Assembly: GCA_030431455.1 (NCBI GenBank)
Contig: JAUIJE010000017.1
Span: 124,001-188,000 of the forward strand
Origin: a bacterium
GTDB taxonomy: Bacteria > Myxococcota > UBA727 > JAUIJE01
DNA: 64,000 nt
Direction of reading: 5' to 3'
The notes under the pieces are model-generated. The model saw only the letters and a program-made list of their open reading frames with translations. It was not told the origin of the DNA and did no database searches. Positions 1-64,000 of the stretch are shown one piece after another. Each line of letters opens with the position of its first letter. Position 1 is the stretch's first letter. A program made the translations under genes and the position numbers.

Positions 1-99
1 GTGCCGGGTGGTGACCCACGCGATGGGCCGCGGCACAATCACACTGGTCATCCAGTGATAGGCGTCGGCCTTGCTCATGTCCGCGGCAAGGATTTCCAT
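1..99 (-). CDS. Flavin reductase-like protein, N-terminal part only (runs off the window)
   Basis: Only the first 33 codons are inside the window, starting at the ATG at 97-99. The visible residues contain MTSVIVPRPIAWVTT, which resembles the opening strand of the flavin reductase-like FMN-binding split-barrel family (those usually read T..VVPRPIAWVST). Known members bind FMN and reduce flavins or act with oxygenases; the substrate cannot be inferred from this fragment. It lies 50 bp downstream of frr on the same strand, so it may be the last gene of the pyrH-frr transcript. Family assignment rests on one motif. Confidence 0.55.
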   Translation of the reverse strand, partial: MEILAADMSKADAYHWMTSVIVPRPIAWVTTRH

Positions 100-149
100 C
101 ACGCCCCCCGTCGATCCCGCCCCGCGGGTCGAGCGTCGAAAGTCGAACC

Positions 150-707
150 TCAGACTTCCAGAATCTCTTTTTCTTTGTTGGTGAACAGCTCGTCGCACAT
201 GGCCACGTACTTGTCGGTGAGATCCTGAATCGCCTTGGTGCCGCGCTTCTCGTCGTCTTCCGAGATGTCGCCGTCCTTCTTCGCCGCCTTGAGCATGTCG
301 TTGGCGTCGCGGCGCGCATTGCGCACCGAGATTTTGGCGTCCTCCGACTTGGACTTGGCCTGCTTCACGAAGTCTTTGCGGCGCTCCTCGCTCATCGGCG
401 GAAGCGGGACACGCACGACCTCGCCGTCGTTGGTGGGGGTGATGCCGAGGTTGGCCTCGAAGATCGCCTTTTCGATGTCGCCGAGGAGATTTTTCTCCCA
501 GGGCTTGACCACGATGAGGCTCGCGTCGGGGGTGGTGACGCTCGCGACCTGGGACAGCGGTGTCTTCGAGCCGTAGTAGTCTACCTGCACCCCGTCGAGC
601 ATGGCCGCGTTGGCCCGCCCCGCGCGAATGGTGGAGAGCCCTTTGCGCAGGGCCTCGATGGAGCTTTCCATCTGGTCTTTGGCTTCTTTGGAGATGTCGT
701 CGATCAT
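150..707 (-). CDS. frr: Ribosome recycling factor
   Basis: The 185-residue product has exactly the usual length for RRF. It shows the family hallmarks IRAGRANAAMLDGVQVDYYG near residue 28, PLSQVASV, and RVPLPPMSEERRKDFVKQAK in the second half. RRF works with EF-G to split the post-termination ribosome in the cytoplasm. It follows pyrH by 24 bp on the same strand, the common pyrH-frr pairing, so the two are probably one transcript. The usual upstream partners rpsB and tsf are not here; lexA lies divergently upstream instead. Identification is secure. Confidence 0.97.
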   Translation of the reverse strand: MIDDISKEAKDQMESSIEALRKGLSTIRAGRANAAMLDGVQVDYYGSKTPLSQVASVTTPDASLIVVKPWEKNLLGDIEKAIFEANLGITPTNDGEVVRVPLPPMSEERRKDFVKQAKSKSEDAKISVRNARRDANDMLKAAKKDGDISEDDEKRGTKAIQDLTDKYVAMCDELFTNKEKEILEV

Positions 708-731
708 GGGTCCTCCAGAGGCGAAAAGGGG

Positions 732-1517
732 TCAGGCGTCGTCGGCGATGACGAAGGTGCCCACCGCCTCGCCTTTGACCGCGCGGGCGATGTTGTTTTT
801 GCCCGACAGGTCGAACACGCACATGGGCATCTTGTTGTCCATACACAGCGACACCGCGGTGGCGTCCATGACCTTGAGGCCTTGGGACAACACATCAATG
901 TAACTGATCCGGTCGTAGCGCTTGGCGTCGTCGTGCTTTTTCGGGTCCTTGTCATAGACCCCGTCGACCTTGGTGGCCTTGAACAGCACATCGGCTTGGA
1001 TTTCCATCGCCCGCAACGACGCGGCGGTGTCGGTGGTGAAGTATGGATTGCCCGTGCCCGCGGCGAAGATCACCACCCGGCCCTTCTCGAGGTGGCGCAT
1101 GGCCCGGCGGCGAATGTAGGGCTCGCAGACCTCTTCCATCGAAATGGCGGAGAGCACGCGGGTGTGCACGCCCATGCGCTCGAGAGCGTCTTGCAGCGCG
1201 AGGGCGTTCATCACCGTGGCGAGCATGCCCATGTAGTCGGCGGACGCGCGGTCCATGCCCTGGGTACTCCCCGAGAGCCCGCGGAAGATGTTGCCCCCGC
1301 CGATGACCACCGCGCACTGCACCTGCAGCTCGCACACCGCCTGTATCTCGTGGGCGACGTGGATGAGCACGTCGGGATCGATGCCGTAGCCCTGGTCACC
1401 GACGAGCGCCTCGCCGGACAACTTGACCAGAATGCGGCCGTATTCGAGACCCGGCGGCGGGGTGGCCCGCTCCGGGGGTCGCGCGTTTTGTTGATGTCGC
1501 AGAAGCTTGTCGCCCAT
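732..1517 (-). CDS. pyrH: UMP kinase (uridylate kinase)
   Basis: This amino-acid-kinase-fold enzyme phosphorylates UMP to UDP. Visible motifs are [10 protein letters not shown] (phosphate loop), [28 protein letters not shown], and [13 protein letters not shown] near the nucleotide site. I chose the ATG at 1515-1517 (261 aa) because AGAGGG lies just upstream; the open frame runs 80 codons further but into the divergent lexA promoter. Even so, about 25 residues precede the kinase core, so the protein is slightly longer than the usual 235-245. The first gene of a pyrH-frr unit. Confidence 0.95.
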
Positions 1518-1625
1518 CTTCACCCTCTGCGGCTGCGCGTTAGCATCCCTTCGGGAGGGAGGGAAACCGGACCGGACCCCCGCCGGCCATTCCGGCCCCG
1601 GACTGAACAGGTCTGCGGTGAACAC

Positions 1626-1655
1626 TTGCGCACCAAACAGGCGTTCAGGTAGAGT
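1626..1655 (+). promoter_or_regulatory. Candidate lexA promoter
   Basis: A TTGCGC -35-like hexamer (1626-1631) and a TAGAGT -10-like hexamer (1650-1655) are separated by 18 bp, and the LexA-box candidate fills that spacer. The lexA ATG is 22 bp further on. The hexamers are only partial matches to sigma-70 consensus; the placement around the operator is what supports the call. Confidence 0.45.
1633..1649 (+). promoter_or_regulatory. Candidate LexA operator (Myxococcus-type SOS box)
   Basis: The 17-mer CCAAACAGGCGTTCAGG agrees at 15 of 17 positions with CTRHAMRYBYGTTCAGS, the M. xanthus LexA motif as I remember it, including the whole GTTCAGS half. It sits between the -35 and -10 candidates of lexA, where LexA binding would block RNA polymerase, so autorepression is inferred. 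Confidence 0.55.
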
Positions 1656-1677
1656 CAAGGGGAATCTGGAGGTTCGC

Positions 1678-2370
1678 ATGTCCCAGCCCGAGGTCGCCCC
1701 GCTCACCGCCAAGCAAGAGGCCGTGTTGGCGTTCATCCGCGACGAGCTCGCCGACAAAGGCTACCCGCCGACGATCCGAGAAATCGGGTCCCACCTCGGA
1801 CTCAAGAGCACCAACGGGGTCAACGACCACCTCAAGGCGCTCGAGAAGAAGGGCTACCTCAAGCGTGGCGATCACAAGTCGCGCAGCCTGCAGGTCTTGC
1901 GGCACGCGGACGGGTCACCGGTGTTGCCGGACAACGTGGTGCCCTTGCACGCGATGGTCGACGACAGCGACATGGTCGACGTGCCCATGCTCGGCCGGGT
2001 CGCCGCGGGCGCGCCCATCCTCGCCGAGGAGGATGCGGAGGACACGGTGCGGGTGTCGAGCTTCTTTTTGGGCCGGGGGGCCAAGAGCCAGCGCATCTTC
2101 GCGCTCACCGTGGTGGGCGATTCCATGATCGAAGACGGCATACACGACGGGGATTTTCTGTTCGTGAAAAAGCAGCCGGTGGCCCGCCCGGGCGAGATCG
2201 TGGTCGCGATGATCGAAGGGGAAGCGACGGTGAAGCGTTTCTACCCCGAGGGGGATCGCATTCGGCTCCAGCCCGCCAACAGCGCGATGGAGCCGATCTA
2301 CGTGCACAAGTCGGAGTTTCGCCAGACCGACATCCTCGGCGTCGTGGTCGGCGTGTACCGAAAGGTGTGA
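1678..2370 (+). CDS. lexA: LexA repressor, SOS regulator with self-cleaving peptidase domain
   Basis: The 230-residue protein has an N-terminal winged helix (residues about 8-70, with [20 protein letters not shown] as recognition region) and a C-terminal S24 peptidase domain. The Ala110-Gly111 cleavage bond (GRVAAGAPI), Ser149 (VGDSMIEDG) and Lys186 (ATVKRFY) are all present, so RecA-stimulated self-cleavage should work. The ATG at 1678 is preceded by GGAGG at the right distance; the frame is open further upstream but crosses the promoter. The gene is monocistronic, divergent from pyrH, preceded by a LexA-box candidate and closed by a strong terminator. Confidence 0.97.
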
Positions 2371-2390
2371 CCCGCCGTTCGCCCGATGTG

Positions 2391-2418
2391 GCCGCCCCTC
2401 GAGGGCGGCTTTCTTTTT
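2391..2418 (+). terminator. Rho-independent terminator after lexA
   Basis: A perfect 7-bp stem (GCCGCCC at 2391-2397 with GGGCGGC at 2403-2409) and a 5-nt loop are followed by TTTCTTTTT. It begins 20 bp after the lexA stop codon. Confidence 0.9.
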
Positions 2419-2550
2419 GGGGCCGGTGGCGCTTTCGACGCGACCCTGCTCGACGAGCAAACGCGGGGCTCGCTCGAGAACGAGCGTTGACCAAGACCCG
2501 CGAAAACCCGTACTTTCTCGACTTCACGAGGCTGAAGCCCCGGAGACGCG

Positions 2551-4722
2551 ATGGCCAAGAAACTGAACTTGAACATCATTCAGATCGTGCAGTCCGGCGA
2601 TCTGCTCACCGTGCTCCGCCGGTACGCCGACATCATGCTCGCCTTCCTGGTGATGCTCGTCGTCGGCATGATGATCGTCCCGGTCCCGCCGTTCCTCCTC
2701 GACCTCCTCCTCGTGCTCAACATCTCGATCTCGATCATCATGCTGCTGATCGCGATGTACATCCCGGAGGCGCTGCGACTCGCGGTCTTTCCCACCATCA
2801 TCCTCGTCTCGACGTTGTTCCGACTATCGCTCAACGTCTCCTCCACCCGCCTCATCCTCCTCGAGGGCAAGGCGGGTGAGGTCATCAAATCCTTCGGCCA
2901 ATTCGTGGTCCAGGGCAACTTCGTCGTCGGCGCGGTGATCTTCCTCGTGCTCGTGCTGATCAACTTCCTCGTCATCGCCAAGGGCTCCGAGCGTGTGGCC
3001 GAGGTCGCGGCCCGCTTTACCCTCGACGCCATGCCCGGCAAGCAGATGTCCATCGACGCCGACTTGCGCGCCGGCGCGTTCGACCTCGACGAAGCCCGCA
3101 AAAAGCGGAACGACCTGGGGCGCGAATCGCAGCTTTTCGGCTCGATGGACGGGGCGATGAAGTTCGTGAAGGGCGACTCCATCGCCGGCCTCATCATCAC
3201 CGCGATCAACGTCATCGCCGGCATCATCATCGGCATCACCCAAAAGGGCATGACCGCGGGCGAAGCGGTCGAGACCTACTCGATTCTCACCATCGGTGAC
3301 GGTCTGGTGTCCATCATCCCCGCCCTGCTCATGAGCGTGTGCGCGGGCCTGATCGTGACCCGCGTGGCGTCGGAAGAAGAGGACGCCAACCTCGGGATGG
3401 ACCTCGCGGGACAGGTGCTGGCCCAGCCCAAAGCGTTCGCGATCGCGGCGGTGTTCATCTTTTTTATGGGCCTGATTCCCGGTCTGCCCACGGTGCCGTT
3501 CTTTGTGATGTCGCTGGCCATCGGGGCGCTGACCTACGGTTTGTTCAAGGCCCACGGCATGGGCAAGACCAACGAGTCGTTGGAGCTCGACGACATGGTC
3601 GAGGAAAAAGAACAAAAAGCGGAGATGGAAAAGAAGCAGGCGGTGCAAAAGGCCAAAGCCCAAGAAGGCCAATCCGCCCAGATGATGCCGGTGGTGACCC
3701 CCATCGCCCTCGAGGTGGCCTCGGATCTCGTGCCGCTGGTCGACGACACCTCCGGATCGAACTTCCTGAACGAGCTTGTGCCCATGATGCGCGACGGGTT
3801 GTTCTACGAGCTCGGGGTGCGCTTCCCCGGCCTGCGGGTGCGGGGCAACGAAGGGGATCTGCCGCCCGGCAGCTACATCATCATGATCAACGAGATTCCG
3901 TTGGTGATGGGCACCATCGACCAGCAGAAATGCCTGGTGAACGACACCCCCGACCGGCTCAAGCTGCTCGGCATCGACGCCGAGCCCGCGCAGAATCCCG
4001 CCAACGGACAGAGCTGCGGCTGGATCGCCATCGACCAGCGCGAGCTCGCGGAGGAAAGCGGGCTCACGACGTGGGACGCGCCCGGCTACATGATTCTGCA
4101 CCTCTCGGCGGTGCTGCGGAAAAACGCGTCGGAGTTCTTGGGCATCCAAGAGGTGCAGAACATGCTCGAGCAGCTCGAGCAGGCGTTCCCCGCGCTGGTC
4201 AAAGAGGTCGTGCCCAAAGCGGTCAGCCCCTTCCAGCTCACGGACATTCTGCGCCGGCTCGTCGAGGAAGAGATCTCGGTGCGCGACTTGCGGAACATTC
4301 TCCAGGCCCTCGCCGAGTGGGGGCCGGTGGAGAACGACACCGTGATGCTCACCGAGTACGTGCGCGCCGCGCTTAAGCGGTACATCTCGCACAAGTACAC
4401 CCGCGGGCAATCCACTCTCATTGTGTACCTGCTTGACCCCCACATCGAAGAGACCGTGCGTTCGAGCGTGCAGCACACGTCGTCGGGCAGCTACCTCGCC
4501 CTCGAGCCCGAAATCACGCAGGAGATTCTCGCCGCGGTCCGCAACGAGGTCGGCAACCTGCCCCCCTCGGCCCAGCAACCGGTGATTCTCACCACCATGG
4601 AGATTCGCCGCTATTTCCGAAAGCTGGTCGAGCTCGAGTTCCCCCACCTCGCGGTCCTGAGCTACCAAGAGCTCTCCCCGGAAATGAACATCCAGCCCAT
4701 CGCCCGCATCAGCCTCGGCTAG
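2551..4722 (+). CDS. FlhA/SctV-family type III export gate protein (orphan)
   Basis: The 723-residue protein has the two-part layout of the FHIPEP family. An N-terminal half (about residues 20-335) carries roughly eight membrane helices. The family loop follows the pattern EARKKRNDLGRESQLFGSMD with FVKGDSIAG, corresponding to the charged loop between helices that is highly conserved in FlhA, LcrD and SctV. A cytoplasmic half (about 380-723) matches the nonameric ring domain in length. In flagella and injectisomes this protein forms the export gate and docks chaperone-substrate complexes. No other flagellar or injectisome gene is in the window. A charged EKEQKAEMEKKQ linker joins the halves. 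FlhA and SctV cannot be told apart here. Confidence 0.88.
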   Translation: MAKKLNLNIIQIVQSGDLLTVLRRYADIMLAFLVMLVVGMMIVPVPPFLLDLLLVLNISISIIMLLIAMYIPEALRLAVFPTIILVSTLFRLSLNVSSTRLILLEGKAGEVIKSFGQFVVQGNFVVGAVIFLVLVLINFLVIAKGSERVAEVAARFTLDAMPGKQMSIDADLRAGAFDLDEARKKRNDLGRESQLFGSMDGAMKFVKGDSIAGLIITAINVIAGIIIGITQKGMTAGEAVETYSILTIGDGLVSIIPALLMSVCAGLIVTRVASEEEDANLGMDLAGQVLAQPKAFAIAAVFIFFMGLIPGLPTVPFFVMSLAIGALTYGLFKAHGMGKTNESLELDDMVEEKEQKAEMEKKQAVQKAKAQEGQSAQMMPVVTPIALEVASDLVPLVDDTSGSNFLNELVPMMRDGLFYELGVRFPGLRVRGNEGDLPPGSYIIMINEIPLVMGTIDQQKCLVNDTPDRLKLLGIDAEPAQNPANGQSCGWIAIDQRELAEESGLTTWDAPGYMILHLSAVLRKNASEFLGIQEVQNMLEQLEQAFPALVKEVVPKAVSPFQLTDILRRLVEEEISVRDLRNILQALAEWGPVENDTVMLTEYVRAALKRYISHKYTRGQSTLIVYLLDPHIEETVRSSVQHTSSGSYLALEPEITQEILAAVRNEVGNLPPSAQQPVILTTMEIRRYFRKLVELEFPHLAVLSYQELSPEMNIQPIARISLG

Positions 4723-4725
4723 ATT

Positions 4726-5574
4726 TTGGGCGGGCAGGACAACGAGCACGCCGTCGTCGTCGCGCCGCGGGTGATCAAGCCCACCCGCGGCTGGCGCGCG
4801 TTGGATGTGCGGGAGTTGTGGCGCTACCGCGAGCTGCTCGCGGTGCTCACGATTCGCGACCTCAAGGTCCGGTACAAACAGACCGTGCTCGGCGCGGCCT
4901 GGGCGATCCTGCAGCCCGTGATCAGCATGGTGATCTTCTCGGTCATCTTTGGGCGGTTCGGCAAGATGCCATCCGACGAGCTGCCGTACCCCATCTTCGT
5001 GTACGCGGGCATGCTGCCCTGGACGTTTTTCGCCGCCATGCTCACCGGCGCGTCCAACTCGATGATCAACAGCGGACATCTGATTTCCAAGGTGTACTTC
5101 CCGCGGTTGATCATCCCGCTGTCCCAGGTCGGCACCGCCCTGGTGGACTTCGTCATCGCCAGCACCGTGCTGTTCGGTCTGATGCTTTACTACGACGTGG
5201 GCCTGACCTGGGGGGTGCTGCTGTCGCCGGTGATGGTGGCGGGCACGATCTTCTGCGCCATCGGTGCAGGCACATTGTTGAGCGGCCTCAGCGTGCGCTA
5301 TCGCGACTTCCGGTATGTGATCCCGTTTGCGGTGCAAATCCTGATGTACGCCTCGCCGGTGATTTACCCCCCGAGCATGATTCCCGAGCAGTACCGCTTC
5401 GTGGTGTTTTTGAACCCCATGGCCGGCTTCATCGACGGGTTCCGGGCCGCGTTTTTGGGCCAAGCGTTCGATTGGGGGCACATCGGCCTGTCGTTCGTCG
5501 TGGCCGCGGTGCTGTTCGGGGCCGGGATCACGGTCTTTTCCCGGCTCGAACGCTACGTGGCGGATTTGGTGTGA
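4726..5574 (+). CDS. wzm: ABC-2 type polysaccharide export permease (Wzm-like)
   Basis: A 282-residue inner-membrane protein with about six helices. It carries the family signature DLKVRYKQTVLGAAWAILQP near residue 45 and the segment SGLSVRYRDFRYVIPF near residue 185. Wzm-type permeases form the channel for lipid-linked O-antigen or teichoic-acid chains. It pairs with the ATPase starting 7 bp downstream. The start is uncertain: TTG at 4726 gives the longest frame but has no clear ribosome site, and GTG at 4771 is an alternative. The gene follows the SctV-type gene by 3 bp yet belongs functionally to the polysaccharide island. Confidence 0.9.
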   Translation: MGGQDNEHAVVVAPRVIKPTRGWRALDVRELWRYRELLAVLTIRDLKVRYKQTVLGAAWAILQPVISMVIFSVIFGRFGKMPSDELPYPIFVYAGMLPWTFFAAMLTGASNSMINSGHLISKVYFPRLIIPLSQVGTALVDFVIASTVLFGLMLYYDVGLTWGVLLSPVMVAGTIFCAIGAGTLLSGLSVRYRDFRYVIPFAVQILMYASPVIYPPSMIPEQYRFVVFLNPMAGFIDGFRAAFLGQAFDWGHIGLSFVVAAVLFGAGITVFSRLERYVADLV

Positions 5575-5581
5575 GCACGAC

Positions 5582-6799
5582 ATGAACCCGGCGATATCGG
5601 TCCAAGGGCTCGGGAAGCGGTACCGCATCGGCGAGTACACCGGGGAGTCGTTCCGCGAGCTGGTGATGGGCATGATTCGCCGGCCGTTCGGTCGGGACCG
5701 CGAGGGCGAACACGTCTGGGCCCTCACCGACGTGAGCTTCGACGTCGCCCCCGGCGAGGTCTTGGGCATCATCGGCAAGAACGGCGCGGGCAAGTCCACC
5801 CTGCTCAAGATTCTCACCGGCATCACCGAGCCGACCACCGGTCAAGTCACATTGCGGGGCCGGGTGGCGAGCTTGCTCGAGGTGGGCACGGGTTTTCATG
5901 GGGAGCTGACCGGCCGCGAGAACATCTTTCTCAACGGTTCGATCTTGGGCATGACCCGGGCCGAGATCCGGCGCAAGTTCGATGAAATCGTCGCCTTCTC
6001 GGGGGTGGAGAAGTTTTTGGACACCCCGGTCAAGCGCTACTCCAGTGGCATGTACATGCGCCTGGCGTTCTCGGTGGCTGCCCACCTGGAGCAGGAGATT
6101 CTCCTCGTCGACGAGGTCCTGGCGGTGGGGGACGCGGAGTTTCAAAAGAAGTGCCTCGGCAAGATGGACGAGGTCGCCCGGGCCGGTCGCACGGTGTTGT
6201 TCGTGAGCCACAACCTGGGGGCGGTGCGCAAGTTGTGCTCGCGGGCGATTCTGCTCCAAGGCGGGCGCAGCGCCTTCGATGGGCCCGCCCACGAGGCGAT
6301 TCAGCGGTACATCGCGGACAAGGAACAAGCCCCCCCCGACGGGTGGCGCGACGACGACGCCGCCTCCGGGAACCGTCTGCGCGCCACCCACCCCGACGTG
6401 CACATGGACGCGGGGGGCACACTGGCCCTGGCCGGCGAGTTCGAGCTCGCCCAACCCCTGCGAGAGGTCGCGGTGGGGGTCGCGATCGAGCGCGCGGATG
6501 ACGCCAGCGCGGTGCTGGGCACCCAATCCTACTTGATGGGCAACCGGGCCGAAGCCCCTGCGCCGGGCCGCACCGCGTGGTCATTCCGCATCGACTTCGG
6601 CCCGCTCCTGCTCATGCCCGGCTCCTACCGCGCCCGCATCGTGATTTCGGACCCGCTGTACACCGTGGCCGAGTTCACCGACGCCGTGCGCATCGACGTC
6701 GCGGCCAGCAACGAGCTGGGCATCACGCACCTGCCGCCGAGCTGGGGCAACTTCTTCGCCCGTCCGACGTGGGCCATCGGGCCCACCCCCGACCGTTGA
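5582..6799 (+). CDS. wzt: ABC transporter ATPase for polysaccharide export with C-terminal carbohydrate-binding-type extension (Wzt-like)
   Basis: The 405-residue protein has a nucleotide-binding domain with Walker A GKNGAGKST (residues 65-73), the signature YSSGMYMRL (about 153-161, the Wzt/TagH variant of LSGGQ) and Walker B ILLVDE (about 173-178). After residue 250 a roughly 150-residue extension follows. It is probably the beta-sandwich that in Wzt recognises the finished, capped glycan; its sequence is typically variable and the match here is by position only. With the preceding permease it should export a completed polysaccharide across the inner membrane. Neighbouring methyltransferases could supply the cap. 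Confidence 0.93.
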   Translation: MNPAISVQGLGKRYRIGEYTGESFRELVMGMIRRPFGRDREGEHVWALTDVSFDVAPGEVLGIIGKNGAGKSTLLKILTGITEPTTGQVTLRGRVASLLEVGTGFHGELTGRENIFLNGSILGMTRAEIRRKFDEIVAFSGVEKFLDTPVKRYSSGMYMRLAFSVAAHLEQEILLVDEVLAVGDAEFQKKCLGKMDEVARAGRTVLFVSHNLGAVRKLCSRAILLQGGRSAFDGPAHEAIQRYIADKEQAPPDGWRDDDAASGNRLRATHPDVHMDAGGTLALAGEFELAQPLREVAVGVAIERADDASAVLGTQSYLMGNRAEAPAPGRTAWSFRIDFGPLLLMPGSYRARIVISDPLYTVAEFTDAVRIDVAASNELGITHLPPSWGNFFARPTWAIGPTPDR

Positions 6800-6809
6800 G
6801 GGGCGCGGG

Positions 6810-7640
6810 CTACCGGACCCGCGCGAACGCCACCAAGTTCGGCCCGCCGCGCCAGGCCCGCCAGTTGAGCCAGGGCTGGCGCGGCAGGGGCCAGTGCAGG
6901 CGCCGGTCGACTTCGCGGGCCACGTAGTACGCGCCCCAAAGGGGCACCTCCCGCAGGCGCTGGGGACGGTCCTTGGCGCGTTTTTGAAAGCGTTCGAGGT
7001 CGACGTCGCGGCACCAGTCGACGCTGAAGCCCGCGGCCTCGAGGGTGTCGCGCAGGCGGGGCGCGGTCCAGGAGCTCACGTGCTGCCAGCGGTGCCACTC
7101 GAGTTGGCACTGCGGGCAGTACGACGTGTCCGCGCGCAGATCCTCGTCGTGGGGCACGGTGACGATCAACCGTCCGCCCGGCCGCAGAAAGCCGCGGACC
7201 GCGTCCAGCACCTGGGGGCGGACGTCGTCGCGCAGGTGTTCGAGGGTCTCGACCAGATAGGCCGCGTCGAAGCGCTCCCCCCACACGTCGTCGCGGTAGG
7301 TGGGCGCGTCGGACGCGCCGACAAAACGAGGGTGCCCGCCGAACCGCGCCGCGGCCGCGGCCACCGCCGGCGCCGACCGATCCACAAACCCCACCGTCGC
7401 GCCCTCGCCGAGCAGCGCTTCGGTGAGGTGGCCGCCCCCGCCCCCGTAGTCGAGCACCCTCGACGACGAGGGGTCGACTTGGACCGCCAGCAACATGGTG
7501 AGGGCGTCGCGGAGATAGGACGAAAAATAGTGCTCGTCGTCGCGCTGTCCCCAATATGCCCAAAACCGCGCGATGTGCTCGTCGGTCCATTCGAGTTGGC
7601 GCACGTCGAGAGCAGGGGGTGGGGGGCCGCGGCGCGACAT
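6810..7640 (-). CDS. Class I SAM-dependent methyltransferase
   Basis: The 276-residue protein carries motif I VLDYGGGGGHLTEALL, an acidic strand end GFVDRSAPA, motif FDAAYLVETLEHL, and the post-motif LRPGGRLIVTVPHDE. A CPQC pair near residue 180 is unusual for the family. It is convergent with the Wzt-like gene (10 bp between stop codons) and sits in the polysaccharide island, so sugar or chain-end methylation is a reasonable inference, but the substrate is not visible in the sequence. Confidence 0.85.
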   Translation of the reverse strand: MSRRGPPPPALDVRQLEWTDEHIARFWAYWGQRDDEHYFSSYLRDALTMLLAVQVDPSSSRVLDYGGGGGHLTEALLGEGATVGFVDRSAPAVAAAAARFGGHPRFVGASDAPTYRDDVWGERFDAAYLVETLEHLRDDVRPQVLDAVRGFLRPGGRLIVTVPHDEDLRADTSYCPQCQLEWHRWQHVSSWTAPRLRDTLEAAGFSVDWCRDVDLERFQKRAKDRPQRLREVPLWGAYYVAREVDRRLHWPLPRQPWLNWRAWRGGPNLVAFARVR

Positions 7641-7684
7641 GGCGTGAGGCTAACCGACGGCCAGACCCGAGGCAAAAGCCAGCC

Positions 7685-9583
7685 TCAGGGCGGGACCTCG
7701 AACACCCGCTGCCAGCTGACGTCCAGGGCCCCCGCGCCGCGGTCGGGCCGCTCCGCCACCAACAGCCACACCCGTTCGCCGGGGATGTACGTGGCCGCGC
7801 CCCGGTCCACCACGGTGTGCGACGGCATGCCCAGCGGACCGAGCAGCCCCCCGCGGTCGTCGAGCGGACGCAGCGCGCGGCGGTATTGCCGCAGCCGTTC
7901 GTACGCCAAGAACCGGTCGCGCCGGGTCGGTCCTTCGATGGCCACGCGTCCCTGACGCGCCGACTCGGTGACGATCCAGACATCGATGAATCCGCCGTGC
8001 ACCGGGGACAGCGGGACCGGGCCCGCGGGGCGAATGACCCCCAGGCGGTACAAGCGCTCCACGTTGCGTGCGGTGTCGTGCACGAAGTTGAAATGGAAGT
8101 AGTCGATGAAGGGAATGACATTGTGGTGGGTGCCGCCGGGAACCGAGGCCAAGCCCACCACCGCGGCGAGGGCGAACAGCCCCAGCGGGCGCACCACCCG
8201 CCCCGGGGGAAGCGGGGGCCGCCGGCGCCGCCCCCCCACCGGCGTCACGCTGGCGAAGGCCACGGTGGCGAGGGGCAAAAACAAAATGCCACTGGAGGCA
8301 AAGATGACGAGGTGGATCACAAACATTGTGGGGGGCAACACCCAACGCGCGGGGCGCCAGAACACCGCCGCCACCCACAAGAGCTCGACCACCATGGTGC
8401 TCGCGCAGGCGAGCGCGTCGAGGGCGGGCGCGGCCGCGAACACCCCCTCGGCTTGGGCGGCGGTCCACGACCAGGGCCACGGCGGCACCGCCCCGTGCCA
8501 CACCTCCATCGCGGTCTTGAGATAGGCGAGGTCGGCGTGCACCCACCAGTCGTCGATCACGAGCTTGGACAGGCCGGTGGCCATGTACACGGCGCCGAAA
8601 TAGACCGCCACCCACAGCCCCCAGGTCGCGGCGGGGCGCGTGGCCGGCGCATCGCCGAACACCGCGCCGAAGCGCCACGGGGCGCACGCGGCGAACACCG
8701 CCACCGCCAGCGCGGGCTCGAGGTCGGGCAGCTGGCCCCGGTACAACCACATCGCCCCCTCGAACAGCAACGAAGGCAAGAGCGCGACGAGCACCCATCC
8801 CCGTCGGGGCCGAAACGCCACCAACAGCCAGAGCCCGGCGATCGCCGGGGGCGTCCACGCCGCCCCGGCCGCGGTGGCCAAGAACGTCCGGGCAAACGCG
8901 CGGCCCACCCCCATCGCCGCCGCGGGAGAAAACGTGGCTAGCTCGAGCCCGTCCTGCAGCACGGGGAACGCCCCCGCGTCGACGGACAGGTACCGCCAGG
9001 CGCACAGCGCGGCCGCGAGCCGCAGCAACGTTCGGTTGTCGGCGGGACGGCGGGCGAGCAGGTGCCGCCGCCAGAACGATCGCGTCCGCGCCAGCCACGG
9101 CCAGAGCGCGACGAGCATGAGCCAGACCAGCACCACCGGCGCCACCCCGGGGGGCAGGCCCCGCCCCTCGAGGAACGTCAGCGCCGAGCCGCGCCGGACC
9201 AGCTCATACCGGTGGCGGCCGGTGCGCGGGTCCTCGTCGTCGGAGGGCGCGAGCAACAGGGTCTGGCCCCAGGCCGAGTAACGACCCCCGCCGCGGGCGC
9301 GGATGTCGTCGTGAAAGTCGTGGCGCTGCAGGGGCCGGCCGTCTTCGAGCACCCCCGCAATGCCACTGCTCGCGATGTGCCACCCCCGCAGCCCCACCCG
9401 GTAGGCATGCCCGGTGTCATGGCCGAAGGCGTCCGCGGGCACCGGGGTGGTCCACGACGGCCAGGGCAGCATCAGCAGCACCGCCAACGTGCCCGCCAGC
9501 CAGGGCACGACCCGCAGGCGCGGCGCGGTGTACGCCCGCCAGCTCCAGGTCCAGGGGTGACGGCGCCACCAAGGTCTAGCCAT
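7685..9583 (-). CDS. Polytopic membrane protein, HTTM/VKGC-like (tentative)
   Basis: The 632-residue product (ATG at 9581-9583; the frame stays open further but overlaps the divergent gene's leader) is Arg- and Trp-rich with many hydrophobic helices. It has a soluble loop after the first helix and a soluble C-terminal part of about 130 residues. The middle region (YFGAVYMATGLSKL, then DWW and later MFVIHLVIFASSGILFLPLA) recalls HTTM-domain proteins related to vitamin K-dependent gamma-carboxylase. I cannot confirm a catalytic residue. It lies 44 bp upstream of the methyltransferase gene on the same strand and is divergent from the glycosyltransferase at 9711. Function unknown. Confidence 0.65.
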   Translation of the reverse strand: MARPWWRRHPWTWSWRAYTAPRLRVVPWLAGTLAVLLMLPWPSWTTPVPADAFGHDTGHAYRVGLRGWHIASSGIAGVLEDGRPLQRHDFHDDIRARGGGRYSAWGQTLLLAPSDDEDPRTGRHRYELVRRGSALTFLEGRGLPPGVAPVVLVWLMLVALWPWLARTRSFWRRHLLARRPADNRTLLRLAAALCAWRYLSVDAGAFPVLQDGLELATFSPAAAMGVGRAFARTFLATAAGAAWTPPAIAGLWLLVAFRPRRGWVLVALLPSLLFEGAMWLYRGQLPDLEPALAVAVFAACAPWRFGAVFGDAPATRPAATWGLWVAVYFGAVYMATGLSKLVIDDWWVHADLAYLKTAMEVWHGAVPPWPWSWTAAQAEGVFAAAPALDALACASTMVVELLWVAAVFWRPARWVLPPTMFVIHLVIFASSGILFLPLATVAFASVTPVGGRRRRPPLPPGRVVRPLGLFALAAVVGLASVPGGTHHNVIPFIDYFHFNFVHDTARNVERLYRLGVIRPAGPVPLSPVHGGFIDVWIVTESARQGRVAIEGPTRRDRFLAYERLRQYRRALRPLDDRGGLLGPLGMPSHTVVDRGAATYIPGERVWLLVAERPDRGAGALDVSWQRVFEVPP

Positions 9584-9710
9584 CGACGTCCACCGCGCGC
9601 GGGGCATGCTCCATGGCGCGATCGTAGTCCACGCCCGGCGACGAGGTCGAGCCAGGGCCCGTTTGCGACGCTCGACCACGGGGCGAACGCTTTCGAGTAA
9701 TGTGCCGGCC

Positions 9711-11045
9711 ATGGCCGTCCTGCCAGACCAACTGCGGGTGGACGTGAGCTATCCAGAGCTTCACGCGTTTTTGGCCCCCGACGCCGCGACCCAGCCGTTC
9801 GGGGGGGCCGAGGTCCGGGCCACCCTCACCGGGCTGTTGCTGCGCGACCGGGGGTTCGCGGTGCGCTTTGTGGTGCACGCGCACCGGGGACGCGCCCCGG
9901 CCAGCTTCGACGGCGTGCCGGTCATCGCCATCGATCCCCCCCGCCGCGATTGGCTCGACGACGCGTCGCACGACGCGGGACGCCGGGTGCGCGCGGCGGT
10001 GGGCCGCGGGCTCGACGCCAAGAGCGCGCCCGCCGCGGCCGCGGCCCTCGCGTGGGGGGCCAACACCGCCCGGGGGTGGGCGCGCCAGGGCCGTGGGTTG
10101 TTCGCGCCCAGGCCCCACCCCGAGCTGCTCGCGGCCCCCGCGGACATCACGCTGTGCTTCTTTGCGTCCCCGTTTCACGCCCGCACGTTCGCGGCCGCGC
10201 AAAGGACCGGCACCACCCGGATCTATTGCCCCACCGACGACGAGCAGCTGCGGTCGCGCACCGACGCCCGCCAGCGCCTGATCACCCGCTACCTGGTGCG
10301 CCACGCCGACGGCATCCTCGCCCAGACCCCCGAGCAGCGTCGCCTCCTCCCGGAGACGGCCCAAGCCCGGGCCGAGGTCTTCTTCAACCCCGCGCCCCGC
10401 TTGTCATGGTTTCCCCACCTCGCGCAGGCCGCCCACCCCGCCCCGGACACGCCCTACGCCCTGTGGATCGGCCGCGACAACCGACACAAAAACCCCGCGG
10501 CGCTGCTCGCGCTCGCCGAGGCGCTCCCCGACGTGCGTTTTCAGGCGGTGATGACCCACCCCGCGGGGCAGGACACCCACGAGGTCTGGCGCGACCGATT
10601 GCCCGCCCACGTCCAGCTGCACCGCCGAGTCCCCTTCCAGGATGCAGCGGCATTGATCGAAGGGGCGCGGGTGTTTGTGTCCACGTCTCGCTGGGAAGGC
10701 TTCGCCAATACGTTCCTGCAGGCGGCCGCGGCCGGGGTCCCGGTGGCGAGCCTGCATGTGGACCCGGCCAAGCTGCTGTCCCGCGAGGTGCTCGGGCGCT
10801 TCGCCGCCCACGACCCCACCCGGCTGCAAAGCGACGTCCGGCGGCTGATGGTCGATGACGAGCTTCACGCCCGCATCGGGCGGAGGGCCCGCGCCCACGT
10901 CGAACAACACCACGATCCCGACCGCTACGGCGATGCCCTCGCCGGTTGGTTGCGGCGGGTGTACGCCACCCGCCGCGGACGGCGCCGTCCGCGGTTGGAC
11001 ACCCGCGTCCGGGGTGCAGCACAATCCGGCCAGAGAGGCGATTGA
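9711..11045 (+). CDS. GT-B glycosyltransferase (GT4-like), paralogue of the N-terminal half of the fusion at 12897
   Basis: This 444-residue protein has a GT-B layout. The N-terminal half contains QPFGGAEVRATLTGLLLRDR and an SFHAR-like donor cleft region, and the C-terminal half contains YALWIGRDNRHKNPAAL and WEGFANTFLQAAAAGVPV. The last segment is the GT4 E-x7-E position, but the second Glu is Gln (E-GFANTFL-Q). The same replacement occurs in the paralogous domain at 12897. The ATG at 9711 was chosen because homology to the paralogue begins just after it. It probably adds one sugar of the exported polysaccharide. The stop codon is 2 bp from the asparagine-synthase-like start, so translation is likely coupled. 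Confidence 0.88.
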   Translation: MAVLPDQLRVDVSYPELHAFLAPDAATQPFGGAEVRATLTGLLLRDRGFAVRFVVHAHRGRAPASFDGVPVIAIDPPRRDWLDDASHDAGRRVRAAVGRGLDAKSAPAAAAALAWGANTARGWARQGRGLFAPRPHPELLAAPADITLCFFASPFHARTFAAAQRTGTTRIYCPTDDEQLRSRTDARQRLITRYLVRHADGILAQTPEQRRLLPETAQARAEVFFNPAPRLSWFPHLAQAAHPAPDTPYALWIGRDNRHKNPAALLALAEALPDVRFQAVMTHPAGQDTHEVWRDRLPAHVQLHRRVPFQDAAALIEGARVFVSTSRWEGFANTFLQAAAAGVPVASLHVDPAKLLSREVLGRFAAHDPTRLQSDVRRLMVDDELHARIGRRARAHVEQHHDPDRYGDALAGWLRRVYATRRGRRRPRLDTRVRGAAQSGQRGD

Positions 11046-11047
11046 GC

Positions 11048-12853
11048 ATGTGCGGCATCGGCGGGCGGGTCGACTTTGCAGGACAGCCGGTGGCGCCGGC
11101 GGCGCTGGCGCGGTCTCTGGCCCGGCTCGCCCCGCGCGGCCCGGACGGCGAAGGGGTACACACCGCGGCGTCGGGTCAAGCGACATTGTGGCACCGGCGG
11201 TTGGCGATCGTGGATCTGAGCCCGGCCGGGGCGCAGCCCATGGTCACCCCCGACGGTCGGTACACCCTCGTCGGCAACGGTGAGATCTACAACCACGCCC
11301 GGTTGCGCGCGGCGCTGCAGGCCGCGGGGCATCGGTTCGTGGGGCACTCGGACAACGAAGTGTTGCTGCATGGCTTCGCGGCTTGGGGCCCAAAACTCGC
11401 CGAACGGCTCGACGGCATCTTCGCGTTCGCGGTGTGGGACGATGAAGAGCGCGCGCTTTTTTTGGCCCGGGACCGCATGGGGGTCAAGCCGCTGTTCTAC
11501 GCCCCGACCCCGGGGGGCGTATCCTTTGCGTCGACGGTGGACGCCCTCGTCGACGTGGCGCCCCGGCCGGACCGGGATGCGTTTGCACACTATTGGGCGT
11601 TCGGTTTTTTCGCCCACGGCCGCTCCGCGCTCCGCGGGGTGCACAAGGTCGACCCCGGGCATTGGATGACGGTGAGCCGCGGCGCCACCGACACCCGCCG
11701 GTACGCCCGGCCCGTGCCCCAGCCCGCCGAGGACCGGTCGCGCGACGAGTGGGTCGACGCCATCGACGACGAACTGCAACGCAGCGTGCGCGACCAGCTG
11801 ATGAGCGACGTGCCCTGCGGCGTGTTCCTCTCGGGGGGCATCGACTCCGGGCTGCTCTGTACCCTCGCGGCCCAGGCCTCGGACAAGCCGCTCCACGCGT
11901 TTTCGCTGGGGTTCGCGGCCTGGGACGACGAGCTTCCCCTCGCCCGGGCCACCGCCCGGCACGCGGGGGTGACCCACGTCGCGGCCCAGGTACACCCCGA
12001 CGAGGTGCTGCAGAGCCTGCCCGACATCGTCGACGCCTACGATGAGCCGCTCGCGGACACGTCGGTGATCCCCACGTATTTTGTCTCGCGGCTCGCCCGC
12101 GCCCACGGCGTGCCCGTGGTCCTGTCCGGCGACGCCGGGGACGAACTGTTCGCCGGCTACCGCCGCTATCCAGAGTTGCTCCGCCGGTACCGCCGGACCT
12201 GGCCGCTGTCGGGCCACTTCCCGCGCCTCGACCGCCAGGTCATGGGGTACCGGTTGAGCAAAATCATCCGCGCCGGGGCCCTCGACTGGCTGCGCGAGAC
12301 GTTGCCCCCTGACCGCCTCGGCCCCCTGCTCGGCCCGTCGATGGCGCGGTCGATGCCGCGCGGCGTTCACCCCGGGCTCGCGTTCCAGTTGGGCGACCTC
12401 GAGCAGTACCTGCCCCTGGACCTCTTGACCAAGGTCGATCGGGCGTCGATGGCGCACGCCATCGAAGCGCGGGTTCCGTTCTTGAGCAACGGCCTGGTCG
12501 ACCTCGCGATGCGCATTCCCCCGACGCTGCAGCACGACCAGCCCGAGACCAAGCCGTTGCTCCGGGCGGTGGCCGCGCGGCACCTGCCGGCCGAGGTGTG
12601 CCGGGCCCCCAAGGAGGGCTTCGCCCTCCCCTTCGAAGGGCCGTTTCGCGGGCTGCGCGAATCCCTGGCCCAAAAGCTCGCGCCCGATGGTGCCCTCGTC
12701 GCCCACGGCCTGCTCGAGCACGCGCACTACCAGTCCGGCCTCGTCCACCCCCGCGCGGCCCAGAACTGGGCGGTGATCCTCGCCGAGCTCTGGGCGCGCC
12801 GCCACCTCGACGGGCAGTCCCTCGACGAGATGCGCGCGCTGCTCACGGGGTGA
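11048..12853 (+). CDS. asnB: Asparagine synthase (glutamine-hydrolysing)-like amidotransferase
   Basis: The 601-residue enzyme begins MCGIGG, giving the N-terminal nucleophile Cys after Met removal. It has the glutaminase domain (RLAIVDLSPAGAQPM, GNGEIYNH) to about residue 190, and an ATP-pyrophosphatase domain with the P-loop SGGIDSG near residue 264 and LSGDAGDELFAGY. All catalytic signatures are present. Stand-alone AsnB makes asparagine, but close relatives in O-antigen clusters amidate uronic acids or other carboxylates. Its tight fit between glycosyltransferase genes favours that role here. Which acceptor is used cannot be read from sequence. Confidence 0.92.
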   Translation: MCGIGGRVDFAGQPVAPAALARSLARLAPRGPDGEGVHTAASGQATLWHRRLAIVDLSPAGAQPMVTPDGRYTLVGNGEIYNHARLRAALQAAGHRFVGHSDNEVLLHGFAAWGPKLAERLDGIFAFAVWDDEERALFLARDRMGVKPLFYAPTPGGVSFASTVDALVDVAPRPDRDAFAHYWAFGFFAHGRSALRGVHKVDPGHWMTVSRGATDTRRYARPVPQPAEDRSRDEWVDAIDDELQRSVRDQLMSDVPCGVFLSGGIDSGLLCTLAAQASDKPLHAFSLGFAAWDDELPLARATARHAGVTHVAAQVHPDEVLQSLPDIVDAYDEPLADTSVIPTYFVSRLARAHGVPVVLSGDAGDELFAGYRRYPELLRRYRRTWPLSGHFPRLDRQVMGYRLSKIIRAGALDWLRETLPPDRLGPLLGPSMARSMPRGVHPGLAFQLGDLEQYLPLDLLTKVDRASMAHAIEARVPFLSNGLVDLAMRIPPTLQHDQPETKPLLRAVAARHLPAEVCRAPKEGFALPFEGPFRGLRESLAQKLAPDGALVAHGLLEHAHYQSGLVHPRAAQNWAVILAELWARRHLDGQSLDEMRALLTG

Positions 12854-12896
12854 GAAAAGGCGCGCCCGCCGGTCCGATGCGATAGGACATGTCATT

Positions 12897-14792
12897 GTGC
12901 GGGTGCTCATCGTCGCTCCCTTTGCCCACCACGTGGTCTGTCCCGCCGACCGGTCGCACCGCTTCGGCGGGACCGAGGTGCGCGCGGTGACGTTCGCCCG
13001 GCTGCTCGCCGCCCGCGGACTCGACGTTCGGCTCGGCGTGTCCGCGGCCCACGCCCGGGTGCCCGCCACCGTGGCCGGGGTGCCCACCCGGGTGGGCATG
13101 CCCGCGCGCGGTCCCTTTCACGCCTGGCAGGCCGCGGCAAAAGCCCAGCTCCCCCGCGACGAGAACGGCCGGTGGTCGTGGCGGCCGGGGCCGCTGGCCG
13201 CGCCGGTCGCGCTCGGGGCCCGGATGGTGGACGTGGCCGCCCGGCGCCTGCGCCCCCCCGCCCCCCCCGAGGTGAACTTTCACCTCGGTCACGTCGACGC
13301 CGCGGTGGTGTTCGGCACCCACCCGTTCTGCGCGGGCGCGGTGCGCGGCCTGCGCGCTTCGCCCCGCACGTTCATTGCGTATGCATTGGTCAACGACACC
13401 GACCTGTCCGACGATGACCAACAGACCCGGGCCGTGGACAAGCGGCGCGTCCTCGACGAGGTGGACGAGCTCTGGGCCCAGACCTCGGCCCAGGTCGACC
13501 AGGCCGCGCGCCGCGGCCACCGGGCCGCGCTGGTGCCCAACCCGCCACCCGACCTCGGGCTCCCCGACGCCACGCCCCCCGACGGGCCCCCGTACGTGTT
13601 GTGGGTGGGCCGCGACACGCGGCAAAAACGGCTCGACCACGCCTTGGACCTCGCCGCGCGCTGTCCCGCGATCGCCTTTCGCGTCATCGTCGATGGCGGC
13701 CCCACCGAGGCGCGGGCCGTGCCCGCCAATGTCTCGCTGCACCCTGGGCTCGATTTTGCCACCACCGCCGCCTGGGTGCGCGGGGCCCGGCTGCTGGTCA
13801 ACACCTCTGACCACGAGGGATTTCCCAACACATTCCTCCAGGCCGCGGCCGCGGGCGTGCCCATCATCTCCCTGCGCGTCGACCCCGCGTCCATGCTCGC
13901 CACCGGGGGCGCGGGGGCTTGTGGCCACGGCGATCTCGCGGACACCGCGCGTCTCCTCCAACAGCATTGGGACGACGACCGCGTCCGCGCCGCCGCCGCC
14001 GCGTCCGCCCGGCGCTTCCTCGACGCCCACCACGACCCAGACCGCATCGCCGACGCCGCGGTGGCGCGCCTGCAACACGGCCGCGCGGCAAAAGAGAGCG
14101 CGGCGGCCGCCTTCCGCACCCGGACCGGGGAAGAGCCCCGGACCAGCCGCGCCTATTACGCCCGCCGCGAGCTCGCCGCCGCCTACGCCCGGCAGGTGCC
14201 GCGCGCGCTCACCGGCCGGAGCGACCTCACCGTGCTCGACTACGGCGCGGGCAACAGCCCCTACCGCCCCCTGCTCGCGCCCTACCTCGGGACCTACCTG
14301 CGCGCGGACATCGACCCCGGCGGGGACGTCCCACTTTTGCCCGACGGCCGCATCGACCGGGCCGCGGCCAGCGTCGACGTGGTCTTGTCCTCGCAGGTGC
14401 TCGAGCACGTGCCCGACCCCGCCGCCTACCTCCAAGAAGCCCGCCGGGTGCTGCGCCCCGGGGGCACCCTGTTGTTGTCCACCCACGGGATGTGGCCCCA
14501 CCACCCCGACCCCCAGGACCTGTGGCGCTGGACCACCGATGGCCTGTGCACCCTGTTCGAACAAAACCAGTTCGTGGTCGACGACATCGAAGCGATCCAG
14601 GGCATGGCCGCCACCGGGGTGCAGCTGGTGCAAGACGCCCTCGCCCCCCGCCTGCCCGGCCGGCTGCGCCCCCTGCTGTACGCCCCGGCCCAGCTCGCGA
14701 TGCAGCTGCTCGACGCCGCCACCCCCGCGCGCCTTTTGCACCACAACGCGGCGGTGTTCTTGGTGACCGCGCATCCAAGCGAGTCTCCATGA
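12897..14792 (+). CDS. Fusion protein: GT-B glycosyltransferase plus class I methyltransferase
   Basis: The 631-residue product starts at GTG 12897 (MRVLIVAPF, a typical GT-B opening). Residues 1 to about 400 are a glycosyltransferase with HRFGGTEVRAVTFARLLAAR, YVLWVGRDTRQKRLDHAL and EGFPNTFLQAAAAGVPI. Residues about 415-631 are a SAM methyltransferase with motif LTVLDYGAGNSPYRPLLAPY, VDVVLSSQVLEHVPDP and LRPGGTLLLSTHG. The first half is a paralogue of the protein encoded at 9711. A single chain that both adds and methylates a sugar would fit chain capping before ABC export; that is inference. The stop overlaps the next start as ATGA. Confidence 0.9.
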   Translation: MRVLIVAPFAHHVVCPADRSHRFGGTEVRAVTFARLLAARGLDVRLGVSAAHARVPATVAGVPTRVGMPARGPFHAWQAAAKAQLPRDENGRWSWRPGPLAAPVALGARMVDVAARRLRPPAPPEVNFHLGHVDAAVVFGTHPFCAGAVRGLRASPRTFIAYALVNDTDLSDDDQQTRAVDKRRVLDEVDELWAQTSAQVDQAARRGHRAALVPNPPPDLGLPDATPPDGPPYVLWVGRDTRQKRLDHALDLAARCPAIAFRVIVDGGPTEARAVPANVSLHPGLDFATTAAWVRGARLLVNTSDHEGFPNTFLQAAAAGVPIISLRVDPASMLATGGAGACGHGDLADTARLLQQHWDDDRVRAAAAASARRFLDAHHDPDRIADAAVARLQHGRAAKESAAAAFRTRTGEEPRTSRAYYARRELAAAYARQVPRALTGRSDLTVLDYGAGNSPYRPLLAPYLGTYLRADIDPGGDVPLLPDGRIDRAAASVDVVLSSQVLEHVPDPAAYLQEARRVLRPGGTLLLSTHGMWPHHPDPQDLWRWTTDGLCTLFEQNQFVVDDIEAIQGMAATGVQLVQDALAPRLPGRLRPLLYAPAQLAMQLLDAATPARLLHHNAAVFLVTAHPSESP

Positions 14793-15901
14793 ACATTGTG
14801 CTCGCCCGCCCGGTGGCCCGGTCCTACAGCGGCACGTTCATCGAGACCCAGACCCGGCGCCTGCCCGCGGCCCACACCCTGGACGTGCCTTACGGCCCGG
14901 GCACACGTTTTGACATTCGCACAATTATCGAACTCAGCCGCGAGGGCCTCCGCGGCCTCCGCGCCCGGGCCCCCGCCCCCCACGGCCGGGCCGACGCCGC
15001 GTCCCAGACGTTGCTGGCCAAACGCTTGCGCGCCCTCGCCCCCGACGTGGTGCTGGTCCACTACGGCCCCACCGCCGCGGGCCTGGTCCGCGCCTGCCGC
15101 GCCGCCGACGTCCCCTTGGTCGCGCATTTTCACGGCTACGACGTCTGGCGCACCGAGGCGCGCCGGCGGTGGCTCGACCGCTACCGCGAGGTCTTCGCCA
15201 CCGCGGCGGGGCTGGTCGCGGTGTCCTCGTCGATGCGCCAGGAGCTCATCCGGCTCGGCGCCCCCCCCGACAAGGTCTGGCTCATCCCCTGCGGGGCCGA
15301 CGTCGATCCCGCACGGCGCGCGGACCCGGCCACCGCGCCCCCCCGGCTGGTCAGCGTCGGGCGGCTGGTGGCCAAAAAGGGCACCGCCCATGCGCTCACC
15401 GCCCTCGCCGCCCACCGGGCGCGCGGGGGACAGGCCACCCTCACCATCGTCGGCCGCGGCCCCCTCGGGCCCAGCCTGCGTCGCCAGGCCGAGACCCTTG
15501 GCCTCGAAGACGCAGTGACATTCACCGGGGCCTTGCCCCACCCCCGGGTGCTCGATCTGCTCGAGCACGCGCGGGCGTTGGTGCACCACTCGGTGGTGGC
15601 CCCCGACGGGGACCGCGAGGGCACCCCGGTGACGGTGATGGAGGCCGGGGCGCTCGGCCTGCCTGTGCTGGGCTCCCGGCACGAGGGCATCGCCGACGTG
15701 GTCATCGACCACGAGACCGGCCGCCTCGCCGACGAGGGGGACGTCGACGCCCTCGCCGCCCACATCGACGAAGTCTGCGCCGACCCCGGCCTCGCCGCGT
15801 CGTGGGGCCGGGCCGCCCGCCGGCGGGTGCAGCAACATTTTACCGCCGACGTCACCGTGGCCCGGCTGCGCGCTCAGCTCAAAAACGTCGCCAAGCGTTG
15901 A
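14789..15901 (+). CDS. GT4-family glycosyltransferase
   Basis: The 370-residue protein has the GT-B arrangement: VLVHYGPTAAGLVRACRAA and LVAHFHGYDVW in the acceptor half, then LVSVGRLVAKKGTAHALTAL and the intact E-x7-E element EGTPVTVMEAGALGLPV in the donor half. The ATG at 14789 overlaps the preceding stop codon (ATGA), which fixes the start and implies coupled translation. The gene ends inside the last 28 bp of the convergent glycosyltransferase gene at 15874. Sugar specificity is not visible. Confidence 0.92.
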   Translation: MNIVLARPVARSYSGTFIETQTRRLPAAHTLDVPYGPGTRFDIRTIIELSREGLRGLRARAPAPHGRADAASQTLLAKRLRALAPDVVLVHYGPTAAGLVRACRAADVPLVAHFHGYDVWRTEARRRWLDRYREVFATAAGLVAVSSSMRQELIRLGAPPDKVWLIPCGADVDPARRADPATAPPRLVSVGRLVAKKGTAHALTALAAHRARGGQATLTIVGRGPLGPSLRRQAETLGLEDAVTFTGALPHPRVLDLLEHARALVHHSVVAPDGDREGTPVTVMEAGALGLPVLGSRHEGIADVVIDHETGRLADEGDVDALAAHIDEVCADPGLAASWGRAARRRVQQHFTADVTVARLRAQLKNVAKR

Positions 15902-17028
15902 TGCTGCTCTTCGACGCGGCGCGCGTAGGTGTTGTCCCGGGCCAGGCGTTCGCGGCCGGCGCGCCCCGCCCCCGGGTCGACCAGCACCCGCCGCAGCGCG
16001 GACACGGTGGCGGCGGGGGCATCGGCAAAGTGCACCTCTGGCTCGGCCTCGCCGAGGTCGGAAAACCGGGTGGCCACCACCGCGCGCCCGGCGATGAACA
16101 CCTCGTACAACTTCAGCGGGACCCCGATGTGGCGCTGGTTGGGCCCCCGGGCGTAGGGCAGCCACACCGCGTCGACGTGGGCGAGCACCGCGGGGACATC
16201 GCGGTGGGGCAGCGCCCCGGCAAAGTGCACGTGGTCAAGTCCGCGCAGCGCGCGCACCCCCGGCGCTTTGTCGTCGACCGGCCCCACGAACACAAACGTC
16301 ACGTCGCGCATCGCCCGGGCCACGTCGTGGACCAGGCCGAGATCGAGCCGGTCGTTGACCGGGCCGAGGTAGAGCACGCGGGGCCCGGGGCGCGCGGACA
16401 GCCACCCCGGCGGGGTCTTGTCCGCCTCGTCCCACCACCGGGCGTCGACGGCGTGGCCAAACGCAAACGTGGGCAAGTGCAGACTCTGCAGCCGGTCGCG
16501 GTGGGCGGGACTCGACGTAAACACCACGTCGGCCCCGCGCACGGTCTCGCGCTCCAGCGCCAACGCGGGCTCGTCCGCGGCGCGGTACCCGGGCAGATCG
16601 AAGCAGTAGTACACCCGGAGCGCGCGGGCGGGCCCGATGCCCCACAGCCCGCGGCCGAGCGGCATCTGCAATAACATGGTCACATCGGGCACAAACCCGT
16701 GCCCGCGGAGCGCCGCGCGCACGGTCAGGAGAAGCCCCGGATGCGACAGCGCGCGCGCGATGCGCCCCACCCCGTCCCGGCGCTCAAAGCCCGGCCAGGC
16801 TGGGCCCAGCGTGAGGTTGTGCACGCCGTCGGCGACCTCGACCAGGCGCCCCGCGTGGCGCGCGGCGACGGCCCAGCCCGGCCCCCGGCCCAGCCCGCGC
16901 GGCCCGTCGACGTAGACCACGTCGTGGCCCGCCGCGCCGTAGGCGCGCATCAGGTGGTGCATGGCCCGCGGCGGCGACGAGGCCCGGGCCGCGTCCCAGG
17001 GGATGTAACCGAGCGCGAGGATGCGCAG
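15874..17028 (-). CDS. GT-B glycosyltransferase, probable CTG start
   Basis: The C-terminal two thirds (VLYLGPVNDRLDLGLVHDVA, HIGVPLKLYEVFIAGRAVVA) is a GT-B donor domain of the TuaH/GT4 type. The first ATG, at 16960-16962, would begin in the middle of the first Rossmann unit (MHHLMRAYGAAGHDVVYVDG). The frame stays open upstream and reads LRILALGYIPWDAARASS, a canonical GT-B first strand, from a CTG codon at 17026-17028. AAGGAG (17035-17040) stands exactly 6 nt before it, so I take CTG as the start (384 aa); the conservative alternative is 16962 (362 aa). It is divergent from the GT2 gene at 17093. Confidence 0.85.
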   Translation of the reverse strand: MRILALGYIPWDAARASSPPRAMHHLMRAYGAAGHDVVYVDGPRGLGRGPGWAVAARHAGRLVEVADGVHNLTLGPAWPGFERRDGVGRIARALSHPGLLLTVRAALRGHGFVPDVTMLLQMPLGRGLWGIGPARALRVYYCFDLPGYRAADEPALALERETVRGADVVFTSSPAHRDRLQSLHLPTFAFGHAVDARWWDEADKTPPGWLSARPGPRVLYLGPVNDRLDLGLVHDVARAMRDVTFVFVGPVDDKAPGVRALRGLDHVHFAGALPHRDVPAVLAHVDAVWLPYARGPNQRHIGVPLKLYEVFIAGRAVVATRFSDLGEAEPEVHFADAPAATVSALRRVLVDPGAGRAGRERLARDNTYARRVEEQHQRLATFLS

Positions 17029-17034
17029 CGCGAA

Positions 17035-17040
17035 CTCCTT
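17035..17040 (-). promoter_or_regulatory. Ribosome binding site deciding the CTG start at 17028
   Basis: On the minus strand AAGGAG is followed by 6 nt and then CTG. No ATG, GTG or TTG lies in frame between this site and the ATG at 16962, which is 72 nt away and too far to be served by it. Confidence 0.6.
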
Positions 17041-17092
17041 GGTCGATGCCGCGCAGTCTATGCCAGCGGCCCGGTTGTGTCAGAATCGCGCC

Positions 17093-18034
17093 GTGCCTGG
17101 CCGCATCGACATTGTCATCCCCGCGCACAACGCGGCCGCGACCTTGGCGCGGGCGCTCCAAAGCGCGGTCCGGGACCGTCCGGACGAACACGTGATCGTG
17201 TTCTGTGATGCCTGTGACGACGACAGCGAAGCCATCGCCCGCGCGTTCGAGGGGGTGACGGTGGCGGCGGGCCGGGCCGGCTCGGCCGCGGCCGCGCGCA
17301 ACCGGGGGGCCGGGCTCGGCGACGCGGCGTACGTCGCGTTTTTGGACGCGGACGATGAATACGGGCCGGGCTGGCTCGATGCCGTGCGGGACAGCATCGC
17401 CGCCCACCCCGAGGCGGTGGCGCACTACTGTGCCCCCGTCGTCGACGACGGGCGTGGCCACCGCCACCGCCTGGCCGGGGGGGCCTCGGGCGACATCCGC
17501 GCGGCCTTGCTCACCACGATCAAGATCCCGACCCCCGCGCTGGTGGTGCGGCGGGCCGCGTTCGACGCCGAACAGGGCTTTGACGAGTCGCTGTACGCGG
17601 CCGAGGACTTTGACCTCTGCGTGCGCTTGCACCGCCACGGCCCGTTCCGGTTTGTGCCCGGGGATCACGTGGTGATGCACCAACATTGGCCGAGCTTGAC
17701 CCGGGGTGACCTCGACGGGCTCCTGCGGTACCGCGACGCGACCCTGCGCGCCCTCGACAAGCTCGCCCCCCTCGACGAGGTCGTGGCCCGCGCCCGCGAC
17801 CAGGCCGAGACCGATTTCCTCGTCGACAGCGCGGTGCGTTTGCTGGCCGCGGGCCACCCCCGGGCGGCCCGGCAAGACCTCCACCGGGCCCTCGCGCGCG
17901 ACCCCGGCCGCTGGCGCGCCTGGGCCCTGGCGGGCCTCACCGTGCTGCGCCCCGACCAGGTCACCGCCCTGCGCACCTGGCGCGCCCGGTGGCGCCGGCG
18001 GGATAGGCCGGGCCACCCGTCGCCGGAAGTTTGA
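17093..18034 (+). CDS. GT2-family glycosyltransferase
   Basis: The 313-residue protein starts VPGRIDIVIPAHNAAATLAR, the standard GT-A opening. It continues with AAARNRGAGLGDAAYVAFLDADDEYGPGWL, which holds the DxD nucleotide-sugar/metal motif, and EDFDLCVRLHRHG as the acceptor-side acidic motif. It is a cytoplasmic inverting transferase; no membrane helix is seen. I chose GTG 17093 because homology begins at that codon; ATG 17060 in the same frame is possible. A C-terminal extension of about 90 residues is Arg- and Ala-rich. Confidence 0.88.
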   Translation: MPGRIDIVIPAHNAAATLARALQSAVRDRPDEHVIVFCDACDDDSEAIARAFEGVTVAAGRAGSAAAARNRGAGLGDAAYVAFLDADDEYGPGWLDAVRDSIAAHPEAVAHYCAPVVDDGRGHRHRLAGGASGDIRAALLTTIKIPTPALVVRRAAFDAEQGFDESLYAAEDFDLCVRLHRHGPFRFVPGDHVVMHQHWPSLTRGDLDGLLRYRDATLRALDKLAPLDEVVARARDQAETDFLVDSAVRLLAAGHPRAARQDLHRALARDPGRWRAWALAGLTVLRPDQVTALRTWRARWRRRDRPGHPSPEV

Positions 18035-18067
18035 CGGCGACGGCGCAGGCCGTGAAGATCGCGCGAC

Positions 18068-19162
18068 ATGACGGCCTCGCCGATGCTCACGGTGTTCTTT
18101 TCCTTTTTGGGGGCGCTCTTCATCGCCCTCTACCTCGCCCCGGTGCTCATCCGGGCCGCGCACCGGTACGGCATCGTCGACGCCCCCCAGGGCGCGCTGA
18201 AGACCCACAAAGAGCCGGTGCCCTACCTGGGCGGGTTGGTGGTGTTCCTCGCGGTGTTGCTCACCGTCGCGGTGGCGATGCAGCCCTTCGACCAGCAGAC
18301 GGTGGCGATGCTGCTCGGGGCCAGCCTGGTGGTGGCGGTGGGTCTGGTCGACGACCTCGGCACCCTCACGCCCCGGGACAAGCTCATCGGCCAGATCATC
18401 GCCGCCGCGATCATGGTCAAGGCCGGCATCAAGATCGACCTCGTGGTCTGGCCCTTTCCCTGGGCCGAGCTGCTCAGCGGGTTGTGGCTCGTGACCTGCA
18501 TGAACGCGTTCAACATCCTCGACGTATCCGATGGCCTATCCAGCACCGCGGGGGTCATTGGCGCATTGGCATTGGGCGTGGCCGGGACCCTCACCGGCGC
18601 GGCCACCCCCGCGTTGGTGTGCGCGGCCTTGGCCGGGGCGGGCGTGGGCTTTTTGTGGTTCAACAAAGCCCCCGCGCGCATGTACCTCGGCGACACGGGC
18701 TCGATGCTGTTCGGGGTGTTGCTGGGCGCGATGGCGCTGATGGCGCGCTACTCCGACGAGAACGAACTCGCGCCCTACCTGGCCCCCATCGCGTTTTTGT
18801 TTTTGCCCTTGTTCGACCTCGGGCTGGTCATCGTGGCCCGGCTCTGGGCCAAAAAGCCCGTGTACCACGGCTCGCCCGACCACTTCGCGGTGCGGCTCAA
18901 GGACCATGGCCTGTCCGCCAACCAGGTCGCGCTCGTCGCCGCGGTGGTGGGCGCGGGCTACGCCGGCGCCGGGGTGTGGGCGGCCCAGGCGAGCTTTGAC
19001 GTCGCCCTGCTGATCTTCTCGGTCAGCGTGGCGGTCGCGTTCTTGTTGCTCGGCACGGTGCTGTGGCGCTTCCCCGCCCGCACCTCGCCGCGCTTTGCGC
19101 CCAAGAGCGCCCCCGCGGCCAAGGTGCTGCCCAAAAGCGGTCAGGCGGATACGGCGTCGTAG
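18068..19162 (+). CDS. wecA: Polyprenyl-phosphate HexNAc-1-phosphate transferase (WecA/TagO/MraY family)
   Basis: This 364-residue membrane enzyme has about ten or eleven helices and the family motifs AVGLVDDLGTLTPRDKL, NAFNILDVSDGLSS, YLGDTGSM and SPDHFAVRL in cytoplasmic loops. These provide the Mg-binding aspartates and the phosphate-binding loop. WecA/TagO enzymes move GlcNAc-1-P (or a related sugar phosphate) from UDP-sugar to undecaprenyl phosphate and so start O-antigen, ECA or teichoic-acid chains. In this island it is the natural initiator for chains later exported by the Wzm/Wzt pair. It is less likely to be MraY because no peptidoglycan genes are near. Its 3' end overlaps the convergent aminotransferase gene by 22 bp. 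Confidence 0.93.
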   Translation: MTASPMLTVFFSFLGALFIALYLAPVLIRAAHRYGIVDAPQGALKTHKEPVPYLGGLVVFLAVLLTVAVAMQPFDQQTVAMLLGASLVVAVGLVDDLGTLTPRDKLIGQIIAAAIMVKAGIKIDLVVWPFPWAELLSGLWLVTCMNAFNILDVSDGLSSTAGVIGALALGVAGTLTGAATPALVCAALAGAGVGFLWFNKAPARMYLGDTGSMLFGVLLGAMALMARYSDENELAPYLAPIAFLFLPLFDLGLVIVARLWAKKPVYHGSPDHFAVRLKDHGLSANQVALVAAVVGAGYAGAGVWAAQASFDVALLIFSVSVAVAFLLLGTVLWRFPARTSPRFAPKSAPAAKVLPKSGQADTAS

Positions 19163-20280
19163 GCGGCCAGCACCGCGTCGATGTCGTCGTCGGTGTTGAA
19201 CGCGTGGGGCGAGATCCGGATGCCCCCGGCCCGCTCCGGCGCGTGGGCGATCTTGCGCCGGGTGAGCTCGTCGCTGAGCACCTTGACCGGGCCCCCGGGC
19301 ACAAACGTGACAATGGGACTGCGCAAAACCCCAGTGGTGGCGGACAGCACCCGGGCCCCCCGCGCCTGCACGCCCTCGATCAACCGGTCGGCGAGCCGCA
19401 ACGCTTCGGTGTGCAGGGTCTCGATCCCCGCCTCCAGCAGGTGGTCGACCGCGGCCCCGGTCCCGAGCGCGCCCAAGAACAAGGGGCTGCCGGGCTCGAA
19501 CCGTTTCGCGTCGGCGCGCGCCGGCCGGTCGACGTGCACCTCTTCGCCGGGATAGCCAAATGTCACTGCACCGTAGGTGAGCGGGGTGACCTGCTCGCGC
19601 AGGCTTTGCCCCATCACCAAAAAGCCGTGGCCCACCGGGCCGGTGAGCCACTTGTGGCTGCCCCCGCACACCACGTCCACCCCGAGGGCGCGCATGTCGA
19701 ACGGGATCACGCCCAGGCCCTGAATCGCGTCCACGACCAGCCAGGCCCCGACCTCGCGGCAGCGGGCGGACACCTGGCGCAGGTCGGTCATGGACCCGGT
19801 GGAGAACTGCACCCAACTCACCGCGCAGATGCGCGTGCGCTCGTCGATGGCCTCGCAGAGGCGCGCGGTGTTGACCTGCCAGTCATCGCTCGGCACCTGC
19901 ACCACAGTGGCATTGGCCCGCTCCGCGGCCCGGTGCCACGGGTAAGCGTTGGACCCGTACTCCTGGTCCCAGCGCACCACGGTCTCGCCCGCGGCCAGCG
20001 GCAGGCCCAGCGCAGCCTGGGAGATCGCCGCGGCGCACGTCTGGGTGTACGAGACGTCGGCCCCGGGGGCCCCGACGAGGCGGCCGATGCTGTCCCGCAG
20101 GGCGTTGTACCGGGCCCACACCGGGTCAAAGCCGAGGGTGCCCCCCTGCACGTTCTGCTCCGCCGCCCAGGCGATGGCTTTTTGGCCGGGCAGACAAAGG
20201 GGCGCGATGCCCGCGTTGTTGACGTGCACGACGTCGGAGCGAGCGTAGCCGGCGCGAAAGGCGGCCAACCGGTCGGTCAA
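19141..20280 (-). CDS. Aminotransferase class V (PLP-dependent; cysteine desulfurase/isopenicillin epimerase-like)
   Basis: The 379-residue fold-type I enzyme shows HVNNAGIAPL near the N-terminus, VVDAIQGLGVIPFD (Asp and Gln contacting PLP) and the Schiff-base lysine in CGGSHKWLTGPVGHGF. The start is TTG 20280, which overlaps the stop codon of the upstream lipoprotein gene as TTGA. No flexible Cys loop typical of NifS/SufS can be picked out, so cysteine desulfurase activity is doubtful and the substrate is unknown. It could be unrelated to polysaccharide synthesis despite its position. Confidence 0.85.
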   Translation of the reverse strand: MTDRLAAFRAGYARSDVVHVNNAGIAPLCLPGQKAIAWAAEQNVQGGTLGFDPVWARYNALRDSIGRLVGAPGADVSYTQTCAAAISQAALGLPLAAGETVVRWDQEYGSNAYPWHRAAERANATVVQVPSDDWQVNTARLCEAIDERTRICAVSWVQFSTGSMTDLRQVSARCREVGAWLVVDAIQGLGVIPFDMRALGVDVVCGGSHKWLTGPVGHGFLVMGQSLREQVTPLTYGAVTFGYPGEEVHVDRPARADAKRFEPGSPLFLGALGTGAAVDHLLEAGIETLHTEALRLADRLIEGVQARGARVLSATTGVLRSPIVTFVPGGPVKVLSDELTRRKIAHAPERAGGIRISPHAFNTDDDIDAVLAAYDAVSA

Positions 20281-20864
20281 TTCAGGGCCCCCACCGGGTC
20301 GGCGATGACCTTGAGGGTGGCGGTGAACAAGACGTCGGTGGCGAAGGTCGCGCGGTTGTCCTCGTCGAACTCGACATCCGAGTCGAGCATCATCTCGTCG
20401 CCCCCGTTGAGCACGTCGACAAGCTCGTTCTCGGTGACGGGAAAGTCGTACTCCAGCGTGCCGTCCTGGAACACGTCGGGCTCGGACTCGGCCACCAGCA
20501 CCGCGTCGGCGTTCTCCGCGGCCAACAAAAACTTCGCCGACTCGATGAACTCCAGGTCCTTCACCCGCGCGTCGTCCTCGGGGTTGGTGACCTCGAGGCG
20601 CAAGGCGGTGATGGTCAACGAGCTCACCGCGTTTTTCTGGATGCCCTCGGTGGAGAAGCTCTGGTCGAGGGAATCACTGATCGCGGCCCCGAAATCGATG
20701 GGAAAGACCTGATCGGCGACCAGCGGGTTGTTGCCCACCCCCACCCCGGTCCCGGGCACGGTGATCTCCTGCTCCACGTCGCGCTCATACGTGAGCAGGT
20801 CTTCGACGTTGGGGCAGCCGGTACACACGAACATCAGGGCCAAGGCGATGGGGGCAGACTTCAT
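20277..20864 (-). CDS. Small putative lipoprotein, function unknown
   Basis: The 195-residue protein begins with a lipoprotein-type signal (MKSAPIALALMFVCTGC; Cys17 as probable lipidated residue, with Cys rather than Leu at -3). The rest is acidic and rich in short beta-type segments (LTITALRLEVTNPEDDAR, ATFATDVLFTATLKVIADP), and no family is recognised. It starts 7 bp after the stop of the large secreted protease gene and overlaps the aminotransferase start, so all three are likely co-transcribed. A periplasmic or outer-membrane location is inferred from the signal. Confidence 0.75.
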   Translation of the reverse strand: MKSAPIALALMFVCTGCPNVEDLLTYERDVEQEITVPGTGVGVGNNPLVADQVFPIDFGAAISDSLDQSFSTEGIQKNAVSSLTITALRLEVTNPEDDARVKDLEFIESAKFLLAAENADAVLVAESEPDVFQDGTLEYDFPVTENELVDVLNGGDEMMLDSDVEFDEDNRATFATDVLFTATLKVIADPVGALN

Positions 20865-20871
20865 ACAAACC

Positions 20872-23800
20872 TCACTGTCGGCGTTTCCGAAGGGTAGCCA
20901 ATCCCAGCAGCCCGAGCACGCCGAAGAAGAACACCGGCGTGCCTTGGCTCGAGCCCGCGTCGCACGCGCATTCACCCGGCTTTTCGTCGTCGGGGGGCGT
21001 GATCTTCTGGTACTCGGTGAGCGGGGTGTGGATGTTGCCGGTGTTCGCGTCGTCGTGGTGGAACGAGGCCCACTGAATCGCGGGGATGTCACCCGAGCCG
21101 CGCACGTGGCCGTCGGTGGTCCAGGCGAACAACCAGCCTTCGCGGGTGTTGGCGATGACGTCGATCTTGTCATCGCCGTCGAGGTCGCCCACCGCGGGGG
21201 ACGCGATGTGCCAGCCCGCGGTGTACTTGGGGAACGCCTCAGCCTCGACGCCCTTCTGGTCGGGCGCGTACACGTGGTAGCCGCCGTCGCCGGAGATGAC
21301 GTTCCAAAGCCCGGACCCGTCGAGGTCGGCCACGATGTAGTTCATGAAGAACTGGTAGTCGTTGACCCGGTGGGGGAAGCCGTCCTGGAAGTAGCCGTTC
21401 TCGACCACCCACGCGCTCACCGAGTGGTCGAACTCGGCGCGCAGGCCCCCGTTGGACGCCACCGAGACCAGGCCGAGCCCGGCGGTGCCGTTGACCAGGT
21501 CCATCCGGCCGTCGCCGTCGAGGTCGGCCGCGGACGGGCTGTTGATCACCGGCAATGAGCCTGCAGGCTCGTCCACGTTGTTGTCCGGCCCGTAGTTGTT
21601 CCCGGTGGAGGCCATGGAGAATTCCACCTTGGCGGTCTCGTCGATCACGCTGACAAAGCCGCCCAACCCCGCGCTCACCACCTCGTCTTTTCCGTCGTCG
21701 TCAAAGTCGCCGCAGATGGGGGCGTTGGGCGCGCCGCGGCCCAAGAAGGGCAAGATCTCGTCGGGGATAAAGCCCGACAACCGCGCCGGCCACCCCGGGG
21801 GGAACGCGCCGCCTTCGTGGGCGTTGCCGTCTTGCCAAATGCCGTACAGGTACGACTCGTTGGAGTTCTCCCGGCGCTCGTTGGTCCCGAAGAACACCAC
21901 CTTGGTGCCGTCGCCGAACAGGTCGCCCACGCAGGGGGTCGAGATGATGCGGCCGTCGTGGCGCAACACCCCGCCCTCGCTGTCGAACGCGGGCAGCACC
22001 TCGTAGCGCAACAGCACCGGCCAACCGTTCACCTCGGTGCCGTCGTGGTGCCAGGCGTAGGCGTGCTGGTCCATGCCCCCGACCACCATCTCGAGGTCGC
22101 CGTCCCCGTCGAGGTCGGTGAGCAACGGGCTGGAGAAGACCCCGTACTCCGCGAAGCGCTGCTTTTGGTTGCAGCCGATCACGGTCTCGCCGTCCTTCAC
22201 GCAGGTGAGGGCCTTTTCGAACTCGGCGGTGAACGCGGGGTCGAGCGTCACCGGGAACCCGTCGAGCACTTCGCCGGTCGACGAGAACGCGTACACGGTG
22301 CCGTCCATGGTGCCGATGACGATGTCGCGCCCGGGGCTTCCGTCCCCGTCGAGGTCCCCGATGGCCACGCTGGCGTCGATGGACGAATGAATCGCCGCCG
22401 GGTCGATGCCGTAGGGCGTGCCGCTCTGAAACGCGCGGGCGGTGCGGTGGCATTTTTCCGGCTGGGCGCTGCACACCTCGTCGGAGAGCGCGGGGTAACC
22501 GTTGACCAGGACGGGGAAGCCGGGCAGCTCGGTGCCGTCCTGGCTGATGGCGTGCACCCGGCCGTCCGCGGTGGCGACCACGATCTCTTCGGTGCCGTCG
22601 CCGTCGAGGTCGGTGAGGCGCGGGGAGCTCTCGCCGGACGCGCCGAGGTACATGGGGAACCCGTCCTTCAAGGTCTCGTCGTGGTGGACCGAGAACGCCT
22701 TGCGGAACACCCCGACCACGTCGCCGGCCGGGCCCTCGCCGGTCACCACCAGCTCGAGGGTGGCGGTGAAGCGCTCGGGGTCGTCAGAGCCGCCGACGGT
22801 GGAGGCGCGGCGCACGAGCTCGCCGAGGGGGCCGGAGGTGGACAGGTCCAAGGTGCCGAGCACATCGTCATCGACGGGGCCGGTGCCGGTGGCGACCTCC
22901 TGCGGGTCGGTGGTGAGCACCCCGTCGGACACCTGCAGGGTCCAGCGCAGGTTGGTCAACCGCGGCGACGACACCGTGCCCTTGATCTCGAGGGACGGGG
23001 TCTTGACCGGGTCGATGGTCTCGAACCACCGCGGGGTGGTGATGTCCGCCTCGGGGGGAATGCGCTTGTCGCGCAGGGCCTCGAGGGAGCGCCGGGCGTT
23101 GTTGCGGCCGTACCCGAAGTGCAGGTCCCAGCCCTCGTTGGACGGGTACTTTTGCAGGTCGAGGGCGGCGGGGTCTTGCTCGGCGCCGGGCACGTCGATG
23201 TCGTCCGCGGTCATGGTCAACACCTGGTAGACCTCCTGCGAGGTCAGGGGCGCCTCGTAGTAGGCGACGTCGTCGCCGGTGGCCGCGTCTTGCAGTTGCA
23301 TAAAATACGAGATGAGCAGACCGACCTGGCCCGAGGTGTTGCCGGTGGCCTCGGACGAACACCCCGTGCCCGGGGTCGAGAGGGTCAGGCGCGCGCCGTA
23401 GTTGGTGCAGTTGCCAAAGTTGAGGAAGCTCGAGGCGTCCTCGTAGTCGCCGTCGGTGTCGGCCACGATGGCGTGCACGTAGAGGGTGTGTTCGTAGTTG
23501 CCCGGGTAGTTGTGGTGGTAGCTGCGCTCGTCGGCGGCGGAGGCCACGATGGGCACGTTGTGGTGGTAGGCGTAGTCGGTGGCCATTTGGCCGTAGGGGC
23601 TGTTGTTGATCGAGCCCAGGGCCTCTTGCACCAGGTGCGCGCCGGATTCGACCGCGAAGATCACCCCGTCGGCGTATTGGTTGACGTCGACCACGAAGCT
23701 GTCCCCGACCCGGACCGAGAGCACCATGCACCGCGGGCACAGGCCGAGCTCTCCAGAATCATTGTGGGCCTCGGCGGTGGAGTCCCGGGCTTCGCCGGTG

Positions 23801-24840
23801 CCGTGGCCGAAGTCGCTGTCATCCGAGGGGTCGTTGTCGTTCCAGAAGAAGTCCCACCCCGAGATGTCGTCGACGTAGCCGTTGCTGTCGTCGTCGACGC
23901 CGTCGGAGCACGGGCCGTCGGGGGAGGCGCCGTGGATGATGTCTTGCGGGTCGCGCAGGCCGTTGCGGTTGAGGTCCTCGATCCAGTCCGCCTTGTCATA
24001 GTCGCGAATGTTGAACACCCCGTCGCCGTTGACGTCGAACGCCGCGAACGCGTCCACCGCGTCGACGTCAGCGCCCGGGGGCGCGCAGTTGCGGAGCTCG
24101 TCGGCGTTGAGGAAGTGTTTGGTCAGGACCTCGCGCTCGTGCCACTTGATGCCGGAGTCGAGCACGGCCACGAGGGTGCGCGGGTCGCCGGTGGACAACA
24201 GCCAGGCCGCGTCACCGGACAGCCCCGCGGCGAGGCCGGCCTGCCCGGGGGAGACACAGTCGTCCCCGTCGGGGTTGTTGGCGCTGCACTCGGTTTTTTC
24301 CCAGTTCTCCATGTTGGCCCCCGCGGTGGTGCCGGGGTGGCTCTCGGTGTCCGGGAGGAAGCCCCACCACTGCCAGGCCTTGTGGTAGCTGCTGTCGCTC
24401 GGCCAGTTGGCGGGGTCGCGCAACCAGCTGCGCAGGGCGTTGTTGTGATCCGCTTCGGGCGCGAGGTGCGGCCACATGTCCACCGCCACCGGGAGCGTGA
24501 GGGTCTCGGTCCCCGCGTCGACGTCGACGGTGATTGTCGCGGCTTGGTCGTCGCCCGCGTTGAGCATCGCCGCGTCGAACGTCACCGTCACGGTGGCATC
24601 GCCGGTCCCGCTCTCGGGGGTGAACGACATCCAGGCCGCGTCGGCGGACACGGTCCAATCCTGGCCCGCCGCGTCGGTGATCTCGAGGCTCGTGCTCTTG
24701 AGCATCGCGCCGCGCACGAGGTGCAGGCCGTCGAGCCGTTCGAACGGGCGGTCGTAGGGGTTGGTCTCCTGGGCCACGGTGGCGGCGGAGACGGGGATGG
24801 CCGCCAACAGGGCGGAAGCGAGGGCAATTCGTTGCAGCAT
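20872..24840 (-). CDS. Secreted subtilisin-like (S8) protease with FG-GAP repeats and MYXO-CTERM-like tail
   Basis: The 1322-residue protein has a signal peptide (1 to about 19), an N-terminal beta domain, then an S8 domain (about 215-580). Asp228 (VLDSGIKW), His346 (FGHGTGE) and Ser503 (GNTSGQVG) form the triad. The oxyanion Asn is replaced by Asp437 (VASAADE) and the usual GTS has become NTS. From about 760 onward around eight FG-GAP/VCBS-type repeats (DLDGDG..EIVV) probably form a propeller with calcium sites. A further Ca-like segment VNGDGVFNIRDYDK lies in the protease part. The C-terminus CACDAG, then a single hydrophobic helix and RKRR, is a MYXO-CTERM-type sorting signal. Likely surface-anchored or secreted. 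Confidence 0.92.
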   Translation of the reverse strand: MLQRIALASALLAAIPVSAATVAQETNPYDRPFERLDGLHLVRGAMLKSTSLEITDAAGQDWTVSADAAWMSFTPESGTGDATVTVTFDAAMLNAGDDQAATITVDVDAGTETLTLPVAVDMWPHLAPEADHNNALRSWLRDPANWPSDSSYHKAWQWWGFLPDTESHPGTTAGANMENWEKTECSANNPDGDDCVSPGQAGLAAGLSGDAAWLLSTGDPRTLVAVLDSGIKWHEREVLTKHFLNADELRNCAPPGADVDAVDAFAAFDVNGDGVFNIRDYDKADWIEDLNRNGLRDPQDIIHGASPDGPCSDGVDDDSNGYVDDISGWDFFWNDNDPSDDSDFGHGTGEARDSTAEAHNDSGELGLCPRCMVLSVRVGDSFVVDVNQYADGVIFAVESGAHLVQEALGSINNSPYGQMATDYAYHHNVPIVASAADERSYHHNYPGNYEHTLYVHAIVADTDGDYEDASSFLNFGNCTNYGARLTLSTPGTGCSSEATGNTSGQVGLLISYFMQLQDAATGDDVAYYEAPLTSQEVYQVLTMTADDIDVPGAEQDPAALDLQKYPSNEGWDLHFGYGRNNARRSLEALRDKRIPPEADITTPRWFETIDPVKTPSLEIKGTVSSPRLTNLRWTLQVSDGVLTTDPQEVATGTGPVDDDVLGTLDLSTSGPLGELVRRASTVGGSDDPERFTATLELVVTGEGPAGDVVGVFRKAFSVHHDETLKDGFPMYLGASGESSPRLTDLDGDGTEEIVVATADGRVHAISQDGTELPGFPVLVNGYPALSDEVCSAQPEKCHRTARAFQSGTPYGIDPAAIHSSIDASVAIGDLDGDGSPGRDIVIGTMDGTVYAFSSTGEVLDGFPVTLDPAFTAEFEKALTCVKDGETVIGCNQKQRFAEYGVFSSPLLTDLDGDGDLEMVVGGMDQHAYAWHHDGTEVNGWPVLLRYEVLPAFDSEGGVLRHDGRIISTPCVGDLFGDGTKVVFFGTNERRENSNESYLYGIWQDGNAHEGGAFPPGWPARLSGFIPDEILPFLGRGAPNAPICGDFDDDGKDEVVSAGLGGFVSVIDETAKVEFSMASTGNNYGPDNNVDEPAGSLPVINSPSAADLDGDGRMDLVNGTAGLGLVSVASNGGLRAEFDHSVSAWVVENGYFQDGFPHRVNDYQFFMNYIVADLDGSGLWNVISGDGGYHVYAPDQKGVEAEAFPKYTAGWHIASPAVGDLDGDDKIDVIANTREGWLFAWTTDGHVRGSGDIPAIQWASFHHDDANTGNIHTPLTEYQKITPPDDEKPGECACDAGSSQGTPVFFFGVLGLLGLATLRKRRQ

Positions 24841-24964
24841 GGAACACCTGGGGAAAGCGACCGCTCACCCTAGACCAGGGGCGCGCCGACACAAGGGAGG
24901 TGTGGCCCTGGCGCTGCCCCGCAGCCCTATTGTGTCCGGCCACCGCTGCGCTACCCGCCGGGCG

Positions 24965-25888
24965 GTGATCGTCATCGAACAGCACCAACAAGCCGGCGAC
25001 CGGTTCGCCGATTCCGCCTTGGTGATCGGCAACCTGGACGGCTTGCACCGGGGCCACCAAGCGCTCATCGCCGCGGCCCGGGCCACCTCCGCGCCGGTGT
25101 CGGTGATGACCTTCGAGCCCCACCCGAGCAAGGTCCTGGCCCCCGCGTTCGCTCCCCACATGCTGATGACCCGGCCCCAAAAAGAGGCCGCGCTGCGGGA
25201 CGCGCAGGTGCACAGTGTGCTGTTTCAGCGTTTCGACAAAGCCTTCGCCAAGACCCCGCCCGCGGCGTTCATCGACGACGTCCTGCTCGGGTCGTTGCGG
25301 CCGGCCACGGTGGTGGTGGGCGCGGACTTTTCGTTCGGCCACAAGGGCCAAGGCACGGTCACGCTCCTCGGCGAACGGCTCGCCGCGCACGGCATCGGGC
25401 TCCGCGTCCCCGAGACGGTCAAGCACGGCGGCCTCGTGGTCAGCTCGAGCGCGATTCGGCAGTTCTTGCTCGAGGGCCGGGTCGAACCGGCGGCCGCGTT
25501 GCTGGGCCGGCCCTACCGCCTCGACGGCGTCGTCGTGCACGGCGACGCGCGGGGCCGGCGCATCGGTTTTCCCACCGCCAACCTCGCGTCCGACAACGAG
25601 CTGGTGCCCAAGCTTGGCGTCTACGTGACCCGCGCCGGGCTGGCCGACGGCCGAACCGTGGGCAGCGTGACCAACATCGGGCTGCGCCCGACCTTCCAAG
25701 GTTCGGGCACGCGCATCGAGGCCCACCTGCTCGACTTCGACGAGGACCTGTACGACCAGCCGGTGTCGCTTTCGTTCGTGGCCCACCTGCGGGGCGAACA
25801 AAAGTTCGACGGGCCCGACGCGCTCACCACCCAAATCGCGCGCGACATCGCCCAGGCCCGCGCCGTGCTCGACGAGGCCGGCCGGTGA
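24965..25888 (+). CDS. ribF: Bifunctional riboflavin kinase / FMN adenylyltransferase
   Basis: The 307-residue enzyme converts riboflavin to FMN and then FAD. The N-terminal adenylyltransferase domain carries IGNLDGLHRGHQALI (the GxFDGxHxGH motif) and SSSAIRQFLLEGRVEPA. The C-terminal kinase domain carries GRRIGFPTANL and TNIGLRPTF. I chose GTG 24965, which gives the usual length; the frame is open 68 codons further upstream. It overlaps aroE by 4 bp and is divergent from the secreted protease. Confidence 0.95.
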   Translation: MIVIEQHQQAGDRFADSALVIGNLDGLHRGHQALIAAARATSAPVSVMTFEPHPSKVLAPAFAPHMLMTRPQKEAALRDAQVHSVLFQRFDKAFAKTPPAAFIDDVLLGSLRPATVVVGADFSFGHKGQGTVTLLGERLAAHGIGLRVPETVKHGGLVVSSSAIRQFLLEGRVEPAAALLGRPYRLDGVVVHGDARGRRIGFPTANLASDNELVPKLGVYVTRAGLADGRTVGSVTNIGLRPTFQGSGTRIEAHLLDFDEDLYDQPVSLSFVAHLRGEQKFDGPDALTTQIARDIAQARAVLDEAGR

Positions 25889-26691
25889 AAGAACTCTGGC
25901 TCATCGGCGCGGACGTCGAGCACAGCCCGTCGGCCCGCATGCACAACGCGGGGCTGGCGGCGATGGGTTTGCCCATGCTGTACAAAAACAAGTCGGTGGC
26001 CGCCGCCGACCTCGACGCGCTCCTCGACGAGGCCGCGGCCAAGTGTCGCGGCCTCAACGTGACCGCCCCGTACAAGACAGATCTCATGGACCGCTACCGG
26101 TCGGTGCTCGACGAGGACACCGCGCAGGTGGGCGCGCTCAACACCGTGGTGTTCGACGGGGGGCGCGCCACCGCCGCGCACAACACCGACGTGCTCGGGC
26201 TCGAGACCGCGTGGCGCCGGGCCGCGACGAGCGTGCAAGGCCGCGACGTGTGCGTGTACGGCACCGGGGGCGCGGCCCGCGCCGCCCTCTACGCGCTGTA
26301 CGTCCAGGGCGCCAAGGCCGTGTCCGTCGTCGGGCGCACCCCGGGCCACGTCGAGCCCCTGCTCAACTGGGCCCAGGCCCACGGCCTGACCGTGCTCGAT
26401 GAGCCCAGCCCCGAGACGTACCTGTTGGTGATCGCCGCGTCCGGCCTCGACGACCCCGGCGCGGTCATCGAGCAATGCCTGTCCCGGCCGGGGGTGGTGC
26501 ACGACCTGCGGTATCGCAACGTGGCCGGGGTGCGGGATGCGGCCCTGCACCGCAAACACCTGTTCATCGACGGCACGTCGATGTTGCTGGCCCAGGCCCA
26601 GGCCGCGCTGCGGCTGTTCGTGGGCCGGCCGTTGTCCGACGCGGCCCGCATCGCGATGGGCCGGGCGCTCACCGCCCTCCCCCGCACGTAG
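25885..26691 (+). CDS. aroE: Shikimate dehydrogenase
   Basis: The 268-residue enzyme reduces 3-dehydroshikimate with NADPH in aromatic amino-acid synthesis. Ser14 and Ser16 of the shikimate site (HSPSARMHN), catalytic Lys64 (NVTAPYK) and Asp102 (HNTDVLG), the nucleotide loop GTGGAARAALYAL and the C-terminal MLLAQAQAAL are all in place. The Pro that normally follows the second Ser is Ala17, a small departure from HSxSPxxHN. GTG 25885 overlaps the ribF stop, so the two genes are probably translated together. Confidence 0.93.
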   Translation: MKELWLIGADVEHSPSARMHNAGLAAMGLPMLYKNKSVAAADLDALLDEAAAKCRGLNVTAPYKTDLMDRYRSVLDEDTAQVGALNTVVFDGGRATAAHNTDVLGLETAWRRAATSVQGRDVCVYGTGGAARAALYALYVQGAKAVSVVGRTPGHVEPLLNWAQAHGLTVLDEPSPETYLLVIAASGLDDPGAVIEQCLSRPGVVHDLRYRNVAGVRDAALHRKHLFIDGTSMLLAQAQAALRLFVGRPLSDAARIAMGRALTALPRT

Positions 26692-26812
26692 TCAAACGTC
26701 CCACCCCTCGACGAGCCAGCGCCCGAGGCAACTCCGCCGAAGACTTGCGTTGGGCCGCGGTTGTGGGCGTAGGATACGCGTCGGCAAGCGCACAGCCCCT
26801 GAAGGAGTATCC

Positions 26813-28543
26813 ATGCCCGCACGACTCGGCGAGCTTCTGGTCCGGGAGAACCTCATCTCCCTCCAACAATTGCACCAGGCCCAAAGCGAGCAGAAACATT
26901 CCGGGGGCAAGCTCGGCTACCACCTCACCAAGCTCGGCTTCATCGAAGAGAGCGAGCTGACGCAGTTTCTGTCCAAGCAGTACGGCGTCCCCGCGATCAA
27001 CCTCAGCGAGTTCGAGATCGACCACGAGGTAATCGCGTTGGTGCCCCAAGACGTGGCCGAAAAACACCAGCTCATCCCCGTCAACCGCGCGGGGGCCTCG
27101 CTCATTGTGGCCATGAGCGACCCGTCCAACATCTTCGCCATCGACGACATCAAGTTCCTCACCGGCTACAACATCGAGGTCGTGGTCGCGGCCGAAGCGT
27201 CCATCCAAGACGCGATCTCCAAGTATTACGGGGGCATGGGCGAAGGCGGGGCCGAAGCCTTTGACCAGTTCGACATGGACGCGCTGATCGACGACTTCGA
27301 CGAGGACGTCGACGTCGCGGAGCGCGAAGCGGACGGCAACGTCGTCGACCTCGAGAACGCCGCCGGCGAAGCCCCGGTGGTCAAGCTCGTCAACCTGGTG
27401 TTGCTCGACGCGATCAAAAAGGGGGCGAGCGACATTCACATCGAGCCCTATGAGCGCGAGTTCCGCGCGCGGTACCGCATCGACGGCGTGCTGTACGAGG
27501 TGATGAAGCCCCCGCTCAAGCTCAAGAACGCCATCGCGTCTCGTCTTAAGATCATGGCCGACCTCGACATCGCCGAGCGCCGGCTGCCCCAAGACGGCCG
27601 CATCAAGTTGCGGTTCGGCAAGAAGGGCAAAGAGATGGACTACCGGGTGTCGGTCTGCCCCACCCTGTTCGGCGAAAAAATCGTCCTCCGTCTCCTCGAC
27701 AAATCCAACCTCCAGCTCGACATGACCAAGCTCGGCCTCGGCGCCGACGAGATCGAGGTCTGGCAAGAGGGCATTCAAAAGCCCTACGGCATGTGCCTGG
27801 TCACCGGCCCCACCGGGTCAGGCAAAACCACCACGCTGTACTCGTCGCTCGCCTCGCTCAACTCCCCCGAGGTGAACATCTCCACCGCCGAGGACCCGGT
27901 CGAGTTCAACTTCGCCGGCATCAACCAGGTACAGATGCACGACGACATCGGGCTCAACTTCTCCGCCGCGCTGCGGAGCTTCCTCCGGCAAGACCCCGAC
28001 ATCATCATGGTCGGCGAGATTCGTGACTTCGAGACCGCAGAAATCGCGGTCAAGGCCGCGCTCACCGGGCACATGGTGCTCTCCACCCTGCACACCAACG
28101 ACGCCCCCGCCACCGTGACCCGTCTGCTCAACATGGGCATCGAGCCCTTCCTCGTCACCGCGTCGGTCAACGTCATCATCGCCCAGCGTCTCGGTCGCCG
28201 CATCTGCCAGAACTGCAAACAGCCCGTCGACGTCCCCAAGGAGACCCTGCTCAAGTCCGAGCTCCCCGAGGACAAATGGGGCTCGTTCACCGCGTTCGCG
28301 GGGACGGGTTGCGAGACCTGCAATGGCACTGGATACAAGGGCCGTATCGCGTTCTACGAAGTGCTCAAGCTCCGTGACGAGCTGCGCGACCTCGTGCTCA
28401 ACGGCGCGTCCACCACCGAGCTCAAGGACGAAGCGATGAAGCTCGGCTTCCGCACCCTCCGCATGAGCGCGCTGCGACACTTCATGGAAGGCACCACCTC
28501 CATCGACGAGGTCTTGCGCGCCACCGCCGCCGACCGCATGTAA
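26813..28543 (+). CDS. pilB: Type IV pilus extension ATPase PilB
   Basis: The 576-residue motor has the N-terminal GspE/MshE-like domain (RLGELLVRENLISLQQLHQA), then the secretion ATPase core: Walker A GPTGSGKTTTL near residue 331, EDPVEF Asp box, Walker B IIMVGEIRD, the His box HMVLSTLHTNDA, and a zinc site from CQNC and CETC. An acidic insert (DDFDEDVDVAEREAD) separates the two parts. GAAGGAG lies 6 nt before the ATG at 26813. It heads the pilB-pilT-pilC-pilS-pilR series and powers pilus assembly at the inner membrane. Confidence 0.96.
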   Translation: MPARLGELLVRENLISLQQLHQAQSEQKHSGGKLGYHLTKLGFIEESELTQFLSKQYGVPAINLSEFEIDHEVIALVPQDVAEKHQLIPVNRAGASLIVAMSDPSNIFAIDDIKFLTGYNIEVVVAAEASIQDAISKYYGGMGEGGAEAFDQFDMDALIDDFDEDVDVAEREADGNVVDLENAAGEAPVVKLVNLVLLDAIKKGASDIHIEPYEREFRARYRIDGVLYEVMKPPLKLKNAIASRLKIMADLDIAERRLPQDGRIKLRFGKKGKEMDYRVSVCPTLFGEKIVLRLLDKSNLQLDMTKLGLGADEIEVWQEGIQKPYGMCLVTGPTGSGKTTTLYSSLASLNSPEVNISTAEDPVEFNFAGINQVQMHDDIGLNFSAALRSFLRQDPDIIMVGEIRDFETAEIAVKAALTGHMVLSTLHTNDAPATVTRLLNMGIEPFLVTASVNVIIAQRLGRRICQNCKQPVDVPKETLLKSELPEDKWGSFTAFAGTGCETCNGTGYKGRIAFYEVLKLRDELRDLVLNGASTTELKDEAMKLGFRTLRMSALRHFMEGTTSIDEVLRATAADRM

Positions 28544-28596
28544 GCGCTGTCAGCTATGCCCTGTTTGTTCACACCCTAGCCCCGGGATCCCCTGAC

Positions 28597-29703
<1,107 letters not shown>

Positions 29704-29824
29704 GGGGGGAGTTCCTCCGCCCTCGGCGCTCACGGCTCGCAAGCTCGCCGAATCACGCCTCACCCCCGAGGCGTAAACGCCAAGCGCCTTCGGCGCGGCG
29801 CTCACGGCTTCGCTTCGCTCGCGG

Positions 29825-29846
29825 CTCGTACGCTTTCGCGTACGAG
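29825..29846. repeat. Perfect inverted repeat downstream of pilT
   Basis: CTCGTACGC (29825-29833) and GCGTACGAG (29838-29846) are exact complements around a TTTC loop. No T-run follows on either strand, so it is not a standard Rho-independent terminator; it could stabilise the pilT mRNA end or bind a protein. Confidence 0.75.
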
Positions 29847-30054
29847 GCAATCGCCGCGGCTCCCATTTCACTGATCCTGGATCGTTCTCCCCTCACCGCG
29901 AGGTCGCGCGTTTGACCAGGGTGCCGACGCCAAGCACGCGAGCATCGCACGGGCCGAGCCGAGCAACGGAGGGCACCCTTGACGACGCCCAGCCCGGCGC
30001 CACCCTCGACGACATCTGAGAGCCATCCCGCCTTATCGCTCATCTGCGATTGCC

Positions 30055-30084
30055 GTCCCCGTCCCCATTCCCATTCCCGTCCCC
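30055..30084. repeat. Five-unit hexanucleotide repeat in the pilT-pilC gap
   Basis: The plus strand reads GTCCCC, GTCCCC, ATTCCC, ATTCCC, GTCCCC. On the minus strand one frame of this is Gly-Asp/Gly-Asn, the same kind of unit as the GAYGGN repeats in pilR and in the lipoprotein gene at 34516. Confidence 0.7.
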
Positions 30085-30145
30085 GGCGGGGCACCAGGCT
30101 GCCCCCATGTCCCACCTTTTCCCCCCTGTCGCAGGTTGAGCGAAT

Positions 30146-30175
30146 TTTACCGGCGCTCCGGGCCCTTGCTACAGT
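30146..30175 (+). promoter_or_regulatory. Possible pilC promoter
   Basis: TTTACC (30146-30151) and TACAGT (30170-30175) are each four-of-six matches to sigma-70 hexamers with 18-bp spacing, 47 bp before the pilC ATG. Weak evidence; no sigma-54 GG/GC pair was found nearby. Confidence 0.3.
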
Positions 30176-30222
30176 CGTGCTCGACTGCAGCGGCACGCGA
30201 GACGCTGTGAAGGAGTGCGCGT

Positions 30223-31431
30223 ATGGCGACGTTTCTTTGGTCCGGTAAGACCCGCAGCGGCGAGAGCCGCAACGGCGAGATGGAGGCCCCGTCCAAGGAC
30301 GTGGTCGAGCAGCGTCTGCGCGCGCAGCAGATCAACGTCGGCAAAATCAAAAAGAAACCGACCGAGATTCACCTCAAGATGCCGGGCAGCTCGGGGGTCA
30401 CCCCGCGCGACCTCATGATCTTCACCCGGCAGTTCTCGACGATGATCGACGCCGGTCTGCCCTTGGTGCAGTGTCTCGACATCCTCGTGAGCCAGCAGGA
30501 AAATCCCTGGTTCAAGAAGGTCCTCGCCGTGGTCAAGACCGACGTCGAGAGCGGCAAGACGTTTGCAGACGCATTGTCCAAACACCCCAAGGTGTTCAAC
30601 GCGCTCTACGTCAACCTCGTGGCCGCGGGCGAGACCGGCGGTATCCTCGACACCATCATGCAGCGGCTCGCCGGCCAGATTGAAAAGGCGGTGAAGCTGG
30701 CCAAACAGATCAAGGGTGCGTTCATGTACCCCGCCGCGGTCATCGTGGTCGCCTTCGGCGCCATCGCGGTGCTCCTGCTCTGGGTGATTCCGGTGTTCGA
30801 AAAGATGTTCACCGACTTCGGCGGCGAGCTGCCCATGCCCACCCAGGTCGTCATCGACCTCTCCAACTGGTCGATCGACAACTGGTTCCTGTTCCCCGCC
30901 CTGCCGGTGGTGCTCTACCTCTCGCTCCGCTTCATTCGCAGCCGCGAAGGAACGCGCCGCATGCTCGACAAGGTCATCCTCGCTTCGCCGGTGTTTGGCC
31001 CTCTGGTCCGCAAGACCGCGGTGGCCCAGTTCACCCGGACCATGGGCACGATGTTGACCTCCGGGGTGCCGATTCTCGACGCCCTCGAAATCGTGTCCCG
31101 GGCGACCAACAACCTCGTGATCTCCGACGGCATTCTGTACGCCCGCGGCAAAGTCGCCGAAGGTAAAACCCTCGCCGAGCCGCTCCAGACCACCGGCATC
31201 TTCCCCGCCATGGTCTGCCAGATGGTGCACATCGGGGAGAGCACCGGCGCCCTCGACACCATGCTCACCAAGATCGCCGACTTCTACGAGGACGAGGTCG
31301 ACGCCGCCGTGGCCGGCCTCACCAGCCTGCTCGAACCTGTGATCATGGTGTTCCTCGCCGTCGTGCTCGGTGGCTTCCTCATCGCCATGTACCTGCCGAT
31401 CTTCACCATCGCGGGCGCCATCACTGGCTGA
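30223..31431 (+). CDS. pilC: Type IV pilus inner-membrane platform protein PilC
   Basis: The 402-residue protein has two repeated GspF domains: FTRQFSTMIDAGLPLVQCLD near residue 67 and FTRTMGTMLTSGVPILDALE near residue 272. Each is followed by membrane helices, including the C-terminal VIMVFLAVVLGGFLIAMYLPIF. It couples the PilB and PilT motors to pilin insertion and removal. GAAGGAG precedes the ATG. Its 3' end overlaps the open frame of pilS. Confidence 0.95.
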   Translation: MATFLWSGKTRSGESRNGEMEAPSKDVVEQRLRAQQINVGKIKKKPTEIHLKMPGSSGVTPRDLMIFTRQFSTMIDAGLPLVQCLDILVSQQENPWFKKVLAVVKTDVESGKTFADALSKHPKVFNALYVNLVAAGETGGILDTIMQRLAGQIEKAVKLAKQIKGAFMYPAAVIVVAFGAIAVLLLWVIPVFEKMFTDFGGELPMPTQVVIDLSNWSIDNWFLFPALPVVLYLSLRFIRSREGTRRMLDKVILASPVFGPLVRKTAVAQFTRTMGTMLTSGVPILDALEIVSRATNNLVISDGILYARGKVAEGKTLAEPLQTTGIFPAMVCQMVHIGESTGALDTMLTKIADFYEDEVDAAVAGLTSLLEPVIMVFLAVVLGGFLIAMYLPIFTIAGAITG

Positions 31432-33050
31432 CGATCGCCCCCACGAGACCGGCGCCGAGCTTCCGGCGCCGCGTCTCCCCTGGCTTTTGCTCTTCCGCAC
31501 CGTGGTGATCAGCGTTTTGCTGATCACCACCGCGGGTTTGCGTTTGTCCCGCGGCGAACCGCTCACCGGCGTCGGGTCGCTCACCCTCTACAGCGCCTGC
31601 GGCGTCACCTACGCGACCATCCTGTTCGGCGCGTTGTGGATTCGGTTTCGCGGCAACCGCCACCGGGTGCTTGTCGCCTACGTGCAGCTGGTGGGCGACT
31701 GCCTGGTGGCCACCGTGCTCGTGCTCGCCACCGGGGGCTTCGATTCCGCGTTCACGTTCTTGTATTCGCTGGCCATCCTCAACGCCGCGGTGGTGCTCAC
31801 CCAGCGCGACACCCTCATCCTCGCCGGGGTCGCGTCCGCCTGCTACGCCCTCGCCATCACCGCCCAGCACTTCGACTGGACGTCGGGTTTTGGCCTCAGC
31901 CGCCCGACCTGGGCCGAGACCTTTCCCTCGCTGCTCGCCAATGTCCTTGCGTTCTTTCTTGTCGGTTACCTCGGCTCGTCGCTCACCCGCCAGCTGCGCA
32001 CCACCAGCCAGCAGCTCACCAAGGCCGAGGCCGCCCTCGTCGAGGCCGAGCACATCCACGAGACCGTGCTCGAGTCGTTGCCCTCGGGGGTGCTCACGTT
32101 CAACCACGCGGGGGACGTGGTGTTCCTCAACCGGGCGGGGGCGGACATCCTCGGGCCCGACATCGCCCGGTCCCAATCCCGGCTGGCCGCGTTTTTTCCC
32201 CCCGCGATCACCGGCGACCGATTCGAGCTCGAGCTCGACGGGGACATCCTCATCGGGGCCACCGCCGCGCCCTTGTCGGGGCCCGCGGGGGGCGGCCGGG
32301 TGGTCGTGTTCCAAGACCTCACCGAGCTGCGCGCGCTCCAGCAACAGGTCGCGCGGGCCGACCGCCTGCGCACCTTGGGCGGGTTCTCCGCCGGCTTGGC
32401 CCACGAGCTGCGCAACCCGCTCGCGAGCATCAACGGCTGTCTGCAGCTCCTCGAGGAGGACGCGGCCCAAGGTCACCTCAACTCCGACCAGGCCGCGCGC
32501 ATGTTGGCCATCGCCCGGCGCGAGGGCGAGCGCTTGGCCGGCCTGGTGACCGCGTTTTTGACCTACGCCCGGCCCCCGCCCCCCCACCGCGAACCAATGT
32601 CACTGCACTCGCTGTTTCATGACATCACCGAGGCGGCCTCGCTCAAGGCCGGGGCGCCCATCGCGGTGGTGGGCGACGACGTCACGGTGTACGCGGACAA
32701 GAGCCAGATGGCCCAGGTCGCCTGGAACCTCGTGTCCAACGCCCGCCAAGCCCTCGAAACCACCGCCAGCGGGGGGCAGATCGAGGTGCGGCTGGGCCAA
32801 GACCGGGACCGGGGCTGGTTCATTGTCGACGACAACGGCCCCGGCATCGCCGACGACCAGCGGGACAAGATATTTGACCCGTTCTTCACCACCCGCGCCG
32901 ATGGCACCGGCCTGGGCCTCGCCACCGCGCACCAACTCGTCGACGCGCAAGGCGGCGAACTTGATATGGTGCCGAGCGCCCTGTCCGGGGCCGCGTTTCG
33001 GGTGCGTCTGCCCCGGCGCGCGCCCTCGCCTTCACCGGGAGACCCTGACC

Positions 33051-33058
<8 letters not shown>
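31370..33058 (+). CDS. pilS: Sensor histidine kinase PilS
   Basis: About six N-terminal membrane helices (residues 30-210) are followed by a coiled-coil, a PAS-like segment (ETVLESLPSGVLTFNHAG) and the kinase core. His345 lies in GLAHELRNPLASING, with N box NLVSNARQA, G1 DNGPGI and G2 GTGLGLA. It should phosphorylate PilR. The ATG at 31370 (562 aa) lies 62 bp inside pilC; the only other candidate before the first helix is CTG 31424, just before the pilC stop, so the true start is unsettled. The 3' end overlaps pilR by 8 bp. Confidence 0.92.
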
Positions 33059-34466
<1,408 letters not shown>

Positions 34467-34468
34467 GC

Positions 34469-34480
34469 CCTGAATTCAGG
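34469..34480. promoter_or_regulatory. Perfect 12-bp palindrome between pilR and the lipoprotein gene
   Basis: CCTGAATTCAGG is exactly self-complementary and lies 2 bp after the pilR stop and 35 bp before the next ATG. A dimeric regulator could bind it; it is too short and has no T-run, so it is not a terminator. The CTGAA/TTCAG arms resemble LexA half-sites but lack the G of GTTCAG. Confidence 0.4.
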
Positions 34481-34515
34481 CGAAACAACCGGCGCGCGCG
34501 TGTCGTACCCTCGGG

Positions 34516-35424
34516 ATGATGTCACGCCTGCCCTCCGCCTTGTGGTTGCTCCTCGCGCTCGGTCTCGCCGCGTGCCCCGACGAAATGCCCGCCCCGGTCG
34601 ACGCCGGGGATGGTGATGGTGATGGTGATGGTGATGGTGATGGTGATGGTGATGGTGATGGCGACGGGGACGGGGATGGCGACGGGGACGGGGATGGCGA
34701 TGGCGATGGCGACGACGTGAGCTGCGGGGACGACGACCCGCTCACCCAATCCAACTGGGTCGGTTTTTGCGACGACCGGGTCGACGACAACTGCACCATC
34801 GATGCCCCCCTCGACCCCTGCCCGTTCACGGTGTCGGCCCACCAGTATTGCCAAACCGGCGACGAGCCTTGTCCCGCCACCCAGCCGACCTCCGGGCCCC
34901 CGGCGTTCGATTGCACCGGGGCCATTCCCCGCAACGTGATCGCCCACGCCCAGCTCGAGACCCCCAACGATCAAGTGCAGTCGCTTTGTGTGTTCTTTTA
35001 CGAAAGCGACGCGGTGCCCGGCGAGGTGTACGCGGCCTACGTGCACGAGGACGGCGTCGACCCCGCGGGCCCAGACTTCACCTGCGCCACCGACCTCATC
35101 TACCGGCGCTACCTGTTCGTGGCCGACAACGACCCCGCCCCGTGCGACCCGGTCACGGTGCCGTTCCCGTCGTCGGCCGACGACTACAAAATCAGCAACG
35201 CCTGCCGCAAAGCCCTGCGGCCGGTGGCGCAGGACGACCCGCTGTTCAGCCCCGACATCCAATACTTCGCGGCCTCCGTCGACGAGGCCCTGCAAAAACT
35301 CGCCGTGCTCGACACCGCCGAAATCGGCTGTTTGCGCGCGGTCAACCCCGACGGGGCGGAGATTCGGCCGTGGGCGCTGCAGGCTTCCGCCCCCATCGTG
35401 ATCGACGCCGCGCCCCCCGACTGA
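34516..35424 (+). CDS. Lipoprotein with an Asp-Gly repeat linker and a Cys-rich body
   Basis: The 302-residue protein has a clear lipoprotein signal (LWLLLALGLAAC; Cys20), a short Pro-rich neck, then 17 uninterrupted Asp-Gly dipeptides (residues 32-65). The body contains about ten cysteines, for example DDNCTIDAPLDPCPF and AHQYCQTGDEPCPAT, and is probably disulfide-bonded in the periplasm or on the cell surface. The body matches no family I recognise. It occupies the place directly after pilR where pilA lies in Myxococcus, but it has no pilin-type N-terminus. Slippage in the repeat would lengthen or shorten the linker without breaking the frame. Confidence 0.8.
   Translation: MMSRLPSALWLLLALGLAACPDEMPAPVDAGDGDGDGDGDGDGDGDGDGDGDGDGDGDGDGDGDGDDVSCGDDDPLTQSNWVGFCDDRVDDNCTIDAPLDPCPFTVSAHQYCQTGDEPCPATQPTSGPPAFDCTGAIPRNVIAHAQLETPNDQVQSLCVFFYESDAVPGEVYAAYVHEDGVDPAGPDFTCATDLIYRRYLFVADNDPAPCDPVTVPFPSSADDYKISNACRKALRPVAQDDPLFSPDIQYFAASVDEALQKLAVLDTAEIGCLRAVNPDGAEIRPWALQASAPIVIDAAPPD
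34609..34710 (+). repeat. Seventeen-unit GAYGGN hexanucleotide tandem repeat
   Basis: Eight exact GATGGT units are followed by nine GATGGC or GACGGG units, together encoding (Asp-Gly)x17. The eight identical units at the 5' side look recently expanded; the varied units at the 3' side look older. Confidence 0.95.
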
Positions 35425-35434
35425 CGCGCCGCGC

Positions 35435-36463
35435 CTAGCGCAGCGCGCGCAACAGGGCCTCGAGCCGGCGCTTGGTCCGGTCATCGGCTTCGCGCGCCAC
35501 CTGGGCCGCGATCGCGACCTTGGCCGCGGCCCGGTCGGCGTCGATGAGCGCGGTGGCGGCCTGGCTGCGCACCCGGGGGGACGGGTCCTGCAGCAACGCC
35601 GACAACCGCGTGATGTGTTCGCGGCCGGCGAGCGCCCCGAGCACGGCGATGGCGGCCAAGCGCGCGTCCTCGTCCTCCCCGGCGGACGCGGTCTTGGCCA
35701 GCGCGTCCTCGTCGAAAAACGCGCGGTGGGCGGCGACCGCGTCGACCACCGCCCGGCGCACCGAGGCCTCCTCCCCGAGGCGCATCAAGGCCACGGTGAG
35801 CTTGTCTTTGGCGCTCGCGTCGGGCCGGGCCGCGAGCAGCCGCGCGACCTGGCGGCGCACGTCGGCCTCTTCGTGGGTCAACGCGAGGACGAGCAACGGC
35901 ACCGCCCGGCGGCGCTCCAGGGTGTCCAGGGCCTGGCGGCAGATCGTCCGCACCGCGCGCGCGTCATCGGCCAGCCCATCGACGAGCAGCCGCGCCACGT
36001 CGTCGTCCCCGGCCTGGGCGATGGCGGCCAAGGCGAGCGCGGCCGCCCGGCGCCGGGTCTCGTCCTTGCCCGCGGTCAGCTCGGCGATGAACACCCCTTG
36101 CCGCGGGGCCCGGTGGAACGACCGCAGGGCCTTTTCCACTTCCCGCAGCACAAACTCATCGTCGTCCCCGAGCCCATCGAGCAGGGTCCGCGCCGCCGCG
36201 TCGTCGTCGATGCGCGACAGGGCCGAGGCGGCCGCGGCCCGGACCGCGAAGTGGGCGTCCCGGCGCAGGGCGCGTCCCAGGGGGTCGACCGCCGCGGGGT
36301 CACCGAGCCGCCCCAGCGCGACCGCGGCGGTGGCCCTGACCTTGAAGCTCGACGAGGTCTCGAGCACGTCGCGCAATTTTTCCTGCGGCCCGTCGTCGGC
36401 CCACGCCAGACCCGCCGACAACGAGGTCGCCACCACCAACCACCAAGCGCGCGCGCCGAGCAT
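35435..36463 (-). CDS. Secreted HEAT-repeat protein
   Basis: The 342-residue product begins with a signal peptide (to about residue 22, GLAWADD). It then consists of about ten helical repeats of the HEAT/PBS-lyase type, such as VRATAAVALGRLGDPAAVDP, VRAAAASALSRIDDDAAART and VRSQAATALIDADRAAAKVA. Such solenoids bind proteins; no enzyme motif is present. It is convergent with the Asp-Gly lipoprotein gene and about 110 bp from the divergent outer-membrane protein gene. Partner unknown. Confidence 0.85.
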   Translation of the reverse strand: MLGARAWWLVVATSLSAGLAWADDGPQEKLRDVLETSSSFKVRATAAVALGRLGDPAAVDPLGRALRRDAHFAVRAAAASALSRIDDDAAARTLLDGLGDDDEFVLREVEKALRSFHRAPRQGVFIAELTAGKDETRRRAAALALAAIAQAGDDDVARLLVDGLADDARAVRTICRQALDTLERRRAVPLLVLALTHEEADVRRQVARLLAARPDASAKDKLTVALMRLGEEASVRRAVVDAVAAHRAFFDEDALAKTASAGEDEDARLAAIAVLGALAGREHITRLSALLQDPSPRVRSQAATALIDADRAAAKVAIAAQVAREADDRTKRRLEALLRALR

Positions 36464-36573
36464 CCCCCAAGAGCTACCACGCCCGCTCTTCGCGCCACAA
36501 ACCGCCTCGCGGGAGAAGTCCCGGATCGAACACCGTTTTTCCCGCCCACCCGCGGTGTGATAAGCGGCCCTCG

Positions 36574-38256
36574 ATGTCTCGTCGTCGCGCGTTGTCGCTC
36601 ACTCTCTGCTGGTGTGCGGTCGGGTGGGCTCTCCCCGCCGCCGCCGACGACGATGCGTCCGACGACGACGACGTGATCATCATCGAGGACGAGGCGTCCA
36701 GCGACGACGACGATGTGATCATCATCGACGACGGCACCGGGACGGGCGACGACGACACCCTGATCATCGAGGGGGACGACGACGAGATCATCATTCTCGA
36801 CGACGAGTCCCCCACCCCCGAGCTGCCCGCGGTGTCGGGGGCGCTCGGCCGGCTGTGGGAAGCGCTGTATGTGTCGGTGGCGGCCGAAGGGCAGTTTTAT
36901 GGCCAGTGGACCGCGATCGAGGATGGGCCGCTGCGGGTGCTCGGCTCGTCGGGGTTCGAGAGCTGGCTGCTCCCCACACAGAACCTCTCGCTCTACGCCC
37001 GGGGCTTCGCCCGGCTCGCCTTCGACGGCGCCCCCGAGAACTTCCGCTTCGTGCCCGTCGTCGACCTCTACGAGAGCTACGCCAAGATCAACGCCGAGGT
37101 CGGCTCGGTGCAGCTCGGCCGCCTGGTCGCGCCCTGGGGCGGCACCCGGGTCGCCGCCCTCGGCGACCGCCTCAACCCCCCCGATCACCGCCGCAGCGTG
37201 ATCACCTTCCCCGACGCGGTGCAGAACCGCCAACCCCAGTGGGGCGCGCTGCTCAAGACCTCCCTCGGCTCGGTGGTGCTCGAGGGCGTGCTGTTCACCC
37301 TGTACGAGCCCACCGAAGGCAGCTTGGCCGCATCCAACCAGGCCGGGGTGCGGGCCGCCCGGTACCAGACCGCGTTGGTGCGCTCGCCGGCCCGGGCCGG
37401 GGGCTTGTTCGCCTACGACACCCGCGAAAATCTCTACCAGAACCTGAGCCTGCTCGACTCGACCACGCTCGCGGTGCGCGCCCGCCGCCGGGTCGGGGAG
37501 TTGAAGATCGGGGGCTCGGCGGTCATCGGCCTCGACGAGGTTCCGACCCTGCAGTTCTCGCCCGCGATGGCCCGCTACCTGGGGGACAGCGCCCTGGGCA
37601 AGCCGGTGGCGGCCCCGCCGTGCAACCCGGGCGACGTGGCCAGCAACGCCGACTGTTTTGGCCGCAACACCCTGCGCCACAACCGCAGCGCGAGCCTGGC
37701 CGCCGACGTGGAGTGGGGCTTCGGGATCGTCACCCTCAAGGCCGAGGCCATGATCAACCCGCGTATGGGGTTTGTGCCCGGCAAGACCGCCTTGGTCATC
37801 GACGACGCCGAGGGGCTCAAGAGCGTGCAGGTCTCGCAATACGGCGGCGCGGTGGCGATGGAGACCGGCTACGGCGAGTGGTTCGAAGGCAGCGTCGAGC
37901 TGTTCGGGCTCGGCTGGGTGGGCGTGCCCACCGGCTCGGTGCTGTGGGGGGTCGAGGCGCTGTCCGGCCCCTTGCCCTACAGCCGCATCATCCCCGGGTT
38001 TGTGCCCCGGGCCGGGCTCGGGGTGTCGGTGGGCGGCTCGGTGTTCGACCAGGCCCTCACGTGGCGGCTGCGGGGCGAGGCCGGCTTGGTCCCGATCGAC
38101 ATCCTGATGAGCGGTGAGGTCCGCTACCAGCTGCCGATCCTGAAGCTGTACGTGGGCACCCGCGGCAACATCTTCGCCGGCTTGCCCGGCAGCCCCGGCT
38201 GGATGCGGCAGGACGCGAGCATGATCGGCCTGTTCATGGGTTGGGGCACGGACTGA
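36574..38256 (+). CDS. Putative outer-membrane beta-barrel protein with acidic DVIII-repeat leader
   Basis: The 560-residue product has a signal peptide (to about residue 24), then an acidic region of about 55 residues. In that region DDDD and hydrophobic triplets alternate: DDDDVIIIEDE, DDDDVIIIDDG, GDDDTLIIEG, DDDEIIILDDE. The remaining 470 residues show amphipathic strands, many aromatic belts and Gly turns, and TonB-independent porin-like features (QLGRLVAPWGGTRVAALGDR, ending in LFMGWGTD). I cannot name a family. The acidic repeats could bind calcium or cations or act as a periplasmic linker. Confidence 0.7.
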   Translation: MSRRRALSLTLCWCAVGWALPAAADDDASDDDDVIIIEDEASSDDDDVIIIDDGTGTGDDDTLIIEGDDDEIIILDDESPTPELPAVSGALGRLWEALYVSVAAEGQFYGQWTAIEDGPLRVLGSSGFESWLLPTQNLSLYARGFARLAFDGAPENFRFVPVVDLYESYAKINAEVGSVQLGRLVAPWGGTRVAALGDRLNPPDHRRSVITFPDAVQNRQPQWGALLKTSLGSVVLEGVLFTLYEPTEGSLAASNQAGVRAARYQTALVRSPARAGGLFAYDTRENLYQNLSLLDSTTLAVRARRRVGELKIGGSAVIGLDEVPTLQFSPAMARYLGDSALGKPVAAPPCNPGDVASNADCFGRNTLRHNRSASLAADVEWGFGIVTLKAEAMINPRMGFVPGKTALVIDDAEGLKSVQVSQYGGAVAMETGYGEWFEGSVELFGLGWVGVPTGSVLWGVEALSGPLPYSRIIPGFVPRAGLGVSVGGSVFDQALTWRLRGEAGLVPIDILMSGEVRYQLPILKLYVGTRGNIFAGLPGSPGWMRQDASMIGLFMGWGTD

Positions 38257-38398
38257 CCGTGGCGCCGCCGCCGCGGTGAGACAGAATGCCCCGCGCCGCG
38301 ATTTCTCACCCCCCGGGCCAGCGCGGTCTGATGCGCTGCGGCATCCGGCACAGGGCCTGCAATCTCCAGGGTCACGACCTCAACCAAGGAGATTGAAC

Positions 38399-39073
38399 AT
38401 GACCGTTGCCGTCACCGACACCCGCCTGCTCGAAGGGCTCGCCGCCGCCGTGAAGAACACCCAAAGCCTCGCCCTCACCGGCCACGCCGCGGGCATTCGC
38501 GACATCGCCGTGGGCTTGCTCAAAGAAGGCCTGGGCGCGTTCGAGGCCGCGGTCGCGGCCGAAAACCGCGCCGAACTCGACGCCCTCGAGGACGAACACG
38601 ACCTGCCCGAGCGGCGCGTGGCCCTCAACGAAGCGTTCGGCCGCCTCTACCTCGCGCTGCAGTCCGGGGTGCTCCAACGGCGCATCAAGGGCCAACCCGA
38701 GCCGCAGGACCTGTCCCACTACCTGACCCAGAACACCCCGGCCACGTTCGCCGCCATCGGTCTGGACCGCGCCATCGAGGGCCTCGACCGCGCCCGCGGC
38801 TTCGCCCTGCCCTACGTGCCGACCAACATCCAAGACGGCCTGTCCAGCGTGGTCGACGACGCCATCGCCAAGGCCCGCGCGCAGCGGGAGAAGGTCATGC
38901 AGACGCAGTCCGGGGACGCCCAGCTCACGGAGCTCGAGCGCATCCGCGAACACGCCCGGGAGCGCTACCTGTCCGCCCGCGACCTGGTGGGCGCGGCCTT
39001 GCGCGAGGCCAAAAACTACGACGCCCTGCCCGAGGTGATGCCCGGCCTCACCGATGTGCTCGCCCCGGCCTGA
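38399..39073 (+). CDS. Soluble alpha-helical protein of unknown function
   Basis: The 224-residue protein starts at an ATG with AAGGAGATT just upstream. It has no signal peptide or membrane helix and is predicted mostly helical, with heptad-like stretches (LTELERIREHARERYLSARD). It is rich in Ala, Glu, Leu and Arg. No family is recognised. Its 5' leader (38257-38398) contains nothing obvious beyond the ribosome site. A C-rich dyad follows at 39074-39095 without a T-run. Confidence 0.75.
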   Translation: MTVAVTDTRLLEGLAAAVKNTQSLALTGHAAGIRDIAVGLLKEGLGAFEAAVAAENRAELDALEDEHDLPERRVALNEAFGRLYLALQSGVLQRRIKGQPEPQDLSHYLTQNTPATFAAIGLDRAIEGLDRARGFALPYVPTNIQDGLSSVVDDAIAKARAQREKVMQTQSGDAQLTELERIREHARERYLSARDLVGAALREAKNYDALPEVMPGLTDVLAPA

Positions 39074-39159
39074 CCGGCCCGCGCCCGGCGGCCGGATTTG
39101 TGACCCACTTTTCACGAGGAGGCGGTTGACCCCGTCCACCGGCGTGCGAATCCGGCCGC

Positions 39160-39867
39160 ATGGGTGACCTACTCGCACAGACGCGGGCGCGCATCAAAGC
39201 GTCCAAAGACCAGGGCCAGACCCCGGTCGTGATCTTCGACCTCGACGGCACGGTCTACGACAACAGCCCGCGCACGTGGAACATCCTCGCGCGCTTCGCC
39301 GACGAGCACGGCCGCGACGACCTCCGCCGGGCGATGGTGGACCTGCCCCCGACGCGGTTGCCCTACCTGCTGGGGGACACCCTCAAGAGCATCGGCTTTG
39401 ACGACGAGGAGCTGACCAAAGCGGCGGTCGGCTACTGGAAAGACCGGTTCTTCACCGACGACATCCAGGCCCACGACGTCGCCCTCCCGGGGGCGGTGGC
39501 GTTCGTCAACCGCTGCTACGACGACGGGGCCACCGTGGTCTACCTCACCGGCCGAGACGTGCCCGGCATGGGCGTCGGGTGCTTTCACTCCCTGCGGTCC
39601 CACAACCTCCCCGTGGGGTTGGTGCGCACCACCATGGTGCTCAAGCACGACTTCGAGACCACCGACCTCGATTTCAAAACCGAGGCGGTCGAGTACATCG
39701 ATTCCCTCGGCCACGTGGTCGCCTCGTTCGACAATGAGCCCGGCAACTGCAACCTCTTCTTGAACCGCTGGCCGGACGCGCTCATCGCTCTGTGCGACAC
39801 CCAACACGCCCCCGGCGCGCCCGAGCTCGCCGACGGCGTGATTCGCTTCTTCGACTTTTTGGCCTGA
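39160..39867 (+). CDS. HAD-superfamily hydrolase
   Basis: The 235-residue protein has HAD motif I VVIFDLDGTVYDN (nucleophile Asp and acid/base Asp two residues later) near residue 24, motif II VVYLTGRD near residue 127, and a later acidic SFDNEPGNC that fits motif IV. The cap region is small and helical. It is probably a cytoplasmic phosphatase. The transporter gene begins 5 bp downstream, and that transporter resembles organophosphate carriers, so a phosphate-ester substrate is a reasonable guess. Confidence 0.85.
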   Translation: MGDLLAQTRARIKASKDQGQTPVVIFDLDGTVYDNSPRTWNILARFADEHGRDDLRRAMVDLPPTRLPYLLGDTLKSIGFDDEELTKAAVGYWKDRFFTDDIQAHDVALPGAVAFVNRCYDDGATVVYLTGRDVPGMGVGCFHSLRSHNLPVGLVRTTMVLKHDFETTDLDFKTEAVEYIDSLGHVVASFDNEPGNCNLFLNRWPDALIALCDTQHAPGAPELADGVIRFFDFLA

Positions 39868-39872
39868 CCGCC

Positions 39873-41771
39873 GTGGCCCCCGTCGAGCACTCCCCCGCGT
39901 TCCGCCGCCGCCGGTTCCTCAACTGGTTTCCGCTCGGGCTCGCCTACGCCCTGCTCTACATGGGCCGCTACAACCTGACCGTGGCCAAGACCTCCCTCGG
40001 CGATCTCATGACCAAGGAGGACTTCGGGGTCATCTTCGCCGCCGGCACCACGGTCTATGCATTTGCATTTTTGTTCAACGGCCCGCTGGTGGATCGCATC
40101 GGGGGGCGCAAAGGCATGCTCACCGCCCTGCTCGGCAGCGGCTTGGCCAACGCGGCCATGGGGGTCTACATCTCGTCCGCCCTCGACCAGGGCCCCGGGG
40201 CCGAGCTCAGGTTGCCGTTGGCGTTGATGTACGCGGTGAACATGTACTTCCAGAGCTTCGCCGCGGTGAGCATCGTCAAGGTCAACGCCCACTGGTTCCA
40301 CGTGCGGGAGCGCGGCGGCTTCTCGGGCATCTTCGGGACCATGATCTCGAGCGGGATCTTCTTCGCCTTCACCGGCAACGGGCTCATCCTCGACGTGGCC
40401 CAGCTGTTCTACCCCGGCCAACGGGTGACGTGGTTGGTGTTCGCCGCGCCGTCCGCGTTGCTGTTCACGATTTTGGTGGTCGAGTTCTTCCTCCTCCGCG
40501 ACCGGCCCGGGCTCGCCGGGCACGAGGACTTCGACACCGGCGACGCCTCCAGCGGCGAGGACGACGCCCCCGCCCCCACCGGCCAGATCCTCAAGAAGAT
40601 CCTCACCAACCCCATCATCCTCACCGTGGCCGGGGTCGAGTTCTGCACCGGGGTGTTGCGCAACGGGGTCATGCACTGGTTCCCGATCTACGCCAAAGAG
40701 GTCTGGACCCTCCCCGGCGACCACTCGCTCGTGTACGGCCCGATCAAAGCCGTGACCCTCGCCCCCCTGTCGTGGGTGTTGTGCGACGCGCCCGGCACCG
40801 GCCCCTACGCCGACACATTGTGCAAAGCCGCGGTCAGCGACAGCACCGAGAACATCGTCGCCACCCTCGCGCTGTGTTTCTTGTCCGCCGCGGTGATCGG
40901 GTTTTTCTCCCGCCGGTTCGTGGGCCGGGCCCGCGGGGTGATGATCGTGGTCGCGGCGCTGTTGTTCGTCGGCCCCTTCTTTCCCCTCGGCTGGGGCGGG
41001 CTGTTGTTCGTGGCCGGCGTGGTCGGGGGCAACGTCGCCGGCTGGGTGTCCGACCTGTTCTTCCAGTCGCGGCGCGCCCCCGCCGCCGGCGGCCTGTACG
41101 CGATCTTGGCGCTGTGCACCATTGCGATGCTGTTCACCCTCGGCCAACCCGCGGCGGTGGTGGCCGAGGCCGGCCCCGCGACCCAGCTGCTGCCCGGCGA
41201 CAAGGTGCTCCGCGTCGACGAGCAGCCCACCGAGACCTGGGCCGACGTCGCCGACGCGGTGCGCTGCCATGTGCCCGCCTGCGTCGAAGCCCGGTGGAAC
41301 CCCAAAAGCTGCGTGTGCGAGTCCGGCAGCACCAGCCCCGCCACCACCTCGTCGCCGCTGTCGATCGTCGTGGAGCGCGACGGGCAACCGCTCACGCTCA
41401 CCGTCGACGACCCCAAGGCCAGCCAACGCGCGGGCGACAAGCGCAAGCTCCAAGCCCGGCCCGAGCTCCCCTTGTCCCCCTGGTGGCTCGGGGTGGTCAT
41501 CTTCCTCATGAGCCTGTGCGTGATCGGCACCCACGGCCTGCTCTCCGGCACCGCGACCATGGACTTCGGCGGCCGCAAGGGCGCGGCCACCGCGGTCGGC
41601 ATCATCGACGGCTTTGTGTACCTGGGCACCGCGGTGCAGTCGCTGTCCCTCGGCGCGCTCACCGGCCTGTCGTGGGCCTACTGGCCGGTGTTCTTGCTGC
41701 CGTTTTCGGTGATCGGCTTCGTGCTCCTGCTGCGCATCTGGAACGCCAAAGCGGGCCAAGGCGGGCACTAG
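39873..41771 (+). CDS. MFS transporter (organophosphate antiporter-like) with an embedded PDZ-like domain
   Basis: The 632-residue protein starts at GTG 39873, right after the HAD gene. The first part (about 10-200) is an MFS half with YALLYMGRYNLTVAK, GPLVDRIGGRKGMLTALL and HWFHVRERGGFSGIFG, the arrangement seen in GlpT/UhpT/UhpC and phosphoglycerate carriers. After further helices, residues about 430-530 form a soluble insert starting ATQLLPGDKVLRVDEQPT and running to PLSIVVERDGQPLTLTVDD. This is the pattern of a PDZ domain but carries an extra four-Cys excursion. Two or three helices then close the protein. The MFS family has no PDZ domain normally, so this fusion is unusual. Confidence 0.85.
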   Translation: MAPVEHSPAFRRRRFLNWFPLGLAYALLYMGRYNLTVAKTSLGDLMTKEDFGVIFAAGTTVYAFAFLFNGPLVDRIGGRKGMLTALLGSGLANAAMGVYISSALDQGPGAELRLPLALMYAVNMYFQSFAAVSIVKVNAHWFHVRERGGFSGIFGTMISSGIFFAFTGNGLILDVAQLFYPGQRVTWLVFAAPSALLFTILVVEFFLLRDRPGLAGHEDFDTGDASSGEDDAPAPTGQILKKILTNPIILTVAGVEFCTGVLRNGVMHWFPIYAKEVWTLPGDHSLVYGPIKAVTLAPLSWVLCDAPGTGPYADTLCKAAVSDSTENIVATLALCFLSAAVIGFFSRRFVGRARGVMIVVAALLFVGPFFPLGWGGLLFVAGVVGGNVAGWVSDLFFQSRRAPAAGGLYAILALCTIAMLFTLGQPAAVVAEAGPATQLLPGDKVLRVDEQPTETWADVADAVRCHVPACVEARWNPKSCVCESGSTSPATTSSPLSIVVERDGQPLTLTVDDPKASQRAGDKRKLQARPELPLSPWWLGVVIFLMSLCVIGTHGLLSGTATMDFGGRKGAATAVGIIDGFVYLGTAVQSLSLGALTGLSWAYWPVFLLPFSVIGFVLLLRIWNAKAGQGGH

Positions 41772-42092
41772 CACACGTGTCAAGAATCGCCTTCGGCGCG
41801 GTCGCGCCGGGCTTCTTCGCTCACGCCGCACCCACGTCGGAAACCTGTGTCCCCCCCCTCGAACCCGCGAAATGCAATGTCCAGGCGATTTGCGATGTGC
41901 ACCAGTGTGAAGCGACGAGCCACCAGCCACCGAAGGCGGACGTGACCGGCCCGGGGCGTATGCGACTGCATGGGACCCTTCCCGCCACGGTACCCGGCAG
42001 TACCCGCGGCCACCAGTCGCTTTTAGACTCTTTCAGGGCCCCGTCCCCGGGCCCTCCCTTGCCCCCCGGCGCACGCGCCCTATCGTGGGTGC
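41772..42092 (+). other. 321-bp intergenic region after the MFS gene
   Basis: No gene is seen. It contains a 7-bp GC-rich hairpin (AGGGCCC 42035-42041 with GGGCCCT 42049-42055) about 40 bp before the next ATG, and a run of seven C near 41850. It probably carries the promoter of the gene at 42093, but no convincing hexamers were found. Confidence 0.5.
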
Positions 42093-42923
42093 ATGTCCCA
42101 CATCATCCTGTTCGCACTGTCACTGCACCTCAGCCCCGCCGCCCCCGCCGCGGTGGCCGGCGAGACGCTCAAAAAAGAGCTGAAGCACTACATCGACCGC
42201 ACCCTCACCGTGACCGACCGCTACGGCGGCCGCTCGACCCACTTCGGCAACAACGAACAAAAGCTCGGCTTCGCCCCCGACGCGGTGGTCAAGATCCGCC
42301 TCGCCCGCTCCGGGCTCTACGCCTTTTTGCCCCGCACCGACGCGCTGGACACCCGGCTCGATGCCCTTCAGGTCGGCGACCCCATCTCCGTGGTCGGCGT
42401 CATCGAAGCGCGCCGGTTCGATGGCACGCACTACACCGACATTGGCCTGTCGCTGCCCGACCGCACCCTGGTGTTCGTCAATGGGCGCGACCTGCGCACC
42501 ACCACCCTCCCGGACGCGCCGCTTTTCCTCCATCCCGACACCGTGGACCCGGACGACTACGTGGACGTGCGCGTCGACGACATCACCCTGCAACCGGCCG
42601 ACTACGTCGACAACGACATCACCTTCGAGCGCTACGTCACCGGCCGCCTCGTCATCGGGCGCTACTACTCCGCGTGGGAGCGCGAGCAGGGACTCGACAA
42701 AGACCACGCGATCAAGCTCAGCGTGGGCACCGGCTTTCCCCTGTTTCTGGAGCGCAACAAGGACAACCTCGCCGTGCTCCAGGCTTGGCGGAAGGGCGCC
42801 CACGTTCGCTTCTACGGCAATCTCCGCGTGCACCGCACGTCGTCGGGCGATCACCCCGTGCTGGTGGTCCACCGTTGGGAGCTCACCACCGGCAAGTCCC
42901 GCCGGCCCACCCACGACCTGTAG
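42093..42923 (+). CDS. Putative exported protein of unknown function
   Basis: The 276-residue protein has a short hydrophobic N-terminus (IILFALSLHLSPAAPAAVAG) that looks like a cleavable signal. The mature part has many beta-type segments in which short strands alternate with Arg-rich turns (VVKIRLARSGLYAFL, VGDPISVVGVIEARR, HVRFYGNLRVHR). The two VGD or GxHVR blocks could be OB-fold-like units, but the match is only by pattern. There are no cysteines. It is convergent with the App1-type phosphatase gene (9 bp apart). Confidence 0.7.
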   Translation: MSHIILFALSLHLSPAAPAAVAGETLKKELKHYIDRTLTVTDRYGGRSTHFGNNEQKLGFAPDAVVKIRLARSGLYAFLPRTDALDTRLDALQVGDPISVVGVIEARRFDGTHYTDIGLSLPDRTLVFVNGRDLRTTTLPDAPLFLHPDTVDPDDYVDVRVDDITLQPADYVDNDITFERYVTGRLVIGRYYSAWEREQGLDKDHAIKLSVGTGFPLFLERNKDNLAVLQAWRKGAHVRFYGNLRVHRTSSGDHPVLVVHRWELTTGKSRRPTHDL

Positions 42924-42932
42924 CCCGGCGGT

Positions 42933-44087
42933 TCACAGCCCGGCCAACAACCCCGCGTCGCGCTCGAGCTCGGCTTTGCGTGAGGCGCGGGCTTGCTCGT
43001 CGTCAAACACCAGCGGCTCGAAGTCGGACAGCGCGGCCAACCACACCCGCTCCGCCGCGGCCTTGTCGAGCAGCCCGGCCCGGACCGCCTCCGCCGCCGC
43101 CCCCACGTAGGTGTCAAACAGGTGCACCCCCTGGGCGCGAAAGTGAGCCCGGACCTGCTCGTCCTTGCCCACCACGTCGTGGATAAACACCGCCCGCACC
43201 CGGGCGCAGGCCGCGCGCATCTCCACCCCAAAGTCCGCGTCGCCCTGCCCGCTGTCCCCAAAAAACACAAACTCGTACTCCGGGAACAGCTGGTCGTACT
43301 CCGCGAAGTTGGCGAGCTTCTTCTTCGCGATGCTGGCGCTGCTGTGCAGGTGGCGAAACGAACCCGACAGCACCACCGGCTGCTTGACCCCCAGCGCCCG
43401 CAGCGTCTTGTGGGTGGCCTTTTCGATCACCCCGGTGCGGTCTTTGGGCCGGGCGGTCACAAACGAGACGCGCCCCTCGGCGTCGAACTCCTGATAGAGC
43501 GCCAGCACGCCGGGATACACCGTCTTTTTCGGGTACCTCACGTCCTTCCAGTTGGCGTACAGGGTGTCGTCAATGTCGCTGAGGATCTTGAGCCCGGCCG
43601 CGACCTGACCCTCCGCCGCAAAATGTTGCAGGATCGCGTCCTTGACCTCCCCGTCGTCAATGTCACTGAACACAATGTGCTGCAGGTCGCGGTGGTCGTC
43701 GCCCAGGTCGAGCAGGTCCTTGAGCGCGGTGAGGTCTGGCCCTCTGGTCCCCAGGAACAGGTCGCGGATGCCGCGCTCGTCGAGCGCGTCGGTGCGCCCG
43801 GTGGACAGCGCCAGGATCAAAGCCGCCCGCGCCGGCACGTCGAGGTCCGCGAGGCGCGGCCCGGTGAGCAGGTCGACCAACGCGGTGCGGTTGTCGGGAC
43901 CGAGCATGCGGTCGTCGACATCGGCGATCAGCCACACCAGGTCGAGGCGCAGGAGCAGCGCGGACAGGTCCGGGCTGTGCGTCAACAGGTCGAGGATGAT
44001 GCGCTCGTCCTTGCGGTCGGTGTGTCCGCGCAGCAAGTCGTTGATTTGGGCCACGTCCCGTTCGACGGCGTCATGGGTCTCGGTCAT
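42933..44087 (-). CDS. App1-type phosphatidate phosphatase (DUF2183/PF09949-like)
   Basis: The C-terminal half of this 384-residue protein contains the HAD-like motif ILSDIDDTLYANW, followed by TVYPGVLALYQEF, VSFVTARPKDRTG, LSGSFRHLHSSASIAKKK and FVFFGDSGQGD. This is the order found in the catalytic domain of yeast App1, a Mg-dependent phosphatidate phosphatase. The N-terminal half (about residues 1-160) is helical, Asp- and Leu-rich, and has no match I recognise. No signal or membrane helix is seen, so it is probably cytoplasmic. Conversion of phosphatidic acid to diacylglycerol is the family role. Confidence 0.88.
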   Translation of the reverse strand: MTETHDAVERDVAQINDLLRGHTDRKDERIILDLLTHSPDLSALLLRLDLVWLIADVDDRMLGPDNRTALVDLLTGPRLADLDVPARAALILALSTGRTDALDERGIRDLFLGTRGPDLTALKDLLDLGDDHRDLQHIVFSDIDDGEVKDAILQHFAAEGQVAAGLKILSDIDDTLYANWKDVRYPKKTVYPGVLALYQEFDAEGRVSFVTARPKDRTGVIEKATHKTLRALGVKQPVVLSGSFRHLHSSASIAKKKLANFAEYDQLFPEYEFVFFGDSGQGDADFGVEMRAACARVRAVFIHDVVGKDEQVRAHFRAQGVHLFDTYVGAAAEAVRAGLLDKAAAERVWLAALSDFEPLVFDDEQARASRKAELERDAGLLAGL

Positions 44088-44435
44088 GGCGGCAGCCTAC
44101 CCCGGTCGCCGCCCCGCCCCGCCAGCCCGCGCACCCCCTCGGCTCCGGCGGTCGGATCTGTGCCGCGACGAAAACATTTCGCTTATCTTTCAAATGGTTA
44201 CGCGTTGGTGCCGCAACCTCACGGCCCCGCCTCCGGATTCAGTACAGACAGGGCCCGGACATGACGTCACCGGGCGCTCAGAACCTCGACCGGCGCCGCG
44301 CCCCTCCGACCAGGACCCGCGGTTGTCGCGCGGAGGTTCGCCGTGGAGGTGGCGGGGTGGTCCCCATATAAATAGTTCTATTATCGGCGCGCCGTTTGCC
44401 GACGTCCCGAGCCTCGCCATGACCCCCTCGCCGCC
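44088..44435 (+). other. 348-bp intergenic region with an AT-rich dyad
   Basis: In otherwise GC-rich sequence, 44364-44383 reads CATATAAATAGTTCTATTAT. It includes an AATAG/CTATT inverted repeat (44370-44381) and two -10-like hexamers (TATAAA at 44366, TATTAT at 44378), but no clear -35. A second AT-rich spot lies at 44177-44200. It may hold divergent promoters for the genes on each side. Confidence 0.45.
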
Positions 44436-44795
44436 CTGCGCACCCTCGCCCGCACCCTCCGCACCGAGAGTTGCGCGCTCTATCTCGCCCTGCGCGACCC
44501 GCGCACCCCGCGCGCGGCCCGGTGGTTGGGCGCGTTCGTGCTCGCCTACGCGCTGTCCCCGCTCGACCTCATCCCCGACTTCATCCCCGTGCTCGGCCTG
44601 CTCGACGACGCGCTCCTGCTCCCGCTCGGCGTCGCGCTGGTGTTTGCGCTCCTCCCCGACGAGGTCAAACAACAGGCCCGGGCCGAGGCCGAAGCCGGCG
44701 CGACCATCCCGCGCGGGGGCATGGCCGCGGTGATCGTGACCTGGGCGCTGCTGCTCGTGGCCGTGGGGCTCAGCGTGTGGCGGGCGCTGGTGTGA
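44436..44795 (+). CDS. DUF1232 (YkvA-like) small membrane protein, start unclear or frameshifted
   Basis: The conserved DUF1232 core [20 protein letters not shown] followed by [11 protein letters not shown] is unmistakable, and a C-terminal helix follows. The first standard start in frame, TTG 44526, is already inside the domain. In the same frame upstream the sequence reads [20 protein letters not shown], the normal pre-core segment, back to at least CTG 44436, and a stop (TAG) lies further up. An ATG at 44419 is in another frame. One extra C in the CCCCC run at 44423-44427 would join it to the domain ([14 protein letters not shown]). Either a non-standard start or a one-base deletion is implied. 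Confidence 0.75.
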
Positions 44796-44891
44796 ACGCG
44801 TGCGCGCGACCCGTCGTTTCTCCGAAGCGGCGCCGCCCGCCGAAGACGCGTTCATCGTCCAAAACGACGCCCGGGGTCCGCCATCGCGCGC

Positions 44892-45443
44892 TCACGACGA
44901 CGGCGTGCTCGCCTCCATTCGCGCCCGCCACGCCGCCGCGCGCTCTTCCCGCGCGGCGCGCAAGGGGCGGTCGGCGGCCAGAGCCGCCTCGATCTCGGCA
45001 CGCCGGGACGGGGACTCCACCGACAGGTCCGCGCTCAACCGCAGCCCGCCCTCGCGCACAATGGTGAACAGCACCAGCGGGTCCTCGTCGAGGATCGCCT
45101 CATCTGTGCGGTACCGGTCCGCGGGGAACGACGGGGGTGGCGCATCGGGTCGAGACCGCCTGAACGCGTGCAGCTTCACTGTGGTCGGGTTCGACAAGAC
45201 CTCGACCACGGTGCCCGGCTTGTGCGCGGGCAGCGCCGGGGCGGTGAAGTCGGAGGTTTGCATGGTCGGACGGTGCAAGAACACGTTCTCGTCGAGCACC
45301 TCGTGCACGGTGATTCGGAAGTACACCGCACCGGTTTCGTCGTCCGTGCGCGTGCGCGGCTGTGCCCACGCGCCGAGCAGTGTCAGGTGGGAACCGGCCA
45401 CGATCGCGGGCAGGTCATAGGTGTGAAAAACCGGCCGTCCCAT
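44892..45443 (-). CDS. Hypothetical protein, 183 residues
   Basis: No family is recognised. The protein has no signal peptide and reads as a small beta-rich domain (HLTLLGAWAQPRTRTDDETG, VVEVLSNPTTVKLHAF) followed by a charged helix rich in Arg and Ala at the C-terminus. The opposite-strand open frame over the same interval is less protein-like. It lies 21 bp downstream of the lipoprotein gene at 45465 on the same strand, so it may be co-transcribed with it and the VOC gene. Confidence 0.65.
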   Translation of the reverse strand: MGRPVFHTYDLPAIVAGSHLTLLGAWAQPRTRTDDETGAVYFRITVHEVLDENVFLHRPTMQTSDFTAPALPAHKPGTVVEVLSNPTTVKLHAFRRSRPDAPPPSFPADRYRTDEAILDEDPLVLFTIVREGGLRLSADLSVESPSRRAEIEAALAADRPLRAAREERAAAWRARMEASTPSS

Positions 45444-45464
45444 CGGCGCCTCCCGACGAACCCA

Positions 45465-46382
45465 TCAGGTCCCGTCCATCGACGTGTCGAGCACCGCGCC
45501 CTCGGGCATGCGCAGGCTGAGCTCGTCGAAGGGCACGCCGAGGGCGAGCTCGCTCACCGTCGAGACCGTGACCGGCGCGCCCTTTTTGCCCTCCCCAAAC
45601 ACGAAAAATCGTTGGGTCTTGTAGAGGGTAAACCCTTTTTGCGTGACCGCGTCTTCGTACACGATGAGCTTCTCCGGCGAACGCGTCGTGTCCTTGCCCT
45701 TAAAAAATGGGGCATAGCTGACGGTGTAGCGCAGACCCACCAGCCGGTGGGTCTGCTTGTCCACGTAGGCCGCGTAGGTGTCGTCGGGGGCATCGCCGGT
45801 GCCCTGCGCAAAGGTCACGCCCACCACGGACACATCACCGAACCCTGCCGCCGCAGGGTCGTCGTCGAGCAACGAGAGCTTGACCCCCTCGTCGGCGAGC
45901 ACGAAGGGCATGGCCACAAAATAGTAGGGGGTCAGCGCCCAGAACCGGGCCGCGAACTTGTCCGTGTCGAGCTTCATCCACGCCTTCTGCCCGTCCCATG
46001 CAAAGCGTCCCTGGGCCGGCGCGGTCAGGTCGTGGACCGCGCGGGCGGTGGCGAGCTCAATGGTCTGCACCGAGGTGCGCGGGGGCTTGGTCGCGTCCAC
46101 CGGGCGGTAGTCGTAGCCAAACCGGATGGCCCCGAGCGCGTACCAGGCCGCGAGCCCCCCGTGGGCGGCGATGGCCTGGGCGACGATGTGGCCAGCCTCG
46201 CCCTGGGCCGCGAGCCGGGCCTCGGCTTGTCCGGCGCGGGTTAGTGCCGGCTGGCTCGACGGGGCGCTCGCCGGCCCCGCCTTCGACGCGGGCACCGCTG
46301 CCGGCGTGGGCGGGGTCGCGGGCTTGTCCTCACAGCCCATCACCAAGACGCAACATGTCACTGCAACCGCAAGCGCTCGCAT
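45465..46382 (-). CDS. Lipoprotein, DUF6503-like
   Basis: The 305-residue protein starts at the ATG at 46380-46382 with a lipoprotein signal (AVTCCVLVMGC; Cys17) and a Pro/Ala-rich neck. The body shows AHGGLAAWYALGAIRFGYD, WALTPYYFVAMPFVLADEGV, TGDAPDDTYAAYVDKQTHRL and VGLRYTVSYAPF. These resemble the DUF6503 family of secreted proteins as I remember it, which has no known activity and a LolA-like layout. The start is 11 bp from the VOC gene stop, so the two probably form an operon. Confidence 0.8.
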   Translation of the reverse strand: MRALAVAVTCCVLVMGCEDKPATPPTPAAVPASKAGPASAPSSQPALTRAGQAEARLAAQGEAGHIVAQAIAAHGGLAAWYALGAIRFGYDYRPVDATKPPRTSVQTIELATARAVHDLTAPAQGRFAWDGQKAWMKLDTDKFAARFWALTPYYFVAMPFVLADEGVKLSLLDDDPAAAGFGDVSVVGVTFAQGTGDAPDDTYAAYVDKQTHRLVGLRYTVSYAPFFKGKDTTRSPEKLIVYEDAVTQKGFTLYKTQRFFVFGEGKKGAPVTVSTVSELALGVPFDELSLRMPEGAVLDTSMDGT

Positions 46383-46393
46383 CCAACCCCCGC

Positions 46394-46783
46394 CTATTCT
46401 TCGAGCGGCTCCCACAGCTCGACCCGGTTGTTCTCCGGGTCCTGCACCCACGCGAACCGCCCGTAGCTCTCGTCGGGGTCCCGTTTGACCTCGTGGCCGG
46501 CGGCCTCCAGGGACGCGACCAGGGCGTCGAGGTCGCTCACCCGGAAGTTCAGCCGGGCGGTCTTGGGCGCGCCGGTGAGGCTCTTTTCCGCGCGAAAGAT
46601 GCTGAACGTCGTCGAGGCCTTGCGCGCGCTGGGCTCAAGGTCCTGCCCGGGGAACTCGATCGCGGCCATGCTGTCGAAGCGCATCGTGAACGTGATGCCC
46701 AGCCGCTCCTCGTACCACTTGGCCAGCGCGTCGAGGTCATCGGCGTACAAAAACGCCCCCCCGAGTCCTTGCACCGCGTCCAT
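46394..46783 (-). CDS. Glyoxalase/VOC superfamily protein
   Basis: The 129-residue protein has the paired beta-alpha-beta-beta-beta units of the vicinal oxygen chelate fold: FLYADDLDALAKWYEERLGI at the start, FRVSDLDALVASLEAAGHEV in the middle, and WVQDPENNRVELWEP at the end. The last segment supplies the common metal-binding Glu. Function ranges from lyase to dioxygenase to antibiotic binding within this family, so no substrate can be given. Its ATG lies 22 bp after the terminator of the acyl-CoA dehydrogenase gene. Confidence 0.88.
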   Translation of the reverse strand: MDAVQGLGGAFLYADDLDALAKWYEERLGITFTMRFDSMAAIEFPGQDLEPSARKASTTFSIFRAEKSLTGAPKTARLNFRVSDLDALVASLEAAGHEVKRDPDESYGRFAWVQDPENNRVELWEPLEE

Positions 46784-46804
46784 GTCCCCTCCGGCCCCAA
46801 AACG

Positions 46805-46828
46805 AAAAAGGGCCGCGTTCGCGGCCCT
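46805..46828 (-). terminator. Rho-independent terminator of the acyl-CoA dehydrogenase gene
   Basis: Minus strand: an 8-bp stem (AGGGCCGC with GCGGCCCT) around a 4-nt loop, followed by TTTTTCGTTTT. It begins 14 bp after the dehydrogenase stop codon. Confidence 0.85.
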
Positions 46829-46842
46829 CGGACAAACTGTGC

Positions 46843-47982
46843 CTAGCGCAACAGCTCCCGCGCGATGATCACACGTTGGATTTGGCTCGTGCCTTCGTAG
46901 ATCTGGAAGATCTTGGCGTCGCGCATGAGCTTCTCGACCGGGTACTCCTTGTTGAACCCGTTGCCCCCATGCACCTGCACCGCGTCGATGGCGACCTGCA
47001 TCGCCATGTCCGCGCCGAAGCGCTTGGCAAAGGCCGCGGTCATCACGTTGTTGCGCCCCGCGTCGTAGTCGGACGCGGCCTTGTAGCAGAGCAGCCGCGC
47101 GGCCTCGATGTTCGACGCCATGTCCGCGATCATGAAGCTCACGCCCTGGTGCGCGGCGATGGGTTTGCCGAAGGTCTTGCGCTCCTTGGCGTAGGCGATG
47201 GAGTGCTCCAACGCGGCCTGGGCCAGCCCCACCGCCGCCGCCGCCACCAAGGGCCGGGTGTGGTCGAAGGACTTCATCGCGATCTTCCAGCCGTCGCCCT
47301 CGTTGCCGAGGAGATTCTCCGCCGGGACCTCGACGTCCTCGAAGGTGATGCCGCGGGTGTCCGACGCCCGTTGCCCCATGTTCTGCTCTTTTTTGCCCAC
47401 GGTGACGCCGGGCAGGTTGCTCTCCACAATAAAGCCGCTCATGCCGCGGTGGCCCGCGTCCTTGTCGGTTTTAGCGAGCACAAAGAACCAGTCGGCGTGG
47501 CCCGCGCCCGTGATCCACATCTTCTGGCCGTTGAGGATGTACTTGTCGCCTTTTTTGACCGCGGTGGTCTTGAGGCCGGCCACGTCGGACCCGGCCCCGG
47601 GCTCGGTCACGCCATAGGCGCAAAAGTGGTGCCGCTCGGCGAACGCGCCGAGGTACTTTTTCTTCTGCGCGTCATTGCCCCCGACGATGACCGGGGTCTG
47701 GGCCAGGGTGTTCGCGGTCATGGCGGTGGCGATGCCGGTGCAGCCCCAGCCCACCTCTTCACAGATGATGACCTCGTCGAGGGCGGGCATGGCCATGCCG
47801 CCGTACTCGGCGGGAATGGCGAGATTCATCAGGCCGAGCTCGTAGGCCTTGCTCAGGATCTCGGTGGGCCACTCGCCCGTCTCGTCGTGGTGCGCGGCGC
47901 GGGGCCGCACTTCGTTGGCCGCGAAGTCACGCGCGAGTTGTTGAAACTGTTTCTGCTCGTCGGAAAGCTCAAACCCGATCAT
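46843..47982 (-). CDS. Acyl-CoA dehydrogenase
   Basis: The 379-residue FAD enzyme shows all family signatures: [57 protein letters not shown], and the C-terminal [33 protein letters not shown] follows, whose Glu is the catalytic base in short- and medium-chain members. It introduces the trans-2 double bond in fatty-acyl-CoA beta-oxidation or branched-chain amino-acid breakdown, in the cytoplasm with ETF as acceptor. The start overlaps the upstream methyltransferase stop (ATGA). Confidence 0.95.
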
Positions 47983-48758
47983 GACCGCCCCTCGTTGGCT
48001 GCGTTGGTTGCGTCGGTTGTACGGACTTGGCGAGATTCTTCAACCACATCGCCGGGGCCGGTTCGTTCCTGCACAAACACGTCCGCCCGCCCCCACGAAA
48101 ACCACGCGGTCTTCGCCCCCCGGGGCACAAACCCCGGCGCCTCGAGCGGCCAGCTCACCGTCACCACCCGCGCGCCGGGGCGCAACCTGCCGAGGTGGGT
48201 GGCCAGCCGCTGGCGCGCGGTCTCGGAAAAACACGTCCAGGTCAGGTACACACAGTCCACGTCGTCGAGCGGGGCCGTGGCTGCCTCCCCGTGCACGACG
48301 TCGATGCCCACCGCGGCCAGCGGTTGTTGCACCGCTTCGACGTGGCCCGCGAGCAGCTCCACCCCGCGGGCGTCGGCGCCCAGCGACCGGGCCGCGAGCA
48401 GCACGCGCCCCCGGCCGCAGCCGAGGTCGAGCACGCGCTCACCGCGCCCGGCCCCGGCCCAGCGCAGGATGCGCCGGGCCCCCCACACCGTGGTCTCGCC
48501 GTAGGTGAGCGCCTTTTTGGACAACCCCGCGCGTTTGCTCGCGGCCACCCGCTCAAAGCCGCCCTCGTCGTACGGCGACAGCCACAGCCCGCGCACGCTG
48601 GTGCGCACAAACGCCCACCACAGCCGCGGCCAGCGCAACAGCACCGCCGCGTCGACGAGCCGGAGCGCGGCAGCCACAAAAAAAACCGCCACCACCGAGA
48701 CCGCGGTCTTGGTGGGCAGCGGCTTGTCTGGGGCGCGCGAGAAGGGGCCGTCAACCAT
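47979..48758 (-). CDS. Class I methyltransferase with N-terminal membrane helix
   Basis: The 259-residue protein has one hydrophobic segment ([20 protein letters not shown]) near the N-terminus. A SAM-binding domain follows with [31 protein letters not shown] and [13 protein letters not shown]. It is probably an inner-membrane-tethered methyltransferase; the substrate is unknown. ATG 48758 was chosen over the in-frame GTG 48764 because GGGGTGGG then serves as ribosome site. It starts just below the rplQ terminator and is translationally coupled to the dehydrogenase gene. Confidence 0.8.
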
Positions 48759-48771
48759 GCCCACCCCGCGC

Positions 48772-48809
48772 CAAACAAACAGCGACGGCGGGGCCCATCA
48801 GCCCCGCCG
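48772..48809 (-). terminator. Terminator closing the ribosomal protein cluster after rplQ
   Basis: Minus strand: GGCGGGGC (complement of 48801-48808) pairs with GCCCCGCC (complement of 48787-48794) around a 6-nt loop, and TGTTTGTTT follows at 48772-48781. The T-tract is interrupted and about 5 nt from the stem, so efficiency is uncertain. Confidence 0.6.
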
Positions 48810-48855
48810 CTCGCCAGGAACGTGCCCCCATCGCGCGCATCCGGCGCGCGCGGGC

Positions 48856-49245
48856 CTATTCGTCGTCGCCGGCGCTGCCGACGGACTGCTCGTTGCCGAC
48901 CAGTTCGATGCGCGACATCTCGGCGTTGTCGCCCCGGCGCACGTACACCCGGGTCACGCGGGTGTAGCCACCCGGCCGACCTTTGTAACGCTCGGCGAGG
49001 TCGCCAAAGAGCTTGGCCAGCACTTCGTCGTCGCGAATCTCACGAAACGCACGACGGCGCGCGGGCAGGTCGCCCTTTTTCGCCAGGGTGATCAACCGCT
49101 CGGCAAACCCGCGCAGTTCCTTGGCCTTCTGGTGGGTGGTCTCGATTTGCTCATGCCGAAACAGGCTCGTCGCCATGTTGCGGAACATCGCCCGACGGTG
49201 CGTCGAGGTGCGATTGAGCTTTCGGCCTTTCTTCAGGTGTCGCAT
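48856..49245 (-). CDS. rplQ: Ribosomal protein L17
   Basis: The 129-residue protein begins [20 protein letters not shown], the invariant L17 opening, and carries [18 protein letters not shown] and the C-terminal [20 protein letters not shown]. It binds 23S rRNA near the exit-tunnel side. Last gene of the alpha operon, 30 bp after rpoA, and followed by a terminator. A short acidic tail (SAGDDE) extends the usual end. Confidence 0.97.
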
Positions 49246-49275
49246 GACACGCTCCTTCTCAAATCAATGCGCGGG

Positions 49276-50295
49276 TCAACCCGCCGGGCTCTCGCCTTTG
49301 TCGCTCTCGGCGCCGGGTTGTTTCGGCGGCCACGCGTCGAGCTTCATGCCCAAAGACAGACCCATCTCGGAGAGGATCTCTTTGATTTCTTTGAGCGACT
49401 TGCGCCCGAAGTTCTTGGTCTTGAGCATGTCCGACTCGCTGCGCTGCACCAGGTCCCCGATGTACCGGATGTTGGCGTTCTGCAGGCAGTTGGCCGAACG
49501 AACCGACAGTTCGAGTTCGTCGACGCTGCGGAGGAGGTTCTCGTTGATGCGCTCTTCACGAATCTCGGGCTCGGGCAGCTCGGGCTCGACGTCCTCGGAG
49601 AAGTTGATGAAGATTTGCGCTTGCTCTTTGAGAATCTTCGCCGCGATGCCGAGCGCGTCCTCGGGGCCGATGGCGCCGTTGGTCCAACACTCGAGGGTCA
49701 GCTTGTCGTAGTCGGTCTGCTGGCCGACACGCGCATGGGTGACGTTGTAGTTCACCCGGCGAATCGGGGAGAACACCGCGTCCATGGGGATGGTCCCCAC
49801 CGACTGGCCCTCGGCGCGGAACTGGCTCGCGGGCACGTAGCCACGACCGCGCTTCACCGTGAGGTCGGCCTTGAAGGTGCCGCCCTCGGCCACGGTGCAG
49901 ATGTACTGGTCGGGGTTGAGAATCACCACGGTCTCGTCGTGCACGATGTCCTTGGCGGTGATTTGCGCGGGGCCTTGCACCTCGATGCGCACGGTCTTCT
50001 GTTCGCCGCTTTGCAGCTTCAGATTCACCTGCTTGAGGTTGAGGATGATGTCGGTGACGTCTTCTTTGACGTCGGGCAGCGCCATGAACTCGTGCAGCGC
50101 GCCGTCGATCTTCGCCGCGGTGATGGCCGCGCCTTGGAGCGAGGAGAGCAGGATGCGACGGAGGCTGTTGCCCAAGGTCACGCCGTAGCCGCGCTCGAGG
50201 GGCTCGGCCACAAACTTGCCGTAGGTCTCGGACAAGCTGTCGCGGTCGATGACGAGGTTCTTGGGACGGATCAGGTCACGCCAATTGCGATGCAT
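49276..50295 (-). CDS. rpoA: RNA polymerase alpha subunit
   Basis: The 339-residue subunit has the N-terminal assembly domain ([53 protein letters not shown]). After a linker ([17 protein letters not shown]) comes the C-terminal domain that binds UP-element DNA and activators ([32 protein letters not shown]). Length is near the usual 325-345. The slot between rpsK and rpoA, normally filled by rpsD, is only 98 bp and carries no gene. Confidence 0.98.
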
Positions 50296-50393
50296 AGTGT
50301 TTTTCCTTCCCCGTGACGGGGATCGCAGCCCCCTCGGGACACACCCAGCAACATTGCGGGGAGCCCCATGGGGACAACCGGGAACTCAGACGA

Positions 50394-50777
50394 TCAGACG
50401 CGGCGGCGCTTGGGCGGGCGGCAGCCGTTGTGCGGAATCGGGGTCACGTCGCGAATCAAGCTCACCTTGAGGCCGCTGTTGGCCACCGCGCGCAACGCCG
50501 ACTCACGACCTGCGCCCGGGCCTTTGACCCGGACTTCGACGGACTTTAGCCCATGGTCCTGCGCCTTGCGGCACGCGTCTTCGGCGGCGATCTGCGCTGC
50601 GAAGGGGGTGGACTTGCGGGAGCCTTTGAAGTTCCGCGCGCCACACGTCGACCAGGAAATGGCATTGCCCTTCTGATCGGTGATCGTGATGATCGTGTTG
50701 TTGAAGGACGAGTAGATGTGAACGATCCCTTGCTGGACGTTCTTTTTGACTCGCTTTTTGCCTTTGGGAGTGGCCAT
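50394..50777 (-). CDS. rpsK: Ribosomal protein S11
   Basis: The 127-residue protein contains [40 protein letters not shown] and the highly conserved C-terminus [20 protein letters not shown] with RV. It forms the 30S platform with S6, S18 and S21 near the mRNA exit. It lies 83 bp downstream of rpsM on the same strand. Confidence 0.98.
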
Positions 50778-50860
50778 AGCGCCTTCCTCTCACCGGGGTG
50801 CGCCCCCGGGGGGCGCGTTGATCTACAGAAAATGGGAATAGCTGCGGTCCGCTTCGCGGG

Positions 50861-51229
50861 TCAGCGCTTCTTGGCCCCGACCGAACGACGCGGCCCTTTG
50901 CGGGTGCGGGCGTTGGTGTGGGTACGCTGGCCACGGACCGGCAAACCACGACGGTGGCGCAGGCCGCGGTAACAACCGAGGTCCATCAGACGCTTGATGT
51001 TGAGGGACACTTCGCGGCGGAGGTCACCCTCCACCTTGTAGTTGTTCTCCAAGACGTCGCGGATGCGGGCGACCTCGTCCTCACCGAGGGCGTCGGTGCG
51101 CTTGTCGGGGTCGACGTTGGCCTGGCTCAGCACCTTCTTCGAGGTGTGCGAACCAATGCCATAGATGTACGTGAGCGCCACGTGCATCTTCTTGTTGCGG
51201 GGAAGGTCAACGCCTGCAATGCGTGCCAC
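50861..51229 (-). CDS. rpsM: Ribosomal protein S13
   Basis: The 122-residue protein starts at GTG 51229 with [20 protein letters not shown], 4 nt after a strong GGAGG (51236-51240). An in-frame TTG at 51241 would overlap that ribosome site and is rejected. [20 protein letters not shown] and the basic C-terminal [12 protein letters not shown] match the tRNA- and S19-contacting parts. A hairpin sits directly upstream of its ribosome site. Confidence 0.97.
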
Positions 51230-51245
51230 TTTTGCCTCCAAACAC

Positions 51246-51264
51246 GATGACCCGTGTGGTCATC
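51246..51264 (-). promoter_or_regulatory. Hairpin immediately upstream of the rpsM ribosome binding site
   Basis: GATGACC (51246-51252) and GGTCATC (51258-51264) pair perfectly around a 5-nt loop, 6 nt before GGAGG. Its placement suits translational control by a ribosomal protein; T/A runs next to it are too short for a terminator. Confidence 0.45.
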
Positions 51265-51411
51265 AAAAACTGGCGCATCGAATTGGGAGGCTGATGTACC
51301 CACTCGGGGCACGTGCTGCATCCTGCAGCTCAGCGCTCCACCGGACACGTGGCCTCTCGGCCCGGTCGCGATATCGACGCGCGACGATATGGTCCCGTCA
51401 GCGAAAGGCTC

Positions 51412-51525
51412 TCAGCCTTGGCGCTGCTTGTGACGGGGGTTGTCACAGATGACGCGCACCACGCCTTTGCGGCGGATGACGCGACATTTTTCACAAATCG
51501 GCTTCACCGATGCGCGGACTTTCAT
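51412..51525 (-). CDS. rpmJ: Ribosomal protein L36 (zinc-ribbon form)
   Basis: A 37-residue protein, [20 protein letters not shown] then [17 protein letters not shown]. The CxxC, later Cys and His (Cys11, Cys14, Cys27, His32) give the zinc-binding C+ form. GAGGAG lies 9 nt before the ATG at 51523-51525. In many bacteria infA precedes it; here it is the first ribosomal gene after a secreted-lipoprotein gene and may have its own promoter. Confidence 0.95.
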
Positions 51526-51569
51526 TCTGATCGCTCCTCAGCGCCTCACGGCGCGGGGGTAGGCGGGCA

Positions 51570-51597
51570 GATGTAGCACAGGGACCTACCGGCGCAA
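51570..51597 (-). promoter_or_regulatory. Possible promoter for rpmJ-rpsM-rpsK-rpoA-rplQ
   Basis: Minus strand: TTGCGC (51592-51597), a 16-bp spacer and TACATC (51570-51575) preceded by TGC, an extended -10 element. It lies in the 285-bp gap between the lipoprotein gene and rpmJ, 44 bp before the rpmJ ATG. Modest match. Confidence 0.35.
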
Positions 51598-51810
51598 GCA
51601 CTATCCGGGAGGGGGTCCGGTTTTCCCGGGCAACGCATAACCAGCTGTTTTTGTTAGGCTATTCTCCGCGGGTAGCGCACGCCGGCGCCACCCAGAACGC
51701 CGCGGGCGGGCCGTGCACAAACAAAAACCAGTGAATGCCGGCCACCGACCGGACCGGCGCGCCCCGCGCCACCGTCTTGGGCACCGGCGCGCCGGGGCCG
51801 AGCACACCGC

Positions 51811-54645
51811 TCAGGGCCCCCAGCAGGGCGGCTCCAGGTGGTACAGCCGCTTGTCCGTCTCCATCAGCATCCTTCCGTCGGGAAGCAGCACCGCGGCGAG
51901 CGGCGTCCCCTCGACCTCCAGCGACGCGCCCGCGAAACCCGGGTGCCAGGGCCGGTGGAACTGCAGCCGGTTGACACCGCCGCTGGCCAGCTTCGACCCG
52001 TCCCACAGCACGGCGCGCTCGATGCCGTCGACCCCGTCCTCCTCCCCCACCGCCACGCCGTCCCACCGGTACCGCCGCACCGACGTGCCCAGCTGCAGGA
52101 CCACGTCGTCGCCCGACGGCCAGAGCCGCGGGTTGTAGCCATCGGGCACAATGGTACGGCGGGCCAACACCTGGTTGGTGTCAAAGTCGACCAACGCCAG
52201 CTCAAAGACGTCCGCCGCCGCGTCGCGCTGCAGCACCCACCAGGCCCCGCTCGCGGCCCGCACCAGCCACAACGGCTGCTGGACCGACAACACCGTCAAA
52301 TCACCCAACACCGTGGCCGGCACCAACTCGTCGGTGGCGTCGTCGAGCAGGCTTGAGGCCCCAAACCGCACCAACCGGGGCGGCCCATCGGGCTCGGTCT
52401 GCGCCGCCACCACCAGGTCACCGTCGGCGACCCACCCCGGGTACGGCGTCACCAGGGGGGGAACCACCAGCCCGCCGAGGTGCACGCGCCGGCTCGATCG
52501 CAATGCCCCTGCACCCCGGTCGTAGACCACCACCGTCAGCTCCGGTCCGGTCCCCCCCGAGTAGCCGCCCACCACCGAGACCCGGGCCACGCCGGCGAAC
52601 GTGCGACGGGTCCCGTCGTCGTCTTCCAGGCCCACCAACGCCCCGCGCGGCACCGAACGGGGCCCCCACAAGCCGTGCACGTGGCCCCCGCCGTCGACAA
52701 AGATGCGCTCCACGCCCGCCGTCGTGTGCCGCACCACATCGTCACCCACCCGATGCAGCGCGCCCCCGGTCGTGCCGACGTCTCGCGCGGCGCTCGGTCC
52801 CAGCGCGATCCAAGGCTCGGGCTGACCGTTTTCCCGGCGCCACACCGGGCCCACCTGCCGGTGGGCACCGACCGCGCCGCCCCCAAACGCCCCCGTGACG
52901 GTGATGTTGGTGAGGGTGGCGCTGGCCGCGTCGATGCGGAACAACTGGTCCCGGGTAAACACCATGGGGTTGTCCTCCCCGAGGGCCATGCCCTGGATCG
53001 CGGCCGGGTGGTCCGGATCCGGGGGCCAGGCAAACGTGGTGTAGCCCCCGCCCGCGCCCACGAAGATGTGCACCCGGGACACGTCGACGTAACCCACCGC
53101 CACCGGGGTGGCCCAGGGTTTGTTCCACGCGGTGGGGCTCGACGGGGCCATGCCCCCGGGGACGATCACGGGGTCCAAGGGGTCTTCGACGCTGTATACG
53201 CCCTCGGGGGTGGCCGCGAGCAACGCCAATGGGGCATAGCGGGTCTGGTTGCTGCACAGGGCCGGGGGCAGGCCCGTGACCAGCGGGGCCTGGTCGAGGT
53301 CGTCGACGAACGCGACGAACCCCCCATCGTCCGGCGCACAATAAATGCCCAGCTCGTCGACCACCACCCGGGGGACAAGGCGCGCGACCGCGTCGTCGTC
53401 GGGGTCGAGGGGGACAACCTCCACCCCATCGTTGGCGGTCACGGTCACGCGACTGAACCGCGCAGTCGGCGTCATCGAAAACTCAGAGCGGCGGAGCAAG
53501 AACGACTCGCCCGCTTCCGGCTGAACCGTCCAAGCCCCGGACACGAACCCTGCGCCCCCCAGCCCGTCTCCCAAGCCCACCACGAACTCGCCGAGCACCA
53601 CAAACCCGTCGCTCTGGGTCTTGGTGATCACCACCCGCACCCGCTCTTCCCCGGTCACGGGGTGGCTGGACCCGCGCTCCCAAAACACCCAGCGGCCCGA
53701 CGGCAAGTGCACCACGTCGCCCCGCACGTGGGGCCGGCTCTGCCCGACGACCGCTCCCCCCGACACCACCCCGCCGACACAGATCGTGTCCGTGCACGCG
53801 CTCTCGGTGCAGAAGTCGCCATCGTCGCACGGCGTGCCCACGGGGATGTCGATGGCCACGCACGCCCCGGCCTGGCACACATGGGCCACGCCGCACGCTT
53901 CATCGTCGGCGCAGGGCGCAAAGTCGGCCGCGGGCACTTGGGTACATCCCTGCCCGGCGGTGCACACGTCGTCGGTACAAGGGTCACCATCGTCACAGGC
54001 ACCCGCCCGGGGGCGCTCGACGCATCCCGCTTGGGGGTCGCACACCCCCTCCATGCAGCCGGTCGCGGGCGTCGGGCATGTCACTGCATCTCCCCGGCAC
54101 ACCCCTTCAAAACACGAGGCGTCGGTGACGCACGCGTTCCCGGGGTCACAGCCGCGGGTGTGCGGCACGTATTGGCACCGGTCCTCGTCGATCAAGAACA
54201 GGTCGTCAGTGCACGGGTTGTCGTCGTCGCAGATCGGCACCGGCCGCCCTGCCCCCGACAGCGGCACGGACACCGTCGCGCCCTCGCCGGGCTGCACCTG
54301 CAACGTCGCCGCGTAGGTCGCCACGTCGACCGGGGCAAACCGCGCGCGGACCTCCCGTTCCTCGCCCGGCGCCAACACATCTTCTGCGCGGCTGACGAGG
54401 GCAAACGCGGTCGCCCCCTCTACTGTGACTGCATAGCCAACCTCGGCTCCGCCCCGGTTGGTCAGCCGCACCGCCCGCTCGGCGGCCGCGGAGACGTACA
54501 CATCACCGAACCCCAGCACCGCAGGCTCCCACCCGAGCTCTGCGTTCACCGTCGACACCGGGCCGTCGGCCTCGGGGCACCCCCCGCCCGCGCACGCCGT
54601 CAGCACCAGACACACCGCGCCCCACAGCCGCTCCCTCGACGTCAT
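51811..54645 (-). CDS. Large secreted lipoprotein with ASH-type Ig domain and Cys-rich repeats, inserted in the ribosomal cluster
   Basis: The 944-residue product (ATG 54643-54645; in-frame GTG 54657 possible) starts with a lipoprotein signal (LWGAVCLVLTACAGGGC). Residues about 30-135 resemble an ASH/HYDIN-type Ig domain (LGFGDVYVSAAAERAVRLTN, FAPVDVATYAATLQV). A Cys-rich stretch (about 140-300) repeats the pattern CDDGDPCTDDVCTAGQGC, common in myxobacterial surface proteins. The remaining 650 residues are beta-rich with propeller-like blades and no catalytic motif. It is an outer-surface protein by signal. It sits in the same orientation between adk and rpmJ, where map and infA often are. 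Confidence 0.85.
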   Translation of the reverse strand: MTSRERLWGAVCLVLTACAGGGCPEADGPVSTVNAELGWEPAVLGFGDVYVSAAAERAVRLTNRGGAEVGYAVTVEGATAFALVSRAEDVLAPGEEREVRARFAPVDVATYAATLQVQPGEGATVSVPLSGAGRPVPICDDDNPCTDDLFLIDEDRCQYVPHTRGCDPGNACVTDASCFEGVCRGDAVTCPTPATGCMEGVCDPQAGCVERPRAGACDDGDPCTDDVCTAGQGCTQVPAADFAPCADDEACGVAHVCQAGACVAIDIPVGTPCDDGDFCTESACTDTICVGGVVSGGAVVGQSRPHVRGDVVHLPSGRWVFWERGSSHPVTGEERVRVVITKTQSDGFVVLGEFVVGLGDGLGGAGFVSGAWTVQPEAGESFLLRRSEFSMTPTARFSRVTVTANDGVEVVPLDPDDDAVARLVPRVVVDELGIYCAPDDGGFVAFVDDLDQAPLVTGLPPALCSNQTRYAPLALLAATPEGVYSVEDPLDPVIVPGGMAPSSPTAWNKPWATPVAVGYVDVSRVHIFVGAGGGYTTFAWPPDPDHPAAIQGMALGEDNPMVFTRDQLFRIDAASATLTNITVTGAFGGGAVGAHRQVGPVWRRENGQPEPWIALGPSAARDVGTTGGALHRVGDDVVRHTTAGVERIFVDGGGHVHGLWGPRSVPRGALVGLEDDDGTRRTFAGVARVSVVGGYSGGTGPELTVVVYDRGAGALRSSRRVHLGGLVVPPLVTPYPGWVADGDLVVAAQTEPDGPPRLVRFGASSLLDDATDELVPATVLGDLTVLSVQQPLWLVRAASGAWWVLQRDAAADVFELALVDFDTNQVLARRTIVPDGYNPRLWPSGDDVVLQLGTSVRRYRWDGVAVGEEDGVDGIERAVLWDGSKLASGGVNRLQFHRPWHPGFAGASLEVEGTPLAAVLLPDGRMLMETDKRLYHLEPPCWGP

Positions 54646-54870
54646 CGTGGCCCCCACAACAAACCGATCCCAGGACGCGCGGGTCAGACCGCGTCGGGTC
54701 AGTCACAAAAGGTTGAAAAGCTTTGCGCGGTCAGAGCGCGTGGTCCGCCCGGCCTGCCGGGGCTGAACCCACCTCTGCGCAACGCATGATGTTCTTATCG
54801 GCCCGGCCATCGACCGGTGCGCGATCTTTTTCTGACCTTTGGCGTCAGCGGTGCCGGCCCGTCCGAGAGC

Positions 54871-55524
54871 CTAGGCGCCCGCGCCGAGCGCGCCCTGGAT
54901 GCGGGCAAACACTTCCTCGGGCGACGACGTGCCATCGACCCGATGCAGAATGCCGCGCTCGTCGTACAGCGCCTTCAACGGCGACGTCTGGTCGTGAAAC
55001 GCCTTGAGGCGCACCCGGATCGCGTCCGGCTGGTCATCGTCCCGTTGGTCGAGGCCCACGTGGCCACACTTGTCGCAGGTGTTGTCCACCGCGGGGGGCA
55101 CGTGCACGAGGTGGTACACCGCCCCGCACGCAGGGCAGGACCGCCGGTTCGACAACCGCTGCACGATGTTGTCGTCGGGCACTTCGATGCTGACCACGTG
55201 CTCGATCTTTTGCCCGGCCTTGTCGAGCATCGCGTCGAGGGCATCCGCCTGCGGAATGGTGCGCGGAAAGCCGTCGAGCATGAACCCGTCGGCGCAGTCC
55301 GGCTGCTGGATGCGCTGCTCGATGAGGCCGACAACGACCTCGTCGGGGACGAGCTTGCCCGCGTCCATGTACTCGGCCGCCGTCTTGCCCAGCTCTGTGC
55401 CTTCGCGCTTGGCGGCGCGGAGCATGTCACCGGTGGACAGCTGCGGGACCTTGAGCAGCTCTTCGAGGCGCTTGGCCTGCGTGCCCTTCCCGGCCCCAGG
55501 GGGACCGAACAGTACGAGACGCAT
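54871..55524 (-). CDS. adk: Adenylate kinase (zinc-lid type)
   Basis: The 217-residue enzyme interconverts AMP, ADP and ATP. It has the P-loop GPPGAGKGTQAKRLEELL at the start, STGDMLRAAKREGTELG, and GFPRTIPQADALD. Its long LID has four cysteines (SCPACGAV and NTCDKCGH), the zinc-binding form. It follows secY by 15 bp, as in most spc operons. The gene is the last expected member before the foreign lipoprotein gene. Confidence 0.97.
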   Translation of the reverse strand: MRLVLFGPPGAGKGTQAKRLEELLKVPQLSTGDMLRAAKREGTELGKTAAEYMDAGKLVPDEVVVGLIEQRIQQPDCADGFMLDGFPRTIPQADALDAMLDKAGQKIEHVVSIEVPDDNIVQRLSNRRSCPACGAVYHLVHVPPAVDNTCDKCGHVGLDQRDDDQPDAIRVRLKAFHDQTSPLKALYDERGILHRVDGTSSPEEVFARIQGALGAGA

Positions 55525-55539
55525 TCGCAGCTCCTCGAA

Positions 55540-56931
55540 TCAGCCGATGACGGGCATCGGATCGTTGCCAGAAGTCGGCGTGCGGCCGGTGCGCGCACGA
55601 CCACGAATGCGCGGCCCTTGCGGTCCCGCAAACCCGTCGTACTGACGTGTGATCAGGTGCCCTTCGATCTGCTGGGCGGTGTCGAGCGCGACGCCCACGA
55701 CGATGAGCAAACCCGTGCCCCCGAAGTAGAACGGCACCTGGTTGCTCGTGGCTTGCTGAATCAGCGCGGGCAAGACACAGATCGCGGCCAGGTAGACCGC
55801 GCCCCCGGCGGTGATGCGGGTCAAGACCCCGTCGATGTATTCGGCGGTGGCTTTGCCGGGACGAATGCCCGGCACGAACCCGCCGAACTTGCGCAGGTTG
55901 TCGGCCACGTCGACGGGGTTGAAGGTCATCGCGGTGTAGAAGAACGCGAAGAAGACGATGAGCCCGACAAACACCACTTGGTAGAGCCAGGTCCCGGGCA
56001 TGAGCGCGGCCTGCACACTCTGCATCCAATCGGTCTCGATGAGCGAGGCGGCGGTCGCGGGGAACATCAAGATCGACGACGCGAAGATGGGCGGAATCAC
56101 GCCCGAGGTGTTGACCTTGAGCGGCAGGTGCGTGGCTTGGCCGCCGTACTGCTTGTTGCCCACGATGCGTTTGGCGTACTGAATGGGAATGCGTCGTTGG
56201 CCGCGCTCGACGAAGACGATGGCGCCGATGACGGAGACCATGAGCACGATGAGGATGAGCATCTCCATCGGCTGGTAGGTGCCTTCCTTGAGGCCCATGG
56301 CGGTCTGGTACACCGCCTCGGGGAGACGGGCCACAATGCCGGCGAAGATGATGAGCGAGATGCCGTTGCCGACGCCTTTTTCGGTGATGCGCTCGCCGAG
56401 CCACATGATGAACGCGGTGCCGGCGGTCAGGGTGATGATGGTCATCAGCACGAAGCCAATGCCGCCCCAGGCCGAGGCCCATTCGGGGTTCACCACCGAG
56501 CGACCGTTGTCGTTGATGCCTTTGAGGTACGAGCTGAGCATGATCGCCTGCACGATCGAGATGCCCATGGTGCCGTAGCGGGTGTACTGGGTGATCTTGC
56601 GCCGGCCTTGGTCGCCCTCTTTTTGCATCCGCTCCAGGGCGGGGATCACGACGACCAGCAGCTGCATGATGATGGACGAGGTGATGTACGGCATGATGCC
56701 GAGCGCGAACACCGAGAGCTGCTCGAGCGCGCCACCGGAGAAGAAGTTGAACAAGTTCAGCAGGCCCCCGCCCTGGGCGGACTGGGCCTGCAGGTAGTTC
56801 TTCATCGCGGTGCGATCGACGCCGGGCGTCGTGACGAAGATGCCGATGCGGTACACCGCGAGCAGCGCCAACGTGTAGAAGATGCGCTTGCGCAGCTCGG
56901 GGATTTTGAAAATGTTGAACAGTGCGCCCAC
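55540..56931 (-). CDS. secY: Preprotein translocase subunit SecY
   Basis: The 463-residue protein has ten membrane helices and the SecY signatures [18 protein letters not shown] near residue 30, [20 protein letters not shown] near residue 65, and [20 protein letters not shown]. The ribosome-contacting loops are basic as usual. It forms the protein-conducting channel of the inner membrane. It lies 134 bp downstream of rplO. Confidence 0.98.
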
Positions 56932-57065
56932 TGGGTCACTCCCTTGCGTCGCCGGAATCTACAGGATGCGCCCGAGGGCGCAACCGCCCTGTGGGCGCAA
57001 TCCGCCCGGTGGCGTCACCCTCGTGGCGTGCGCACGAAGCGTCCGCCGACAAGGGCGTCGTCGTC

Positions 57066-57557
57066 TCAACCCTCGGTTTTGGCAGGGGCTTTCTCGGGGA
57101 TGATCTCCACCGACCCACCCGCCGCCTCGATCTTCGCTTGCGCGGACTTGCTGACCTTGTGCGCCTTCACGTTCAACGCGACCGACAGGTCACCTTCGCC
57201 CAGGATTTTCACCCGGCCGTTGGCCTTGCCCAGCAGGCCCCGCTCGATGAGCGCGGCGAGGTCGACGGTGCTCCCCGCGTCAAAGCGGTCCGCGAGGCGG
57301 CCGACATTGATCACGGTGTAGTCCTTGCGGAACAACGCGTTGCGGAAACCACGCTTCGGCAACCGACGGGCCAAGGGGAGCTGGCCCCCCTCGAAACCGG
57401 GGCGGACGCCCCCGGACTTGCGCGCTTTTTGGCCCTTGTGGCCGCGTCCCGAGGTCTTGCCGATGCCCGAGCCGGGGCCGCGACCGACGCGTTTGGGCTT
57501 TTTGCGGGCGCCACGGGGGGCGACGAGGTTGTGAAGGCCTTGACGTTCGTTGCTCAT
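57066..57557 (-). CDS. rplO: Ribosomal protein L15
   Basis: The 163-residue protein has the Gly-rich N-terminus ([40 protein letters not shown]) and the globular C-terminal [20 protein letters not shown] with [12 protein letters not shown] 23S rRNA binder needed late in 50S assembly. It lies 61 bp downstream of rpmD. A C-terminal extension PAKTEG makes it a little longer than the E. coli protein. Confidence 0.97.
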
Positions 57558-57618
57558 GACGGGTTCCTTTCGCCGGACACGCCGACTCGGAAAAAATCGC
57601 GCCCCGGAGGGCGCGCGA

Positions 57619-57843
57619 TCACTTGTTCTTGTGGTGCACGCCGAACAGCGCGGCCTCGCCCTCGAGCACCTCGACCTCGACCAGGTGCTGCACCTTGGTC
57701 ACCATCCCACGGATCGCGGGGGTGTCTTTGAGCTCGACGGTGTGGTGGAGCCGACGCAGGCCGAGACCACGCAGGGTCTCGCGCTGACGTTGGGGACGGC
57801 CGATGCCGCTGCGAATCTGGGTCACTCGAATCTTGGTCGCCAT
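57619..57843 (-). CDS. rpmD: Ribosomal protein L30
   Basis: The 74-residue protein contains [20 protein letters not shown] and [20 protein letters not shown], the L30 core, plus a longer C-terminus (about 12 residues) than the typical 60-residue form. It lies 13 bp after rpsE and upstream of rplO, the standard order. Confidence 0.94.
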
Positions 57844-57856
57844 GGTGGGCTCCTAA

Positions 57857-58423
57857 TCAGGCTTCCGCGGGGGGCTGGGTCGGCGCCGGCGCCGCGTCGG
57901 CCTTTTTGGCCTTGTCGCCGGCGAGGTCGACTTTTTTGCCCCGCCGGGCCGCGTGCTCAGCGATGGTGCGCAGCTGGGTCAACCCTTCGAGGGTGGCGCG
58001 CACGACGTTGTTGGGGTTCTTGGTGCCGATGGACTTCGACAAGATGTCGTGGACGCCGGCGCACTCGAGCACCGCGCGGACGTTGCCGCCGGCGATGACG
58101 CCGGTCCCTTCGGAGGCGGGACGCAGCACCACGTGGCCGGCCCCGAAGCGACCGATGACCCGGTGGGGGATGGTCGTGCCCTGCAAGGTCACCTTGGCCA
58201 TCGACTTCTTGGCTTTCTCGGTGCCCTTGCGAATCGCTTCGGGAACCTCGTTGGCTTTGCCGAGACCCACGCCCACGGTGCCTTGGCCGTCACCGACCAC
58301 GACGAGCGCGCTGAAAGAAAAACGACGGCCGCCTTTGACCACCTTCGCGACGCGGTTGATGTGCACCACGCGCTCGATGAGGTCTTGAAGGTCATCAGAC
58401 TGATTTTGACGTTCTTGTCGCAT
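57857..58423 (-). CDS. rpsE: Ribosomal protein S5
   Basis: The 188-residue protein has the double-stranded RNA-binding fold start [40 protein letters not shown], and [20 protein letters not shown]. These residues contact the decoding-site side and affect fidelity. A Lys/Ala/Pro-rich C-terminal tail of about 25 residues is longer than in E. coli. Standard position between rplR and rpmD. Confidence 0.97.
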
Positions 58424-58443
58424 TCAACGACTCCTGACAGCGC

Positions 58444-58830
58444 TTAAAACTGAATGCCGGCTTCGCGGGCGCCACTGGCGACCGCCGCGACGCGGCCGTG
58501 AAAACGAAAACCGTTGCGGTCGAACACCACGCTCTCGACCCCCGCCTCTTTGAGACGCTGGGCCAGCAGTTCGCCGACTTTCTTGGCTTGGTCGACCTTC
58601 TTCATCCCAGCCATGCCGCCCTTGAGCTGCTTGTCCTGGGTCGAGGCCGCGGCCACGGTCTTGCCGCTGTCGTCGTCGATGGCTTGCACGTAGATGTGCT
58701 TGGCCGACCGAAACACCGACAGGCGCGGGCGCGCGGCCGAGCCGCTGATGCGCTTGCGCACGCCGAGCGCACGCTTGACGCGCTGGGCCTCGCGGGGATT
58801 GTTCTTTCGAAGCGTTTTGAGTTGACGCAT
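58444..58830 (-). CDS. rplR: Ribosomal protein L18
   Basis: The 128-residue protein contains [40 protein letters not shown] and the C-terminal [20 protein letters not shown] with EAGIQF. It binds 5S rRNA with L5 and L25. ATG 58830 was preferred to in-frame GTG 58842 because GGAG lies 6 nt before the ATG. Confidence 0.96.
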
Positions 58831-58872
58831 GAGTTTCTCCACTCGCGCGAAGGTTGCCTTCGCTCTCGTCGG

Positions 58873-59409
58873 CTATTTGCCCGACTTGCCTTCTTTTTTC
58901 TTCACGACCTCGTCGCTGTAGCGAATGCCCTTGCCGCCGTACGGCTCGGGGGGCCGGATGGCCCGAATCTTCGCCGCGGTCTGGCCGAGCAGCTGCTTGT
59001 CGATGGACGACAGCACAATCTCGGTCCGGTCGTTGACTTGCGCGGTCACGCCCTCGGGGAGCGGAAACTCCACCGCGTGCGAAAACCCGAGCTGCATGTT
59101 GAGGTTCTTGCCCTTGGTCTCGGCGCGATAGCCCACGCCTTTGACCAGGAGCTTGCGCTCGTAGCCCGTCGACACCCCGTGCACCATGTTCGCGATGAGG
59201 GCGCGGGTCAAGCCGTGCAACGACTTGGCCTCGCGGCTCTCGTCGGGGCGCTCGATGGTGACGACCTTGTCGCCCACGTTGACCTTCATCATCGTGTGCG
59301 GGGTCATCGAGAGCTTGCCTTTTTTGCCCTCGACTTTGAGTTCGCCGCCGGACAACGACACTTTGACGCCGTCGGGCAGCTCTACAGGTTTTTTACCGAT
59401 GCGGGACAT
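58873..59409 (-). CDS. rplF: Ribosomal protein L6
   Basis: The 178-residue protein begins MSRIGKKPVELPDGVKVSLS and ends with the motif PPEPYGGKGIRYSDEVVKKK, both conserved in L6. It has the usual two repeated alpha-beta domains and lies near the GTPase-associated region of the 50S subunit. Order rpsH-rplF-rplR is standard. Confidence 0.97.
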   Translation of the reverse strand: MSRIGKKPVELPDGVKVSLSGGELKVEGKKGKLSMTPHTMMKVNVGDKVVTIERPDESREAKSLHGLTRALIANMVHGVSTGYERKLLVKGVGYRAETKGKNLNMQLGFSHAVEFPLPEGVTAQVNDRTEIVLSSIDKQLLGQTAAKIRAIRPPEPYGGKGIRYSDEVVKKKEGKSGK

Positions 59410-59457
59410 GACTGAACCTCACAAAACTTTTGGCCACCGTCGTCCAGGGGCGGGCCC

Positions 59458-59850
59458 CTACCAGACGTAGCAGAGAACCTCGCCGCCGACGTTGCTCGAC
59501 CGGGCTTGGGCGTCGGTCATCACGCCCTTCGAGGTCGAGACCACCGCCATGCCCAGACCGCCGCGCACCTTGGGCAGGTCGCTCGCGCCCTTGTACACGC
59601 GAAGGCCAGGACGGCTGATGCGCTTGATGCCTTCGATCACCGGCGCATTGGCATTGTCGTATTTCAGACGCAACGTGATGGTGCGCTTCTTGTCGCCGTC
59701 CAGGTCGTAGTCGGCGATGTAGCCCTCGTCTTTGAGCAGCTCGGCGATGCGAACCTTGATCTTGGACGCGGGGGATTTCACCTGCTCATGCGCCATCAAC
59801 TGGGCATTGCGGATGCGGGTCAAAAAATCGCTGATGGGATCCGTCATCAT
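59458..59850 (-). CDS. rpsH: Ribosomal protein S8
   Basis: The 130-residue protein contains [35 protein letters not shown] and the C-terminal [20 protein letters not shown] with GGEVLCYVW. In E. coli S8 also represses its own operon by binding mRNA. It follows rplE by only 12 bp, so the rpsN gene normally between them is missing. Start is the first of two Met codons (59850 or 59847). Confidence 0.97.
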
Positions 59851-59862
59851 GGTGGGGACCTC

Positions 59863-60414
59863 CTACTTGCGGAAAGGCATGCCAAGGTGGGTGAGCAGGG
59901 CTTTGCCTTGCTCGTCGTTGCCCGCGGTGGTGTGGAACGTGATGTTCATTCCGCGGAGCCGATCCACCTTGTCGTAGTTGATTTCGTGGAAAATGATCTG
60001 CTCTTTGATGCCCAGGGAGTAGTTGCCATTCCCGTCGAGCTTGGTGCCGACCCCGCGGAAGTCACGGACCCGGGGGAGCGCCAGGTTGACCAGGCGGTCG
60101 AGGAACTCCCACATGCGATCGCGGCGCAGGGTCACCTTGCAGCCGATGGGCATGCCCTCGCGCAACTTGAAGGTCGCGATGGACTTCTTGGCCTTGGTCA
60201 CCACCGGCTTTTGACCGGTGATTTTGGCCAGGTCCCCGGTGGCCGCTTCGATGGCCTTGGGGTTCTGGATGGCCTCGCCGAGACCCATGTTGATCACGAT
60301 CTTGGTGAGCTTCGGAACCTGCATTTTGTTCTCCAGGGAGAACTCCTTCTGCAAGGTGCCTGCAATCTCATTGTCGTAGTACGTTTTGAGGCGTGGGGGC
60401 TTTTTGTCCGCCAT
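59863..60414 (-). CDS. rplE: Ribosomal protein L5
   Basis: The 183-residue protein shows [40 protein letters not shown] and [20 protein letters not shown], all standard L5 elements. It binds 5S rRNA and contacts the P-site tRNA and S13. It lies 44 bp after rplX. Confidence 0.98.
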
Positions 60415-60458
60415 CTCTTACTCCTGATCAGGCCGGGGCCCGATGCTCAACTCGAGGC

Positions 60459-60806
60459 TCAGACCTCGACCGCCTTGAGGTTGCGGCCACGGGCCACGCG
60501 AATCTTCTTGCCGTCGTCGGTGAACGACGCGCCGATGCGGACCGGGCGATTCAGCTCTTCGCTCATCAGCATCACGTTGCTGATGTGCACCGTCCCCGGG
60601 GTCTCGATGATGCCGCCCTCGGGGTGGCGCGAGCTCTTCTGGGGGGCGATGTGACGCTTGGTGGTGAACACGTCTTCGAGGCGCACGCGCTCTTTTTCGC
60701 GCAGAACCTCGATGACGCGCCCCTCGGCGCCTTTGTGCTTGCCGGCGATCACCTTGACGGTGTCTCCGACCTTGATGCGAATCTTGTTGCGCTTTTGCTT
60801 GGCCAT
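60459..60806 (-). CDS. rplX: Ribosomal protein L24
   Basis: The 115-residue protein has the KOW element [20 protein letters not shown] near the N-terminus and [20 protein letters not shown] further on. It initiates 50S assembly by binding the 5' end of 23S rRNA. It lies 10 bp after rplN. Confidence 0.97.
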
Positions 60807-60816
60807 CTGGGACTCC

Positions 60817-61185
60817 TCAGAGCACTTCGGGTGCGAGGGAGATGATTTTCATGAACTTCTTGGCGCGCAGCTCACGCGCCACGGGCCCAAAGATGCGGGT
60901 GCCCACCGGCTCGCCGTCTTTGTTGACCAGCACCGCCCCGCCCTTGTCGAAACGGATGTAAGTGCCGTCGGGGCGACCGATCTCTTTGGCGGTGCGCACG
61001 ACGACCGCGCGGACCACGTCGCCCTTTTTGACCTTCGAGTTGGGAGCGGCTTCTTTCACCGCGCACACGATGATGTCACCGACCGAGGCGTAGCGACGGC
61101 CAGAACCGCCGAGCACCTTGATGCACATGACCTTCTTCGCGCCGCTGTTGTCGGCCACTTCGAGGACGCTTTGATTTTGAATCAT
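60817..61185 (-). CDS. rplN: Ribosomal protein L14
   Basis: The 122-residue protein has the expected length and the motifs [40 protein letters not shown] and [20 protein letters not shown]. It forms an intersubunit bridge. A 159-bp structured gap separates it from rpsQ, unusually long inside this operon. Confidence 0.98.
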
Positions 61186-61232
61186 CGGATGTCTCCGGTC
61201 GAATCAGTGAACTGAGCGATGCGACCGGACAC

Positions 61233-61253
61233 AGCAGCATTGCGCTGCTTTTT
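61233..61253 (+). terminator. Terminator-like hairpin in the rplN-rpsQ gap, oriented against the operon
   Basis: AGCAGC (61233-61238), a 5-nt loop and GCTGCT (61244-61249) are followed by TTTT on the plus strand. The flanking genes are on the minus strand, where the same hairpin has no T-run, so it would stop antisense rather than sense transcripts. Confidence 0.4.
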
Positions 61254-61288
61254 GTGTTCGGACGCAGGGCTCGTTGAGCCAAGGTCTC

Positions 61289-61306
61289 CGAACGTCTTCA
61301 CGTTCG
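61289..61306. repeat. Perfect inverted repeat in the rplN-rpsQ gap
   Basis: CGAACGT (61289-61295) and ACGTTCG (61300-61306) pair exactly around CTTC. It lies about 40 bp downstream of the rpsQ stop in the direction of transcription and could be an mRNA processing or attenuation element. Confidence 0.55.
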
Positions 61307-61344
61307 TGGCACTGGCGTGCCGGGCCGCGGGTGCGGCCAACCCG

Positions 61345-61608
61345 TCAGATGCGGGCCTTTTCCACCACGCTGCGCAGGCGCCAGCGTTTGGTCTTGGACA
61401 GCGGACGGCTTTCGACGATCTCGACGGTGTCGCCCGCGCCACATTGATTTTGCTCGTCGTGCGCGTGGTACCGCGCGCGGCGCTTGATGAACTTGTTGTA
61501 CCGCGGGTGGCGAACCGTGCGGGTGACCTCGACGGTGATGGACTTGTCCATCTTGTCGCTGATCACCGTGCCGCGCAGGACGCGTCCGTAGCCTCGTTCG
61601 TTGCTCAT
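61345..61608 (-). CDS. rpsQ: Ribosomal protein S17
   Basis: The 87-residue protein has the OB-fold sequence [40 protein letters not shown] and [20 protein letters not shown], all conserved in S17. It binds 16S rRNA early in assembly. Stop at 61345; the following 159 bp carry two hairpins. Confidence 0.97.
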
Positions 61609-61655
61609 TCTCGTATCTCCGAGATGTGTGGGTATGTCCTACCCGATGGCTTTGG

Positions 61656-61868
61656 TCAAGCGGAGGCTTGCGCCTTTTCTGCACGATTCTTCTCGTTGAG
61701 CACGGTCAGAACACGGGCGATGTCACGCTTGGCTTTGGTGATGGAGGCGGTGTCCAGCAGTTGCCGGGTGCCGTTTTTGAACTCCAGGTCGAACAGTTCG
61801 CGCCGCAGGCGCTGCTCTTCTTCGCGGAGTTCCTCCAGGGATTTTTCACGCAGTTCTTTGGGGTCCAT
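61656..61868 (-). CDS. rpmC: Ribosomal protein L29
   Basis: The 70-residue all-helical protein reads MDPKELREKSLEELREEEQR and then LFDLEFKNGTRQLLDTASIT and KAKRDIARVLTVLNEK, the standard L29 pattern. It lies by the exit tunnel. It starts 9 bp after rplP. Confidence 0.95.
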   Translation of the reverse strand: MDPKELREKSLEELREEEQRLRRELFDLEFKNGTRQLLDTASITKAKRDIARVLTVLNEKNRAEKAQASA

Positions 61869-61877
61869 GGGGAGCTC

Positions 61878-62294
61878 CTACAGGTCTTCGTCGCGCGAGA
61901 TGAACTTGGTCTTGAACGGCAGCTTGCTCGCGGCGAGCGCGAAGGCTTTCTTCGCCTCGTCCTCGGGGACGCCGGCCATCTCGTAAAGCATGCGCCCCGG
62001 CTTGACCACCGCGACCCAGGCCTCGGTGCCGCCCTTGCCTTTACCCATCCGGACTTCGGCGGGCTTTTTGGTGATGGGCTTGTCGGGGAACACACGAATC
62101 CAAATCTTGCCGCCGCGCTTGACCCGGCGGGTCATGGCGATACGAGCGGCTTCGATCTGCCGGGCGGTGAGCCAGCCACGGTCGATGGCCATCAGGCCAT
62201 AGTCACCGAAGCTCACGGCGTTGCCGCGAAGGCTGTGACCGCGCATCTTGCCCTTTTGAACCTTGCGGTGCTTGACGCGGGAAGGGGACAGCAT
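61878..62294 (-). CDS. rplP: Ribosomal protein L16
   Basis: The 138-residue protein contains [40 protein letters not shown] and [20 protein letters not shown]. It is essential for A-site tRNA binding. It lies 38 bp after rpsC. Length matches E. coli L16 closely. Confidence 0.98.
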
Positions 62295-62332
62295 GTCGAA
62301 CTCCTCGTGCGAAGCGGATGCTTCGCCTCAAA

Positions 62333-62977
62333 TCAGCGGCGACCGGTCGCCTGGGGCAGAACCTCGCCTTTGAAAATCCAGCACTTCACCCCGATCACAC
62401 CGTAGGTGGTGCGCGCTTCGGCGAAGCCGTACTCGATGTCGGCGCGGAGGGTGTGCAAGGGCACGCGGCCCTCGCGGTACCACTCGCGGCGGGACATCTC
62501 GGCGCCGCCGAGGCGGCCGGCACACGCGATGCGCACGCCTTTGGCGCCGAACTTGAGCGCGGTTTGCATGGACTTTTTCATCGCCCGGCGGAACGCCACG
62601 CGGCGCTCGAGTTGCTGGGCGACGTTCTCGGCCACGAGCTGCGCGTCGGTCTCGGCCTTGCGCACTTCATGGATGTTCAAGAAGATTTCGCTCTCGGACA
62701 GCTTTTGCAGGTCCTTTTTGAGCTGCTCGATGCCCGCGCCCTTCTTGCCGATGACGATGCCGGGACGCGCGGTGTGCACATTGACTTTGCACTTGCTCGA
62801 GGCCCGCTCGATGTCGACGCGGCTGATGCCGGCGCTCTTGAGCTGGGTGCGGATGTACTGACGGAGCTTCAGGTCCTCGAGGAGCCACTCGCTGTAGCCC
62901 TTTTCGCGGAACCAGCGAGAGTCCCAGCTCCGAATGACGCCGAGGCGGAAACCGTTGGGGTGAACTTTTTGACCCAT
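62333..62977 (-). CDS. rpsC: Ribosomal protein S3
   Basis: The 214-residue protein begins [20 protein letters not shown], contains the KH domain ([20 protein letters not shown]) and the C-terminal [20 protein letters not shown]-type block. It is at the mRNA entry tunnel and has helicase-like activity with S4 and S5. It ends TGRR without the long tail found in some species. Confidence 0.98.
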
Positions 62978-62992
62978 TTCAAAAACCTACTT

Positions 62993-63376
62993 TCAGACTT
63001 CCGTCAGCTCGATGCGGATGTGCGAGGTCTGTTTGCGGATGCGGGTGGCCCGTCCGTGTGCGCGCGCCATGTAGCGCCGCATGATCGGCCCCTTGTTGAT
63101 TTGCACATCACTGACCACGAGGCGGTCGATGTCCATGTTGCGTTGGTCGGCGTTGGCCACCGCGGCAGCCAAGACCTTGCGCATCGGGACCGCGGCCGCG
63201 CGACGTTGGAACGCGAGCAGGGTGTCCGCGTCCTCGACGTTGCGCCCACGGATGAGCTTGGCGATCGCCTGCGCCTTGCGCGCGCTCATGCGGATGTCAC
63301 GGAAGTGCGCCACCGCCCCGCCGTCGGCGCGGGCCTGTTTGCGCGCTTGTGCTTTCTGTTTCTCACGCGAAGCCAT
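62993..63376 (-). CDS. rplV: Ribosomal protein L22
   Basis: The 127-residue protein has IRMSARKAQAIAKLIRGRNV, a Val/Arg-rich beta-hairpin region and ARAHGRATRIRKQTSHIRIE at the C-terminus, the segment reaching into the exit tunnel. The N-terminal 15 residues are a Lys/Gln/Ala-rich extension. It lies between rpsS and rpsC as usual. Confidence 0.97.
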   Translation of the reverse strand: MASREKQKAQARKQARADGGAVAHFRDIRMSARKAQAIAKLIRGRNVEDADTLLAFQRRAAAVPMRKVLAAAVANADQRNMDIDRLVVSDVQINKGPIMRRYMARAHGRATRIRKQTSHIRIELTEV

Positions 63377-63400
63377 GATGACTCTCCGTCGCCCTAAGGC

Positions 63401-63676
63401 TTACTTCTTGCCTTTTTTGTCGGCGGGGTGACCAGGGAACGTGCGGGTGGGGGCAAACTCGCCGAGCTTGTGGCCGACCATGTTGTCGGTCACGAACACG
63501 GGGATGAACTTGCGTCCGTTGTGCACGGCGAAGGTGTACCCGATCATCTCGGGGACAATCATCGAACGACGCGACCACGTCTTGATGACCTTCTTGCTGT
63601 TGGCGTCCGCTTGAGACTGCACCTTGTTCCAAAGATGCTGGTCGATGTAGGGACCTTTTTTGATCGAACGAGGCAT
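63401..63676 (-). CDS. rpsS: Ribosomal protein S19
   Basis: The 91-residue protein contains [40 protein letters not shown] and [20 protein letters not shown]. It contacts S13 in the 30S head. It starts 9 bp after rplB. Confidence 0.98.
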
Positions 63677-63685
63677 GAGGGGCTC

Positions 63686-64000
63686 CTACTTCTTCCGCCG
63701 ACGGACAATGAACTTGTCGGTGCGCTTGTTCTTGCGGGTCCGGCGACCTTTGGTGGGCTTGCCCCAGGGGGTCGTCGGGTGACGGCCACCGGAGGTCCGG
63801 CCCTCGCCACCGCCGTGCGGGTGATCGATGGGGTTCATGGCGACGCCGCGTTGGTGCGGACGACGACCGAGCCAGCGGGTGCGGCCGGCTTTGCCAATCT
63901 TCATGAGCTCGTGCTCGGTGTTGCCGACCTGGCCGATGGTGGCGGTGCACTCGGCGAGCACCATGCGGGCTTCGCCAGAGGGCAGACGCACTTGGGCGTA
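63686..64000 (-). CDS. rplB: Ribosomal protein L2, C-terminal part only (runs off the window)
   Basis: The last 104 residues are present, from [18 protein letters not shown] to the stop. The conserved [20 protein letters not shown] includes the His required for peptidyl-transferase assembly (HPHGG). The 5' end lies beyond the window, so the start cannot be judged. First visible gene of the S10-spc-alpha cluster. Confidence 0.97.

Follow-up and report, generated by a model that had tools for sequence, protein, structure and literature searches.

In OPA carriers (GlpT, UhpT, SLC37A2, and SLC37A4/G6PT), the MFS fold is built from 12 helices and carries no soluble domain. In GlpT, R45, R269, and K80 are substrate-site residues, with R45 in TM1 and R269 in TM7 being the phosphate-binding arginines. 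UhpC, an OPA homologue and thus itself a carrier homologue, is a receptor that acts with its partners UhpB/UhpA, and has neither a PDZ domain nor extra helices. Elsewhere in the MFS, the 14-helix DHA2 proteins, such as Rv1410/MHAS2168, have extra helices between TM6 and TM7, as well as periplasmic elements beyond the 12-helix fold that include a small TM9-TM10 hairpin (PMC10576003). For PDZ domains, a survey of microbial PDZ proteins assigned a protease partner to 88% of the classified proteins, and its text makes no mention of MFS proteins or transporters (PMC6411480).

Here we describe a carrier gene, with its neighbors, in a stretch of 64,000 nucleotides (hereafter the window, i.e., the whole stretch of DNA that was analysed). 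The encoded protein contains two inserts, here referred to as insert A (an extra pair of helices) and insert B (a predicted PDZ domain), and the positions of these and other features are listed in Table 1. It resembles the OPA carriers in its MFS fold and its two phosphate-site arginines, but differs from them in helix number, in the soluble domain, and in the replacement of the residue equivalent to GlpT K80. Similar to the DHA2 proteins, it has two extra helices and periplasmic elements outside the 12-helix fold; however, the extra pair follows TM7 and precedes TM8, and a complete domain is accommodated in the TM9-TM10 loop. The closest PDZ domains are those of RseP and other site-2 proteases, which are likewise inserted into a membrane protein at a periplasmic loop, whereas the window protein contains one PDZ domain, with an added Cys-rich hairpin, in a carrier rather than a protease. 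No MFS protein with a PDZ domain was described in the literature searched, which takes in a minority of subscription journals. The combination is rare, mainly myxobacterial, and apparently undescribed, and it is the combination that is new, as the carrier fold and the PDZ domain are each already known.

Table 1. Positions in the window of the carrier gene, its parts, and the adjoining hydrolase gene.
Feature	Position	Strand	Remarks
HAD-type hydrolase	39160..39867	+	ends 5 bases upstream of the carrier, same strand
OPA/SLC37/GlpT-type MFS carrier bearing two inserts	39873..41771	+	GTG start, 632 aa
N-terminal MFS bundle TM1-TM6, residues 8-207	39894..40493	+	R32 codon at 39966-39968
TM7 region, residues 247-278	40611..40706	+	R263 codon at 40659-40661
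Insert A, residues about 283-370	40719..40982	+	periplasmic segment, then two extra TM helices (predicted)
TM8-TM9, residues 373-422	40989..41138	+	MFS loop motif GNVAGWVSDLFFQSRRAP
Insert B, residues 425-535, predicted RseP-type PDZ in the TM9-TM10 loop	41145..41477	+	profile and fold
Cys cluster C465, C470, C480, C482	41265..41318	+	CX4CX9CXC in the window protein
TM10-TM12, residues 536-621	41478..41735	+	alignment and model

The Carrier and its Putative Substrate Site

The 39873-41771 (+) frame is free of stops over its 632 codons, and its product shares 57% identity with a homologue in another genome over nearly the full length. The initial annotation took the protein for an MFS member of the organophosphate-carrier type, and this is borne out both by Pfam (PF07690, MFS_1, E 1.1e-21) and by a full-length AlphaFold model (pLDDT 91.8, pTM 0.91, 14 helices), whose best fold matches are SLC37A2, GlpT (1pw4), and SLC37A4/G6PT. 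The nearest NCBIfam models are PgtP, GlpT, and UhpC, all with scores far under their cut-offs; the curated OPA model TIGR00881 is not reached (91 bits vs. a cut-off of 408), nor is the curated glpT model (60 vs. 633). As these curated models describe specific members and score low, the window protein can be placed no closer to the family than as a distant, OPA-like branch. A second, distant OPA-like carrier is encoded in the same genome (G000:C28:246645-247421, 30% identity).

Based on the GlpT profile alignment, GlpT R45 and R269 correspond to R32 and R263 of the window protein. Among the matches listed, neither arginine is substituted in any of the 87 sequences counted, whether they contain inserts or not (R263 is seen in all 87, and R32 falls in a gap in one incomplete sequence). 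At the site equivalent to GlpT K80, F66 is found in all sequences counted among these matches, and the substrate is therefore probably not glycerol-3-phosphate. The window protein therefore likely transports phosphorylated or similar anions, and its substrate probably differs from that of GlpT.

Neighboring Genes

The HAD-type hydrolase encoded immediately upstream has no evident signal peptide and shows weak similarity to class-B acid phosphatases. Among the matches listed, an HAD homologue adjoins the carrier in seven loci including the window, and a P-loop kinase-like gene is located beside or near the carrier in 12 loci from several phyla (for example, L098 2940-3716, L062 7813-8811, and L104 5223-6005); this kinase-like family has no Pfam match. 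Both types of neighbors are independent of the PDZ domain, being found whether or not a lineage has it, and they suggest handling of a phosphorylated metabolite. Neighboring genes otherwise vary between lineages. The P-loop kinase-like protein was considered as a constant partner and rejected, being absent from the window's genome and having only weak homologues in several of the 12 genomes checked. A cupin/mannose-phosphate-isomerase-like gene near eight loci was also set aside, given that its distance is variable and its presence may reflect mere synteny.

Other genes in the window include one with an APP1-type phosphatidate phosphatase catalytic domain (42933-44087, - strand), 1.2 kb downstream of the carrier on the opposite strand, and one (34516-35424, + strand) encoding a probable signal sequence followed by a long Gly-Asp dipeptide tract (about 19 GD units), with no more than a weak Pfam match to the tract region. 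A third (36574-38256, + strand) encodes an exported protein of 560 residues whose start is marked by acidic DDDDVIII repeats and which has no Pfam match.

The Extra Helix Pair and Membrane Topology

Between TM7 and TM8, the alignment shows about 60-95 residues at the insert A site vs. 11-17 in insert-free relatives. This second insert was missed in the initial annotation. In the predicted model, it forms helices at residues 323-348 and 351-369, bringing the total to 14 TM helices. The turn between them, SRRFVGRARG, is positively charged, with a net charge of at least +3 in all 42 insert A sequences among the matches listed. Under the positive-inside rule, this turn is cytoplasmic, which puts the start of TM8 and the end of TM9 on the periplasmic side, and hence the PDZ domain outside. 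Both sequence and model locate insert B to the TM9-TM10 loop on the periplasmic side.

In the window protein, the periplasmic loop of insert A is longer and contains two Cys (about 40770-40880); among the aligned sequences inspected, the nearest relative of the protein, L069, shares this feature, also with two Cys.

A Predicted RseP-type PDZ Domain

The insert B site in the TM9-TM10 loop spans about 110-130 residues in the alignment vs. 2-7 in relatives without the insert. In single-sequence Pfam searches, residues ~429-471 matched PDZ_6 and PDZ_2 (E ~0.001-0.002, under the curated cut-offs). When the 39 inserts among the matches listed were scanned singly, PDZ_6 was found in 22 and PDZ in 19, with weak E-values. 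Searches of Pfam and PDB with one sequence at a time fell short of proof of a PDZ domain, and the family profile and the structural model decided the matter. A profile of the 39 inserts searched against PDB matched the PDZ tandem of the site-2 protease (S2P/RseP) of A. aeolicus at 5e-10, and the PDZ of E. coli RseP at 0.0016. Modeled alone by AlphaFold (pLDDT 90, pTM 0.82), insert B had as its best Foldseek match RseP PDZ2 (3id3; E 1.5e-4, probability 1.00, TM-score 0.71 on the target), and the model matches the RseP PDZ2/PDZ-C fold. By profile and predicted fold, insert B is a PDZ domain of the RseP type. The PDZ-like insert originally proposed at residues ~430-530 is therefore upheld by both profile search and modeling, with its limits now at 425-535.

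Relative to this fold, alignment and model show an extra Cys-rich hairpin, which follows the groove helix WADVADAV and precedes the strand LSIVVERDGQ, and the poor single-sequence score is explained by this interruption of the domain. Ahead of TM10 is a nearly invariant tail, AGDxR...P, which forms a short strand in the predicted model. Among the matches listed, seven positions of the PDZ insert are invariant, and none of the 39 copies is decayed.

The four Cys noted earlier as lying in about 25 residues are C465, C470, C480, and C482, within 18 residues, and the C470-C480 spacing is greater in some relatives. All four are present in 37 of the 39 inserts among the matches listed. L083, which comes from a sheep-colon assembly, and L089 jointly lack the first and third Cys, which suggests C465-C480 and C470-C482 as predicted disulphide pairs; these two sequences are closely related and represent one evolutionary event. 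The joint loss also favors putative disulphides rather than a metal site for the four Cys.

Distribution and Evolutionary History

A fragment of the query protein has a match in 135 of the 195 genomes of the phylum, mostly in insert-free relatives, while the insert is present in seven genomes from five genera. A profile of the insert only recovered the identical seven genomes, with one copy each, all within the same carrier genes. The insert is thus not a common loop of this MFS subfamily.

A species-level genome collection scanned with an alignment of insert-bearing proteins yielded at least 80 loci. Of these loci, at least 38 have the PDZ insert, and, leaving the window aside, no fewer than 38 species-level genomes have both inserts, mostly Myxococcota. 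Among the matches listed, the record titles of the insert-bearers are mainly Polyangiaceae, Sandaracinaceae, and unclassified Myxococcales, with a few others or unassigned, and taxon names on such assemblies are not fully reliable. Where both sites are readable, these matches fall into three classes: neither insert, insert A only, and both A and B. Most relatives are without either insert. Five proteins contain insert A only (L097, L098, L100, L102, and L107), and in their records the phylum is given as Acidobacteriota or Planctomycetota or is missing, and in no case is it Myxococcota. No convincing protein with insert B and without insert A was found among the matches listed; L028, a candidate for a PDZ domain without the helix pair, is a long-branch sequence with an unrelated Ala-rich stretch.

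A tree was built on the shared core, with the insert columns excluded. Among the matches listed, a single branch (100/96) separates the 42 insert A proteins from all others, which supports a single origin of the helix pair. The A-only proteins nest at two places, one being an Acidobacteriota-like group beside L084 and the other a Planctomycetota pair, and the PDZ-bearers as one clade are rejected (AU p=0.00025). It is implausible that the same Cys-bearing domain was gained three times at a single site, so the best reading of the PDZ history is probably one gain followed by at least two losses. The absence of the PDZ domain in the A-only lineages, few as they are (five records), fits loss where a partner is missing. 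Among the PDZ-bearers in the matches listed, identity is 67% in the core, 41% in insert A, and 38% in the PDZ domain.

Possible Functions of the PDZ-bearing Carrier

We consider the window protein to be an MFS exchanger of the organophosphate:phosphate type whose C-terminal half has grown by the two inserts, with a 14-helix layout and a periplasmic PDZ domain that serves for docking, a reading to which we give about an even chance of being correct. The carrier would exchange a phosphorylated metabolite or a similar anion, which may then be processed by the product of a neighboring gene, a cytoplasmic HAD phosphatase or a P-loop kinase. The PDZ domain, for which the fold makes a role in protein binding plausible, would dock a periplasmic or envelope protein near the mouth of the carrier, and the two putative disulphides (C465-C480 and C470-C482) may hold the domain.

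Instead of docking a partner, the PDZ domain, together with the extra helices, may act as an intramolecular lid or gate, its groove binding the protein's own linker and restricting the periplasmic opening. In RseP, a PDZ pair is considered to filter what reaches the active site, and the RseP PDZ, itself inserted into a membrane protein, is the closest relative by both profile and fold. In addition, the near-invariance of the tail before TM10, with its short strand in the model, would suit a gate, and the pTM of the whole model suggests a fixed position of the PDZ domain. However, the domain changes more rapidly than the core does and was apparently lost in lineages that kept the carrier, and for these reasons docking is preferred over gating, which we regard as unlikely but worth serious consideration.

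That the insert is a functionless decoration which drifted in and was tolerated would agree with its lower identity than the core and its apparent losses, at least two in number, but is improbable in view of the invariant positions, the four near-invariant Cys, and the lack of decayed copies among the matches listed. Least probable, by a little, is the UhpC-like receptor raised in the initial annotation, in which the carrier would bind a ligand and the PDZ domain relay the signal to a partner: UhpC is among the OPA relatives and PDZ is a protein-binding fold, but the window protein scores 55 bits against the UhpC model NF008661 (cut-off 564), neither UhpB/UhpA-like genes nor any histidine kinase/response regulator pair are conserved beside the carrier across the loci compared, and the NtrC-type regulator in the window is 5 kb away with other genes between. 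The invariance of both arginines, which also speaks for a carrier, is still compatible with sensing, as UhpC is itself a carrier homologue.

The protein represents a PDZ domain built into a secondary carrier, while bacterial PDZ domains are otherwise known mostly from proteases, and its helix pair sits at an unusual place for the MFS. The natural series of carriers with neither insert, with the helices only, and with the helices plus the PDZ domain, at about 60% identity, makes the effect of each insert on transport testable. For the Myxococcota, we tentatively propose, at somewhat less than even confidence, a sugar-phosphate carrier under the control of an envelope protein, i.e., a metabolite exchanger that would dock a partner or be gated via its periplasmic PDZ domain, a domain that may have been lost in Acidobacteriota, Planctomycetota, and others, possibly because the partner is absent there.
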